The notes beneath the pieces were generated by a model that made no database searches, had not been told where the DNA came from, and saw only the letters and a program-made list of their open reading frames with translations. Source: Betaproteobacteria bacterium (GTDB lineage Bacteria > Pseudomonadota > Gammaproteobacteria > Burkholderiales > SG8-39). From it: 32,823 nt of DNA. The stretch is taken from the NCBI GenBank assembly GCA_012274205.1, contig JAAOZY010000130.1, positions 1 to 32,823 of the forward strand, given 5' to 3'. Made by a program: the position numbers and the translations under genes. Of the stretch, positions 1 through 32,823 are shown piece after piece (positions within the stretch are counted from its first letter, which is position 1; each line of letters starts with the position of its first letter).

Positions 1-294
1 GAGCGAGCCCACGCTGCCGAGCAGGATGGTGTAGCCGTCCGGCGCCGCGTGCGCGACCGCGTCGGTCGCGATGTTGCCGCCCGCGCCCGCCTTGTTCTCC
101 ACCACCACCTGCTGCCCCAGCCTTTCGCTGAGGCTCTTGGCGAGAATGCGCGCCACCGCATCGGTGCCCCCGCCCGGCGCAAATCCCACCACCATGGTAA
201 TGGTCCGGTTCGGGTAGGCGCTTTGCGCCTGCACGCTGCCGGCGGCACCCAAGGCCGCACACCAGGCGATCGCCGCGATTAATAGGGTTTTCAT
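1..294 (-). CDS. Bug/TctC-family tripartite tricarboxylate transporter substrate-binding protein, N-terminal part (runs off window)
   Basis: Reverse-strand translation from ATG at 294: MKTLLIAAIAWCAALGAAGSVQAQSAYPNRTITMVVGFAPGGGTDAVARILAKSLSERLGQQVVVENKAGAGGNIATDAVAHAAPDGYTILLGS. Signal peptide plus the typical Bug motifs (GFAPGGGTD, VVENKAGAGG, APDGYT). Confidence 0.93.
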   Translation of the reverse strand, partial: MKTLLIAAIAWCAALGAAGSVQAQSAYPNRTITMVVGFAPGGGTDAVARILAKSLSERLGQQVVVENKAGAGGNIATDAVAHAAPDGYTILLGSVGSL

Positions 295-591
295 GCTGTC
301 TCCGCATTTCGGGCATTCCACGGAACGCGAGAAATTCGACGTCCCGGGGCAGCGCCGCACTCGCAATTGCGCAATCTACCTGATGCGACCAATACGGGCA
401 ATGCCGCGCCGGCTGCCGCCTCGAGTGCGCGCCGGGCTTGACTATCGCCGCGGCGGCGTCTATGAATAAAGTGTGGCCACAGAAGGAGACGAATCGACTG
501 GATAGTCATTCTTGATTCCACCACAACGGGGCGTAAGCCCTTACCCCGCCGTAACTACGGCAGCGGCACTTCCAAAATGGGTGCCCACAAG

Positions 592-739
592 CCCCGCGAG
601 AAGCGGGGCTTTCTTTTGGGTCCCCGCGAGAAGCGGGGCTTTCTTTCTAGGTCCACGCGAGAAACGGGGTTTTCTCTTTAGGTCCGCGCGCATGCGGGGC
701 TTGCGCTTGGGTCCCGGCGCGTGCTGGGCCCTCTCCTCC
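592..739 (+). repeat. Tandem array of five ~27-31 bp units, each an intrinsic-terminator-like hairpin followed by a T-rich tail
   Basis: Units: 592-621 ccccgcgagaagcggggctttcttttgggt; 622-652 ccccgcgagaagcggggctttctttctaggt; 653-683 ccacgcgagaaacggggttttctctttaggt; 684-712 ccgcgcgcatgcggggcttgcgcttgggt; 713-739 degenerate. First unit has a 9-bp stem AAGCCCCGC/GCGGGGCTT. Confidence 0.85.
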
Positions 740-749
740 CGGCGCCGGC

Positions 750-2402
750 TCAGGCGGGCGCAACGGCGTGTTCGCGCGTCTCGTGGAACACGAGCTTGGG
801 CCAGCGTTCCTGCGTAAGCTGGAGATTGACGCGGTTGGGGGCGAGGTAGGCGAGATTGCCGGCGGCATCGCGCGCGACATTGTGCCCGAGCGTTTTCTCG
901 AAATCGGCGAGCATGCGCCGGTCCTCGCCGGTGACCCAGCGCGCGCAGGTGATCGCGGTGCCCTCGAATACCGCGTCTACGCCGTATTCGCTCTGCAGCC
1001 GGCTCGCCACCACTTCGAACTGCAGCACGCCCACCGCGCCCAGGATCAGGTCCCCGCCCAGCGCGGGCTTATACACCTGCACCGCGCCTTCCTCGCCGAG
1101 CTGTTGCAGGCCCTTGTGCAGCTGCTTTACCTTGATCGGATTGCGGATGCGCACCGAGCGGAAAAAATCCGGGGCGAAATACGGAATGCCGGTGAACGAC
1201 AGCGCCTCACCCTCGGAAAAACTGTCGCCGATCTGCATTTGACCGTGGTTGGGCAGTCCGATGATGTCGCCGGCATAGGCCTCCTCGACCTGTTCGCGAT
1301 TCGAGGCCATGAACGTGACCACGTTGTTCACCTTGATGTCGCGCCCGATGCGCAAGTGCCTGATCTTCATGCCGCGCTCGAAGCGCCCCGAGCACACGCG
1401 CAGAAACGCAATGCGGTCGCGGTGCGCCGGATCCATATTGGCCTGAATCTTGAACACGAAGCCGGAAAAACGCGGTTCGTCCGGAGCGACCACACGCGTC
1501 GTGGCATCGCGTCCGCGCGGCCCCGGCGCCCAGTCGATCAGCGCGCTGAGGATCTCGCGTACGCCGAAATTGTTCACGGCGGAACCGAAAAACACCGGCG
1601 TCTGCCTGCCATCGAGGAATGCGACCGGATCGAACGGATGCAGCGCGCTGCGCACCAGCGCGACTTCGCTCTTGAGCTGTTCGATCTCGCGCGGAAACAT
1701 TTCTGCCAGGCGCGGGTTGTCGATGCCGGCGACGGTCTCGAATTCCTGGTCGGCGCGCTCCTCGCCGGCGGTGAACAGCAGGATCTCATCGCGCAGCAGG
1801 TGGTAGACCCCGCGAAAGGACTTGCCCATGCCGATCGGCCATGTCACCGGGGCGCACTGGATCTTCAGCACCGCCTCCACCTCTTCCACCAGCGCCACCG
1901 GATCCCGGGTTTCGCGATCCATCTTGTTCATGAAGGTCAGGATGGGGGTGCTGCGCATGCGGCACACGTTGAGCAGCTTGATCGTCTGTTCTTCCACGCC
2001 TTTGGCCGCGTCGATCACCATCAGCGCGGAATCGACCGCCGTGAGCACGCGGTAAGTGTCCTCGGAGAAATCCTGGTGTCCCGGGGTATCGAGCAGGTTG
2101 ACCACGCAGTCGCGGTATTCGAACTGCATCACCGAGCTCGCCACCGAAATCCCGCGCTGCTTCTCGATTTCCATCCAGTCCGAGGTTGCGTGCCGGCGGC
2201 TCTTGCGCGCCTTCACCGTGCCCGCAAGGTGGATGGCGCCGGAAAATAGCAGCAACTTTTCGGTCAGGGTGGTCTTGCCCGCGTCGGGGTGCGCGATGAT
2301 GCCGAAGGTGCGGCGGCGCGCCATTTCGCGTGCGATCCGCTCCGCCGGCGCGCGACCGGCGTCGGCGCCCTGGGGCGATGCATGCTCGGTCACGGCGGCC
2401 AT
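750..2402 (-). CDS. prfC: Peptide chain release factor 3
   Basis: Translational GTPase: [90 protein letters not shown]3-type domains follow. ORF opens at 2582 but the start is likely ATG 2402 ([10 protein letters not shown]...). Confidence 0.96.
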
Positions 2403-2559
2403 GGACACAGATGTGCGAAAAGGGCGGCAGTCTACCGGCTCCGCGCGCAGAAGTCCATCGCCATCATCGCGCGCGACGCGGCCTCGACGCTGTCCCGTTG
2501 CCGCCTTTGGCCCGCGCGCCGGCGCCAGATCCGGACGGATTTCCGCTATGCTTCCGCGC

Positions 2560-3906
2560 ATGCCACGCCTGCTGCGCAACACACTGCTCTCGCTGCGCGA
2601 TCTGGTCGCGACGGCCGGGCCGTTCGTGTTGATCGCCCTGCTGTTGCTTGCCGCTGCCTATTACCTGCTCGATCCGGCTCCGCCCAAGCGCGTAGTGCTC
2701 GCAACCGGGCCTGAGCAAAGCGATTACGCCGAGTTCGGCAAGCGCTACGCGGACGAACTCAGGAGCTACGGCATCGAGGTCGTGCTCCGGCCCACGCAGG
2801 GTTCCGCGGAGAACAGGCGCCTGCTGCGCGATGCCACACAGGAGGTGGAGCTGGGTTTCGTGCGCGGCGGTTCCAGCGATGCCACGCGCGCCGCGGACGA
2901 AGACACGCGCGGCGTGCAGCTCGTGTCCCTGGGCAGCCTCTACCTCGAACCCGTGTGGCTGTTCTACCGCAGCGAAGCGGCGCAGAAGCTGAATCGCCAG
3001 GCGACGCTGACGCAGCTGGAGGACCTGCGCGGCTGGCGCGTCGACGTGGGCGCGCGCGGCAGCGGCGTGACCGGCCTGTTCGGCAAGCTGCTGCACGCCA
3101 ACGGCATCGAGCGCAGCAGCTTCACCGAGAGCCGCATGGAGCAGACGCCCGCGGTAGTGGCCCTGCTCGCCGGCGAGCTCGACGCGATGGTGCTCGCCGC
3201 GGCGCCCGAATCGCTGATGGTGCAGATGCTGCTGCAGACGCCCGGCGTGAAACCATTCGAGTTCGCGCAGGCGGAGGCGTATGCGCGCCGCCTTCCCTAC
3301 CTGCGCGCGGTGACGCTGCCACGCGGCGTGGTAAGCCTCGCGCGCGACCTGCCGGCGCACGACCTGCCGCTCATCGCCACGACCACCGCGCTGGTGGCGC
3401 GCGCGGACACCCATCCAGCGCTGCTGCAGCTGTTCGTGCAGGCGGCGCACAAGATCCACAGCGGCACCGGCTGGCTCGTGCACGCCGGTGAATTCCCCTC
3501 GCCGCAGAATACCGAGCTGCCGCTGGCCAGGGAAGCCGAGCGCTACTACCGCAACGGCGCGCCGCTGCTGCAGCGCTACCTGCCCTTCTGGCTGGCCAAC
3601 CTGATCGAGCGCATGTGGGTGGTGCTGGTGTCCATTATTGCGGTGCTGATCCCGCTCGCGCGCGTGGTGCCGCCGCTGTACGAATTCCGCATCCGCTCGC
3701 GCATCTTCCGCTGGTACCGCCAGCTGCGCGAGATCGAGGATGCGCTGCGCGAGAGTTCGGCGTCCAAAGCGGCGCTGCGCGACGCGCTCGACAAGCTCGA
3801 GGCCAAGGCGCAGAACGTGACGGTGCCCCTGTCCTACGCCGACCAGCTGTACTCCCTGCGCAGCCACATCCAGCTGGTGCGCGAGCGCCTGTCGTCCCCG
3901 GACTAA
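2560..3906 (+). CDS. TAXI-family solute-binding protein with N- and C-terminal transmembrane segments and a cytoplasmic coiled-coil tail
   Basis: [67 protein letters not shown]...; TAXI-like binding domain; second [26 protein letters not shown], then a charged helical tail. Start 2560 or 2548 (in frame). Confidence 0.85.
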
Positions 3907-3910
3907 CGCG

Positions 3911-5230
3911 TCAACCCATGCGCCCCGGCAGGTAGAGCGCGATCATGGGGAAGCTGATCAGGATCGCAAGCCGAATCAGGTCGGTGACCACGAACGGAAG
4001 CACACCGAGGAAGATGGTGGTGAAACTCACGTCCTTCACCACGCTCTTGATGACGAACACGTTCATGCCCACCGGCGGATGGATCAGCCCGAGTTCGACC
4101 GTCATGACGATGATGACGCCGAACCAGATGGGGTCGAAGCCAAGAGCCATGATCACCGGGAAAATGATCGGCACGGTCAGAATGATCATGGCCATCGCAT
4201 CCATCAGGCAGCCGAGCACCAGATACATCAGCATGATCAGCACCAGCACGCCGTAGCGCCCGAGCCCGAGACCGGTCAGAAACATGGTTACTTTCTGCGG
4301 CGTCTGCGTGACCGTGAGGAAATAGCCGAACAGGATCGCGCCGATCAGCACCGTGAACACCGCGGCGGAGGTGCGCGTGGCATCGAGCAGGGACTTGCGA
4401 ATCAGCGCGCGCGTCAAGCGCCGGCGCAGCACGCCGAGGACGAAGGCGCCCCCCGCACCCACGCCGCCCGCCTCGGTCGGGGTGAACAGGCCGCCGTACA
4501 GGCCGCCGATGACGAACGCGAACAACACCAGGGGCGCCCAGACGTCGCTCAGCCCCTTGAAACGCTGGGTCCAGGTGCTGGGCGTGCCGGCCGGAAGGAA
4601 CTTCGGCCGCACCAGGCCGATCAGCGCGACCGTGATCACGTACATCGACATAGCGAGCATGCCCGGCAGAATGCCGGCCGCAAACAGTTTCCCGATATCC
4701 TGCTGGGTGATGATGCCGTAGACGGCCAGCACGGTCGAAGGCGGCAGCATCGCGCCCAGCGTTCCGCCGGCCGCGATGACGCCCGTCGAAAACGTCTGCG
4801 GATAGCCATAGCGGCGCATTTCCGGATAGGCCACATTTGCGAACGTGGCCGCGGTCGCGACCGACGAGCCGCAGATCGCGGCAAAGCCGCCGCAGGCGAC
4901 AACGGTGGCGATGCCCAGGCCGCCCTTCAAATGCCCGACGAGCGTATTCGCTGCCCGGAACAGCTCGCGGCTGACGCCGGAATTCGACACGAACGCCCCC
5001 ATCAGTATGAACATCGGGATCACGCCGAAGGTGTAATCGGTCACCGTACGCATCGAGGTTTGCCCGACCAGCTTCAGCGCCGGGCCGGCACCGACCAGGT
5101 AGCTGTATCCGGTTACGCCGACCAGGCCCATCGCCATTCCCACCGGGACGCGCAACAGCATCAGCGCGAACAGGACGATGAAGCCGGTGATGGCGACTCC
5201 GTCCGTGCCCATCACGAAGGCCTCACTCAT
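3911..5230 (-). CDS. dctM: TRAP transporter large permease, DctM type
   Basis: MSEAFVMGTDGVAITGFIVLFALMLLRVPVGMAMGLVG...; multi-TM; GGTLGAMLPPSTVLAVYGIITQQDIGKLFAAGILPG, and LGLIHPPVGMNVFVIKSV. Start overlaps the dctQ stop. Confidence 0.94.
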   Translation of the reverse strand: MSEAFVMGTDGVAITGFIVLFALMLLRVPVGMAMGLVGVTGYSYLVGAGPALKLVGQTSMRTVTDYTFGVIPMFILMGAFVSNSGVSRELFRAANTLVGHLKGGLGIATVVACGGFAAICGSSVATAATFANVAYPEMRRYGYPQTFSTGVIAAGGTLGAMLPPSTVLAVYGIITQQDIGKLFAAGILPGMLAMSMYVITVALIGLVRPKFLPAGTPSTWTQRFKGLSDVWAPLVLFAFVIGGLYGGLFTPTEAGGVGAGGAFVLGVLRRRLTRALIRKSLLDATRTSAAVFTVLIGAILFGYFLTVTQTPQKVTMFLTGLGLGRYGVLVLIMLMYLVLGCLMDAMAMIILTVPIIFPVIMALGFDPIWFGVIIVMTVELGLIHPPVGMNVFVIKSVVKDVSFTTIFLGVLPFVVTDLIRLAILISFPMIALYLPGRMG

Positions 5231-5747
5231 CGGCTTCTGCCTGGTGCCTGGGCGCAACCAGGTCCGGATGAAATATCAGGCGATAAGTGCGTATCGCAAT
5301 CAGGACTACGGCGGACACGTCGCCGGCCCAGGCGACCGCGAAGAACGGCCAGGTCGGCAGGCCGAGATCGTAGGTCAGCACGTGGTCCGCGAACGTGCCG
5401 CGGACTTTGTCGAACAACATGACCGTCTGCACCGTCACCACGAACAGCAGCACCAGGGTTGCGAAAATGTCGATCAGGCGCTTGTACCTGGGGCCGACCG
5501 CCCCCCACACCAAATCGACCGTGATGTGCGTGCCGCGGTAACTCGTCGCCGCGATACCCCAGAATATGAGAATGCCGAGCAGCAGTCGTCCGAAATCATA
5601 GCCATCAGGAATGGACACGCTGAAAAAATAGCGCAGCAGGACCGAGATGAATATGTCGGCGGCGACGATTCCGACGAACACCGCCGCCAGCAGCTCGATC
5701 GAGTCGATCACCCGGTCCATGAAGTTGCGCTTCACGTGTCGCGGCAT
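5223..5747 (-). CDS. dctQ: TRAP transporter small permease, DctQ type
   Basis: ~174 aa, four TM helices, immediately upstream of dctM with an ATGAGTGA overlap. Confidence 0.9.
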   Translation of the reverse strand: MPRHVKRNFMDRVIDSIELLAAVFVGIVAADIFISVLLRYFFSVSIPDGYDFGRLLLGILIFWGIAATSYRGTHITVDLVWGAVGPRYKRLIDIFATLVLLFVVTVQTVMLFDKVRGTFADHVLTYDLGLPTWPFFAVAWAGDVSAVVLIAIRTYRLIFHPDLVAPRHQAEADE

Positions 5748-5793
5748 CGGTACTGACCGGCTGTCAGGTGAGGAGGGGTGGCTTCAAACACGA

Positions 5794-5829
5794 GCGGGCC
5801 CGGCCGACATCATGCTCGGCCGGGCCCGC
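5794..5829 (-). promoter_or_regulatory. Strong perfect hairpin between dctP and dctQ (candidate attenuator / 3' stabiliser)
   Basis: GCGGGCCCGGCCGA - catcatgc - TCGGCCGGGCCCGC: perfect 14-bp inverted repeat in the dctP-dctQ gap; only a weak T-rich tail on the - strand. Confidence 0.8.
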
Positions 5830-5849
5830 CTGAAAGCGGAAAATGCGGC

Positions 5850-6872
5850 TCAGAAGCCCGCTTTATATTTGGTCAGGGTTTGCTTCAGGCCGTCGAGCAC
5901 GGACTTCGGATCGTAGCCTTCCTTGCGCACGTCGTTTGCCCACTGAGCCTCGACCGGGGCGACCGCCTTGTGCCAGGCCGCCAGCTGCTCCGGCGTCAGC
6001 TTGTAGACCTCGTGGCCCGGCTCGGCGGCGAGCTTGGCGCGGCCGGCGAATTCGAAGTCGGCCCAGGGCGCGCCCACCTTCTGCGCCCACTCGGTGTTGC
6101 AGTGGGCGTCGATGACCTTTTTCTGCGCCGCGGACATGGCGTCGTACTTCGCCTTGTTCATGACCCAGACGAAAGGCGTCGTGTACAGCGGCACATCCAT
6201 GTGGAACTTAACCACCTTGTCGATGCCGAACAGCACCAGCGAGCCCCAGGGGAAGGTAATCGCGTCGGCGACGCGGCGTTCGAGCACATCGCGCGCCTCG
6301 GGCGCCGATGACTGCACGTTGGTGCCGCCGAGCAAGGTCACCATCTGGCCGATGGTACTCGTTGCCGGCCGTATCTTCATGCCGCGTATCTCGTCGGGCG
6401 AGACGATTTTCTTATGCGAATGCAAGGCACCCGGATCGTGCACGAAGGCGAAGCAGAAATGCACGTCTTTCATTTCCTTGGCCGCGTACTGGCGGTACCA
6501 GGCGTCGATGGCAGCGCTGCCGCTCTTGCCGTTGGAGAACAGGAAAGGCAGCGAAGCGCCGGCGATCACCGGGAAACGTCCGGGCTGGTAGCCCGGGTTG
6601 ACGTAGGCAAAATCGGCGATCCCGTCGCGCGCCATGTCATAGTGATCGAATGCCTTGCCCAGCTGCTCGGAGGGAAACAGGGCATAGCCGAGGGATCCGC
6701 CCGATGCTTTCTTGATGTCCTCGGCCCACACCTGCAATGCGGGGTTGAGCGGATGCTGCGGCGGGAGCCAGGTCGCAAGCTTCAGGTCGATGTGCTTGTC
6801 CTGCGCGACTGCATTTCCCATGCACAAGCCCAATGCGAGCGTGCACAGCCCTAACCAGCGTGCGCCTTTCAT
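5850..6872 (-). CDS. dctP: TRAP transporter substrate-binding protein, DctP family
   Basis: MKGARWLGLCTLALGLCMGNAVAQDKHIDLKLATWLPPQHPLNPALQVWAEDIKKASGGSLGYALFPSEQLGKAFDHYDMARDGIADFAYV...; signal peptide; SD-like aggagga just upstream of ATG 6872. Confidence 0.93.
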   Translation of the reverse strand: MKGARWLGLCTLALGLCMGNAVAQDKHIDLKLATWLPPQHPLNPALQVWAEDIKKASGGSLGYALFPSEQLGKAFDHYDMARDGIADFAYVNPGYQPGRFPVIAGASLPFLFSNGKSGSAAIDAWYRQYAAKEMKDVHFCFAFVHDPGALHSHKKIVSPDEIRGMKIRPATSTIGQMVTLLGGTNVQSSAPEARDVLERRVADAITFPWGSLVLFGIDKVVKFHMDVPLYTTPFVWVMNKAKYDAMSAAQKKVIDAHCNTEWAQKVGAPWADFEFAGRAKLAAEPGHEVYKLTPEQLAAWHKAVAPVEAQWANDVRKEGYDPKSVLDGLKQTLTKYKAGF

Positions 6873-7030
6873 AGTCTCCTCCTCAGGATATTCGAATGGA
6901 CATGAAGCCTCGCCGGGCTTCGCCGTCCCGTCGGATTGTATGTGAGCAAGGCATAGGATGCAATCTGGCGCAGCGCGGGGCCGCGCTGCGAACGCCGCAT
7001 CCATCCGCGATCTCCGTCGTGCCCTTACCT

Positions 7031-7036
7031 TATAAT
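7031..7036 (+). promoter_or_regulatory. Candidate -10 element TATAAT very close to the annotated FeoB-like ATG
   Basis: ccttaccTATAATgattcATG (ATG at 7042); consensus -10 but no good -35 seen. Confidence 0.45.
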
Positions 7037-7041
7037 GATTC

Positions 7042-9120
7042 ATGCCCAAAACGGCGAATATCCGCGGCGAACGCCAGGCGCAACACGCCACCGTCCCCTT
7101 GCGTATGCCCTTGTTCCGCGGCGAACGGCGCCTGCGCATCGCCCTGGTCGGCATGCCCAACGCCGGCAAGAGCACGCTGTTCAATGCCGTGTCCAGCACC
7201 GCGCCTCACAGCGGCAGGCTTGCCGGCACGCAGCGCGCCTACGAAGAATGCACGGTGCAGATCGGCCTCGACGAAGCGAGCGTGATCGAGCTGCCGAGCA
7301 TCGCCTCGCTGCACCACCTGACTGCGGAGGACCTGCCGGCCTTGAAGTTTCTCCTGTGGGGAGACGAACGCCCGCCGATATCGGCGCATGAGCCCGGCGG
7401 CCCGCCGGCGCCATTCGCGCCGCCCGACCTGATCGTGCAGGTAGTCGATGCGACGCGCCTGGAGAGCCATCTGGAGTTGACGCTGGAGCTCGCGCAGCTG
7501 GGCCGGCCCATGCTCATGGCGCTGAACATGATGGACGAAGCCTGGAACAAGGGCCTGCATATCAACGTCAAGGCTCTGTCCAGGCTGCTGGGCATGCCGG
7601 TGGTGCCTACCGTGGCGCTGATGGGCCATGGCATCGCGGAACTGTTCACTACCGCTGTGGCCGCGGTGCGCGCCGCCAGCTGCCCGCTGCCGCAGCCGGC
7701 GAGCGCGCATATCCGAGAAAGCCTCCAGCCCCTGAGCCGCGCGCTGCAGCGCGAAGACCTGCACGCGGCGTTTCGCGTGCCGCATGCGCTGCTGCTGACG
7801 CAGGTGGCGGCGGGCGACCCCTACTTCCACGACGAGCTGTGCCAGCATTTCCCGCAGCTGCTGCCGCAGCTGCAACAGTTGCGCCAACAGGCTGCACTGC
7901 GCCTGCCGCGGCCGCTGGAGGACGAGCTGCATGCCGACCGCCACCACCGCGCCGCCACCCTGTTCGAGGCGAGCTCGCGCATGGGCGCGCCGCACGAGGG
8001 CCGCGGCTGGCGCTACTGGCTCGACGAACTGTTCCTGCATCCGCGATGGGGGCTGATCGGCAGCCTGGCGGTATTTGCCGCCGTGCTGTTCATGGTATTC
8101 GAAGTCAGCGCCTGGCTCGATTCCGTGACCTCGGCGCGCCTGGTCAACGCGCTCACCGGCTGGCAGCCCACCAGCACCGGCGGCGTGATCGGTCGCGCCG
8201 TGGCCGACGGGCTGGCCGGCCTGGTCGGCATCGTCATACCCTACATGCTGCCGCTGGTGCTGCTGCTGGTGGCGCTGGAAGAGGCGGGGGTAATGCAGCG
8301 CATCGCTTTCGTCGTCGACCGCGGCTTCCACCACATCGGCCTGCACGGCGGCGTCGCCGTGCCCTTTCTCACCGGCCTGGGCTGCAATGTCCCGGCCATT
8401 TCGGCCGCGGCAAAAGTCACCAGCGGCCGCGAGCGCGTGATCGCCTCCGTGCTGATCACCTTCCTGCCGTGCTCGGCGCGCTCGGCCATCATCCTCGCGC
8501 TGGCCGGAAAATACCTCGGCGCCACCGGCGTGTTCGCCCTGTTCGCACTGACCATCGCAGTGGTCGCGCTGATGGGACGTCTGCTCGCGCGCGACCGCCA
8601 CGATTTCGGTCCCGGGCAGGTGCAGGAAATCCCGCCGTATGCGCTGCCGCGCTGGCGCTCCGTGCTGACCGAGACCTGGGCGCGCACCGAGGACATACTC
8701 ACCATCGTCACCCCTCTGCTGATCGGAGGCAGCGTGGTGCTCGCCCTGCTGCACCACGTCGGCGCCGACGCTGCGATCAACGCGCTGTTCACGCCGGTTA
8801 CCGCATGGTGGCTGGGCCTGCCGGCGGTGCTGGGCGTCCCCATCCTGTTCGGCATCCTGCGCAAAGAACTGTCGCTGCTGATGATCTACCAGGCGCTCGG
8901 CACGTTCGAAGTCGACAGCCGCCTCGACTGGGTACAGATCACGACCTTTCTGCTGTTCCTGACGTTTTACATTCCCTGCATTTCCACGTTCGCCGTGATG
9001 CTGAAAACCATAGGCCGCAGGCAAGCGCTGATCTCGGTTTCGATGTCGGTGGGCGTGGCGCTGCTGGTCAGCGGCGCAATACGCCTGCTGCTGGAGGGCG
9101 CGCGCCTGCTTCCCCTGTAA
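7042..9120 (+). CDS. feoB: FeoB-like ferrous iron transporter (G domain + nucleoside-recognition/Gate membrane domains), divergent GTPase motifs
   Basis: G1 LVGMPNAGKSTLFNAV; NMMD as G4-like; membrane domain with GLGCNVPAISAAAKVTSGRERVIASVLITFLPCSARSAIILAL, equivalent to canonical FeoB GCNVPAI and SCGAR motifs. Start may be 7105 (MPLFRGERRLRIALVGMP). Confidence 0.85.
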   Translation: MPKTANIRGERQAQHATVPLRMPLFRGERRLRIALVGMPNAGKSTLFNAVSSTAPHSGRLAGTQRAYEECTVQIGLDEASVIELPSIASLHHLTAEDLPALKFLLWGDERPPISAHEPGGPPAPFAPPDLIVQVVDATRLESHLELTLELAQLGRPMLMALNMMDEAWNKGLHINVKALSRLLGMPVVPTVALMGHGIAELFTTAVAAVRAASCPLPQPASAHIRESLQPLSRALQREDLHAAFRVPHALLLTQVAAGDPYFHDELCQHFPQLLPQLQQLRQQAALRLPRPLEDELHADRHHRAATLFEASSRMGAPHEGRGWRYWLDELFLHPRWGLIGSLAVFAAVLFMVFEVSAWLDSVTSARLVNALTGWQPTSTGGVIGRAVADGLAGLVGIVIPYMLPLVLLLVALEEAGVMQRIAFVVDRGFHHIGLHGGVAVPFLTGLGCNVPAISAAAKVTSGRERVIASVLITFLPCSARSAIILALAGKYLGATGVFALFALTIAVVALMGRLLARDRHDFGPGQVQEIPPYALPRWRSVLTETWARTEDILTIVTPLLIGGSVVLALLHHVGADAAINALFTPVTAWWLGLPAVLGVPILFGILRKELSLLMIYQALGTFEVDSRLDWVQITTFLLFLTFYIPCISTFAVMLKTIGRRQALISVSMSVGVALLVSGAIRLLLEGARLLPL

Positions 9121-9241
9121 CCGGCCCCTGGCGCCGCCCGGGACCGAGCGTGCATTTCGGCTGCTCGCCGATCGGCGCTTGCGTTTATACTCCGGCAGGA
9201 TCGCCGAAGCACGCCCATCCGCATCGAATAAGCAAACGTTC

Positions 9242-9961
9242 ATGAGTTCCCCTGATTCGAATCCGACCTTTTCGCTGGTCGGGCAGATGCTGCGCACGCC
9301 CGAGGAAATCGCGCGCGTCCTCAACTCGCTGGTGATGCGCGGCGAACCGATCGTTTCCGCCCTCAGCGGGGGCAAGCTGCTGTTCCGCTCGCGGCTGCGC
9401 TTCGTCGATCCGGGGAAGGCCTATGTCATCGTCGAGCTCGGTCCGGATGAGGCAGCCAACCGGGCGCTGCTGTCGCGGCCGCGTGCGACCTTTCACGCCG
9501 AACCCGGCGGCTGGCGCGTGGAGTTCGCCGCAGCCAATCCCAGGCCGACCGGCGCGCATGAGGGCGCCGCGGGAATCAGGCTGCGCTTTCCCGAAATCGT
9601 CGCCGGCCACCGACGGCGGGAAAACGAGCGCGCCGCGATTCCACCGCAGCATGAGCTGCGCTGCATCGTGGACGAAGCCGGCGTCATGCCCTTCGACGGC
9701 ACCATGGCCAACGTGAGCAAGGGCGGGATCGGCTTTTTGCAGTACGATCCGGAAATCAGCCTCGAGCCCGGCACGGTGCTCAAGGGCTGCCGCATCGAGA
9801 GCCCGGGCAAGGCTTCGATGGTGGTCGACATGGAAGTGCGCTACTCGCAGCTGCTGACCCTCGCCGACGGCAGGCAGGTGCAAAGCTCGGGCTGCCGCTT
9901 CCTCAATCTCTCGCCGGAAGAGACGGCGCGCATCGAAGAGCTGTGCGGACTGAAGACCTGA
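9242..9961 (+). CDS. YcgR-like flagellar brake protein (N-terminal YcgR domain + c-di-GMP-binding PilZ domain)
   Basis: PilZ signatures: HRRRENERAAIPP (RxxxR) and GTMANVSKGGIGFL (NxSxxG); YcgR-N-like N-terminal half. Confidence 0.82.
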   Translation: MSSPDSNPTFSLVGQMLRTPEEIARVLNSLVMRGEPIVSALSGGKLLFRSRLRFVDPGKAYVIVELGPDEAANRALLSRPRATFHAEPGGWRVEFAAANPRPTGAHEGAAGIRLRFPEIVAGHRRRENERAAIPPQHELRCIVDEAGVMPFDGTMANVSKGGIGFLQYDPEISLEPGTVLKGCRIESPGKASMVVDMEVRYSQLLTLADGRQVQSSGCRFLNLSPEETARIEELCGLKT

Positions 9962-10002
9962 GCCGCGGCCGCGTACTTCCGCGCTGCCGCGCATCGCGCC
10001 GA

Positions 10003-10112
10003 GAACCCGTTGCAAAAATGAAATTTTGCAACGCCCAATATAGGGGAGTATGAGGGGAGGTCCCCCAGGGGGACTTCCTTTGGGGCGTATCCCCTCATTT
10101 TGCAACGGACTC
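10003..10112 (+). repeat. Copy 1 of ~109-bp palindromic dispersed element
   Basis: gaacccgttgcaaaaatgaaattttgcaacgcccaatataggggagtatgaggggaggtcccccagggggacttcctttggggcgtatcccctcattttgcaacggactc; terminal inverted repeats CCGTTGCAAAA/TTTTGCAACGG. Confidence 0.93.
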
Positions 10113-10127
10113 CAAGGAGACTGAAAC

Positions 10128-10886
10128 ATGAGTTCACACAACAGAGTTGCCATCGTCACCGGCGCCGGCACCGGCATCGGCAAGAGCGCCGCGCTGGCGC
10201 TGCTTAAGGACGGCTATCGTGTCGGGCTGGTCGGCCGGCGCCGGGAATTGCTCGAACGCACGGCGCAGGACGCCGGACCGGCGTCGCCAAATACGCTGGT
10301 GCTGCCGGCCGACATCGGCAAACCCGAGTCCGTCAAGGCACTGTTCGCGCAGGTGCGCGAAACCTGGGGCCGGCTGGACCTGCTGTTCAACAATGCGGGC
10401 ATGGGCGCGCCGGCGATCCCGATGGAGGAGCTCAGCTTCGAGCAGTGGAAGGCGGTGGTCGACGTCAACCTCAGCGGCATGTTCCTGTGCTCGCAGGAGG
10501 CGATAAAGATCATGAAGAGCCAGGATCCGCGCGGCGGGCGCATCATCAACAACGGTTCGATATCGGCGCATGCGCCGCGGCCGAATTCGGCGCCCTACAC
10601 CGCCACCAAGCACGCCGTCACCGGCCTCACCAAATGCATCTCGCTCGATTGCCGCAAGTATGACATCGCCTGCGGCCAGATCGACATCGGCAATGCCGCC
10701 ACCGAGATGACCGAGCGCATGAAGAACGGCGTGGCCCAGGCCAACGGCACGACCGCGGTCGAACCGCGCATGGATGTGGCGCATGTCGGCAGCGCCGTGC
10801 TCTACATGGCCAATCTGCCGCTGGATGCCAATGTGCAGTTCATGACCATCATGGCGACAAAGATGCCCTTCGTGGGGCGCGGTTGA
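10128..10886 (+). CDS. SDR-family oxidoreductase
   Basis: Rossmann [22 protein letters not shown] (YxxxK) active site. Confidence 0.94.
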
Positions 10887-11341
10887 TGCCGGCGCCGCGA
10901 ATCGGCATGCCGACGCGCCGGGGCATCCTCGCGGCGCTGCTCGCCGCCGCATTCCCGGCCTGCGGCCTTGCGGCGGACCTGTCGCCGGGCCTGTGGGAAA
11001 TCACGCTGGAGACGCGCGTCGCGGACCAGCCCGGGTTCACACCTGAACCGTTTCGCCTGAAACAATGCCTCACCGCGGCCGACGCGAAAGACCCGAGCGC
11101 GCTCCTGGGCGGGCTCGGCAATCCGGGCGCCAGCGGCTGCAGCTATTCGGACAAGTCGTATTCGGGCAACACCTTCCGCTTCACGATGCAGTGCACGGGC
11201 AGCTTCGGCATACGCTCGCACGGTGAAGTGACGTTTTCGGCCGATACGATGAACGGCACCGTCTCCGCAAGCGCCAATGTCGGCGGCGAAAAAACCGAGC
11301 TGAGCAACCGCATCTCCGGGCGCCGCCTCGGCGGCTGCTGA
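10886..11341 (+). CDS. DUF3617-like exported protein
   Basis: TGATG overlap with the SDR stop; signal peptide; LSPGLWEITLETR...KQCLTAADAKDP...GCSYSDKSYSGNTFRFTMQCTG pattern typical of DUF3617. Confidence 0.82.
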   Translation: MPAPRIGMPTRRGILAALLAAAFPACGLAADLSPGLWEITLETRVADQPGFTPEPFRLKQCLTAADAKDPSALLGGLGNPGASGCSYSDKSYSGNTFRFTMQCTGSFGIRSHGEVTFSADTMNGTVSASANVGGEKTELSNRISGRRLGGC

Positions 11342-11527
11342 GCGCCTGGAACAGCTGGCGGAAATATCCCCGCCGGCTTCGGGCGGCGCTGCGGCGGGCG
11401 TGGACTGATGCCGGTTATTCTCGTATATTCCCGCGCGGCGCCAGCTGCGCCATGTCGCGCGAACGCCGCATGTTAGCATCGACGGGCGAGTCGACTGCAG
11501 CAAAAAAACGCTCGGCCATTGGGAAAA

Positions 11528-12442
11528 ATGTCACGCCAATCAGCAACGCTCGCGATACTGTTCGCCGACATCAGCGGCAGCACCAGGTTGTATGAAGCCC
11601 TGGGGAACAGCCGCGCGCGCCACATGGTGGTGCGCTGCCTTGCGCTGATGACCGACACCCTCAATGCGCACCGGGGCACGCTGATCAAGACCATAGGCGA
11701 CGAGATCATGTGCACCTTTCCCAGCGCGGATGCCGCATTGCGCGCCGCCTGCAATATGCAGGAAGCGGTGGAACGCGGGCGGCCCGGCGGCGAGACGCCG
11801 ACGTATGTGCGCGTCGGATTCAGCTACGGCGAGGTGCTGCGCGAAGGCAAGGACGTGCACGGCGACGTGGTCAACGTGGCGGCGCGGATTACCGAAGTTG
11901 CGCGCGCGCGCCAGATTCTCGCGACGCACTCCGCGGTCGACGCGCTGTCGGCGCAGCTGCGCGACCGGGCGCAGCATGTCCGCAGGGCGAGCATCAAGGG
12001 CAGGCAGGCGCAGCTCGATCTGTTCCAGATTGCATGGCGTGCGGAAGCCGGTTCGGACACGCGCATCGGCAACCCGGCCGACCGCAAGCCCGAGGGCCTG
12101 GAGGAGCAGCTCGTCCTGCGCCATGGCGATCATCAGGTCACGCTGAGCGAGCGCAATACCACGGCGACCCTCGGCTCCGGCGCAGGCTGCTCCATCGTGG
12201 TGCGGGACGACCTGGCCTCCGCCCTGCATGCAACGGTGGAATATCAGCTGGGGAAATTCTTCGTCTCGGACCACAGCGCCAATGGAACCTACGTGCATTT
12301 CAGCGGCGGCGAGGGCGTGCGCCTGGTCGGCAACGAAACCCTGCTGCGCGGTTCGGGCGCAATCGTGCTGGGACGGCCCTTGTCCGGCGGTTCCGCAAAA
12401 ATCATCGGCTTCGCGGTACACCTGACCCCGACCGCCGGCTAG
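11528..12442 (+). CDS. Class III adenylate/guanylate cyclase domain protein with C-terminal FHA domain
   Basis: LFADISGSTRLYEALG, LIKTIGDEIMCTFPS, VHGDVVNVAARI (CHD motifs); then LGSGAGCSIVVRDDLASALHATVEYQLGKFFVSDHSANGTYV (FHA). Confidence 0.92.
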   Translation: MSRQSATLAILFADISGSTRLYEALGNSRARHMVVRCLALMTDTLNAHRGTLIKTIGDEIMCTFPSADAALRAACNMQEAVERGRPGGETPTYVRVGFSYGEVLREGKDVHGDVVNVAARITEVARARQILATHSAVDALSAQLRDRAQHVRRASIKGRQAQLDLFQIAWRAEAGSDTRIGNPADRKPEGLEEQLVLRHGDHQVTLSERNTTATLGSGAGCSIVVRDDLASALHATVEYQLGKFFVSDHSANGTYVHFSGGEGVRLVGNETLLRGSGAIVLGRPLSGGSAKIIGFAVHLTPTAG

Positions 12443-12551
12443 GAATCCGTTGCGAAATGAAATTTTGCAACGGCTGATATAGGGGAGTATGAGGGGAGGT
12501 CCCCCAAGGGGACTTCCTTCGGGGCGTATCCCCTCATGATGCAACAGACTC
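12443..12551 (+). repeat. Copy 2 of ~109-bp palindromic dispersed element
   Basis: gaatccgttgcgaaatgaaattttgcaacggctgatataggggagtatgaggggaggtcccccaaggggacttccttcggggcgtatcccctcatgatgcaacagactc; begins at the nucleotide after the cyclase stop codon. Confidence 0.93.
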
Positions 12552-12570
12552 TGACGCGCACAGGCACGCC

Positions 12571-14235
<1,665 letters not shown>

Positions 14236-14321
14236 GAGTGCTTTCGCTGCGGGACTGAGATGGACTGCTTCGAGTCCGGTATTCTACGTGCTTCGTTCCA
14301 ACGCGTGCGAGGCGATCCGCC

Positions 14322-14765
14322 ATGAATCGATATGCCCTCGCCGGGCGCTTGCTGGTCGCTGCGCAGTTTGCGCTGATCGGCTGGCTGATCTGGCCGTTCA
14401 CGCCGCAGGCGTGGTCGCTGCCGGCGCTCGCGCTGCTCGGCTGCGCGGTGGTTCTCGGCCTGTGGACGCTCCTCCACAACCGTCCCGGCAATTTCAATAT
14501 CCGCCCCGAACCGAAGGCTTCTGCACAACTGGTCACCGGCGGTCCGTACCGGTATATGCGCAACCCCATGTATTCCGCCGTGCTGCTGTTCGCGGCCGCC
14601 GAGGTGCTGGCCTATCGCGACCTGTGGAAAATCGCCTGCTGGGTCGCGCTCGCGTTGGTGCTGCTCGCCAAGGCGCTGCTGGAAGAGCGCGGCTTGCGCG
14701 CGCTGTTTCCCGGCTACGCCGCCTACGCCAGGCGCGTGCGCCGATTCATCCCCGGCGTGTTCTGA
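14322..14765 (+). CDS. Isoprenylcysteine carboxyl methyltransferase-like (ICMT/PEMT family) membrane protein
   Basis: GPYRYMRNPMYSAVLLFAAAEVLAYRDLW...LLEERGLRALFPGYAAYARRVRRFIPG, typical of the family. Confidence 0.88.
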   Translation: MNRYALAGRLLVAAQFALIGWLIWPFTPQAWSLPALALLGCAVVLGLWTLLHNRPGNFNIRPEPKASAQLVTGGPYRYMRNPMYSAVLLFAAAEVLAYRDLWKIACWVALALVLLAKALLEERGLRALFPGYAAYARRVRRFIPGVF

Positions 14766-14868
14766 GCGAACGCCGCTGAACGCATCCGCAGCGTCCGGCG
14801 TCTTCACCCTCGCCCACCGGCCCATCCTGTCGCGGCCGCGTGCGCACGGCAGGCCTGGTTGAGGCCGC

Positions 14869-16233
14869 TCAGTAGTCGTACTGCAGGCTGAGATAATACC
14901 GGTCTGCGGAAGGTGCCGGCATCTGGCCGAACGCCGCCCGGGGCCCGGTGGGACGTACCGACGCAGGTTCTGAGCGAAACTGACCGAACACCGCCGCAAT
15001 CGACATGGATTCGTTGATGCGATAAGCGAGCGCGAAATCCCACTCGGTACCCAGCGCGGCCCCGCCAAAATCCGCTTTGAACCGGTGATGCTTCAGCTTC
15101 AGGTCCAGCCGGCCGAACACGGCTCCAAGCGACGCATTGAGGTCGCGCACGCCCACGGCGGGAGTGGTGAAGAAGCTGTAGGCCCATCCCTGAAAATTGT
15201 TGTACGACAGCGGCGTCTGGAACCCATAGAGGCCCTGGTTGCTGCCCAGGCGCTCGTAATTGAGCTGCGTGCTGTAGCCGCGCCAGCTCGGCCCCAGGGC
15301 CAGGCGTTGATAGGAGGCGCGAATACGCTGATCTCCGCCGGCATAGGGACGCTGCTGCGCGGCCTCCGCCGTGTAGTACCAGCTCAATCCGTTCGCCGCT
15401 GGCGTGTTTCCTTCCAGGCGCGCGCCCAGGATGCGATTCGAGTTGTCCGCGAGTCCGGTGCCGTTGTTGATTTGCGGCTGGTCCTGGAAATATCCATACA
15501 CCCCGGCGCTCAACCCGAACCCGCTCAAAACACGGGCATTGAGCAAAGTCGTGCGCGTCTGAAACCGGTTCCCGAAATACGTTCGCACGTGCCACGCCTG
15601 CACCGCGTTGATCTCGGTGTCGGGAATGCCGGTGTAGCGCGCCGAAATGGCGTCGAATACCTGCGGCATCTGGCGCACGTCCGCGCTGCCGACAAAGCGC
15701 TCGTTGTCGAGCTTGATCATCTGCCGGCCCAGTCGAATCCGCAGATCCCCTACGCCGAGATAGTCGGCGTAAAGCAGATTGACATCGGACTTGTCGGGGT
15801 CGCCAACCAGCGGATACTCGGAGAGAAAATCTCCCGGCGTGTTCGAGGCCCGCTTCGGCTCCAGCCAGCTGACGTCGACCAGTTGAGCGGCGAATGCGAA
15901 GTCGCCGATCGGCGCAGTCTGGTACCCGAGCAGCATGCGCATGTTCACGGCCCGCGCCGGTTCCGCTTTGCTGGATTGATCGACATAGGAATAGCGCGGA
16001 CGCAGCTGAAGGAGCGCGCGTCCCGGCAAGCCTGCGCCGCCGTCGGTCCGGGGCTGCATCCCCGCCGGCTGGTCCTGCTCCGCCAACGCGCCGATTTGTG
16101 CTGCGGGCGCAACGACAGTTGATTCGCCGCCCGTCTGGCACAGACCGACACCGGGACCGGAGCCGATCACGACGCCGGCCAAGGCCGCCACCAGTCTGCG
16201 TTGTGTCGCCGCCGGGCGGGTCGAATGCTTCAT
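14869..16233 (-). CDS. Outer-membrane porin-like protein (alginate-export/porin type beta-barrel)
   Basis: Signal peptide; beta-barrel alternation; DLRIRLGRQMIKLDNERFVGSADVRQMPQVFDAISARYTGIPDTEINAVQAWHV; C-terminal aromatic YYLSLQYDY. Confidence 0.8.
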   Translation of the reverse strand: MKHSTRPAATQRRLVAALAGVVIGSGPGVGLCQTGGESTVVAPAAQIGALAEQDQPAGMQPRTDGGAGLPGRALLQLRPRYSYVDQSSKAEPARAVNMRMLLGYQTAPIGDFAFAAQLVDVSWLEPKRASNTPGDFLSEYPLVGDPDKSDVNLLYADYLGVGDLRIRLGRQMIKLDNERFVGSADVRQMPQVFDAISARYTGIPDTEINAVQAWHVRTYFGNRFQTRTTLLNARVLSGFGLSAGVYGYFQDQPQINNGTGLADNSNRILGARLEGNTPAANGLSWYYTAEAAQQRPYAGGDQRIRASYQRLALGPSWRGYSTQLNYERLGSNQGLYGFQTPLSYNNFQGWAYSFFTTPAVGVRDLNASLGAVFGRLDLKLKHHRFKADFGGAALGTEWDFALAYRINESMSIAAVFGQFRSEPASVRPTGPRAAFGQMPAPSADRYYLSLQYDY

Positions 16234-16240
16234 GGGTAAT

Positions 16241-16942
16241 CTAGGTTCCCGCCGCAGTGCAGATTTGCGCATCCCCGGGCCACTCCTGTCCCTTGAACAG
16301 CGAATAACGCATGGGATCCAGCGGCGGCGCCTTCGGCTGCGTCCTGATCGCCACCGGCAGGCGGTGATCGATGGTCCTGGATTCATTGGCGCCAAGTGCG
16401 ACGCTTTGCAGCGGCATCGGCTCGCGCATGCCCGGATACCACACCATCAATTCATGTGTCCCGGCGGCAAGCGAGGACAGGTGCACGACACCGTCCGTTC
16501 CGCTCTTCCCGAAAACCGGCGTTTCAGTCACCAGGATATACGCCAGCATCCAATCGTGAACATTGCATCCCAGCGCGACCACCCCGGCCTTGTCGAACAC
16601 GATCGGCGCGGCCGGCGTGCCTTTGTATAGTTTGATCTCGAAGCGCTTGGCCGGCGAGAACGAGTAGACGTGATGCAGCATCGGGTCCTCGTTCGGAAAG
16701 GAAATCGCCGCGCCCTTTTCCACGACGGTGACGAACGGATCGAAGAGCCGGTTGCGCTGGACGATGGTTTCGCGCTTCCTGGGGGCAGCGGAGCCCCTGG
16801 CGGCCGTCGCCCCGGGATCGAATACCACCGCGTCAGCAAGCGCCGCCCCGGCCGCGTTGCTCAGGCGGATAGTCAGCTCGGCGGCACAAAGATTCGCGCA
16901 CAGGCCGAGCAGTATTGCGGCCAAGCCGCTGTTGCGCCACAT
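16241..16942 (-). CDS. Periplasmic cupredoxin-like protein ('methylamine utilization protein'-type annotation)
   Basis: Signal peptide; PNEDPMLHHVYSFS and GVVALGCNVHDWMLAYILV (His; Cys-x2-His-x2-Met) as in type-1-Cu-like cupredoxins. Confidence 0.82.
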   Translation of the reverse strand: MWRNSGLAAILLGLCANLCAAELTIRLSNAAGAALADAVVFDPGATAARGSAAPRKRETIVQRNRLFDPFVTVVEKGAAISFPNEDPMLHHVYSFSPAKRFEIKLYKGTPAAPIVFDKAGVVALGCNVHDWMLAYILVTETPVFGKSGTDGVVHLSSLAAGTHELMVWYPGMREPMPLQSVALGANESRTIDHRLPVAIRTQPKAPPLDPMRYSLFKGQEWPGDAQICTAAGT

Positions 16943-17073
16943 TTGGCAGCTACTCCTGACGCCCCCGCTGCATGGCGGTAAGCGCCGATCAAAAACACAC
17001 GCCCATATTGTAGCCGATTGATCGGCGTTGCCCCGCGCAAGCGACGCGAGAGGGAGATCCGTCCCGCGGCGTT

Positions 17074-18819
17074 CTAGCCGGAGTGGAACTCGCTTTCCGC
17101 AGCCGGCTCCTCGCCGGCACTTGCGGATTCAGCCTCGACGATCGCGTGCAGCATGACCTGCTCCTGCCTCCCGCGAATCTCGACCAGGCCGAGGGATCGC
17201 GTGTTGAAGCTGCGCTTGGCGGTGCGCACGGTTGCGTCCGTCGCGATAATTCGTGCGTGATATTCCTTGCGCTTGGTCAGGCCTTCGATCCGCGCCGCCA
17301 GATTGACCCCGTCGCCAATGACCGTGTAGTTGTAGCGGCTCGGGCTGCCCATGTTGCCCGCCACCATTACCCCGGTGTTGATGCCTATGCCGATATCGAG
17401 CCGGGGAAGCCCCTGCTCGGCAAACACATCATTGAGCTGCTCCAGGGCAGCTCTCATATCCAGCGCCGCCTGCAGCGCGTTCCCGGCGTCATCCTCGCTT
17501 GCCGCCGGTGCGCCGAAGATCGCCATCACCCCGTCGCCGAGAAACTTGTCGACCATCCCGTGGTTCGCTTCGATCACCTCGCTCATTCGCGTGAAGTAGG
17601 TGTTGAGCAGCGAAACAACCTCCTGCGGCGATCGGCGCTCGGAAAAGGAGGTAAAGTTGCGCAGGTCGGAAAACAACACGGTGACCTGGCGATCCTCGCC
17701 TCCCAGGACCGCGCTCCCGGCGATCGCCTGCTCGGCCACAGCCCGCGGAACAAACCTGCCGAACAAATCGCGAACTTTGTCGCGCTCGGCCAGACCCTTG
17801 AGCATGCGATTGAACGCTGCAGCCAGTTCCCCGATCTCGTCCTGCTGGCGAACCTGCACCGCGTGGGTGTAATCGCCCCGCTCCACGCCCCGCGCGGCGT
17901 CGACCAGTGCGTGCACCGGCCGCGTCACGGTTCGCGCAACGAAAAACGCCCCGATCAGCGAAAGAACGAGCCCGCCGATAGACAGCCACAGGACGATATT
18001 TCGGACCTCCTGGAACGGTTTCAATTCCTCATCGACCGAGCGCTGCAGCAACACGTACACGCTGTCCCCGCCCTGCGAACCGATGCGCGTCGCAAAATTG
18101 AGCACCTCGCTGCCGTCGATATCACTTGCCACCACGCGCTCCTTCTCAATGGTTGCGGGGAGGAATTGCGCCAGCCTGGTCCGCGCCTCGGGCGGGAGCG
18201 ACGACGCAACCAGCGCGGGTCCGTGCGATCCGACATCGTAGAACGACACATCGAGCTTCAGAAGCTGTTGCATCGACTGCGCGAGCCGGTCGTCCAGCAC
18301 GAATCCCGCAACCAGCCACGCGATCGGATCGGGACCGAGCACTGGAGAAACGATCAACTGGTGCGGTCTGCCATCGAGTATGACCACTGCGGAGGCCTGG
18401 TGGTGCTGCTCGGCCTCTCGCACCAGTTGTCCCAGGCCCGCGGGATAGGCGCCGCGCATCGGATGCGTATCGACCAACACGCTGCGGTCCAGTGAAACCA
18501 GGATCATGATGTCCGCGCCAACGCGGCCACCCTGGTTTGCGAGCGCAGAACGAACGGTTACCTCGTCTCCCGTCGCAAACGCGGTCTTGAAGGCGAAATC
18601 AGACGAAAGGATGCGCACCGACTCGAGCAATTGAACGGTGCGCAGGTCCATCATGCGGCGGAAATTGCCGGCGCCCGCGGCCAGCGCCTGCTCGATCTGC
18701 GCCCGCGCATGACGCGTATTGATTGCGTCCACGGAGAAAAATACCAGGCCCTGCACCAGCAATATCAGGCCGACGAAGAAGAAGGCAATGCGGCTCTGGA
18801 AACTATGGAATTGAATCAT
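17074..18819 (-). CDS. Membrane sensor adenylate/guanylate cyclase (CACHE-like periplasmic domain, HAMP, class III cyclase)
   Basis: TM-periplasmic-TM N-terminus; HAMP ARTVTRPVHALVDAARGVERGDYTHAVQVRQQDEIGELAAAFNRM; cyclase VTVLFSDLRNFTSFSE, DKFLGDGVMAIFGAP, YTVIGDGVNLAARIEGL. Confidence 0.92.
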   Translation of the reverse strand: MIQFHSFQSRIAFFFVGLILLVQGLVFFSVDAINTRHARAQIEQALAAGAGNFRRMMDLRTVQLLESVRILSSDFAFKTAFATGDEVTVRSALANQGGRVGADIMILVSLDRSVLVDTHPMRGAYPAGLGQLVREAEQHHQASAVVILDGRPHQLIVSPVLGPDPIAWLVAGFVLDDRLAQSMQQLLKLDVSFYDVGSHGPALVASSLPPEARTRLAQFLPATIEKERVVASDIDGSEVLNFATRIGSQGGDSVYVLLQRSVDEELKPFQEVRNIVLWLSIGGLVLSLIGAFFVARTVTRPVHALVDAARGVERGDYTHAVQVRQQDEIGELAAAFNRMLKGLAERDKVRDLFGRFVPRAVAEQAIAGSAVLGGEDRQVTVLFSDLRNFTSFSERRSPQEVVSLLNTYFTRMSEVIEANHGMVDKFLGDGVMAIFGAPAASEDDAGNALQAALDMRAALEQLNDVFAEQGLPRLDIGIGINTGVMVAGNMGSPSRYNYTVIGDGVNLAARIEGLTKRKEYHARIIATDATVRTAKRSFNTRSLGLVEIRGRQEQVMLHAIVEAESASAGEEPAAESEFHSG

Positions 18820-18843
18820 TGCGCGGGGCCCGCCGGCGTTTGC

Positions 18844-19626
18844 CTAAACGAACTGGACCGAAATCGAACCCAGCGGCCCGAAATCGGCGCGCAGGGTGTC
18901 GCCTTTCGCCGCCCACACCGGCCGCGTGAACGATCCGGCGAGCACCACATGGCCCGGCTCCAGCGTGGTGCCGAAACTGCCCACTTTGTTGGCGAGCCAG
19001 GCTATGCCCATGGCCGGATGGCCGAGCACGCCCGCGGCCACCCCGGTTTCCTCGATTTCCGAATTCCGCGACAACAGCCCGCCGACCCAGCGCAGGTCCA
19101 CGTCCATCGGCCCCACGGGACGCCCGCCCATGACGATGCCGGCGGCGGCGCCGTTGTCGGAGACGGTGTCGAAGATCTTGCGCGGATTCTGCACGCGCGC
19201 GTCGATGATTTCGATCGCGGGCACCACGTATTCGGTCGCGCGCAGCACGTCCACCAGTCCCACGCCCGGCCCCTTTAACGGCTTGCCCAGCACGAAGGCG
19301 AGCTCGATTTCGACGCGCGGCACGATGAAACGCTCGAACGGAATTTTCGCGCCGTCGGCAATGAACATGTAGTCCATCAGGTGGCCGTAGTCCGGCTCGT
19401 CGATCTGCGAGGACTGCTGCATCGCCTTGGACGTGAGTCCGACTTTGTGCCCGCGAACCCTGTGTCCGGCGGCGACTTTGAGTCTGGTCACCTCGCTTTG
19501 AATCGCGTAGGCATCCTCGATGGTGATGCCGGGAAAGGTTTTGGACAGCTGCAGCGCGGGCTTGCGCTGCTGTTCCGCGTCGAGCAGGATTCGCGCTGCC
19601 TTGCTGCGGTCGGCCTTGGATAACAT
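18844..19626 (-). CDS. hpaH: 2-oxo-hept-4-ene-1,7-dioate / 2-keto-4-pentenoate hydratase family protein (HpaH-like)
   Basis: [31 protein letters not shown]..., [18 protein letters not shown]..., [45 protein letters not shown]. Confidence 0.88.
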
Positions 19627-19839
19627 GATTTTCGCTTCCTCAGGTTGAATGTGTGATCGCGGACTGCTTCGAGCGCAATTCTATCCGGATTGGACGCCGG
19701 CGAAGCGGAACGGGCAGCCCGCGCGCCGGCCCGCTCAATGGCTGGTATCATGCGTGGCAGCTCGGAACATCCCCGGTATTTTTCGCAGGATCAGCGCATC
19801 TGCCACGCCAGAATTCCATCGCCCGCACCCAGGTACCCC

Positions 19840-20157
19840 ATGATCTTCGATCTGCGCATCTACACCTTCAAGCCCGGCATGCAGAACGCATGGCTCGCGA
19901 TGTACGAGCAACACGCCTATCCGCTGCAGCGGCGCTACCTGGGAAAGCCGGTGGTGTTCACCACCACCGAGGTCGGCCCGCTGAACCAGGTGGTGCACCT
20001 CTGGGCCTACGCCGACCAGGCCGAGCGCGAAACCAAGCGCGACGCGCTGCAGCAGGACCCGCAATGGCAGGCCTATCTCAAGTTGAACGCCGAATCAGGC
20101 TACATGCTGCACATGGAAAACCGCATCCTGCGCTCGACTTCGTTCTCGCCGCTGTAG
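19840..20157 (+). CDS. NIPSNAP family protein
   Basis: ~105 aa, MIFDLRIYTFKPGMQNAWLAMYEQHAYPLQRRYLGKPVVFTTTEVGPLNQVVHLWAYADQAERETKRDAL. Confidence 0.88.
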   Translation: MIFDLRIYTFKPGMQNAWLAMYEQHAYPLQRRYLGKPVVFTTTEVGPLNQVVHLWAYADQAERETKRDALQQDPQWQAYLKLNAESGYMLHMENRILRSTSFSPL

Positions 20158-20221
20158 CGCGGGCGCGAACCAGCGCCGCGGCTTCCCTTTTTGACCTTCG
20201 ATTTTCGACCGGAGAAATTGC

Positions 20222-20896
20222 ATGCCCAATATCGGCTTTCGCATCCTGCCCATGCCGGCGCGTCCGTCCAAGAAACTCATCAAGGCGCTCCGGGAGATGG
20301 TCACCGCGCATCTGTCGGACAACATGAACCGCCTGGTCGCGGGCGGCTCCGTGCTGCAGCCCATGCACCGCGGCGGCAAGCTCTGCGGCCCGGCGCTGAC
20401 GGTGAAGGTCGCGCCCGGCGACAACCTCATGGTGCACAAGGCGATCGACATCGCCGCGCCGGGTGACGTCATTGTCGTCGATGCCGGCGGCGTCGTGACG
20501 CAGGCCATCATCGGCGACATCATGTCCAGCCTCGCCGAGAAGCGCGGCGTCGCCGGCTTCGTCATCTACGGCGCGATCCGCGATTCGGCCGAGATCGGCG
20601 CCAGGCGCTTTCCGGTCTATGCCTGCGGCGTCACCCACCGCGGGCCATACAAGAACGGGCCGGGCGAGATCAACGCGCCGATCGCGATCGACGGCATGGT
20701 GGTGCATCCGGGCGACATTGTCGTCGGCGACGAGGACGGCGTGGTCGCCGTGCCGCAGGAGCATGCCGCGGAAGTCCTGGCGCTGGCAAAGGCGCAGCTG
20801 GCCAAGGAAAGCGCCACCCTCAAAGCCATCGCCGCCGGCAAGGCCGACCGCCGCTGGGTGGACGAACTGCTGCGGCGCAACGGCTGCGAATTCTGA
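20222..20896 (+). CDS. RraA family protein (4-hydroxy-4-methyl-2-oxoglutarate aldolase-like)
   Basis: GPALTVKVAPGDNLMVHKAIDIAAPGDVIVVDAGG...GDIMSSLAEKRGVAGFVIYGAIRDSAEI; Arg-Asp of the aldolase active site (IRD) retained. Confidence 0.88.
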   Translation: MPNIGFRILPMPARPSKKLIKALREMVTAHLSDNMNRLVAGGSVLQPMHRGGKLCGPALTVKVAPGDNLMVHKAIDIAAPGDVIVVDAGGVVTQAIIGDIMSSLAEKRGVAGFVIYGAIRDSAEIGARRFPVYACGVTHRGPYKNGPGEINAPIAIDGMVVHPGDIVVGDEDGVVAVPQEHAAEVLALAKAQLAKESATLKAIAAGKADRRWVDELLRRNGCEF

Positions 20897-20932
20897 ACCA
20901 ATCTGCCTGAAACCGTCACCCCCGGAGAGCGC

Positions 20933-21697
20933 ATGGAACTGCCAGTCAATCAATTCAAGCGCGGCATGAAAGCAGGCAAGCCGCAGATCGGGCTGTGGTC
21001 CAGCCTGTCATCGCATTACAGCGTGGAAGTCATCGCCGGTTCCGGATTCGACTGGCTGCTGCTCGACACCGAGCATTCGCCCAACGACCTGGAAAACGTG
21101 GTGACCCAGCTGCAGGCGGCATCGGCCTACCCGACCACCACCATCGTGCGCCCGGCGTGGAACGACATGGTGCTGATCAAGCGCTTTCTCGACGCGGGCG
21201 TGCAGACGCTGCTGATCCCCTATGTGCAGACGCCGGAGGAGGCCGCCGCCGCCGTGGCCTATACGCGCTATCCGCCGCGCGGCGTGCGCGGCGTGGCCGG
21301 CACCACGCGCGCAACGCGCTTCGGACGGGTCAAGGATTACTTCAAGCGCGCGGACGAGGAGTTGTGCGTGCTGCTGCAGGTGGAAACCCGCCTCGGCCTG
21401 GACAATCTGGAGGCGATCGCCGCAACGGAGGGCGTGGACGGCGTGTTCATCGGCCCCGCCGACTTGTCCGCCGGCCTCGGCCATCTGGGCAATATCCCCC
21501 ACCCCGAAGTGCAGGCGGCGATCGACGACGCGATCAAACGCATCCGCAAGGCGGGCAAGGCGCCGGGCATACTCGCGCCGGTGGAAGCCGATGCGCGCCG
21601 CTACCTCGAGCTGGGCTGCCTGTTCGTCGCCGTCGGCGCCGACGTCGGCCTGCTCGCGCGCGAATCCGAAAAGCTCTGCGCCAAGTTCAAGTCATGA
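20933..21697 (+). CDS. hpaI: HpcH/HpaI aldolase family (4-hydroxy-2-oxoheptanedioate aldolase-like)
   Basis: [86 protein letters not shown]. Confidence 0.9.
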
Positions 21698-22635
21698 AAC
21701 AAGTCGAAATTCTATCCGTTGGCCCGATATATCCTGCGTCCCTGGAAGCAATGCAGCGCGAATTTACGGTCCATGTGTTGTGGCAGGCGGAGGACAAACA
21801 GGCGCTGCTCGGCCAGGTTTGCGAGCGCATCCGCGGCATCCAGAGCTTCGGCCCCTACGGCGCGGACGCCAGGCTGATGGACACGCTGCCCAAGCTCGAG
21901 ATCATCGCCAACGTCGGTGTTGGCGTCGATGCGATCGACCTGAACGCGGCCAGGCAACGTGGCCTGATCGTCACCAATACGCCCGATGTACTCAACGAAT
22001 GCGTCTCCGACCTCGCCATGGGCCTGACCGTCGCAAGCCTGCGGCGCATCAGTCTGGGCGATCGTTTCGTTCGCGCCGGCGCCTGGCGCAATGGCGCGTT
22101 TGCGCTCGGGCACAAGGTGGGCGGCAAGACCATGGGCATACTCGGCTACGGCAGGATAGGCAAGGCCATCGCCAGGCGCGCCGAAGCCTTCGGCATGCAC
22201 ATCGTGTACCACGGGCGCAAAGCGCAGGCCGACGCCGGCTACAAGTACTACCCTGAACTGGTCGACATGGCGCGCGACTGCGATGTACTCATGGTAATTT
22301 GCCCCGGCGGACCCGCGACGCACCACATAGTCAATGCAGAAGTGCTGGCTGCGCTCGGCCCCGAGGGCACGCTGATCAATGTCGCCCGCGGCTCGGTGGT
22401 GGACCAAGCGGCGCTGGTCAAGGCGCTTGCCGACGGCAGCCTCGGCGCCGCAGGACTGGATGTATTTGAAGGCGAACCCCGCGTACCCGAGGAACTGTTC
22501 GCGATGGACCAGGTGCTGCTGCAGCCGCACGTCGGCAGTTCCACGCACGAGACGCGCAAGGCCATGGGCGATCTTGCCATCGACAACCTGCGCGCGCATT
22601 TCGCCGGCAGGCCGGCGCTGACGCCGGTAATCTGA
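21694..22635 (+). CDS. D-isomer specific 2-hydroxyacid dehydrogenase (NAD(P)-dependent)
   Basis: ATGA overlap with the previous stop; [70 protein letters not shown]. Confidence 0.95.
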
Positions 22636-22665
22636 ACCGCCGCGGGAGGGAATAATCAAGGTCCA

Positions 22666-22677
22666 GACACGCGTGTC
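22666..22677. promoter_or_regulatory. Perfect 12-bp palindrome GACACGCGTGTC just upstream of a candidate -10 (GTATCAT, 22681-22687); possible operator of the TAXI-TRAP genes
   Basis: gtccaGACACGCGTGTCgtaGTATCATttt, ~60-80 nt upstream of ATG 22746. Confidence 0.5.
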
Positions 22678-22745
22678 GTAGTATCATTTTCCGTCAGCCG
22701 GCACCAGACCGGCATCAATTTAAGTTTCTTAACAAGGAGCAGAGC

Positions 22746-23705
22746 ATGCAATCAACATCAATCCTGAAATCCGCCGTTCCGGCAATGGCGCTTGCCGCGG
22801 CGTTGCTCACCCCTGTCGCGGCATCCGCGCAGCAAGTGACCCTGATGACCGGCCCCCAGGGCGGGGTATGGGTGCCGCTGGGCGGCTCCCTCAAAGGCAT
22901 GTGGGAGAAGGCGATTCCCGGCCTGCAGGTGCAGATGCAGCCCGGCGCCGGCATCGCCAACGTGCGCGGCGTGGATGAGGGCAAGGCGCAGATCGGCTTC
23001 GGCAACACCATCACGACGGTAGACGGGTTGGCCGGGCGGCCGCCGTACCCGAAGAAGGTAACCAAGGTCTGCCAGGTGGCGAACCTGTACCCGCAGTATT
23101 ACCAAATGGTGGTGCCGGCCGATGCGGGCATCAACAGCGTCGCCGACATGAAAAGCAAGGTGATGGTGACCCAGCCGAAGGGCAATTCTTCGGAGATCAT
23201 CAACGAGCACATATTGCAGGTCAACGGCATGAGCTACAAGTCGCTGGCGAAAGTAAACTTCCTCGCTTCCTACACCGATGCCGTTTCGCTGGTGAAGGAC
23301 GGCCACGCCCAGATCTTCACGCTGGGCACGACGGTACCCGCTTCATCGGTTATGGACCTGGCCAGCGCGCGTGACATCAAACTGATCGGCATCGACGCCA
23401 AGACCCTGGCTGAGATGAAGAAGATCAACCCGGGGTACTCCAAGCTCACGATCAAGGCCGGCACCTATCCGAAGCAGGACAAGGACGTCGATGTGATCGG
23501 CTACGCCACGCACATCATCGCCGCCTGCGATCTGCCCGAGGATATGGTCTACAAGATGGTGAAGGCGATGGCCGCCAACGTGGCCGACATGTCGGCCTCG
23601 AACAAGGCGATTGCGGGACTGACGCCGAAAATCATGGCCGAGGACGTCGGCGTGCCTTTGCACAAGGGCGCGGCCAAGTTCTACAAGGAAGTGGGAGCTA
23701 TCTGA
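22746..23705 (+). CDS. TAXI family TRAP transporter solute-binding subunit
   Basis: Signal peptide ALAAALLTPVAASAQ; VTLMTGPQGGVWVPLGGSLKGMWEKAIPGLQVQMQPGAGIANVRGVDEGKAQIGFGNTITTVDGLAG. Confidence 0.95.
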   Translation: MQSTSILKSAVPAMALAAALLTPVAASAQQVTLMTGPQGGVWVPLGGSLKGMWEKAIPGLQVQMQPGAGIANVRGVDEGKAQIGFGNTITTVDGLAGRPPYPKKVTKVCQVANLYPQYYQMVVPADAGINSVADMKSKVMVTQPKGNSSEIINEHILQVNGMSYKSLAKVNFLASYTDAVSLVKDGHAQIFTLGTTVPASSVMDLASARDIKLIGIDAKTLAEMKKINPGYSKLTIKAGTYPKQDKDVDVIGYATHIIAACDLPEDMVYKMVKAMAANVADMSASNKAIAGLTPKIMAEDVGVPLHKGAAKFYKEVGAI

Positions 23706-23736
23706 ACTCGCGCGCATTGCATCCCGCAGCATAGTG

Positions 23737-23764
23737 GCGGGGCGGCGGAGGCCGCCCCGCTTTT
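23737..23764 (+). terminator. Intrinsic-terminator-like hairpin between TAXI gene and TRAP permease gene (candidate partial terminator/attenuator)
   Basis: GCGGGGCGGC-GGAG-GCCGCCCCGC-TTTT: perfect 10-bp stem, 4-nt loop, T4 tail. Confidence 0.8.
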
Positions 23765-23800
23765 GCGTCCGAAGTCGGTAGCGCATCGAGGAGCCCTCAC

Positions 23801-25696
23801 ATGTCCGAAGTACTGCCTGTCATCTCCGACGAGGTCCCCGCAACCGCGCCCGAAACCAGGTGGCTCAAGTGGGCCGTGTCGACGATCGCCGTGGCGATGT
23901 CGCTGTACCACATGTACGTCGCCGCCTTCGGCCCGCCGGAAGAGTTGATCTTCCGCGGCACCCATTTGCTGTTCGCGCTGACGCTGGTGTTCCTGCTGTA
24001 TCCGCTCAAGCCCCGCGGCGGCTCGGGCTGGCGCGCGCTCGACGCGGTCCTGCTGATCGGCTCGTGGGCGTTCATCCTGCACATCTTCCTCAACTACGAC
24101 TACATCATCAATCGCATCATCTATATCGACGATCTGACCGTCATCGACAAGATCGACGCGGTGATCGCCGTGCTGATCATCCTCGAGGCGACGCGGCGCG
24201 TGCTCGGCTGGGCGCTGCCGATCACCGCATTTGCATTCCTCGCCTACGCGGCGCTGCTCACCCAGGTGAAGCTGCCGGTGCTGATGGAGCAACTGTATCT
24301 CTCCACCGAGGGTATTTTCGGCTCGACGCTGGGCGTATCGGCCTCCTATGTGATGCTGTTCGTGCTGTTCGGCGCGTTCATGGAAAAAAGCGGCACCGGC
24401 AAGCTGTTCATGGACTTCGCCCTCGCCATCACCGGCCACACCGCCGGCGGACCGGGCAAGGTCTCGGTGATCAGTTCCAGCCTGTTCGGCACCGTATCGG
24501 GCAGCGCGGTGGCGAACGTGATGGTGGACGGGCCGATGACCATCCCGCTGATGAAACGCACCGGCTTCCGGCCCCCCTTCGCTGCGGCGGTCGAGGCGGT
24601 CGCCTCCACCGGCGGGCAGATCATGCCGCCGGTGATGGGCGCCGCCGCGTTCGTGATGGCCGAGTTCCAGGGGGTAAGCTACTTCCAGGTCACGCTATGG
24701 GCGGCGATCCCGGCGTTCCTGTACTACGTCGCGGTGTTCTTCGCCGTGCATTTCGAAGCCAAGCGCGTCGGCCTGCTGGGCGTGCCCAAGTCCGAACTGC
24801 CGCGCCTGGGGGCAGTGATGCGCGCGCGCGGCCATCTGTTCGTGCCGATATTCATCGTTTTCGTCGGCCTGATCGAGGGCTACAGCGCACCGCTGTGCGC
24901 GCTCGTCGGCACTCTCGCCTGCCTGCCGATGGCCTTGATGCGCAAACTCACGCGCGAGGCGATCACCTGGAAATCCGTGCTCGAAGCGCTCGAGGAGGGG
25001 GCGCGCAACACGCTGTCTGTGGCGATGGCCTGCGCCTGCGCCGGCATCGTGATCGGCTGCGTCACCATCACCGGCATGGGCATCAGCTTCACCCAGCTGG
25101 TGCTGGCGCTGGCGCAGAACATGCTGCTGCTGGCACTGGTGCTCACCGCAATTGCGGGCATCGTGCTCGGCATGGGCATGCCGACCACCCCCGCCTACAT
25201 CGTCATGGTCGCGCTGCTGGTGCCGGCGCTGGTGAAGCTCGGCGCGATCGCCCCGGCCGCGCACATGTTCGCGTTCTACTTCGCCATCCTTTCGGCGATC
25301 ACGCCGCCAGTGGCGCTTGCGGTGTTCGCAGCGGCCAGCCTGGCCAAGACCGATCTGTGGAAGGCGGGCCTGGAGGCGGTGCGCATCGGCTCCGCCGGCT
25401 TCATCGTGCCGTTCATGTTCATCTACGAGCCTTCGCTGCTGATGATCGGCGACTGGCAGACCATCGTCTCCTCGTTCGTCACCGCCACCATCGGCACTAT
25501 CCTGCTCGCCGCCGGCCTGTTCGGCTATTTGCTGCGCGCGACGCTGTGGTGGGAGCGGGTGCTGCTCGTGGCCGCGGCATTCCTGCTGATCAAGCCGGGC
25601 TGGATCACCGATCTCATCGGTCTCGCGCTGCTGGCGCTGGTGCTTGCCAGCCAGGTGTTCATCAAACCGGGCTTTGTAAAGAATGAGCCGGCCTGA
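23801..25696 (+). CDS. TRAP transporter fused permease (4TM + 12TM)
   Basis: ~631 aa multi-TM; GTVSGSAVANVMVDGPMTIPLMKRTGFRPPFAAAVEAVASTGGQIMPPVMGAAAFVMAEF; GMGMPTTPAYIVMVALLVPAL. Confidence 0.95.
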   Translation: MSEVLPVISDEVPATAPETRWLKWAVSTIAVAMSLYHMYVAAFGPPEELIFRGTHLLFALTLVFLLYPLKPRGGSGWRALDAVLLIGSWAFILHIFLNYDYIINRIIYIDDLTVIDKIDAVIAVLIILEATRRVLGWALPITAFAFLAYAALLTQVKLPVLMEQLYLSTEGIFGSTLGVSASYVMLFVLFGAFMEKSGTGKLFMDFALAITGHTAGGPGKVSVISSSLFGTVSGSAVANVMVDGPMTIPLMKRTGFRPPFAAAVEAVASTGGQIMPPVMGAAAFVMAEFQGVSYFQVTLWAAIPAFLYYVAVFFAVHFEAKRVGLLGVPKSELPRLGAVMRARGHLFVPIFIVFVGLIEGYSAPLCALVGTLACLPMALMRKLTREAITWKSVLEALEEGARNTLSVAMACACAGIVIGCVTITGMGISFTQLVLALAQNMLLLALVLTAIAGIVLGMGMPTTPAYIVMVALLVPALVKLGAIAPAAHMFAFYFAILSAITPPVALAVFAAASLAKTDLWKAGLEAVRIGSAGFIVPFMFIYEPSLLMIGDWQTIVSSFVTATIGTILLAAGLFGYLLRATLWWERVLLVAAAFLLIKPGWITDLIGLALLALVLASQVFIKPGFVKNEPA

Positions 25697-26543
25697 AATC
25701 CTGGTGATCGGCTCCGGCGTCATGGGCCGCGGCATTGCCAGGAGCTTTGCCGCCGCCGGCATTTCCAGCGCCATATACTCGCGCAACGCGTCCAAGGTCA
25801 CCGGCGTCGACGCGCGTGTCGCGCTAGTCGACCGGCTGCCGCCGCAGGCGCCGACCTTGATCATCGAATCGGTGCCCGAGGAACTGGCGCCGAAATTCGC
25901 GTGCTACGCAGCGATCGAGTCCGCCTACGCCGGTGCGCCGGTGCTCGCGTCCAACACCTCGGGCATCGACCTGGAGGCACTGGCGCAGCCGCTCAAGTAC
26001 CCCGGGCGCTTTATCGGCATGCATTACTTCATGCCGGCGGACGTCAACACCATGGTCGAGGTCGCCCCGATCCGGGCAAGCGATCCCGCGGCGGTGGACA
26101 CGGCCGTGCGCCTGCTCGAGGCGGCCGGCCGAAACTACGTGCGGCTGAAGCGCGCGCTGCCCGGCCTGCTGATCAACCGGCTGCAGCACGCCATCCTGCA
26201 CGAGGCCTACTACCTGATCGACGCAGGCGTGGCCAGCGCCGAGGAAATCGACCGCTGCGCGCGCGACATGCTGGCGCCGCGCATGTGCATCACCGGGCTG
26301 ATCGAACAGAAGGATATCAGCGGTCTCGACACCCACGCCCTGGCGCAGCGCGCACTGGTGCCGGTGCTGCACCACGGCGACCAGCCGCGGCGCGCGCTGC
26401 AGGACCTGTACGAGGCCGGACACCTCGGCATCAAGACCGGCAAGGGCTTCTACGACTGGAGCGGCAAGGATCCCGAGCGGGTCAAGGCCGAGGCCGGGCG
26501 CAAACTTTCCGAATTGCTCGCCTATCTGAAGCAGCAGCGCTAG
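25683..26543 (+). CDS. 3-hydroxyacyl-CoA dehydrogenase family protein
   Basis: Overlaps the permease end by 14 bp; ILVIGSGVMGRGIARSFAAAGI, ASNTSGIDLEALAQPLKYPGRFIGMHYFMPADVNTMVEVAP, LPGLLINRLQHAILHEAYYLIDAGVAS, LGIKTGKGFYDW. Confidence 0.9.
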   Translation: MSRPEILVIGSGVMGRGIARSFAAAGISSAIYSRNASKVTGVDARVALVDRLPPQAPTLIIESVPEELAPKFACYAAIESAYAGAPVLASNTSGIDLEALAQPLKYPGRFIGMHYFMPADVNTMVEVAPIRASDPAAVDTAVRLLEAAGRNYVRLKRALPGLLINRLQHAILHEAYYLIDAGVASAEEIDRCARDMLAPRMCITGLIEQKDISGLDTHALAQRALVPVLHHGDQPRRALQDLYEAGHLGIKTGKGFYDWSGKDPERVKAEAGRKLSELLAYLKQQR

Positions 26544-26582
26544 CTGGCCGGGTGCAGGGCGAAGATCGCAGCCCTGCGCCCG

Positions 26583-26969
26583 TCAATACCCCTGCCGGAA
26601 CAAGTACGCCAGCAGCGCGGCACCGAAACCCGCTACCGTGAGGTTCATGAACACCGACATGTTCACCCAGTAGCCCGCGGGGATTTCAATCGGCTTCAGC
26701 GTTTTGAGGACGGTCCTGAACTGCAGCGCGGCAGCCACCGACAGCGATGCGCCGAGCAATATGAATATCAGGCCGATCCAGAACGACATCCCCGTTTCCG
26801 GAATGGGCTTGCCGCTGGGGGTGATCCCGCCTGGGGCGATCATATGCAGAAACAGGCCGAAGCGCTCCACGGCGAAACCGAAAGCCATCAGCGTCAGGCA
26901 GGTACGGTTCCAGGCGAGCAGCGTGCGCTCGGCCGCAAAGAACACCCGCGGATCGTTCAAATCTGACAT
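26583..26969 (-). CDS. DUF202 domain-containing membrane protein
   Basis: DPRVFFAAERTLLAWNRTCLTLMAFGFAVERFGLFL is the DUF202 signature; three TM segments. Confidence 0.92.
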   Translation of the reverse strand: MSDLNDPRVFFAAERTLLAWNRTCLTLMAFGFAVERFGLFLHMIAPGGITPSGKPIPETGMSFWIGLIFILLGASLSVAAALQFRTVLKTLKPIEIPAGYWVNMSVFMNLTVAGFGAALLAYLFRQGY

Positions 26970-26993
26970 GGTCCGTTTCCTGTTTTGTAGTTG

Positions 26994-27102
26994 GAGTTCA
27001 TTTCAAAACGAGGGAATATCCCATGTGGGGACTTCCTTCGGGGCGCATCCCCTCATTCTCCCCTAGATCAGAGGCCATTTCAGTAATTCTGAAATGGCAT
27101 CT
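26994..27102 (-). repeat. Copy 3 of ~109-bp palindromic dispersed element (divergent arms, inverted centre)
   Basis: Minus-strand: AGATGCCATTTCAGAATTACTGAAATGGCCTCTGATCTAGGGGAGAATGAGGGGATGCGCCCCGAAGGAAGTCCCCACATGGGATATTCCCTCGTTTTGAAATGAACTCCAA; aligns end to end with copies 1 and 2; perfect 10-bp hairpin at 27074-27098. Confidence 0.88.
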
Positions 27103-27112
27103 TGGATAAGGC

Positions 27113-28663
27113 TCAGGCCTTCACCGGCGCGGCGGCATCCGCGGCTTTCGGCGCGCGCAGCTTGCCCAGCCCGCTGCGGATGGCGGCTTCCACCGTCTCG
27201 ACGCTGTTGTTGAGCGCGAGGCTCTTCGCGTACACCTTCTTCTCCTCGACGTTGGCGAGGCGGCTGATGAGCACGCGCTGCGCCTGCGGCGAGCCGGCGC
27301 CGTGCATGGACTCGGTGAGATAAGCTACCGCCCCGCGCCCCATGGTGAGGTTCTCGATCAGGCGCAGCAGGCGCATGCGCTCGTAAGTACTCATGCCGGC
27401 CGCGCCGGCGAGGTATTTCTTCAATATCCCCGCGGTCTGCGGATTGAGCCAGTCCTTCGCCGAGGGCAGCGTCACCATCAGGCCGCCGGCAATGTCCTGC
27501 AGGATGCGCGCGATCTCATAGGGCAGGCGCGTCACGTTCTGCTTGCACACGTTGGCGAGCAGCGCGTCGACGAAGAAATTGCCAGCTGGCAGCTTCCTGC
27601 CATTGGCCGAGCAGGCGATGCCGCAGGCAAACAGCGTTTCGTTGAGATGGTTCATCTCGACGATTTTATCCTTGATGTGCGATGCCCTGGCCACGCCGTT
27701 GTATTCGGCGATGGACGCGGCAGCGCCTATGGCCACGTCGCCGTTGCCGACTTTGCAGCCGCCGTAGCTCTGGCGGTGGTAACTCGCGAAAACGTCCACC
27801 AGCGGCGCGGCAAACTCGGTCTCGCCGTTCATGAAGATCATGGCGTCGGGCACGAACACGTCGTCGAAGATCATCAGCGCTTCCTGGCCGCCGTAGGTCG
27901 GGCTGCCGGCATCGATGTCGGAGGCTTCGCCGCCGCCGAGCTTGCGCTCGTCGCAGGACTGGCGCCCGTAGATGTAGGTGATGCCTTCGGAGTCCGACGG
28001 CAGTGCACAGGTGATGGCGTAGTCCTTCTCGTCCGGCTTCAGCGACACGGTCGGCATCACCAGCACCATGTGCGAATTCACCGAACCGGTCTGGTGCGCC
28101 TTGGCGCCGCGGATGAGGACGCCGCCCGGGCGCCGCTCGACCACGCGCAGGTACATATCCTTGTCCTGCTGCTCCGCCGGGCGCTTCGCGCGATCGCCTT
28201 TGACGTCGGTCATGGCACCGTCGACGATCCAGTCGTTCTGCTCCATGGCAAGGGCGAACTGCCTGAAGCGGGCGTGGTATTGCGTGCCGAGTTTGCGGTC
28301 CATGTCGAAGGTGGTGGCGAACACGGCGTTCAGCGCATCCAGGCCGACGCAGCGCTGGAAGCAGGTGCCGCAGCGCTGCCCGAGCAGGCGCTGCATGCGC
28401 ACCTTGTTGATCAGATCCTCAGTGCTCTGGTGCAGATGGCAGAAACGGTTGACGGTCGCACCGGTCAGCGCGGATTTCGCCGTCATCAGCTGACGGTGCT
28501 CGGGGTCATGCGCCAGTTCGTAGGTCAGGGCCACGGTATTCATCGAGGTCCGGATATACGGATGCTCAAGCGGATTGGCGAGCAGCTTGCCGTCCAGATA
28601 GACCTTGAGCGGCTTGCGCCGCGCGAGGCTGTCGCGGTACTGTTGTGCGTTCATCATGGCCAT
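27113..28663 (-). CDS. abfD: 4-hydroxybutyryl-CoA dehydratase / vinylacetyl-CoA delta-isomerase (HpaB superfamily, AbfD)
   Basis: CFQRCVGLDALNAVF and YHRQSYGGCKVGNGDVAIGAAA carry the Cys-x3-Cys and His-x6-Cys [4Fe-4S] ligands of clostridial AbfD; also NRFCHLHQSTEDLINKVRMQRLLGQ and RGAKAHQTGSVNSH. SD GGAGGG upstream of ATG 28663. Confidence 0.93.
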   Translation of the reverse strand: MAMMNAQQYRDSLARRKPLKVYLDGKLLANPLEHPYIRTSMNTVALTYELAHDPEHRQLMTAKSALTGATVNRFCHLHQSTEDLINKVRMQRLLGQRCGTCFQRCVGLDALNAVFATTFDMDRKLGTQYHARFRQFALAMEQNDWIVDGAMTDVKGDRAKRPAEQQDKDMYLRVVERRPGGVLIRGAKAHQTGSVNSHMVLVMPTVSLKPDEKDYAITCALPSDSEGITYIYGRQSCDERKLGGGEASDIDAGSPTYGGQEALMIFDDVFVPDAMIFMNGETEFAAPLVDVFASYHRQSYGGCKVGNGDVAIGAAASIAEYNGVARASHIKDKIVEMNHLNETLFACGIACSANGRKLPAGNFFVDALLANVCKQNVTRLPYEIARILQDIAGGLMVTLPSAKDWLNPQTAGILKKYLAGAAGMSTYERMRLLRLIENLTMGRGAVAYLTESMHGAGSPQAQRVLISRLANVEEKKVYAKSLALNNSVETVEAAIRSGLGKLRAPKAADAAAPVKA

Positions 28664-28883
28664 GGCGATCCCTCCGGTTGGCTGCGCCAGCGTACTGGGC
28701 GCAGCCGGGCCGCGGCTGCGCTGCTGCAGGCAGTCTAAGCCCGGGCTAAAGCAGGCTATTTGACCTAAGACAATATGCGGCGCCTTGAGCCCGGCGCGGC
28801 GGCGGTGTGTATCATTGGTACTGTGGGCGGGTGCCAACCCGGGACGCAACGCCGTTGGTGACGCGGGTATTCGGAACAAAGCG

Positions 28884-31800
28884 ATGAAGCGCAGGCCGCA
28901 GGAAACGGGGCAGAAACCGGCGTACAAGGCCGATGCGCATGGCGCGGGTGCGCCGCCCGCCGGCGCGGCAGCGCCCGTCTACACGGGCGACTCCGGCCTG
29001 CGCAGCGTATTCGAACAATCGCCCGACCCGGCCTGGATCATCGACGGCCATCATTTCGTCGAAGCCAATGCGGCTGCCCGGGCCGCCATCGGCTATACCG
29101 ACAAGGCCGAATTCCTGCGCCTGCACCCGTCCCAAATTTCGCCCGAACTGCAGCCCGACGGCGAGTCCTCCTACCTCAAGGCCGAGCGCCACATGCGCAC
29201 CGCGGAGGGGCAGGGGGTGCACCGCTTCGAATGGGTGCACCGCCGCAGCGACGGGACGCCGTTTCCGGTCGAGGTGACCCTGGCGGCAATCGACCTGCAC
29301 GGCCGCCAGGCGCTGTATTGCATCTGGCGCGACATCACCGAACGCAAGCGCGCGGACCAGCTGTTGCGCCTGGAGCATGCGGTCGCGCGCCAGCTTGCCG
29401 ATGCCGACAGCGCAAGCGCCGGCCTGAAGGCGGTGATCCGCACCGTGTGCGAAACGCAGGACTGGGCGCGCGGCACCTACTGGCGCGTCGACACGGCCGC
29501 GGACGTACTGCGCTTCAGCGAGTTCTGGAACGTTCCCGGTACCGAATTCGAGCGCTACACCGAGCGTTCGCGCGACATGGTGTTCAAGCGCGGCGCCGGA
29601 TTGGTGGGCCGGGCATGGCAGTCGGCCGAACCGCTGTGGGCCGCGGATCTGGTCAATGATCCGCGCGTGCTGGTAAAGGCGCTGGCGCAGGAGACCAGCG
29701 TGCGCGGCATGTTCGTTTTTCCCGTGCTCTCGGATGGAACGGTGATCGGCGTGCTGGTCTTCGCCAGCCGCGAAGTGCGCCAGCCCGACACGCGCCTGCT
29801 GGCGGCGGCGCAGGTCATCGGCAGCCAGGTCGGACAGTTCCTGCAGCGCAAGCAGGCGGAAGAGGCGCTGCGCACCAGCGAAGCGCGCTATCGCGCGCTC
29901 ACCGAGCTATCGTCCGACTGGTATTGGGAACAGGACGAAAACCTGCGTTTCACGCGCATATCGCGGCAAACCCTGGGGCACGAGGATATCGGGGGGAGCA
30001 TCTTCCTCGGACACACGCGCCGCAGTGCGCCGGGCGTGCGCTGGGACGAGATGGAACTGGCGGCGCTGGAGGTGATCACGGCGTCGAGGCGGCCGTTCCG
30101 CGATTTCGAGATCGGCCGCAGCTACCTCGGCGGCCCGAAATATTACGTGCAGATGAACGGCGAACCCGTGTTCGACCAAAGCGGGCGCTTCGCCGGTTAT
30201 CGCGGCATCGGCAAGGACGTTACCGAGCGCAAGCGCCGCGACGAGGGGCTGCGCATTTTCCGCGCGGCGATGAACGCCACCGCAGACGGCATTTATCTGG
30301 TCGACCGCTCGAGCATGCGCTTCATCGATGTCAACGAAGCGGCATGCCGCATGCAGGGGCGCACGCGCGAGGAAGTGCTCGCCCTCGGCCCGCACGAGGT
30401 GCTGTCGCTATCGCGCGAGGAATTAGAGCGCAGTTACGACGAGTTCATCGCCAGCGGCAGCGGCACCCAGCGCTTTGAGCTGCTGCGTCCGCGCAAAAAC
30501 GGCGCGCACGCCTGGGTCGAGCTGGAGCGCAGCGCCCAGCGCTGGGGCGACAGCTGGATGATCGTCACCGTGGTGCGCGACATCAGCGCGCACAAACGCG
30601 CGGAGCAGACCATACGGCATCGCAGCGCGCAGCAAAGCCTGATTGCGAGCTTCGGCCAGCAGGCGCTGGCCAGCGCTCACCTCGACGACCTGCTGGCGCG
30701 CGCGGTCGCAGTCGTCACCGAAGGTGTGGACGCAGGCTGGTGCAGGATCCTGCTGCTCACGCCCGACCGGCGCACGCTGGTGCTCAAGGCCGGCAGCGGC
30801 TGGGAGCCGGGCTGGATCGAGCGGACGTTCGAGGCGGTCGATGCAAACACCCAGGACCGCTACGTACTCGACGCCGGCGAGCCGGTGGTGGTCGAGGATT
30901 TCGCGCGCGAATCCCGTTTCGCCGCGTCGGCGATGCTCGCCGCGCACGCCCTCGGCAGCGGCATCGATGTCCCGATCGGCGCTGCCGACGGGCGGATCGG
31001 GATCCTGGGGGCGTATGCGCGCGAACCGCGCCGCTTCAGCAGTGACAGCATCGACTTTCTGCGCAGCGTTGCCAACATCATTCAGACCGCGGTCGAGCGC
31101 AAGGCGGTCGAGGACAAACTCGCCTATCTGGCGCAGTTCGACAGCGTCACCGGACTGCCGAACCGCAGCCTGTTTCTCGATCGCCTTTCCCAGATGCTGA
31201 CGCAGGCGCAGCGCAACGGCTGGCTCGCGGGCGTCGTTTTCGTCGACCTTGATCGCTTCAAGGCGGTCAACGACACCTACGGCCACAGCGTCGGCGACAG
31301 CCTGCTGCGCCTGGTCGCGCAGCGGCTGACCGAGAGCGTGCGCGCCGGGGACAGCGTCGGCCGCCTGGGCGGGGACGAATTCGCCATTGCGCTGTCGTCG
31401 CTGGGCAAGGCCGACGACGCCAGCCTGGTGGCGCAAAAGGTGGTCGAAGCGCTGGCGCGCCCGTTCGATCTGGCCGAGCACGCGATCTACGCCACCGCGA
31501 GCCTGGGGGTCGCGATCTATCCGGGCGACGGCACCGATGCCGATACACTGCTGAAAAACGCCGACATCGCCATGTATCGCGCCAAGGAACACGGCCGCAA
31601 CGCCTACCAGTTCTACCTGCCGCAAATGAACGAGCGCGCGGAAAAGCGCATGCGCCTGGAAGCACAGCTGCGCGGCGCGCTCGAGCGCGGGGAGTTCCTG
31701 CTGCACTACCAGGCCAAGGCGGACCTTCGCAGCGGAGCGATCAGCGGCTTCGAGGCGCTGCTGCGCTGGCGCCATCCCGAACGCGGGTTGGTGCAGCCGC

Positions 31801-32453
31801 TCGAATTCATCTCCATTCTCGAAGACACCGGGCTGATCGTGCCGGTCGGCAAATGGGTGGTGCGAACGGCATGCGAGCAGCTCGCCAGCTGGCGCGCCGC
31901 AGGCGTTGCGCCGCGCCCGATCGCAATCAACCTGTCGGCGCGCCAGTTCCAGCAGAAGGATCTCGACAGCTCGATCGGCGACATCCTCAGGGACACCGGC
32001 GCCGATCCTTCCCTGCTGGAGTTCGAGCTTACCGAATCGCTGCTGATGAACGATGCCGAGGACGCGGTGCGCACCCTGAAGCGGATGAAAGCCTACGGCC
32101 TGCGCCTGTCGGTGGACGACTTCGGCACCGGCTACTCCAGTCTTGCCTATCTCAAACGCTTCCCCCTGGACGCGCTCAAGATCGACCGCGCCTTCGTGCG
32201 CGATGTCACCAGCGATCCCGACGATGCGACCATCGTGCTCACCATCATCAACCTGGCGCACAGCCTCAGGCTCAAGGTCGTGGGCGAGGGCGTCGAGTCG
32301 GCGGAGCAGCTGCGTTTTCTCGGCGCGCACGGCTGCGACGAAATTCAGGGCTACCACTTCGCCCGGCCGCTGCCGGCTGCGGACTGCACCCGCATGCTGA
32401 TCGAGGACCGCCGCCTGCCGCGCGCGCCGCGTGCAAGCGGAGAATCGTTCTGA
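28884..32453 (+). CDS. Multi-sensor bifunctional diguanylate cyclase/phosphodiesterase (PAS-GAF-PAS-PAS-GAF-GGDEF-EAL)
   Basis: PAS/PAC motifs (WRDITERKRADQ, GKDVTERKRRDE, VVRDISAHKRAE); RAGDSVGRLGGDEFAIALSS (I-site RxxD + intact GGDEF); FEALLRWRHPERGLV (intact EAL); VDDFGTGYSSLAYLKRFPLDALKID. Confidence 0.95.
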   Translation: MKRRPQETGQKPAYKADAHGAGAPPAGAAAPVYTGDSGLRSVFEQSPDPAWIIDGHHFVEANAAARAAIGYTDKAEFLRLHPSQISPELQPDGESSYLKAERHMRTAEGQGVHRFEWVHRRSDGTPFPVEVTLAAIDLHGRQALYCIWRDITERKRADQLLRLEHAVARQLADADSASAGLKAVIRTVCETQDWARGTYWRVDTAADVLRFSEFWNVPGTEFERYTERSRDMVFKRGAGLVGRAWQSAEPLWAADLVNDPRVLVKALAQETSVRGMFVFPVLSDGTVIGVLVFASREVRQPDTRLLAAAQVIGSQVGQFLQRKQAEEALRTSEARYRALTELSSDWYWEQDENLRFTRISRQTLGHEDIGGSIFLGHTRRSAPGVRWDEMELAALEVITASRRPFRDFEIGRSYLGGPKYYVQMNGEPVFDQSGRFAGYRGIGKDVTERKRRDEGLRIFRAAMNATADGIYLVDRSSMRFIDVNEAACRMQGRTREEVLALGPHEVLSLSREELERSYDEFIASGSGTQRFELLRPRKNGAHAWVELERSAQRWGDSWMIVTVVRDISAHKRAEQTIRHRSAQQSLIASFGQQALASAHLDDLLARAVAVVTEGVDAGWCRILLLTPDRRTLVLKAGSGWEPGWIERTFEAVDANTQDRYVLDAGEPVVVEDFARESRFAASAMLAAHALGSGIDVPIGAADGRIGILGAYAREPRRFSSDSIDFLRSVANIIQTAVERKAVEDKLAYLAQFDSVTGLPNRSLFLDRLSQMLTQAQRNGWLAGVVFVDLDRFKAVNDTYGHSVGDSLLRLVAQRLTESVRAGDSVGRLGGDEFAIALSSLGKADDASLVAQKVVEALARPFDLAEHAIYATASLGVAIYPGDGTDADTLLKNADIAMYRAKEHGRNAYQFYLPQMNERAEKRMRLEAQLRGALERGEFLLHYQAKADLRSGAISGFEALLRWRHPERGLVQPLEFISILEDTGLIVPVGKWVVRTACEQLASWRAAGVAPRPIAINLSARQFQQKDLDSSIGDILRDTGADPSLLEFELTESLLMNDAEDAVRTLKRMKAYGLRLSVDDFGTGYSSLAYLKRFPLDALKIDRAFVRDVTSDPDDATIVLTIINLAHSLRLKVVGEGVESAEQLRFLGAHGCDEIQGYHFARPLPAADCTRMLIEDRRLPRAPRASGESF

Positions 32454-32823
32454 TACGAACGCAATGGCCAGCAGTCTGGGCTGCCATCGCCACGGGCATC
32501 GTTGCAGCTGCCTGCGTCGGCAAGCTGCCCCCGGCGATCCCCCTGCTGCGCCAGGAGTTCGGCCTGTCGCTGGTCGCGGCAGGCTGGGTCAACTCGACCT
32601 TCAATACGCTGGCGGTGAGCACTGCGGTGTTTTTCGGCGCGCTCGCAAGCCGCTACGGTGCACTGCGCTGCTGCGCCGCAGGACTTGCCGCCCTGATGCT
32701 GGGAGGAGCGCTCGGCGCGGCCGCGACCGGCGCCGGCATGCTGTTCGCCTCGCGCATTGTCGAAGGCGCGGGTTTCATTTCGATCGCGGTGTCGGCGCCT
32801 GCGCTGGTCACCGTGGCCAGCGC
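32450..32823 (+). CDS. MFS transporter, N-terminal part (runs off window; exact start uncertain)
   Basis: Frame containing 32465: QWPAVWAAIATGIVAAACVGKLPPAIPLLRQEFGLSLVAAGWVNSTFNTLAVSTAVFFGALASRYGALRCCAAGLAALMLGGALGAAATGAGMLFASRIVEGAGFISIAVSAPALVTVAS. No clear ATG in frame near 32450. Confidence 0.75.
   Translation, partial: MIRTQWPAVWAAIATGIVAAACVGKLPPAIPLLRQEFGLSLVAAGWVNSTFNTLAVSTAVFFGALASRYGALRCCAAGLAALMLGGALGAAATGAGMLFASRIVEGAGFISIAVSAPALVTVAS

Follow-up and report, generated by a model that had tools for sequence, protein, structure and literature searches.

Insertion of ERIC, the hairpin-forming MITE of enterobacteria, at the 3' ends of genes alters mRNA level, and Correia/NEMIS of Neisseria is a short, co-transcribed MITE whose terminal repeats are cleaved by RNase III (reviewed in PMC10969869). 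GTAG- and CGTC-tagged REPs are short palindromic repeats that are sometimes nested in larger palindromes, and no transposase is known for the CGTC type (PMC3733652). The window analysed here, a stretch of 32,823 nucleotides that constitutes an entire contig of a 3.86 Mb assembly (490 contigs, ~87% complete), contains three copies of a repeat that, taken as a whole, is very probably an IS5-family (ISJp4/ISBugl2-like) MITE, composed of an 82-bp shell with or without a 27-bp module, mobilised in trans, which may act on mRNA. The repeat is mobile: it has terminal repeats, duplicates TNA at its target, shares its ends with an IS5 partner, forms conserved hairpins, and sits between genes with a bias towards the sense orientation. 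IS5-type MITEs are well known; this family is a new one among them and contains an unusual second mini-repeat.

Direct reading of the sequence located three copies of ~109 bp in the window (Table 1), at the positions where the preliminary description had placed three copies of 109-110 bp. Its anatomy and coordinates were right, except that copy 3 sits on the - strand with another left arm (CCATTTCAG.../CTGAAATGG), and the sequence it gave for copy 1, GATATAGGGG, is corrected to CAATATAGGGG. Consistent with its claim that no transposase is associated with the copies, no transposase gene was noticed among the partly annotated ORFs of the window. An 18-mer common to all three copies, TAGGGGAGNATGAGGGGA, occurs exactly 3 times compared with 0.06 expected in shuffles, and each copy folds ~4 SD better than its dinucleotide shuffles. 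Copy 1 is preceded by a gene that ends at 9961 and followed by an ORF that starts at 10128, whose Shine-Dalgarno sequence (CCAAGGAG) it adjoins; copy 2 lies ahead of a convergent gene (12571-14235); and copy 3 lies 3' of one - strand gene (27113-28663) and ahead of another (26583-26969). The flanking 3-mers are CGA/CAA at copy 1, TAG/TGA at copy 2 and CAA/CAA at copy 3, such that copies 1 and 2 show no exact target duplication and copy 3 has CAA on both sides.

Table 1. Positions of the three copies in the window and of the parts of copy 1.
Feature	Position	Strand	Basis or remark
Copy 1, full form	10003..10112	+	Shell (82 bp) with module (27 bp); 110 bp, additional A in left arm
Left terminal inverted repeat GAACCCGTTGCAAAAATGA	10003..10021	+	Family alignment, flank statistics
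H1, left local hairpin CGTTGCAAAA / TTTTGCAACG	10008..10033	+	Compensatory changes, 73 distinct copies
H2, central hairpin ATGAGGGGA ... TCCCCTCAT	10050..10098	+	97.7% paired; T-A replaced by C-G in 11 copies
Nested module of 27 bp, GTCCCCCAGGGGGACTTCCTTTGGGGC, in H2 loop	10060..10086	+	Missing from 57 shells, either orientation elsewhere
Right terminal inverted repeat, GAGTCCGTTGCAAAATGA on - strand	10095..10112	+	Alignment, flank statistics, end pairing
Copy 2, full form with module	12443..12551	+	Directly after stop of ORF ending 12442
Copy 3, subfamily C, arm GCCATTTCAGAAT	26994..27102	-	Module in opposite orientation

To determine the range of the element, the host genome and its relatives were searched. 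BLAST of the host genome with copies 1 and 3 returned tens of strong places per query, and a scan of the loci fetched from it yielded ~120 distinct anchors and 104 distinct placed copies; together they put the number of intergenic copies in the genome above 100. A pattern-match tally was set aside as a copy number, its reversed control being nearly identical to the pattern itself. The element is present in all 14 congeners searched and only sporadically in other genera, and so the outcome that was to count against a family, namely a lack of further copies in the host or in related genomes, is not what was found. Exact-motif matches in named records come mostly from MAGs labelled Burkholderiales or Betaproteobacteria; the few records labelled as other groups are in part chance coincidences and in part what look like wrongly labelled bins.

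A family alignment resolves the 82-bp shell into a left terminal repeat, hairpin H1, the spacer AGGGGAG, hairpin H2 and a right terminal repeat, the left terminal repeat doubling as the 5' arm of H1 and the terminal repeats reading GARNNCRTTKCAAAATGA. The 109-bp form consists of this shell with the 27-bp module in the H2 loop, and the forms of the element span 82-131 bp and have no coding capacity. H1 is paired in 89.6% of cells and has changed on both sides in 9/11 pairs, with 44 such cells compared with 9.6 in shuffles; in H2, one pair covaries. Template-switch correction of palindromes, instead of selection on RNA, could be a source of the compensation in H1. On the + strand, G-T mismatches exceed A-C mismatches by 41:23 (p=0.03, among copies related by descent), a weak hint of constraint on this strand as RNA. 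The terminal inverted repeats pair in 70% of cells, compared with 30-41% when the ends are slid against each other.

The left arm had also been proposed to pair with the terminal arm, so that two mutually exclusive folds would be encoded. This pairing is 70% complete compared with 68.6% in shuffles and includes 6 covarying pairs compared with 6.5, whereas H1 covaries strongly; the covariation score of the terminal-arm pairing lies above shuffles, as expected from subfamily structure. The two arms match because both are terminal repeats and, as their pairing holds no extra covarying pairs, a conserved two-state switch is not supported. A structured regulatory RNA with two such folds, of the riboswitch or attenuator-like kind, would agree with the stable folds of the copies, the conserved hairpins and the sense bias in placement, but it is highly improbable given that the terminal-arm pairing does not covary beyond shuffles, that 30/104 copies lie in convergent gaps, that mobility is evident from target duplications and empty sites, and that a scan of the element against Rfam, as the preliminary description had proposed, gave 0 matches at the gathering threshold.

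Aligned copies begin GARNNC and finish NNCTC, with TNA on each flank inside an outer C...G, corresponding to CTNAG sites. Identical 3-mers flank 18 of the 49 copies with both ends, against 8.6 after the flanks were paired afresh (p=1e-4). In 17/24 TNA/TNA flank pairs the two middle bases are alike (8 TTA, 8 TAA and 1 TGA), one flank pair of the same 49-copy set being mixed (TAA/TTA). The excess of identical flanks and the agreeing middle base therefore indicate a TNA target duplication. Orthologous stretches around copies 1 and 2 were recovered in congeners and do not contain such an element; copy 2 is missing from the orthologous position in all five congener loci that could be compared. Around both copies the gap lengths vary among congeners, and the exact empty target is not readable base by base. 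Recent movement is indicated by L027, L028 and L029, 82-bp copies that are identical but differently flanked. The MITE-like character first suggested for the repeat is borne out: it has terminal inverted repeats and TNA duplications, its sites are empty in congeners, and an IS5-family transposon matches it. Two congener sites orthologous to copy 1 (L301 and L305) contain other palindromic inserts in the same intergenic gap.

That transposon was encountered in a search for the terminal repeat without MITE sequence after it. In the congener G002, TTAGAACCCATTTCAAAATGA directly adjoins a C-terminal remnant of an IS5-family transposase, and the border, GAACCCATTTCAAAATGA, is the same terminal repeat as that of the MITE, with TTA outside. 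The remnant matches PF13586 and PF01609 above cut-off and the NCBIfam IS5 models below it, as expected of a fragment, and its plasmid relatives, 64-67% identical to it, are annotated IS5, ISJp4 and ISBugl2. The ends of its relatives (Pandoraea, Robbsia, ISJp4 and ISBugl2) read GAGACCGTTTCAAAAAGA or GAGGCCAGTTCAAAAACT, and TTA is duplicated in three of the four relatives read (on both sides of L373, L375 and L376). The ends and target rule of the MITE are therefore those of this IS5 group. The preliminary description had set a match to an already described element or to a derivative of IS ends as grounds for refuting it; such a match is present at the ends, which agree with those of IS5, and no named MITE family was matched. 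BLAST of the whole element against plasmids and phages gave no match, and no paper was found on the sequence of the element or of the module, or on ISJp4/ISBugl2 together with MITE.

An intact autonomous IS with exactly this terminal repeat (GARNNCRTTTCAAAATGA ends) was not found, the sole congener copy with the end being truncated. The host genome (G000) gave no match to PF01609 or to the remnant transposase, and therefore the family looks orphaned there; as this assembly of 490 contigs is 87% complete and MAGs frequently lose IS copies, the absence is not proof. The terminal repeat was absent from the searched loci of the IS5-type transposases first found in the genus (PF01609, PF13340 and PF13359), and ISAzo13-type transposases (PF07592) are present in 4 congeners and not in G000. 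The search for the terminal repeat also turned up further small elements that share these ends. Longer elements were observed as well: L353, L356 and L348 are ~138 bp, with the same ends and TNA rule and an inner palindrome GTCATTCCGAGCGAAGCGAGGAATCTGC, which in L356 houses the 27-bp module, and four copies of ~270 bp with matching ends, mostly CTNA-flanked, are present in one congener (L350, L355, L357 and L358 in G014).

A palindromic, intergenic, high-copy element could also be of the REP/BIME type, mobilised by a RAYT tyrosine transposase, and there are described cases of REPs nested within palindromes (PMC3733652). However, the ends match an IS5 element, and a GTAG tag was not seen in the copies read. 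Movement of the IS200/RAYT type is moreover not expected to leave TNA duplications, which are present here, and such an origin is scarcely credible.

The central GC-rich stem of the preliminary description is a separable 27-bp module. The 57 shells without it have a 6-nt H2 loop instead, most often AGGTAT; fewer than half of the shells bear it, roughly 30 in forward and 17 in reverse orientation by an approximate reading of the loop, the scripted labels being ambiguous for many copies. Outside this shell, the motif GCCCCGAAGGAAGTCCCC occurs in 12/250 genomes of the order, partly as 27-bp tandem arrays, and the module is also found inside differently built hairpin elements. Among plasmids, no clear case was found of an empty site for the module away from the shell. 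The module (GCCCCGAAGGAAGTCCCCTTGGGGGAC) stands alone or in 27-bp head-to-tail arrays in several Burkholderiales families (L108, L109 and L327-L346; L047 and L333 in the host), and in L378 it adjoins IS66 tnpB. The same 27-bp module, together with a GGGGG spacer, is present in further hairpin elements whose ends are unrelated, e.g. CTAAGGAAACACTGAATAAG...CTTGTTCAGTAATTCCCTAA (L106, L107 and L333). In eight loci (L009, L010, L013, L014, L016, L017, L023 and L041), another palindromic insert, of the TTTCCCGTCAAGCGGGATCGAGACC type, lies within the module, and in L070, L079 and L123 the palindromic insert within the module is nested again.

To determine the placement of the copies, gene positions were taken from a home-made, simple codon-based gene caller. 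No copy lies inside a predicted gene in the host (0/104) or in congeners (0/93), and copies between tandem genes are sense rather than antisense by 47:16 in the host (p ~1e-4) and by 42:13 in congeners (p ~1e-4; these copies share some ancestry). None of 195 placed copies lies within a predicted gene, and 89 tandem-pair copies are sense and 29 antisense, a ratio of ~3:1. The upstream stop codon is typically no more than ~5 bp away, and many copies begin exactly at the stop. No terminator-like site scored at the copies when an intrinsic terminator role was considered. The avoidance of genes, the abutting stop codons and the ~3:1 sense ratio suggest that sense copies may have an effect on mRNA.

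The intergenic position and the sense bias could instead reflect the purging of harmful insertions and the CTNAG target, which coincides in part with stop codons and with ribosome sites of the form TAAGGAG; the element would then be inert. The observed CTNAG target and the many copies that start exactly at an upstream stop codon are consistent with this, and it is a plausible, if not quite probable, alternative. CTNAG is symmetrical, however, and so target choice alone cannot yield a 3:1 sense ratio in two sets of copies, and the compensatory changes in H1 also argue against an inert element. Under the preferred explanation of an IS5-type MITE with an action on mRNA, an IS5-type DDE transposase would have spread the shell in trans, using CTNAG sites and duplicating TNA, and the host genome now appears to be without that transposase. 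A separate 27-bp dispersed repeat occupies the H2 loop in fewer than half of the shells. The shell would have inserted beside stop codons and been kept mostly in sense, where it is probably co-transcribed, and its hairpins may act on mRNA through stability, processing or weak attenuation, by analogy with reports for ERIC and Correia. A tentative and rather doubtful extension is that the shell has been adopted genus-wide as a sense mRNA element after stop codons, with H1 kept by selection despite sequence drift, and that the module is a separate micro-element moving between unrelated hosts (shells of different families and intergenic DNA) across several Burkholderiales families.

These results account for a conspicuous repeat in an uncultured genus of Burkholderiales about which little is known, and they link it to a definite transposon family on three grounds: its ends, its target duplication and the remnant of a transposase. 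With a covarying hairpin and a recurrent post-stop sense bias, the copies form a good natural set for asking if MITEs persist through mRNA effects. The 27-bp module prompts a further question, namely how anything so short is dispersed.

Among known systems, the module resembles GTAG- and CGTC-tagged REPs in being a short palindromic repeat nested in a larger palindrome. CGTC-tagged REPs have an 8-9-bp stem opening with A-T pairs, a 4-5-nt loop and a CCA tail (PMC3733652). Judged by eye, the module (GTCCCCCAAGGGGACTTCCTTCGGGGC) differs from them in that its stem does not open with A-T pairs and no CCA tail follows; it also forms 27-bp head-to-tail arrays. The small dispersed repeats (SDRs) of Nostoc, at ~21-27 bp and occurring inside other repeats, are similar to the module in size and nesting but belong to another phylum and differ in sequence. 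The whole element is, like ERIC of enterobacteria, a short, intergenic, hairpin-forming MITE, but its sequence, ends and target differ, the target duplication of ERIC being TA. It shares with Correia/NEMIS the form of a short MITE and, probably, co-transcription, whereas the ends and target of Correia/NEMIS are different. IS5 elements of the ISJp4/ISBugl2 type have TTA duplications, and their ends (GAGACCGTTTCAAAAAGA) match the right end of the MITE (GAGTTCGTTTCAAAATGA) at 15/18 positions; in contrast to these IS, the shell is non-coding and includes, besides H2, the left arm repeated in inverted form.

Follow-up and report, generated by a model that had tools for sequence, protein, structure and literature searches.

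ISLrh, of the IS1031 subgroup of IS5, has an exclusive 3-bp TNA repeat and a terminal inverted repeat (TIR) that starts GAACCTGT (PMC12016507), and bacterial MITEs such as QMITE2 of Coxiella and MITEAba12 are short, gene-less elements with TIRs and a target duplication that occupy intergenic locations and have stable secondary structure (reviewed in PMC10969869). High-copy intergenic palindromes with variant stems and loops have been described as REP/REPIN and GTAG/CGTC repeats (PMC3116915, PMC3733652). The homogenisation of arms and the inversion of the spacer are documented products of template switching (PMC8604942), which has also been treated in connection with hairpin maintenance (PMC8794818).

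The window (the whole stretch of DNA analysed, 32,823 nucleotides) contains three copies of a repeat that has points in common with each of these systems. The copy under study, copy 3, is a complete element on the minus strand (26994–27101) and is very probably one copy of a high-copy family of non-autonomous DNA transposons, that is a MITE, with IS1031-like ends. Like described MITEs the family is short and non-coding, with TIRs, a target-site duplication and many dispersed copies, and its duplication is the 3-bp TNA of the IS1031 subgroup. With ISLrh it further shares the TIR start GAACC(T/C)GT (GAACCCGT here as against GAACCTGT) and ends of the form G..C inside CTNAG, although the TIR diverges beyond the first 8–9 bases and the present elements carry no transposase gene, none with these ends having been found in the genus. 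Departures from the described bacterial MITEs are the inverted copy that adjoins the left TIR, the occurrence of three TIR types on one core, the inserts nested within loops, and the presence of these TIRs on a second, unrelated core.

Reading on the minus strand, copy 3 begins with a type-B left TIR, GATGCCATTTCAGAAT (27086–27101), which together with its inverted copy forms hairpin 1 (27074–27098), with a perfect 10-bp stem and a 5-nt loop that is TAATT as read on the plus strand. The conserved core AGGGGAGAATGAGGGG, as defined by the family alignment, occupies 27049–27064, and the fold places hairpin 2, with a stem of the AATGAGGGGA..TCCCTCGTT type, at 27008–27057; its loop region (approximately 27016–27048) holds a 27-nt module in reverse orientation. 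The right TIR (26994–27009) reads inwards on the plus strand as GAGTTCATTTCAAAAC. The target-site duplication is TTG (CAA on the element strand), present at 27102–27104 on the left-end side and at 26991–26993 on the right-end side, in keeping with the family-wide TNA duplication. The match of copy 3 to the family covariance model (CM) is C239:26987–27108, with a score of 73.9 bits and an E-value of 5.9e-16.

Copy 1 (10003–10112) and copy 2 (12443–12551) are type-A elements on the plus strand, flanked by CGA and CAA and by TAG and TGA, respectively, and all three copies are genuine members of one family (CM E-values of 6e-16 to 2.5e-17). An earlier, sequence-only reading of the window had proposed that copies 1 and 2 carry one arm at three places and that all three are replaced together in copy 3. 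The 10-bp stem of copy 3 can be seen directly, as that reading described it (GCCATTTCAG and CTGAAATGGC, at 27074–27083 and 27089–27098), and the terminus TTTTGAAATGAACTC is also present, in a minus-strand reading; this terminal arm is the right TIR. The threefold arm is exact in copy 1 (GTTGCAAAA, TTTTGCAAC and TTTTGCAAC), whose right TIR matches its left arm exactly, but copy 2 has only two such arms (GTTGCGAAA and TTTTGCAAC) and a partial third, ATGATGCAACAGACTC. The third position is not replaced in copy 3, where TTTTGAAAYRAACTC is simply the right end usual in this family; the contrast drawn between copies 1 and 3 was overstated at this position, since the right end of copy 3 is common and the perfect three-way identity of copy 1 is a minority state, seen in 8 of the 67 copies of type A.

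The CM, built from 42 compact copies, matches the genome to which the window belongs at 148 places (E≤0.01). The assembly, of 3.86 Mb, is a draft MAG that is 86.9 % complete with 7.07 % contamination; the survey of its copies is based on hits of DNA searches and retrieval of the matching regions. In a search of 60 relatives the family was present in all 14 genomes of the genus, this one included, at no fewer than 25 copies each (counted up to 70 per genome), and it was sporadic in other genera of the same taxonomic family, some of which have 1 to 32 copies, while 24 other families of the order gave zero matches to the CM. Among named records, the exact core is found in MAGs labelled Burkholderiales, Proteobacteria and Thiobacillaceae. 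A plasmid search yielded zero matches to the element, no Rfam family matched the window at gathering score, and a literature search did not find the family described.

Elements are about 85–220 bp long, and none of the ORFs listed for the stretch is gene-like within the element. From one flanking CTNAG to the other the order is left TIR, its inverted copy, core CYGATATAGGGGAGYAYGAGGGGA, loop, TCCCCTCRT and right TIR; the loop between core and TCCCCTCRT is 7, 34, 55 or 76 nt, and it is the insert in this loop that sets the element length. Hairpin 1 is thus made up of the left TIR and the inverted copy next to it, and hairpin 2 is formed by the (A/G)YGAGGGGA..TCCCCTCR(T) core, with the right TIR closing the element. 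The right stem shows a T-A/C-G exchange (ATG..AT in 65 copies, ACG..GT in 30) with few mismatches. RNA folds of copies 1–3 on the sense strand have z-scores of −3.2 to −4.2 and are better than 200 of 200 shuffles, and in an arm-agnostic search 111 of 165 copies had a hairpin scoring at least 8 on the upstream side of the core, compared with 0.6 % of shuffles. A mixed-type MAFFT/RNAalifold alignment misaligned the inner arms of types A and B and recovered only hairpin 2, and the arms were therefore placed in register by type profiles.

The TIRs are imperfect and about 16 bp long, and the left and right ends align in 146 copies, with the consensus GARNCCRTTKCARAA. When the 17 flanking bases on the two sides were compared, left and right agreed at exactly three positions, corresponding to TNA (z of 2.7, 5.7 and 2.8), with no agreement outside it and neighbouring positions near 0. 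The trinucleotides on the two flanks are identical in 45 of the 146 copies from this genome, where 19.6 would be expected, and in 21 of the 53 from other genomes, where the expectation is 8.4. Insertion thus duplicates 3 bp, TNA, usually within CTNAG; in most copies the flank match is decayed or absent, which is expected of old copies, yet makes for weaker evidence. The site orthologous to that of copy 3 is empty in three genomes of related species (G013, G010 and G005). The G013 locus is exactly as long as the copy 3 locus once the element and one TTG are taken away, the flanks being about 91 % identical. TIRs, TNA duplication and empty site are what characterises a DDE-type transposon that lacks its own gene.

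Two other accounts of what copy 3 is can be set against this. The sequence-only reading had itself allowed that copy 3 might be an unrelated hairpin adjoining a partial repeat, and its middle segment is indeed only 81 % identical to that of copy 1; but its CM match spans the full length and 50 copies in the same genome share the type-B left end, the core and the right end, so that the probability of this account is close to nil. That the repeats are of the REP/REPIN type, moved by a RAYT (Y1) enzyme, would be in line with their being short, palindromic, intergenic and of high copy number, and Y1_Tnp genes are present in 11 of the 14 genus genomes. TIRs and a TNA duplication are foreign to REP, however, and the target duplication and the empty site contradict such an origin, which we regard as very improbable; REP/REPIN and GTAG/CGTC repeats have no TIR/TNA signature, and no RAYT link was found here. 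A link proposed from fuzzy matches to the family core near Y1 genes was rejected as chance, since all but one of these matches have 4 mismatches and controls behave alike.

The left arms of the 146 parsed copies fall into discrete types, A (CGTTGCA, 67 copies), B (CATTTCA, 50), C (CGTAACA, 28) and D (1), and 53 copies from other genomes comprise 21, 19, 9 and 4 of these, respectively. The sequence-only reading had suggested looking for such types among all copies, and they are there, with A, B and C dominant and recurring in other genomes; copy 3 is of type B (ATTTC). On alignment the arms GAACCCGTTGCAAAAT, GAGGCCATTTCAGAAT and GAACCCGTAACAAAAG appear as variants of one TIR rather than as unrelated arms. 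Covariation between the left arm and the inner arm of hairpin 1 is strong (z of 6.7–15.5 at variable positions, and of 9 to 15.5 at t6, t7, t9, t10 and t13) and is replicated in the copies from other genomes. The left arm also covaries with the right TIR at t7, t9 and t10 (z of 5.9, 9.2 and 7.5), replicated elsewhere for t7 and t9 but not for t10. These z-scores count copies rather than events, so that related, non-independent copies overstate the number of events, and they mostly mirror the three types.

Changes private to single copies within a type separate the two relationships. Of 48 such arm changes, 16 are matched in the inner arm (2.3 expected), 32 having no compensation, whereas only 8 are matched in the right TIR (7.3 expected). 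In each copy the hairpin arms therefore evolve as a pair, and the link of the right end to them exists at subfamily level only. This is also apparent in the right-end motifs, which are GTTTC or ATTTC in 36 of the 67 type-A copies and GTTGC in only 8, while type B has ATTTC in 30 of 50. Of the concerted change at three positions that had been proposed, the part concerning the two hairpin arms holds and the part concerning the right terminus, which ignores private changes, does not; the apparent replacement is a combination of hairpin-arm co-evolution, itself probably through template switching, and of subfamily TIRs. We note that L109 (G000:C197:13843–13926) and G000:C199:638–818 are tandemly repeated elements, and that in L109 a unique hairpin arm, CTTTGCCAAAT/ATTTGGCAAAG, is combined with a type-C right end, the arm having changed and the right end not.

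Template switching by the polymerase during replication, repeatedly homogenising the palindrome, would make the inner arm follow the left TIR, and we consider it a fairly likely cause of the arm pairing. It would also account for inverted loop inserts such as that of copy 3, and the gene conversion between arms envisaged in the sequence-only reading would fit the two hairpin arms in this same form. Among the 16 compensated changes 7 are transversions, which favours template switching, since G-U intermediates cannot bridge transversions. The hairpin 2 loop insert lies forward in 38 cases and reverse in 15, copy 3 among the latter, each of the three types having both orientations, and the hairpin 1 loop is inverted in two type-A copies (L122 and L138). 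Against a plain inversion, reverse inserts retain their AG..AT edges, and inversion of a whole loop would need a further change. As in quasipalindrome homogenisation by template switching (PMC8604942, PMC8794818), arms change together and the loop can invert, although here the process is deduced from copies of a mobile family rather than observed as an event.

The element would be moved by a transposase of the DDE class and IS5/IS1031 kind that is provided in trans and recognises both TIRs, and the match of left and right TIRs at the level of type would reflect either such recognition or common descent. No element-encoded or partner IS1031-type transposase was identified by PF13340 and PF01609 searches of the genus genomes, and searches of the 14 genus genomes (PF13340; PF01609 with TIR inspection; TIR patterns) and, by one TIR pattern, of 99 genomes of the family did not reveal any autonomous IS with such ends, the genomes searched being draft MAGs. 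The one-pattern search brought to light a second element family (L351 and L357–L365; G006 and G012), about 165 bp long, which has the same TIRs and CTNAG target, no hairpin 1, and a REPIN-like core unrelated to the first, TGTCATTCCGA..GAGGAATCTGC..GCAGATTCCTCG..TCGGAATGACA. Some loose-pattern matches that resemble elements of the main family belong to this second one. Since the second family has the same ends without hairpin 1, hairpin 1 is not needed for such end pairs to spread. Two of its members, L365 and L363, are of type B at the left end and of type A at the right, which suggests that one enzyme accepts both A and B ends.

Two further explanations of the arms are selection for RNA structure and transposases of differing specificity. 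Were the elements mRNA terminators, stabilisers or processing sites at gene 3′ ends, the paired changes would be compensatory; the folds, far better than those of shuffles, are consistent with this, as is the fact that the tail of rarer arms outside the main types still pairs (for example in L109, L112, L022 and L236), and elements are faced by 160 gene 3′ ends as against 113 gene 5′ ends, at a median distance of 4 nt. By gene calls from a simple codon model made for this analysis, none of the 146 elements lies inside a gene, and 70 (about 48 %) abut a stop codon, the element ending exactly in the stop codon on the left in 45 cases and on the right in 25. However, of 67 non-coding CTNAG sites located away from any element, 28 (42 %, a similar rate) also coincide with a stop codon, so that the position at gene ends needs no function, and a terminator or mRNA role as its cause was rejected, target availability being sufficient. 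TNA trinucleotides are stop codons on one or other strand, and insertion at TNA is therefore harmless. Moreover, copy 3 has no terminator consensus, copy 1 prefers a fold of left TIR with right TIR over hairpin 1, and there are zero Rfam family matches; selection on RNA is thus a minority possibility, rather less probable than template switching. The sequence-only reading had also raised a sequence-specific partner with more than one specificity. A transposase fits the part concerning a partner, since it would bind the two ends, and the existence of three discrete types, with left and right matching at type level (ATTTC/ATTTC in B, GTAAC/GTAAC in C), could indicate two or more transposases of different TIR specificity, each type being a separately mobilised subfamily. 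Type A does not conform, with GTTGC on the left and GTTTC or ATTTC on the right in most copies, and the mixed ends of L365 and L363, which probably are read by one enzyme, weaken the idea of several specificities; no transposase was found, and we regard separate enzymes as unlikely. With template switching and subfamily TIRs as the preferred reading, arm covariation in repeats can arise separately from homogenisation of a palindrome and from subfamilies of transposon ends, and should not by itself be taken as RNA selection. Within one genus a single core is here combined with three TIR types and a single TIR set with two unrelated cores, which makes a natural data set for questions of MITE end diversification, the strictness of IS1031-type transposases, and the upkeep of hairpins by template switching in bacteria.

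Hairpin 2 frequently has a 27-nt unit, GTCCCCCAAGGGGACTTCCTTCGGGGC, in its loop; a 21-nt unit, TCCCGTCAAGCGGGATCGAGA, may sit in the apical loop of the 27-nt unit, and another in the loop of the 21-nt unit. Examples are seen in L009, L040, L063, L097 and L203, in the window at 27016–27048 (reverse) and in the loops of copies 1 and 2, with 27-nt units in tandem in L063, L073 and L203. In computed folds each insertion point falls within the host hairpin's apical loop or on its edge, and in 527 kb of sequence from this genome both units occur only inside elements. The 27-nt unit is also present in hairpin loops of the second family (L361 and L365), and so occurs in hairpins of two unrelated element families. 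It is conceivable, although we hold it doubtful, that the 27-nt and 21-nt units are the smallest mobile modules and that hairpins grow by nesting, giving the loops of 7, 34, 55 and 76 nt; mobile loop modules and interchangeable TIRs would then amount to a modular, hairpin-targeted assembly of short repeats.

Other small hairpins are also present. At 592–677 of the window the sequence CCCCGCGAGAAGCGGGGCTTTCTTT, which forms a small hairpin and ends in a T-rich tail, is repeated three times in tandem at a spacing of about 30 bp; as far as seen it has no relation to the element family. Near position 1445 of L002, on the minus strand, a hairpin with the arm AGACCGCAACAAG lies by a weak core-like stretch and adjoins a type-A element, and is possibly a decayed or distant relative of the family.

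Follow-up and report, generated by a model that had tools for sequence, protein, structure and literature searches.

We believe that the centre of one of three related palindromic elements in the window (the whole stretch of 32,823 nt that we analysed, contig JAAOZY010000130.1, from a 3.86 Mb draft genome of a Betaproteobacteria bacterium) is turned relative to its flanks because it is probably a unit of its own, a 27-nt mobile hairpin that inserts into loops in either orientation. The unit and its borders, the empty and filled forms of its host element, the recurrence of the turned state, a range of unrelated targets and one clean orthologous presence/absence are all demonstrated below. The initial annotation had described the flip of the core, and to that extent its interpretation is supported, but it did not recognise the core as a mobile unit in its own right.

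Copies in the window

The three copies of the palindromic element are all intergenic. Copy 1 is found before a short-chain dehydrogenase gene, the neighbours of copy 2 are a cyclase/FHA gene and an ABC transporter ATPase gene, and copy 3 has a DUF202 gene on one side and an HpaB-type hydroxylase gene on the other. The features are as follows.

10003..10112, + strand: host element copy 1, MITE-like, form A, ends approximate
10061..10087, + strand: 27-nt core unit of copy 1, placed by strand-wise comparison
12442..12551, + strand: host element copy 2, MITE-like, form A, ends approximate
12500..12526, + strand: 27-nt core unit of copy 2, placed by strand-wise comparison
26994..27101, - strand: host element copy 3, MITE-like, form B, with GA..TC ends as read from the sequence
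27010..27016, no strand: left arm of the outer stem of copy 3 (GAGGGAA), by reading
27019..27045, + strand: 27-nt core unit of copy 3, running opposite to its own host element, by strand-wise comparison
27048..27054, no strand: right arm of the outer stem of copy 3 (TCCCCTC), by reading

The core of copy 2 matches the copy 3 region at 23/27 positions on the same strand and 16/27 on the opposite strand (the best of 2000 shuffles reached 19), and the 26-nt left flank of copy 2 matches copy 3 at 23/26 positions on the opposite strand and 12/26 on the same strand (shuffle maximum 17). Because of these match counts, we conclude that the core and the main flank run in opposite directions. The short right flank, 20 nt long, is uninformative at this copy, with 13 matches on either strand. 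The flip reported for copy 3 is thus borne out, and the letters given for the copies were correct. The inverted segment had been described as the central stem at 27009-27055; measured from stem to stem, this region is 27010-27054, and exactly 27 nt inside it are turned rather than the whole stem.

An Rfam scan of the window gave no match. At 592-677 the window also has three short CCCCGCGAGAAGCGGGGCTTTCTTT-type repeats in a row, which look terminator-like.

The host element

Similarity searches found dozens of copies of the family in its own genome (the best 40 candidates were scored), and our description of it rests on 80 retrieved stretches plus the window copies. The ends of the host elements are inverted, GA..TC. 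The elements also have a terminal hairpin, which belongs to one of three kinds (types GTTGCAAAAT, GTAACAAAA and GGCCATTTC), and a second stem, GAGGGGA..TCCCCTC. Copy 3 is bordered by 3-base direct repeats, TTG, at 26991-26993 and 27102-27104 as we read the sequence, and the whole element is missing at the orthologous place in four species (L277-L280). The orthologous loci of copies 1 and 2 in relatives likewise had no match to the element. Since elements are missing at orthologous places and TTG stands on both sides of copy 3, we consider the host itself to be mobile and MITE-like. Like bacterial MITEs it has, by inspection, inverted ends and a short target duplication and is non-coding, and it is absent from orthologous places; it differs from them in that its loop houses another mobile unit. 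We take its ends to resemble IS5-type ends.

Empty and filled states

The centre of the host element occurs in three states: empty (E), with the core in direction A, or with the core in direction B. The classified tree set of 66 elements has 32 A, 15 B and 19 E, and consists of those that passed a classification script, which excluded some visible elements such as L101 (form B). Copies 1 and 2 are form A and copy 3 is form B. Comparing core orientation across the genomic copies had been proposed as a check of the flip, and in this one classified set 15 of the 47 filled elements have the flipped core. The empty form reads GAGGGGAGG/TATCCCCTC and ends in a perfect stem that has a short loop (most commonly GAGGGGA-GGTA-TCCCCTC). 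Each of the three kinds of terminal hairpin occurs with A, with B and with E; the single E row of the GTAAC kind is doubtful (an earlier script placed it in the CCATTTC kind).

What is turned in form B is exactly the 27-mer TCCCCCAAGGGGACTTCCTTCGGGGCG, and the loop edges (AGA..TA and similar) stay with the flanks. All 15 B copies share the same loop bond with A. On the flank tree, the 15 B rows need 15 changes, of which well supported branches force at least 5, and a single B clade is rejected (AU p = 2.5e-7); this tree has few columns and most of its forks are open, so it does not fix the exact number of events. G adjoins the insert in 24/28 A copies and 5/15 B copies, and in B the commonest base there is A (Fisher p 0.001, which is nominal as the rows are related; 28 of the 32 A rows were counted, after four whose left edge is shortened had been set aside).

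Some cores are longer, with 21, 42 or 70 nt of extra hairpin (TCCCGTCAAGCGGGATCGAGA and nested derivatives) inside the core's own loop. We saw this at L053-L056, L059, L107, L109, L113 and L136, in both A and B hosts.

The 27-mer outside the host family

With at most 2 mismatches the 27-mer is present in 14/14 genomes of the genus, and the backward pattern gave 0 hits. A scan of genome contigs found at least 112 stretches with the 27-mer; among the 80 listed, most were from Betaproteobacteria and Xanthomonadales. A class-wide draw found it in 1/114, the own genome only, so the unit is patchy and not universal. The viral contigs that we scanned had 0 hits.

Besides MITE loops, the 27-mer occurs in head-to-tail arrays of period 27 and in many unrelated places, which are often the loops of other palindromic repeats. 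Examples of such repeats are GTGGGAGCGGCG/TAAGCCGCGA, CATTCCGAGCG/CAGCGAGGAAT, ATTCCGGCTTG/CGCCGGAATGA, TTCGCGAG/CAAGCTCGCTC and CTTTTCTTTG/TCTTCCAAAGA, and some of the target palindromes could, judging by eye, be GTAG- or CGTC-type REPs. In the sequences compared, we found a natural uninterrupted counterpart (at most 2 changes) for 36/113 non-tandem, non-MITE sites, and five shuffled pairings gave 1, 1, 3, 3 and 3; the first count includes one spurious self-match (L198), one MITE-type context (L147) and one site matched by orthologous loci that were retrieved on purpose (L229). At one site in Paraburkholderia and relatives, CGAAGTGG/TAGCG, the 27-mer is present in two genomes, the site is exactly empty in four, and it is changed or different in three. 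This clean presence/absence site has no obvious hairpin.

No target duplication is visible at the insert beyond a one-base ambiguity. At sites other than the MITE loops, the base after the insert is T in 78, C in 38 and A in 4 of 120. G precedes the unit in 10/10 non-MITE copies of the own genome, which were found without requiring G; the scan behind most of the named loci did demand a preceding G, and the bias is partly imposed there. When the flanks of 40 non-redundant sites were joined, the mean stem across the junction was 4.45; shuffled pairs averaged 3.43, and 3.37 was the average at random G^Y points (0/300 each). The folding energy of the joined flanks also beat shuffled pairs (0/300) but did not clearly beat random G^Y points, of which 27/300 were as low. 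Because the stem lengths beat both controls and the folding energy does not, a preference of the 27-mer for hairpin targets is supported, but it is not absolute. The unit itself is an imperfect palindrome with a predicted hairpin (z -0.85 and -1.60 on the two strands). These values are not clearly beyond composition, and strong intrinsic folding of the 27-mer is not supported.

Several of these contexts have features of their own. The head-to-tail arrays run up to five or more units (L211, L243, L192, L227, L068, L088 and L092). The core is also embedded in GCCTCCAAATGCGG..CCGCATTTGGAGGC, a longer palindromic repeat, attC-like by eye, which recurs in several genomes (L085, L090, L186, L241 and L242). 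In Burkholderia (L168 and L231) a larger repeat of ~200-300 nt contains the core, and the orthologous place in L176 is without the repeat.

How the core may be placed

In the model that we favor, TCCCCCAAGGGGACTTCCTTCGGGGCG would insert with a purine before it, nearly always G, and a pyrimidine after it; it would leave no visible target duplication and would prefer targets that are able to fold into a hairpin loop. A unit entering the loop of the host element from one strand would give form A, as in copies 1 and 2, and a unit entering from the other strand would give form B, as in copy 3. The unit may move as single-stranded DNA by means of an enzyme supplied in trans, with extruded hairpins exposing the target. 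The hairpin shape, the polarity and the loop targets resemble single-strand transposition. An enzyme of the HUH type, or another single-strand transposase, is a guess on our part that we rate as less likely than not.

Y1_Tnp genes are present in 18/19 genomes tested, with one genome lacking them, and G012 has cores with no Y1_Tnp match. Over about 95 kb examined, only 1/30 Y1_Tnp loci had a core nearby, and there was none at the own-genome gene. We rejected the core as a repeat that flanks RAYT genes on these counts.

Alternative explanations

The bases beside the insert bear on whether B is an A core that was turned in place. The A beside the insert in B copies means that, on the B strand, a pyrimidine comes after the insert, as it does at other sites, and this fits entry from the other strand. 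Had B been produced by turning A in place, the base would be expected to stay G; it is mostly not G, and separate insertion fits better, on a nominal test of related rows. Precise in-place inversion of the 27-mer, by a site-specific recombinase or a hairpin flip, would interconvert A and B, and the use of one loop bond by all 15 B copies agrees with it. Site-specific inversion had been suggested for copy 3, and we did find a candidate for it: L130 (G004) and L071 (G000) have orthologous outer flanks and elements at the same place with cores in opposite directions, and among 1000 shuffles, 1 exceeded the match between their left arms and 18 exceeded that between their right arms. This pair, which is between species and decayed, is the only locus with both orientations and resembles one old element with opposite cores. 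It may be two insertions, as the arms of any two family members would align. Insertion is also needed in any case for the empty forms and the unrelated targets, and we regard in-place inversion as rather unlikely. Insertion from either strand has its own difficulty, because B copies follow A and non-MITE units nearly always follow G, which makes B an exception to the usual rule of a preceding G.

The scattered B labels on the flank tree could also come from gene conversion or recombination between elements that transfers ready-made A or B cores, and one genome does have many similar stems. Such exchange would leave the origin of the first B and the unrelated targets unexplained, and conversion through the stems would take the loop edges along; we think it improbable. 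The edges contradict a turn of the whole centre by recombination across the outer palindrome or by template switching, both of which had been proposed earlier. The inverted 7-nt stems for it exist, but turning the whole centre predicts ATA..CC edges and 0/15 B copies have them. Copy 3 does not show the string expected if the switch lay between the CCCC/GGGG arms of the core. We give the turning of the whole centre almost no chance. The same is true of a near-symmetric ancestral centre that drifted into two forms with no movement, which the initial annotation had named as the way both forms could arise without inversion. The unit is an imperfect palindrome, as this would need, but the two orientations are distinct (23/27 versus 16/27), the unit also occurs alone, and the core-less elements contradict it.

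Relation to known repeats

IS1397 is an insertion sequence that targets REPs. Insertion sequences of this kind, as covered in Tobes and Pareja 2006 (PMC1525189), share with the 27-mer that mobile DNA uses palindromic repeats as its target, but they are full elements with transposase genes and the 27-mer is without coding capacity. The nearest precedent for the 27-mer that we found in the open-access literature is the insertion of some REPs within palindromes reported by Di Nocera 2013 (PMC3733652): GTAG-23 of T. roseum has hundreds of target palindromes, and there are cases in A. variabilis and H. neapolitanus as well. In the same source, REP elements of the GTAG and CGTC superfamilies share with the 27-mer a hairpin of 20-40 nt and many intergenic copies; they differ in that most single 27-mer copies are without a GTAG or CGTC tag, and in that the 27-mer forms head-to-tail arrays of period 27, occupies the loops of several unrelated repeats and takes both orientations in one host family.

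Under a broad definition the 27-mer is REP-like, with many copies of an imperfect 20-40 nt hairpin (predicted). Its sites read N and G, then the unit, then T or C, with no constant tetranucleotide such as the GTAG tag at the stem, and it is not a repeat that flanks its own RAYT gene as GTAG REPs are. Its stem starts with CCCC, in place of the CGTC tag with A/T pairs at the stem base; CGTC is seen in the head-to-tail arrays. We place the 27-mer in neither superfamily because most of its single copies are without the tags. REPINs and their RAYTs, as described in PMC8266576, are similar in having a short hairpin whose movement is attributed to an HUH enzyme that acts in trans on single strands; the 27-mer differs in flanking RAYT genes at only 1/30 loci, and the inverted pairs typical of REPINs are not the arrangement that we see. 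In the open-access literature we did not find the letters of the 27-mer as a bacterial repeat, and only papers on human LATS1 matched.

Taken a step further, it is conceivable, though we are somewhat doubtful, that the 27-nt unit, as one of the smallest DNA units to behave as mobile, targets the hairpin loops of other repeats and receives 21-nt hairpins in its own loop, and that palindromes thereby nest through loop-directed single-strand insertion. REP-like repeats are common in bacteria and how they spread is poorly known. The 27-mer, whose borders are exact, whose orientation is free and which has empty sites and many families of targets, is a clean system for finding the enzyme, and it is also suited to testing hairpin-guided insertion. 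Flipped cores in palindromic repeats need not signal phase variation.
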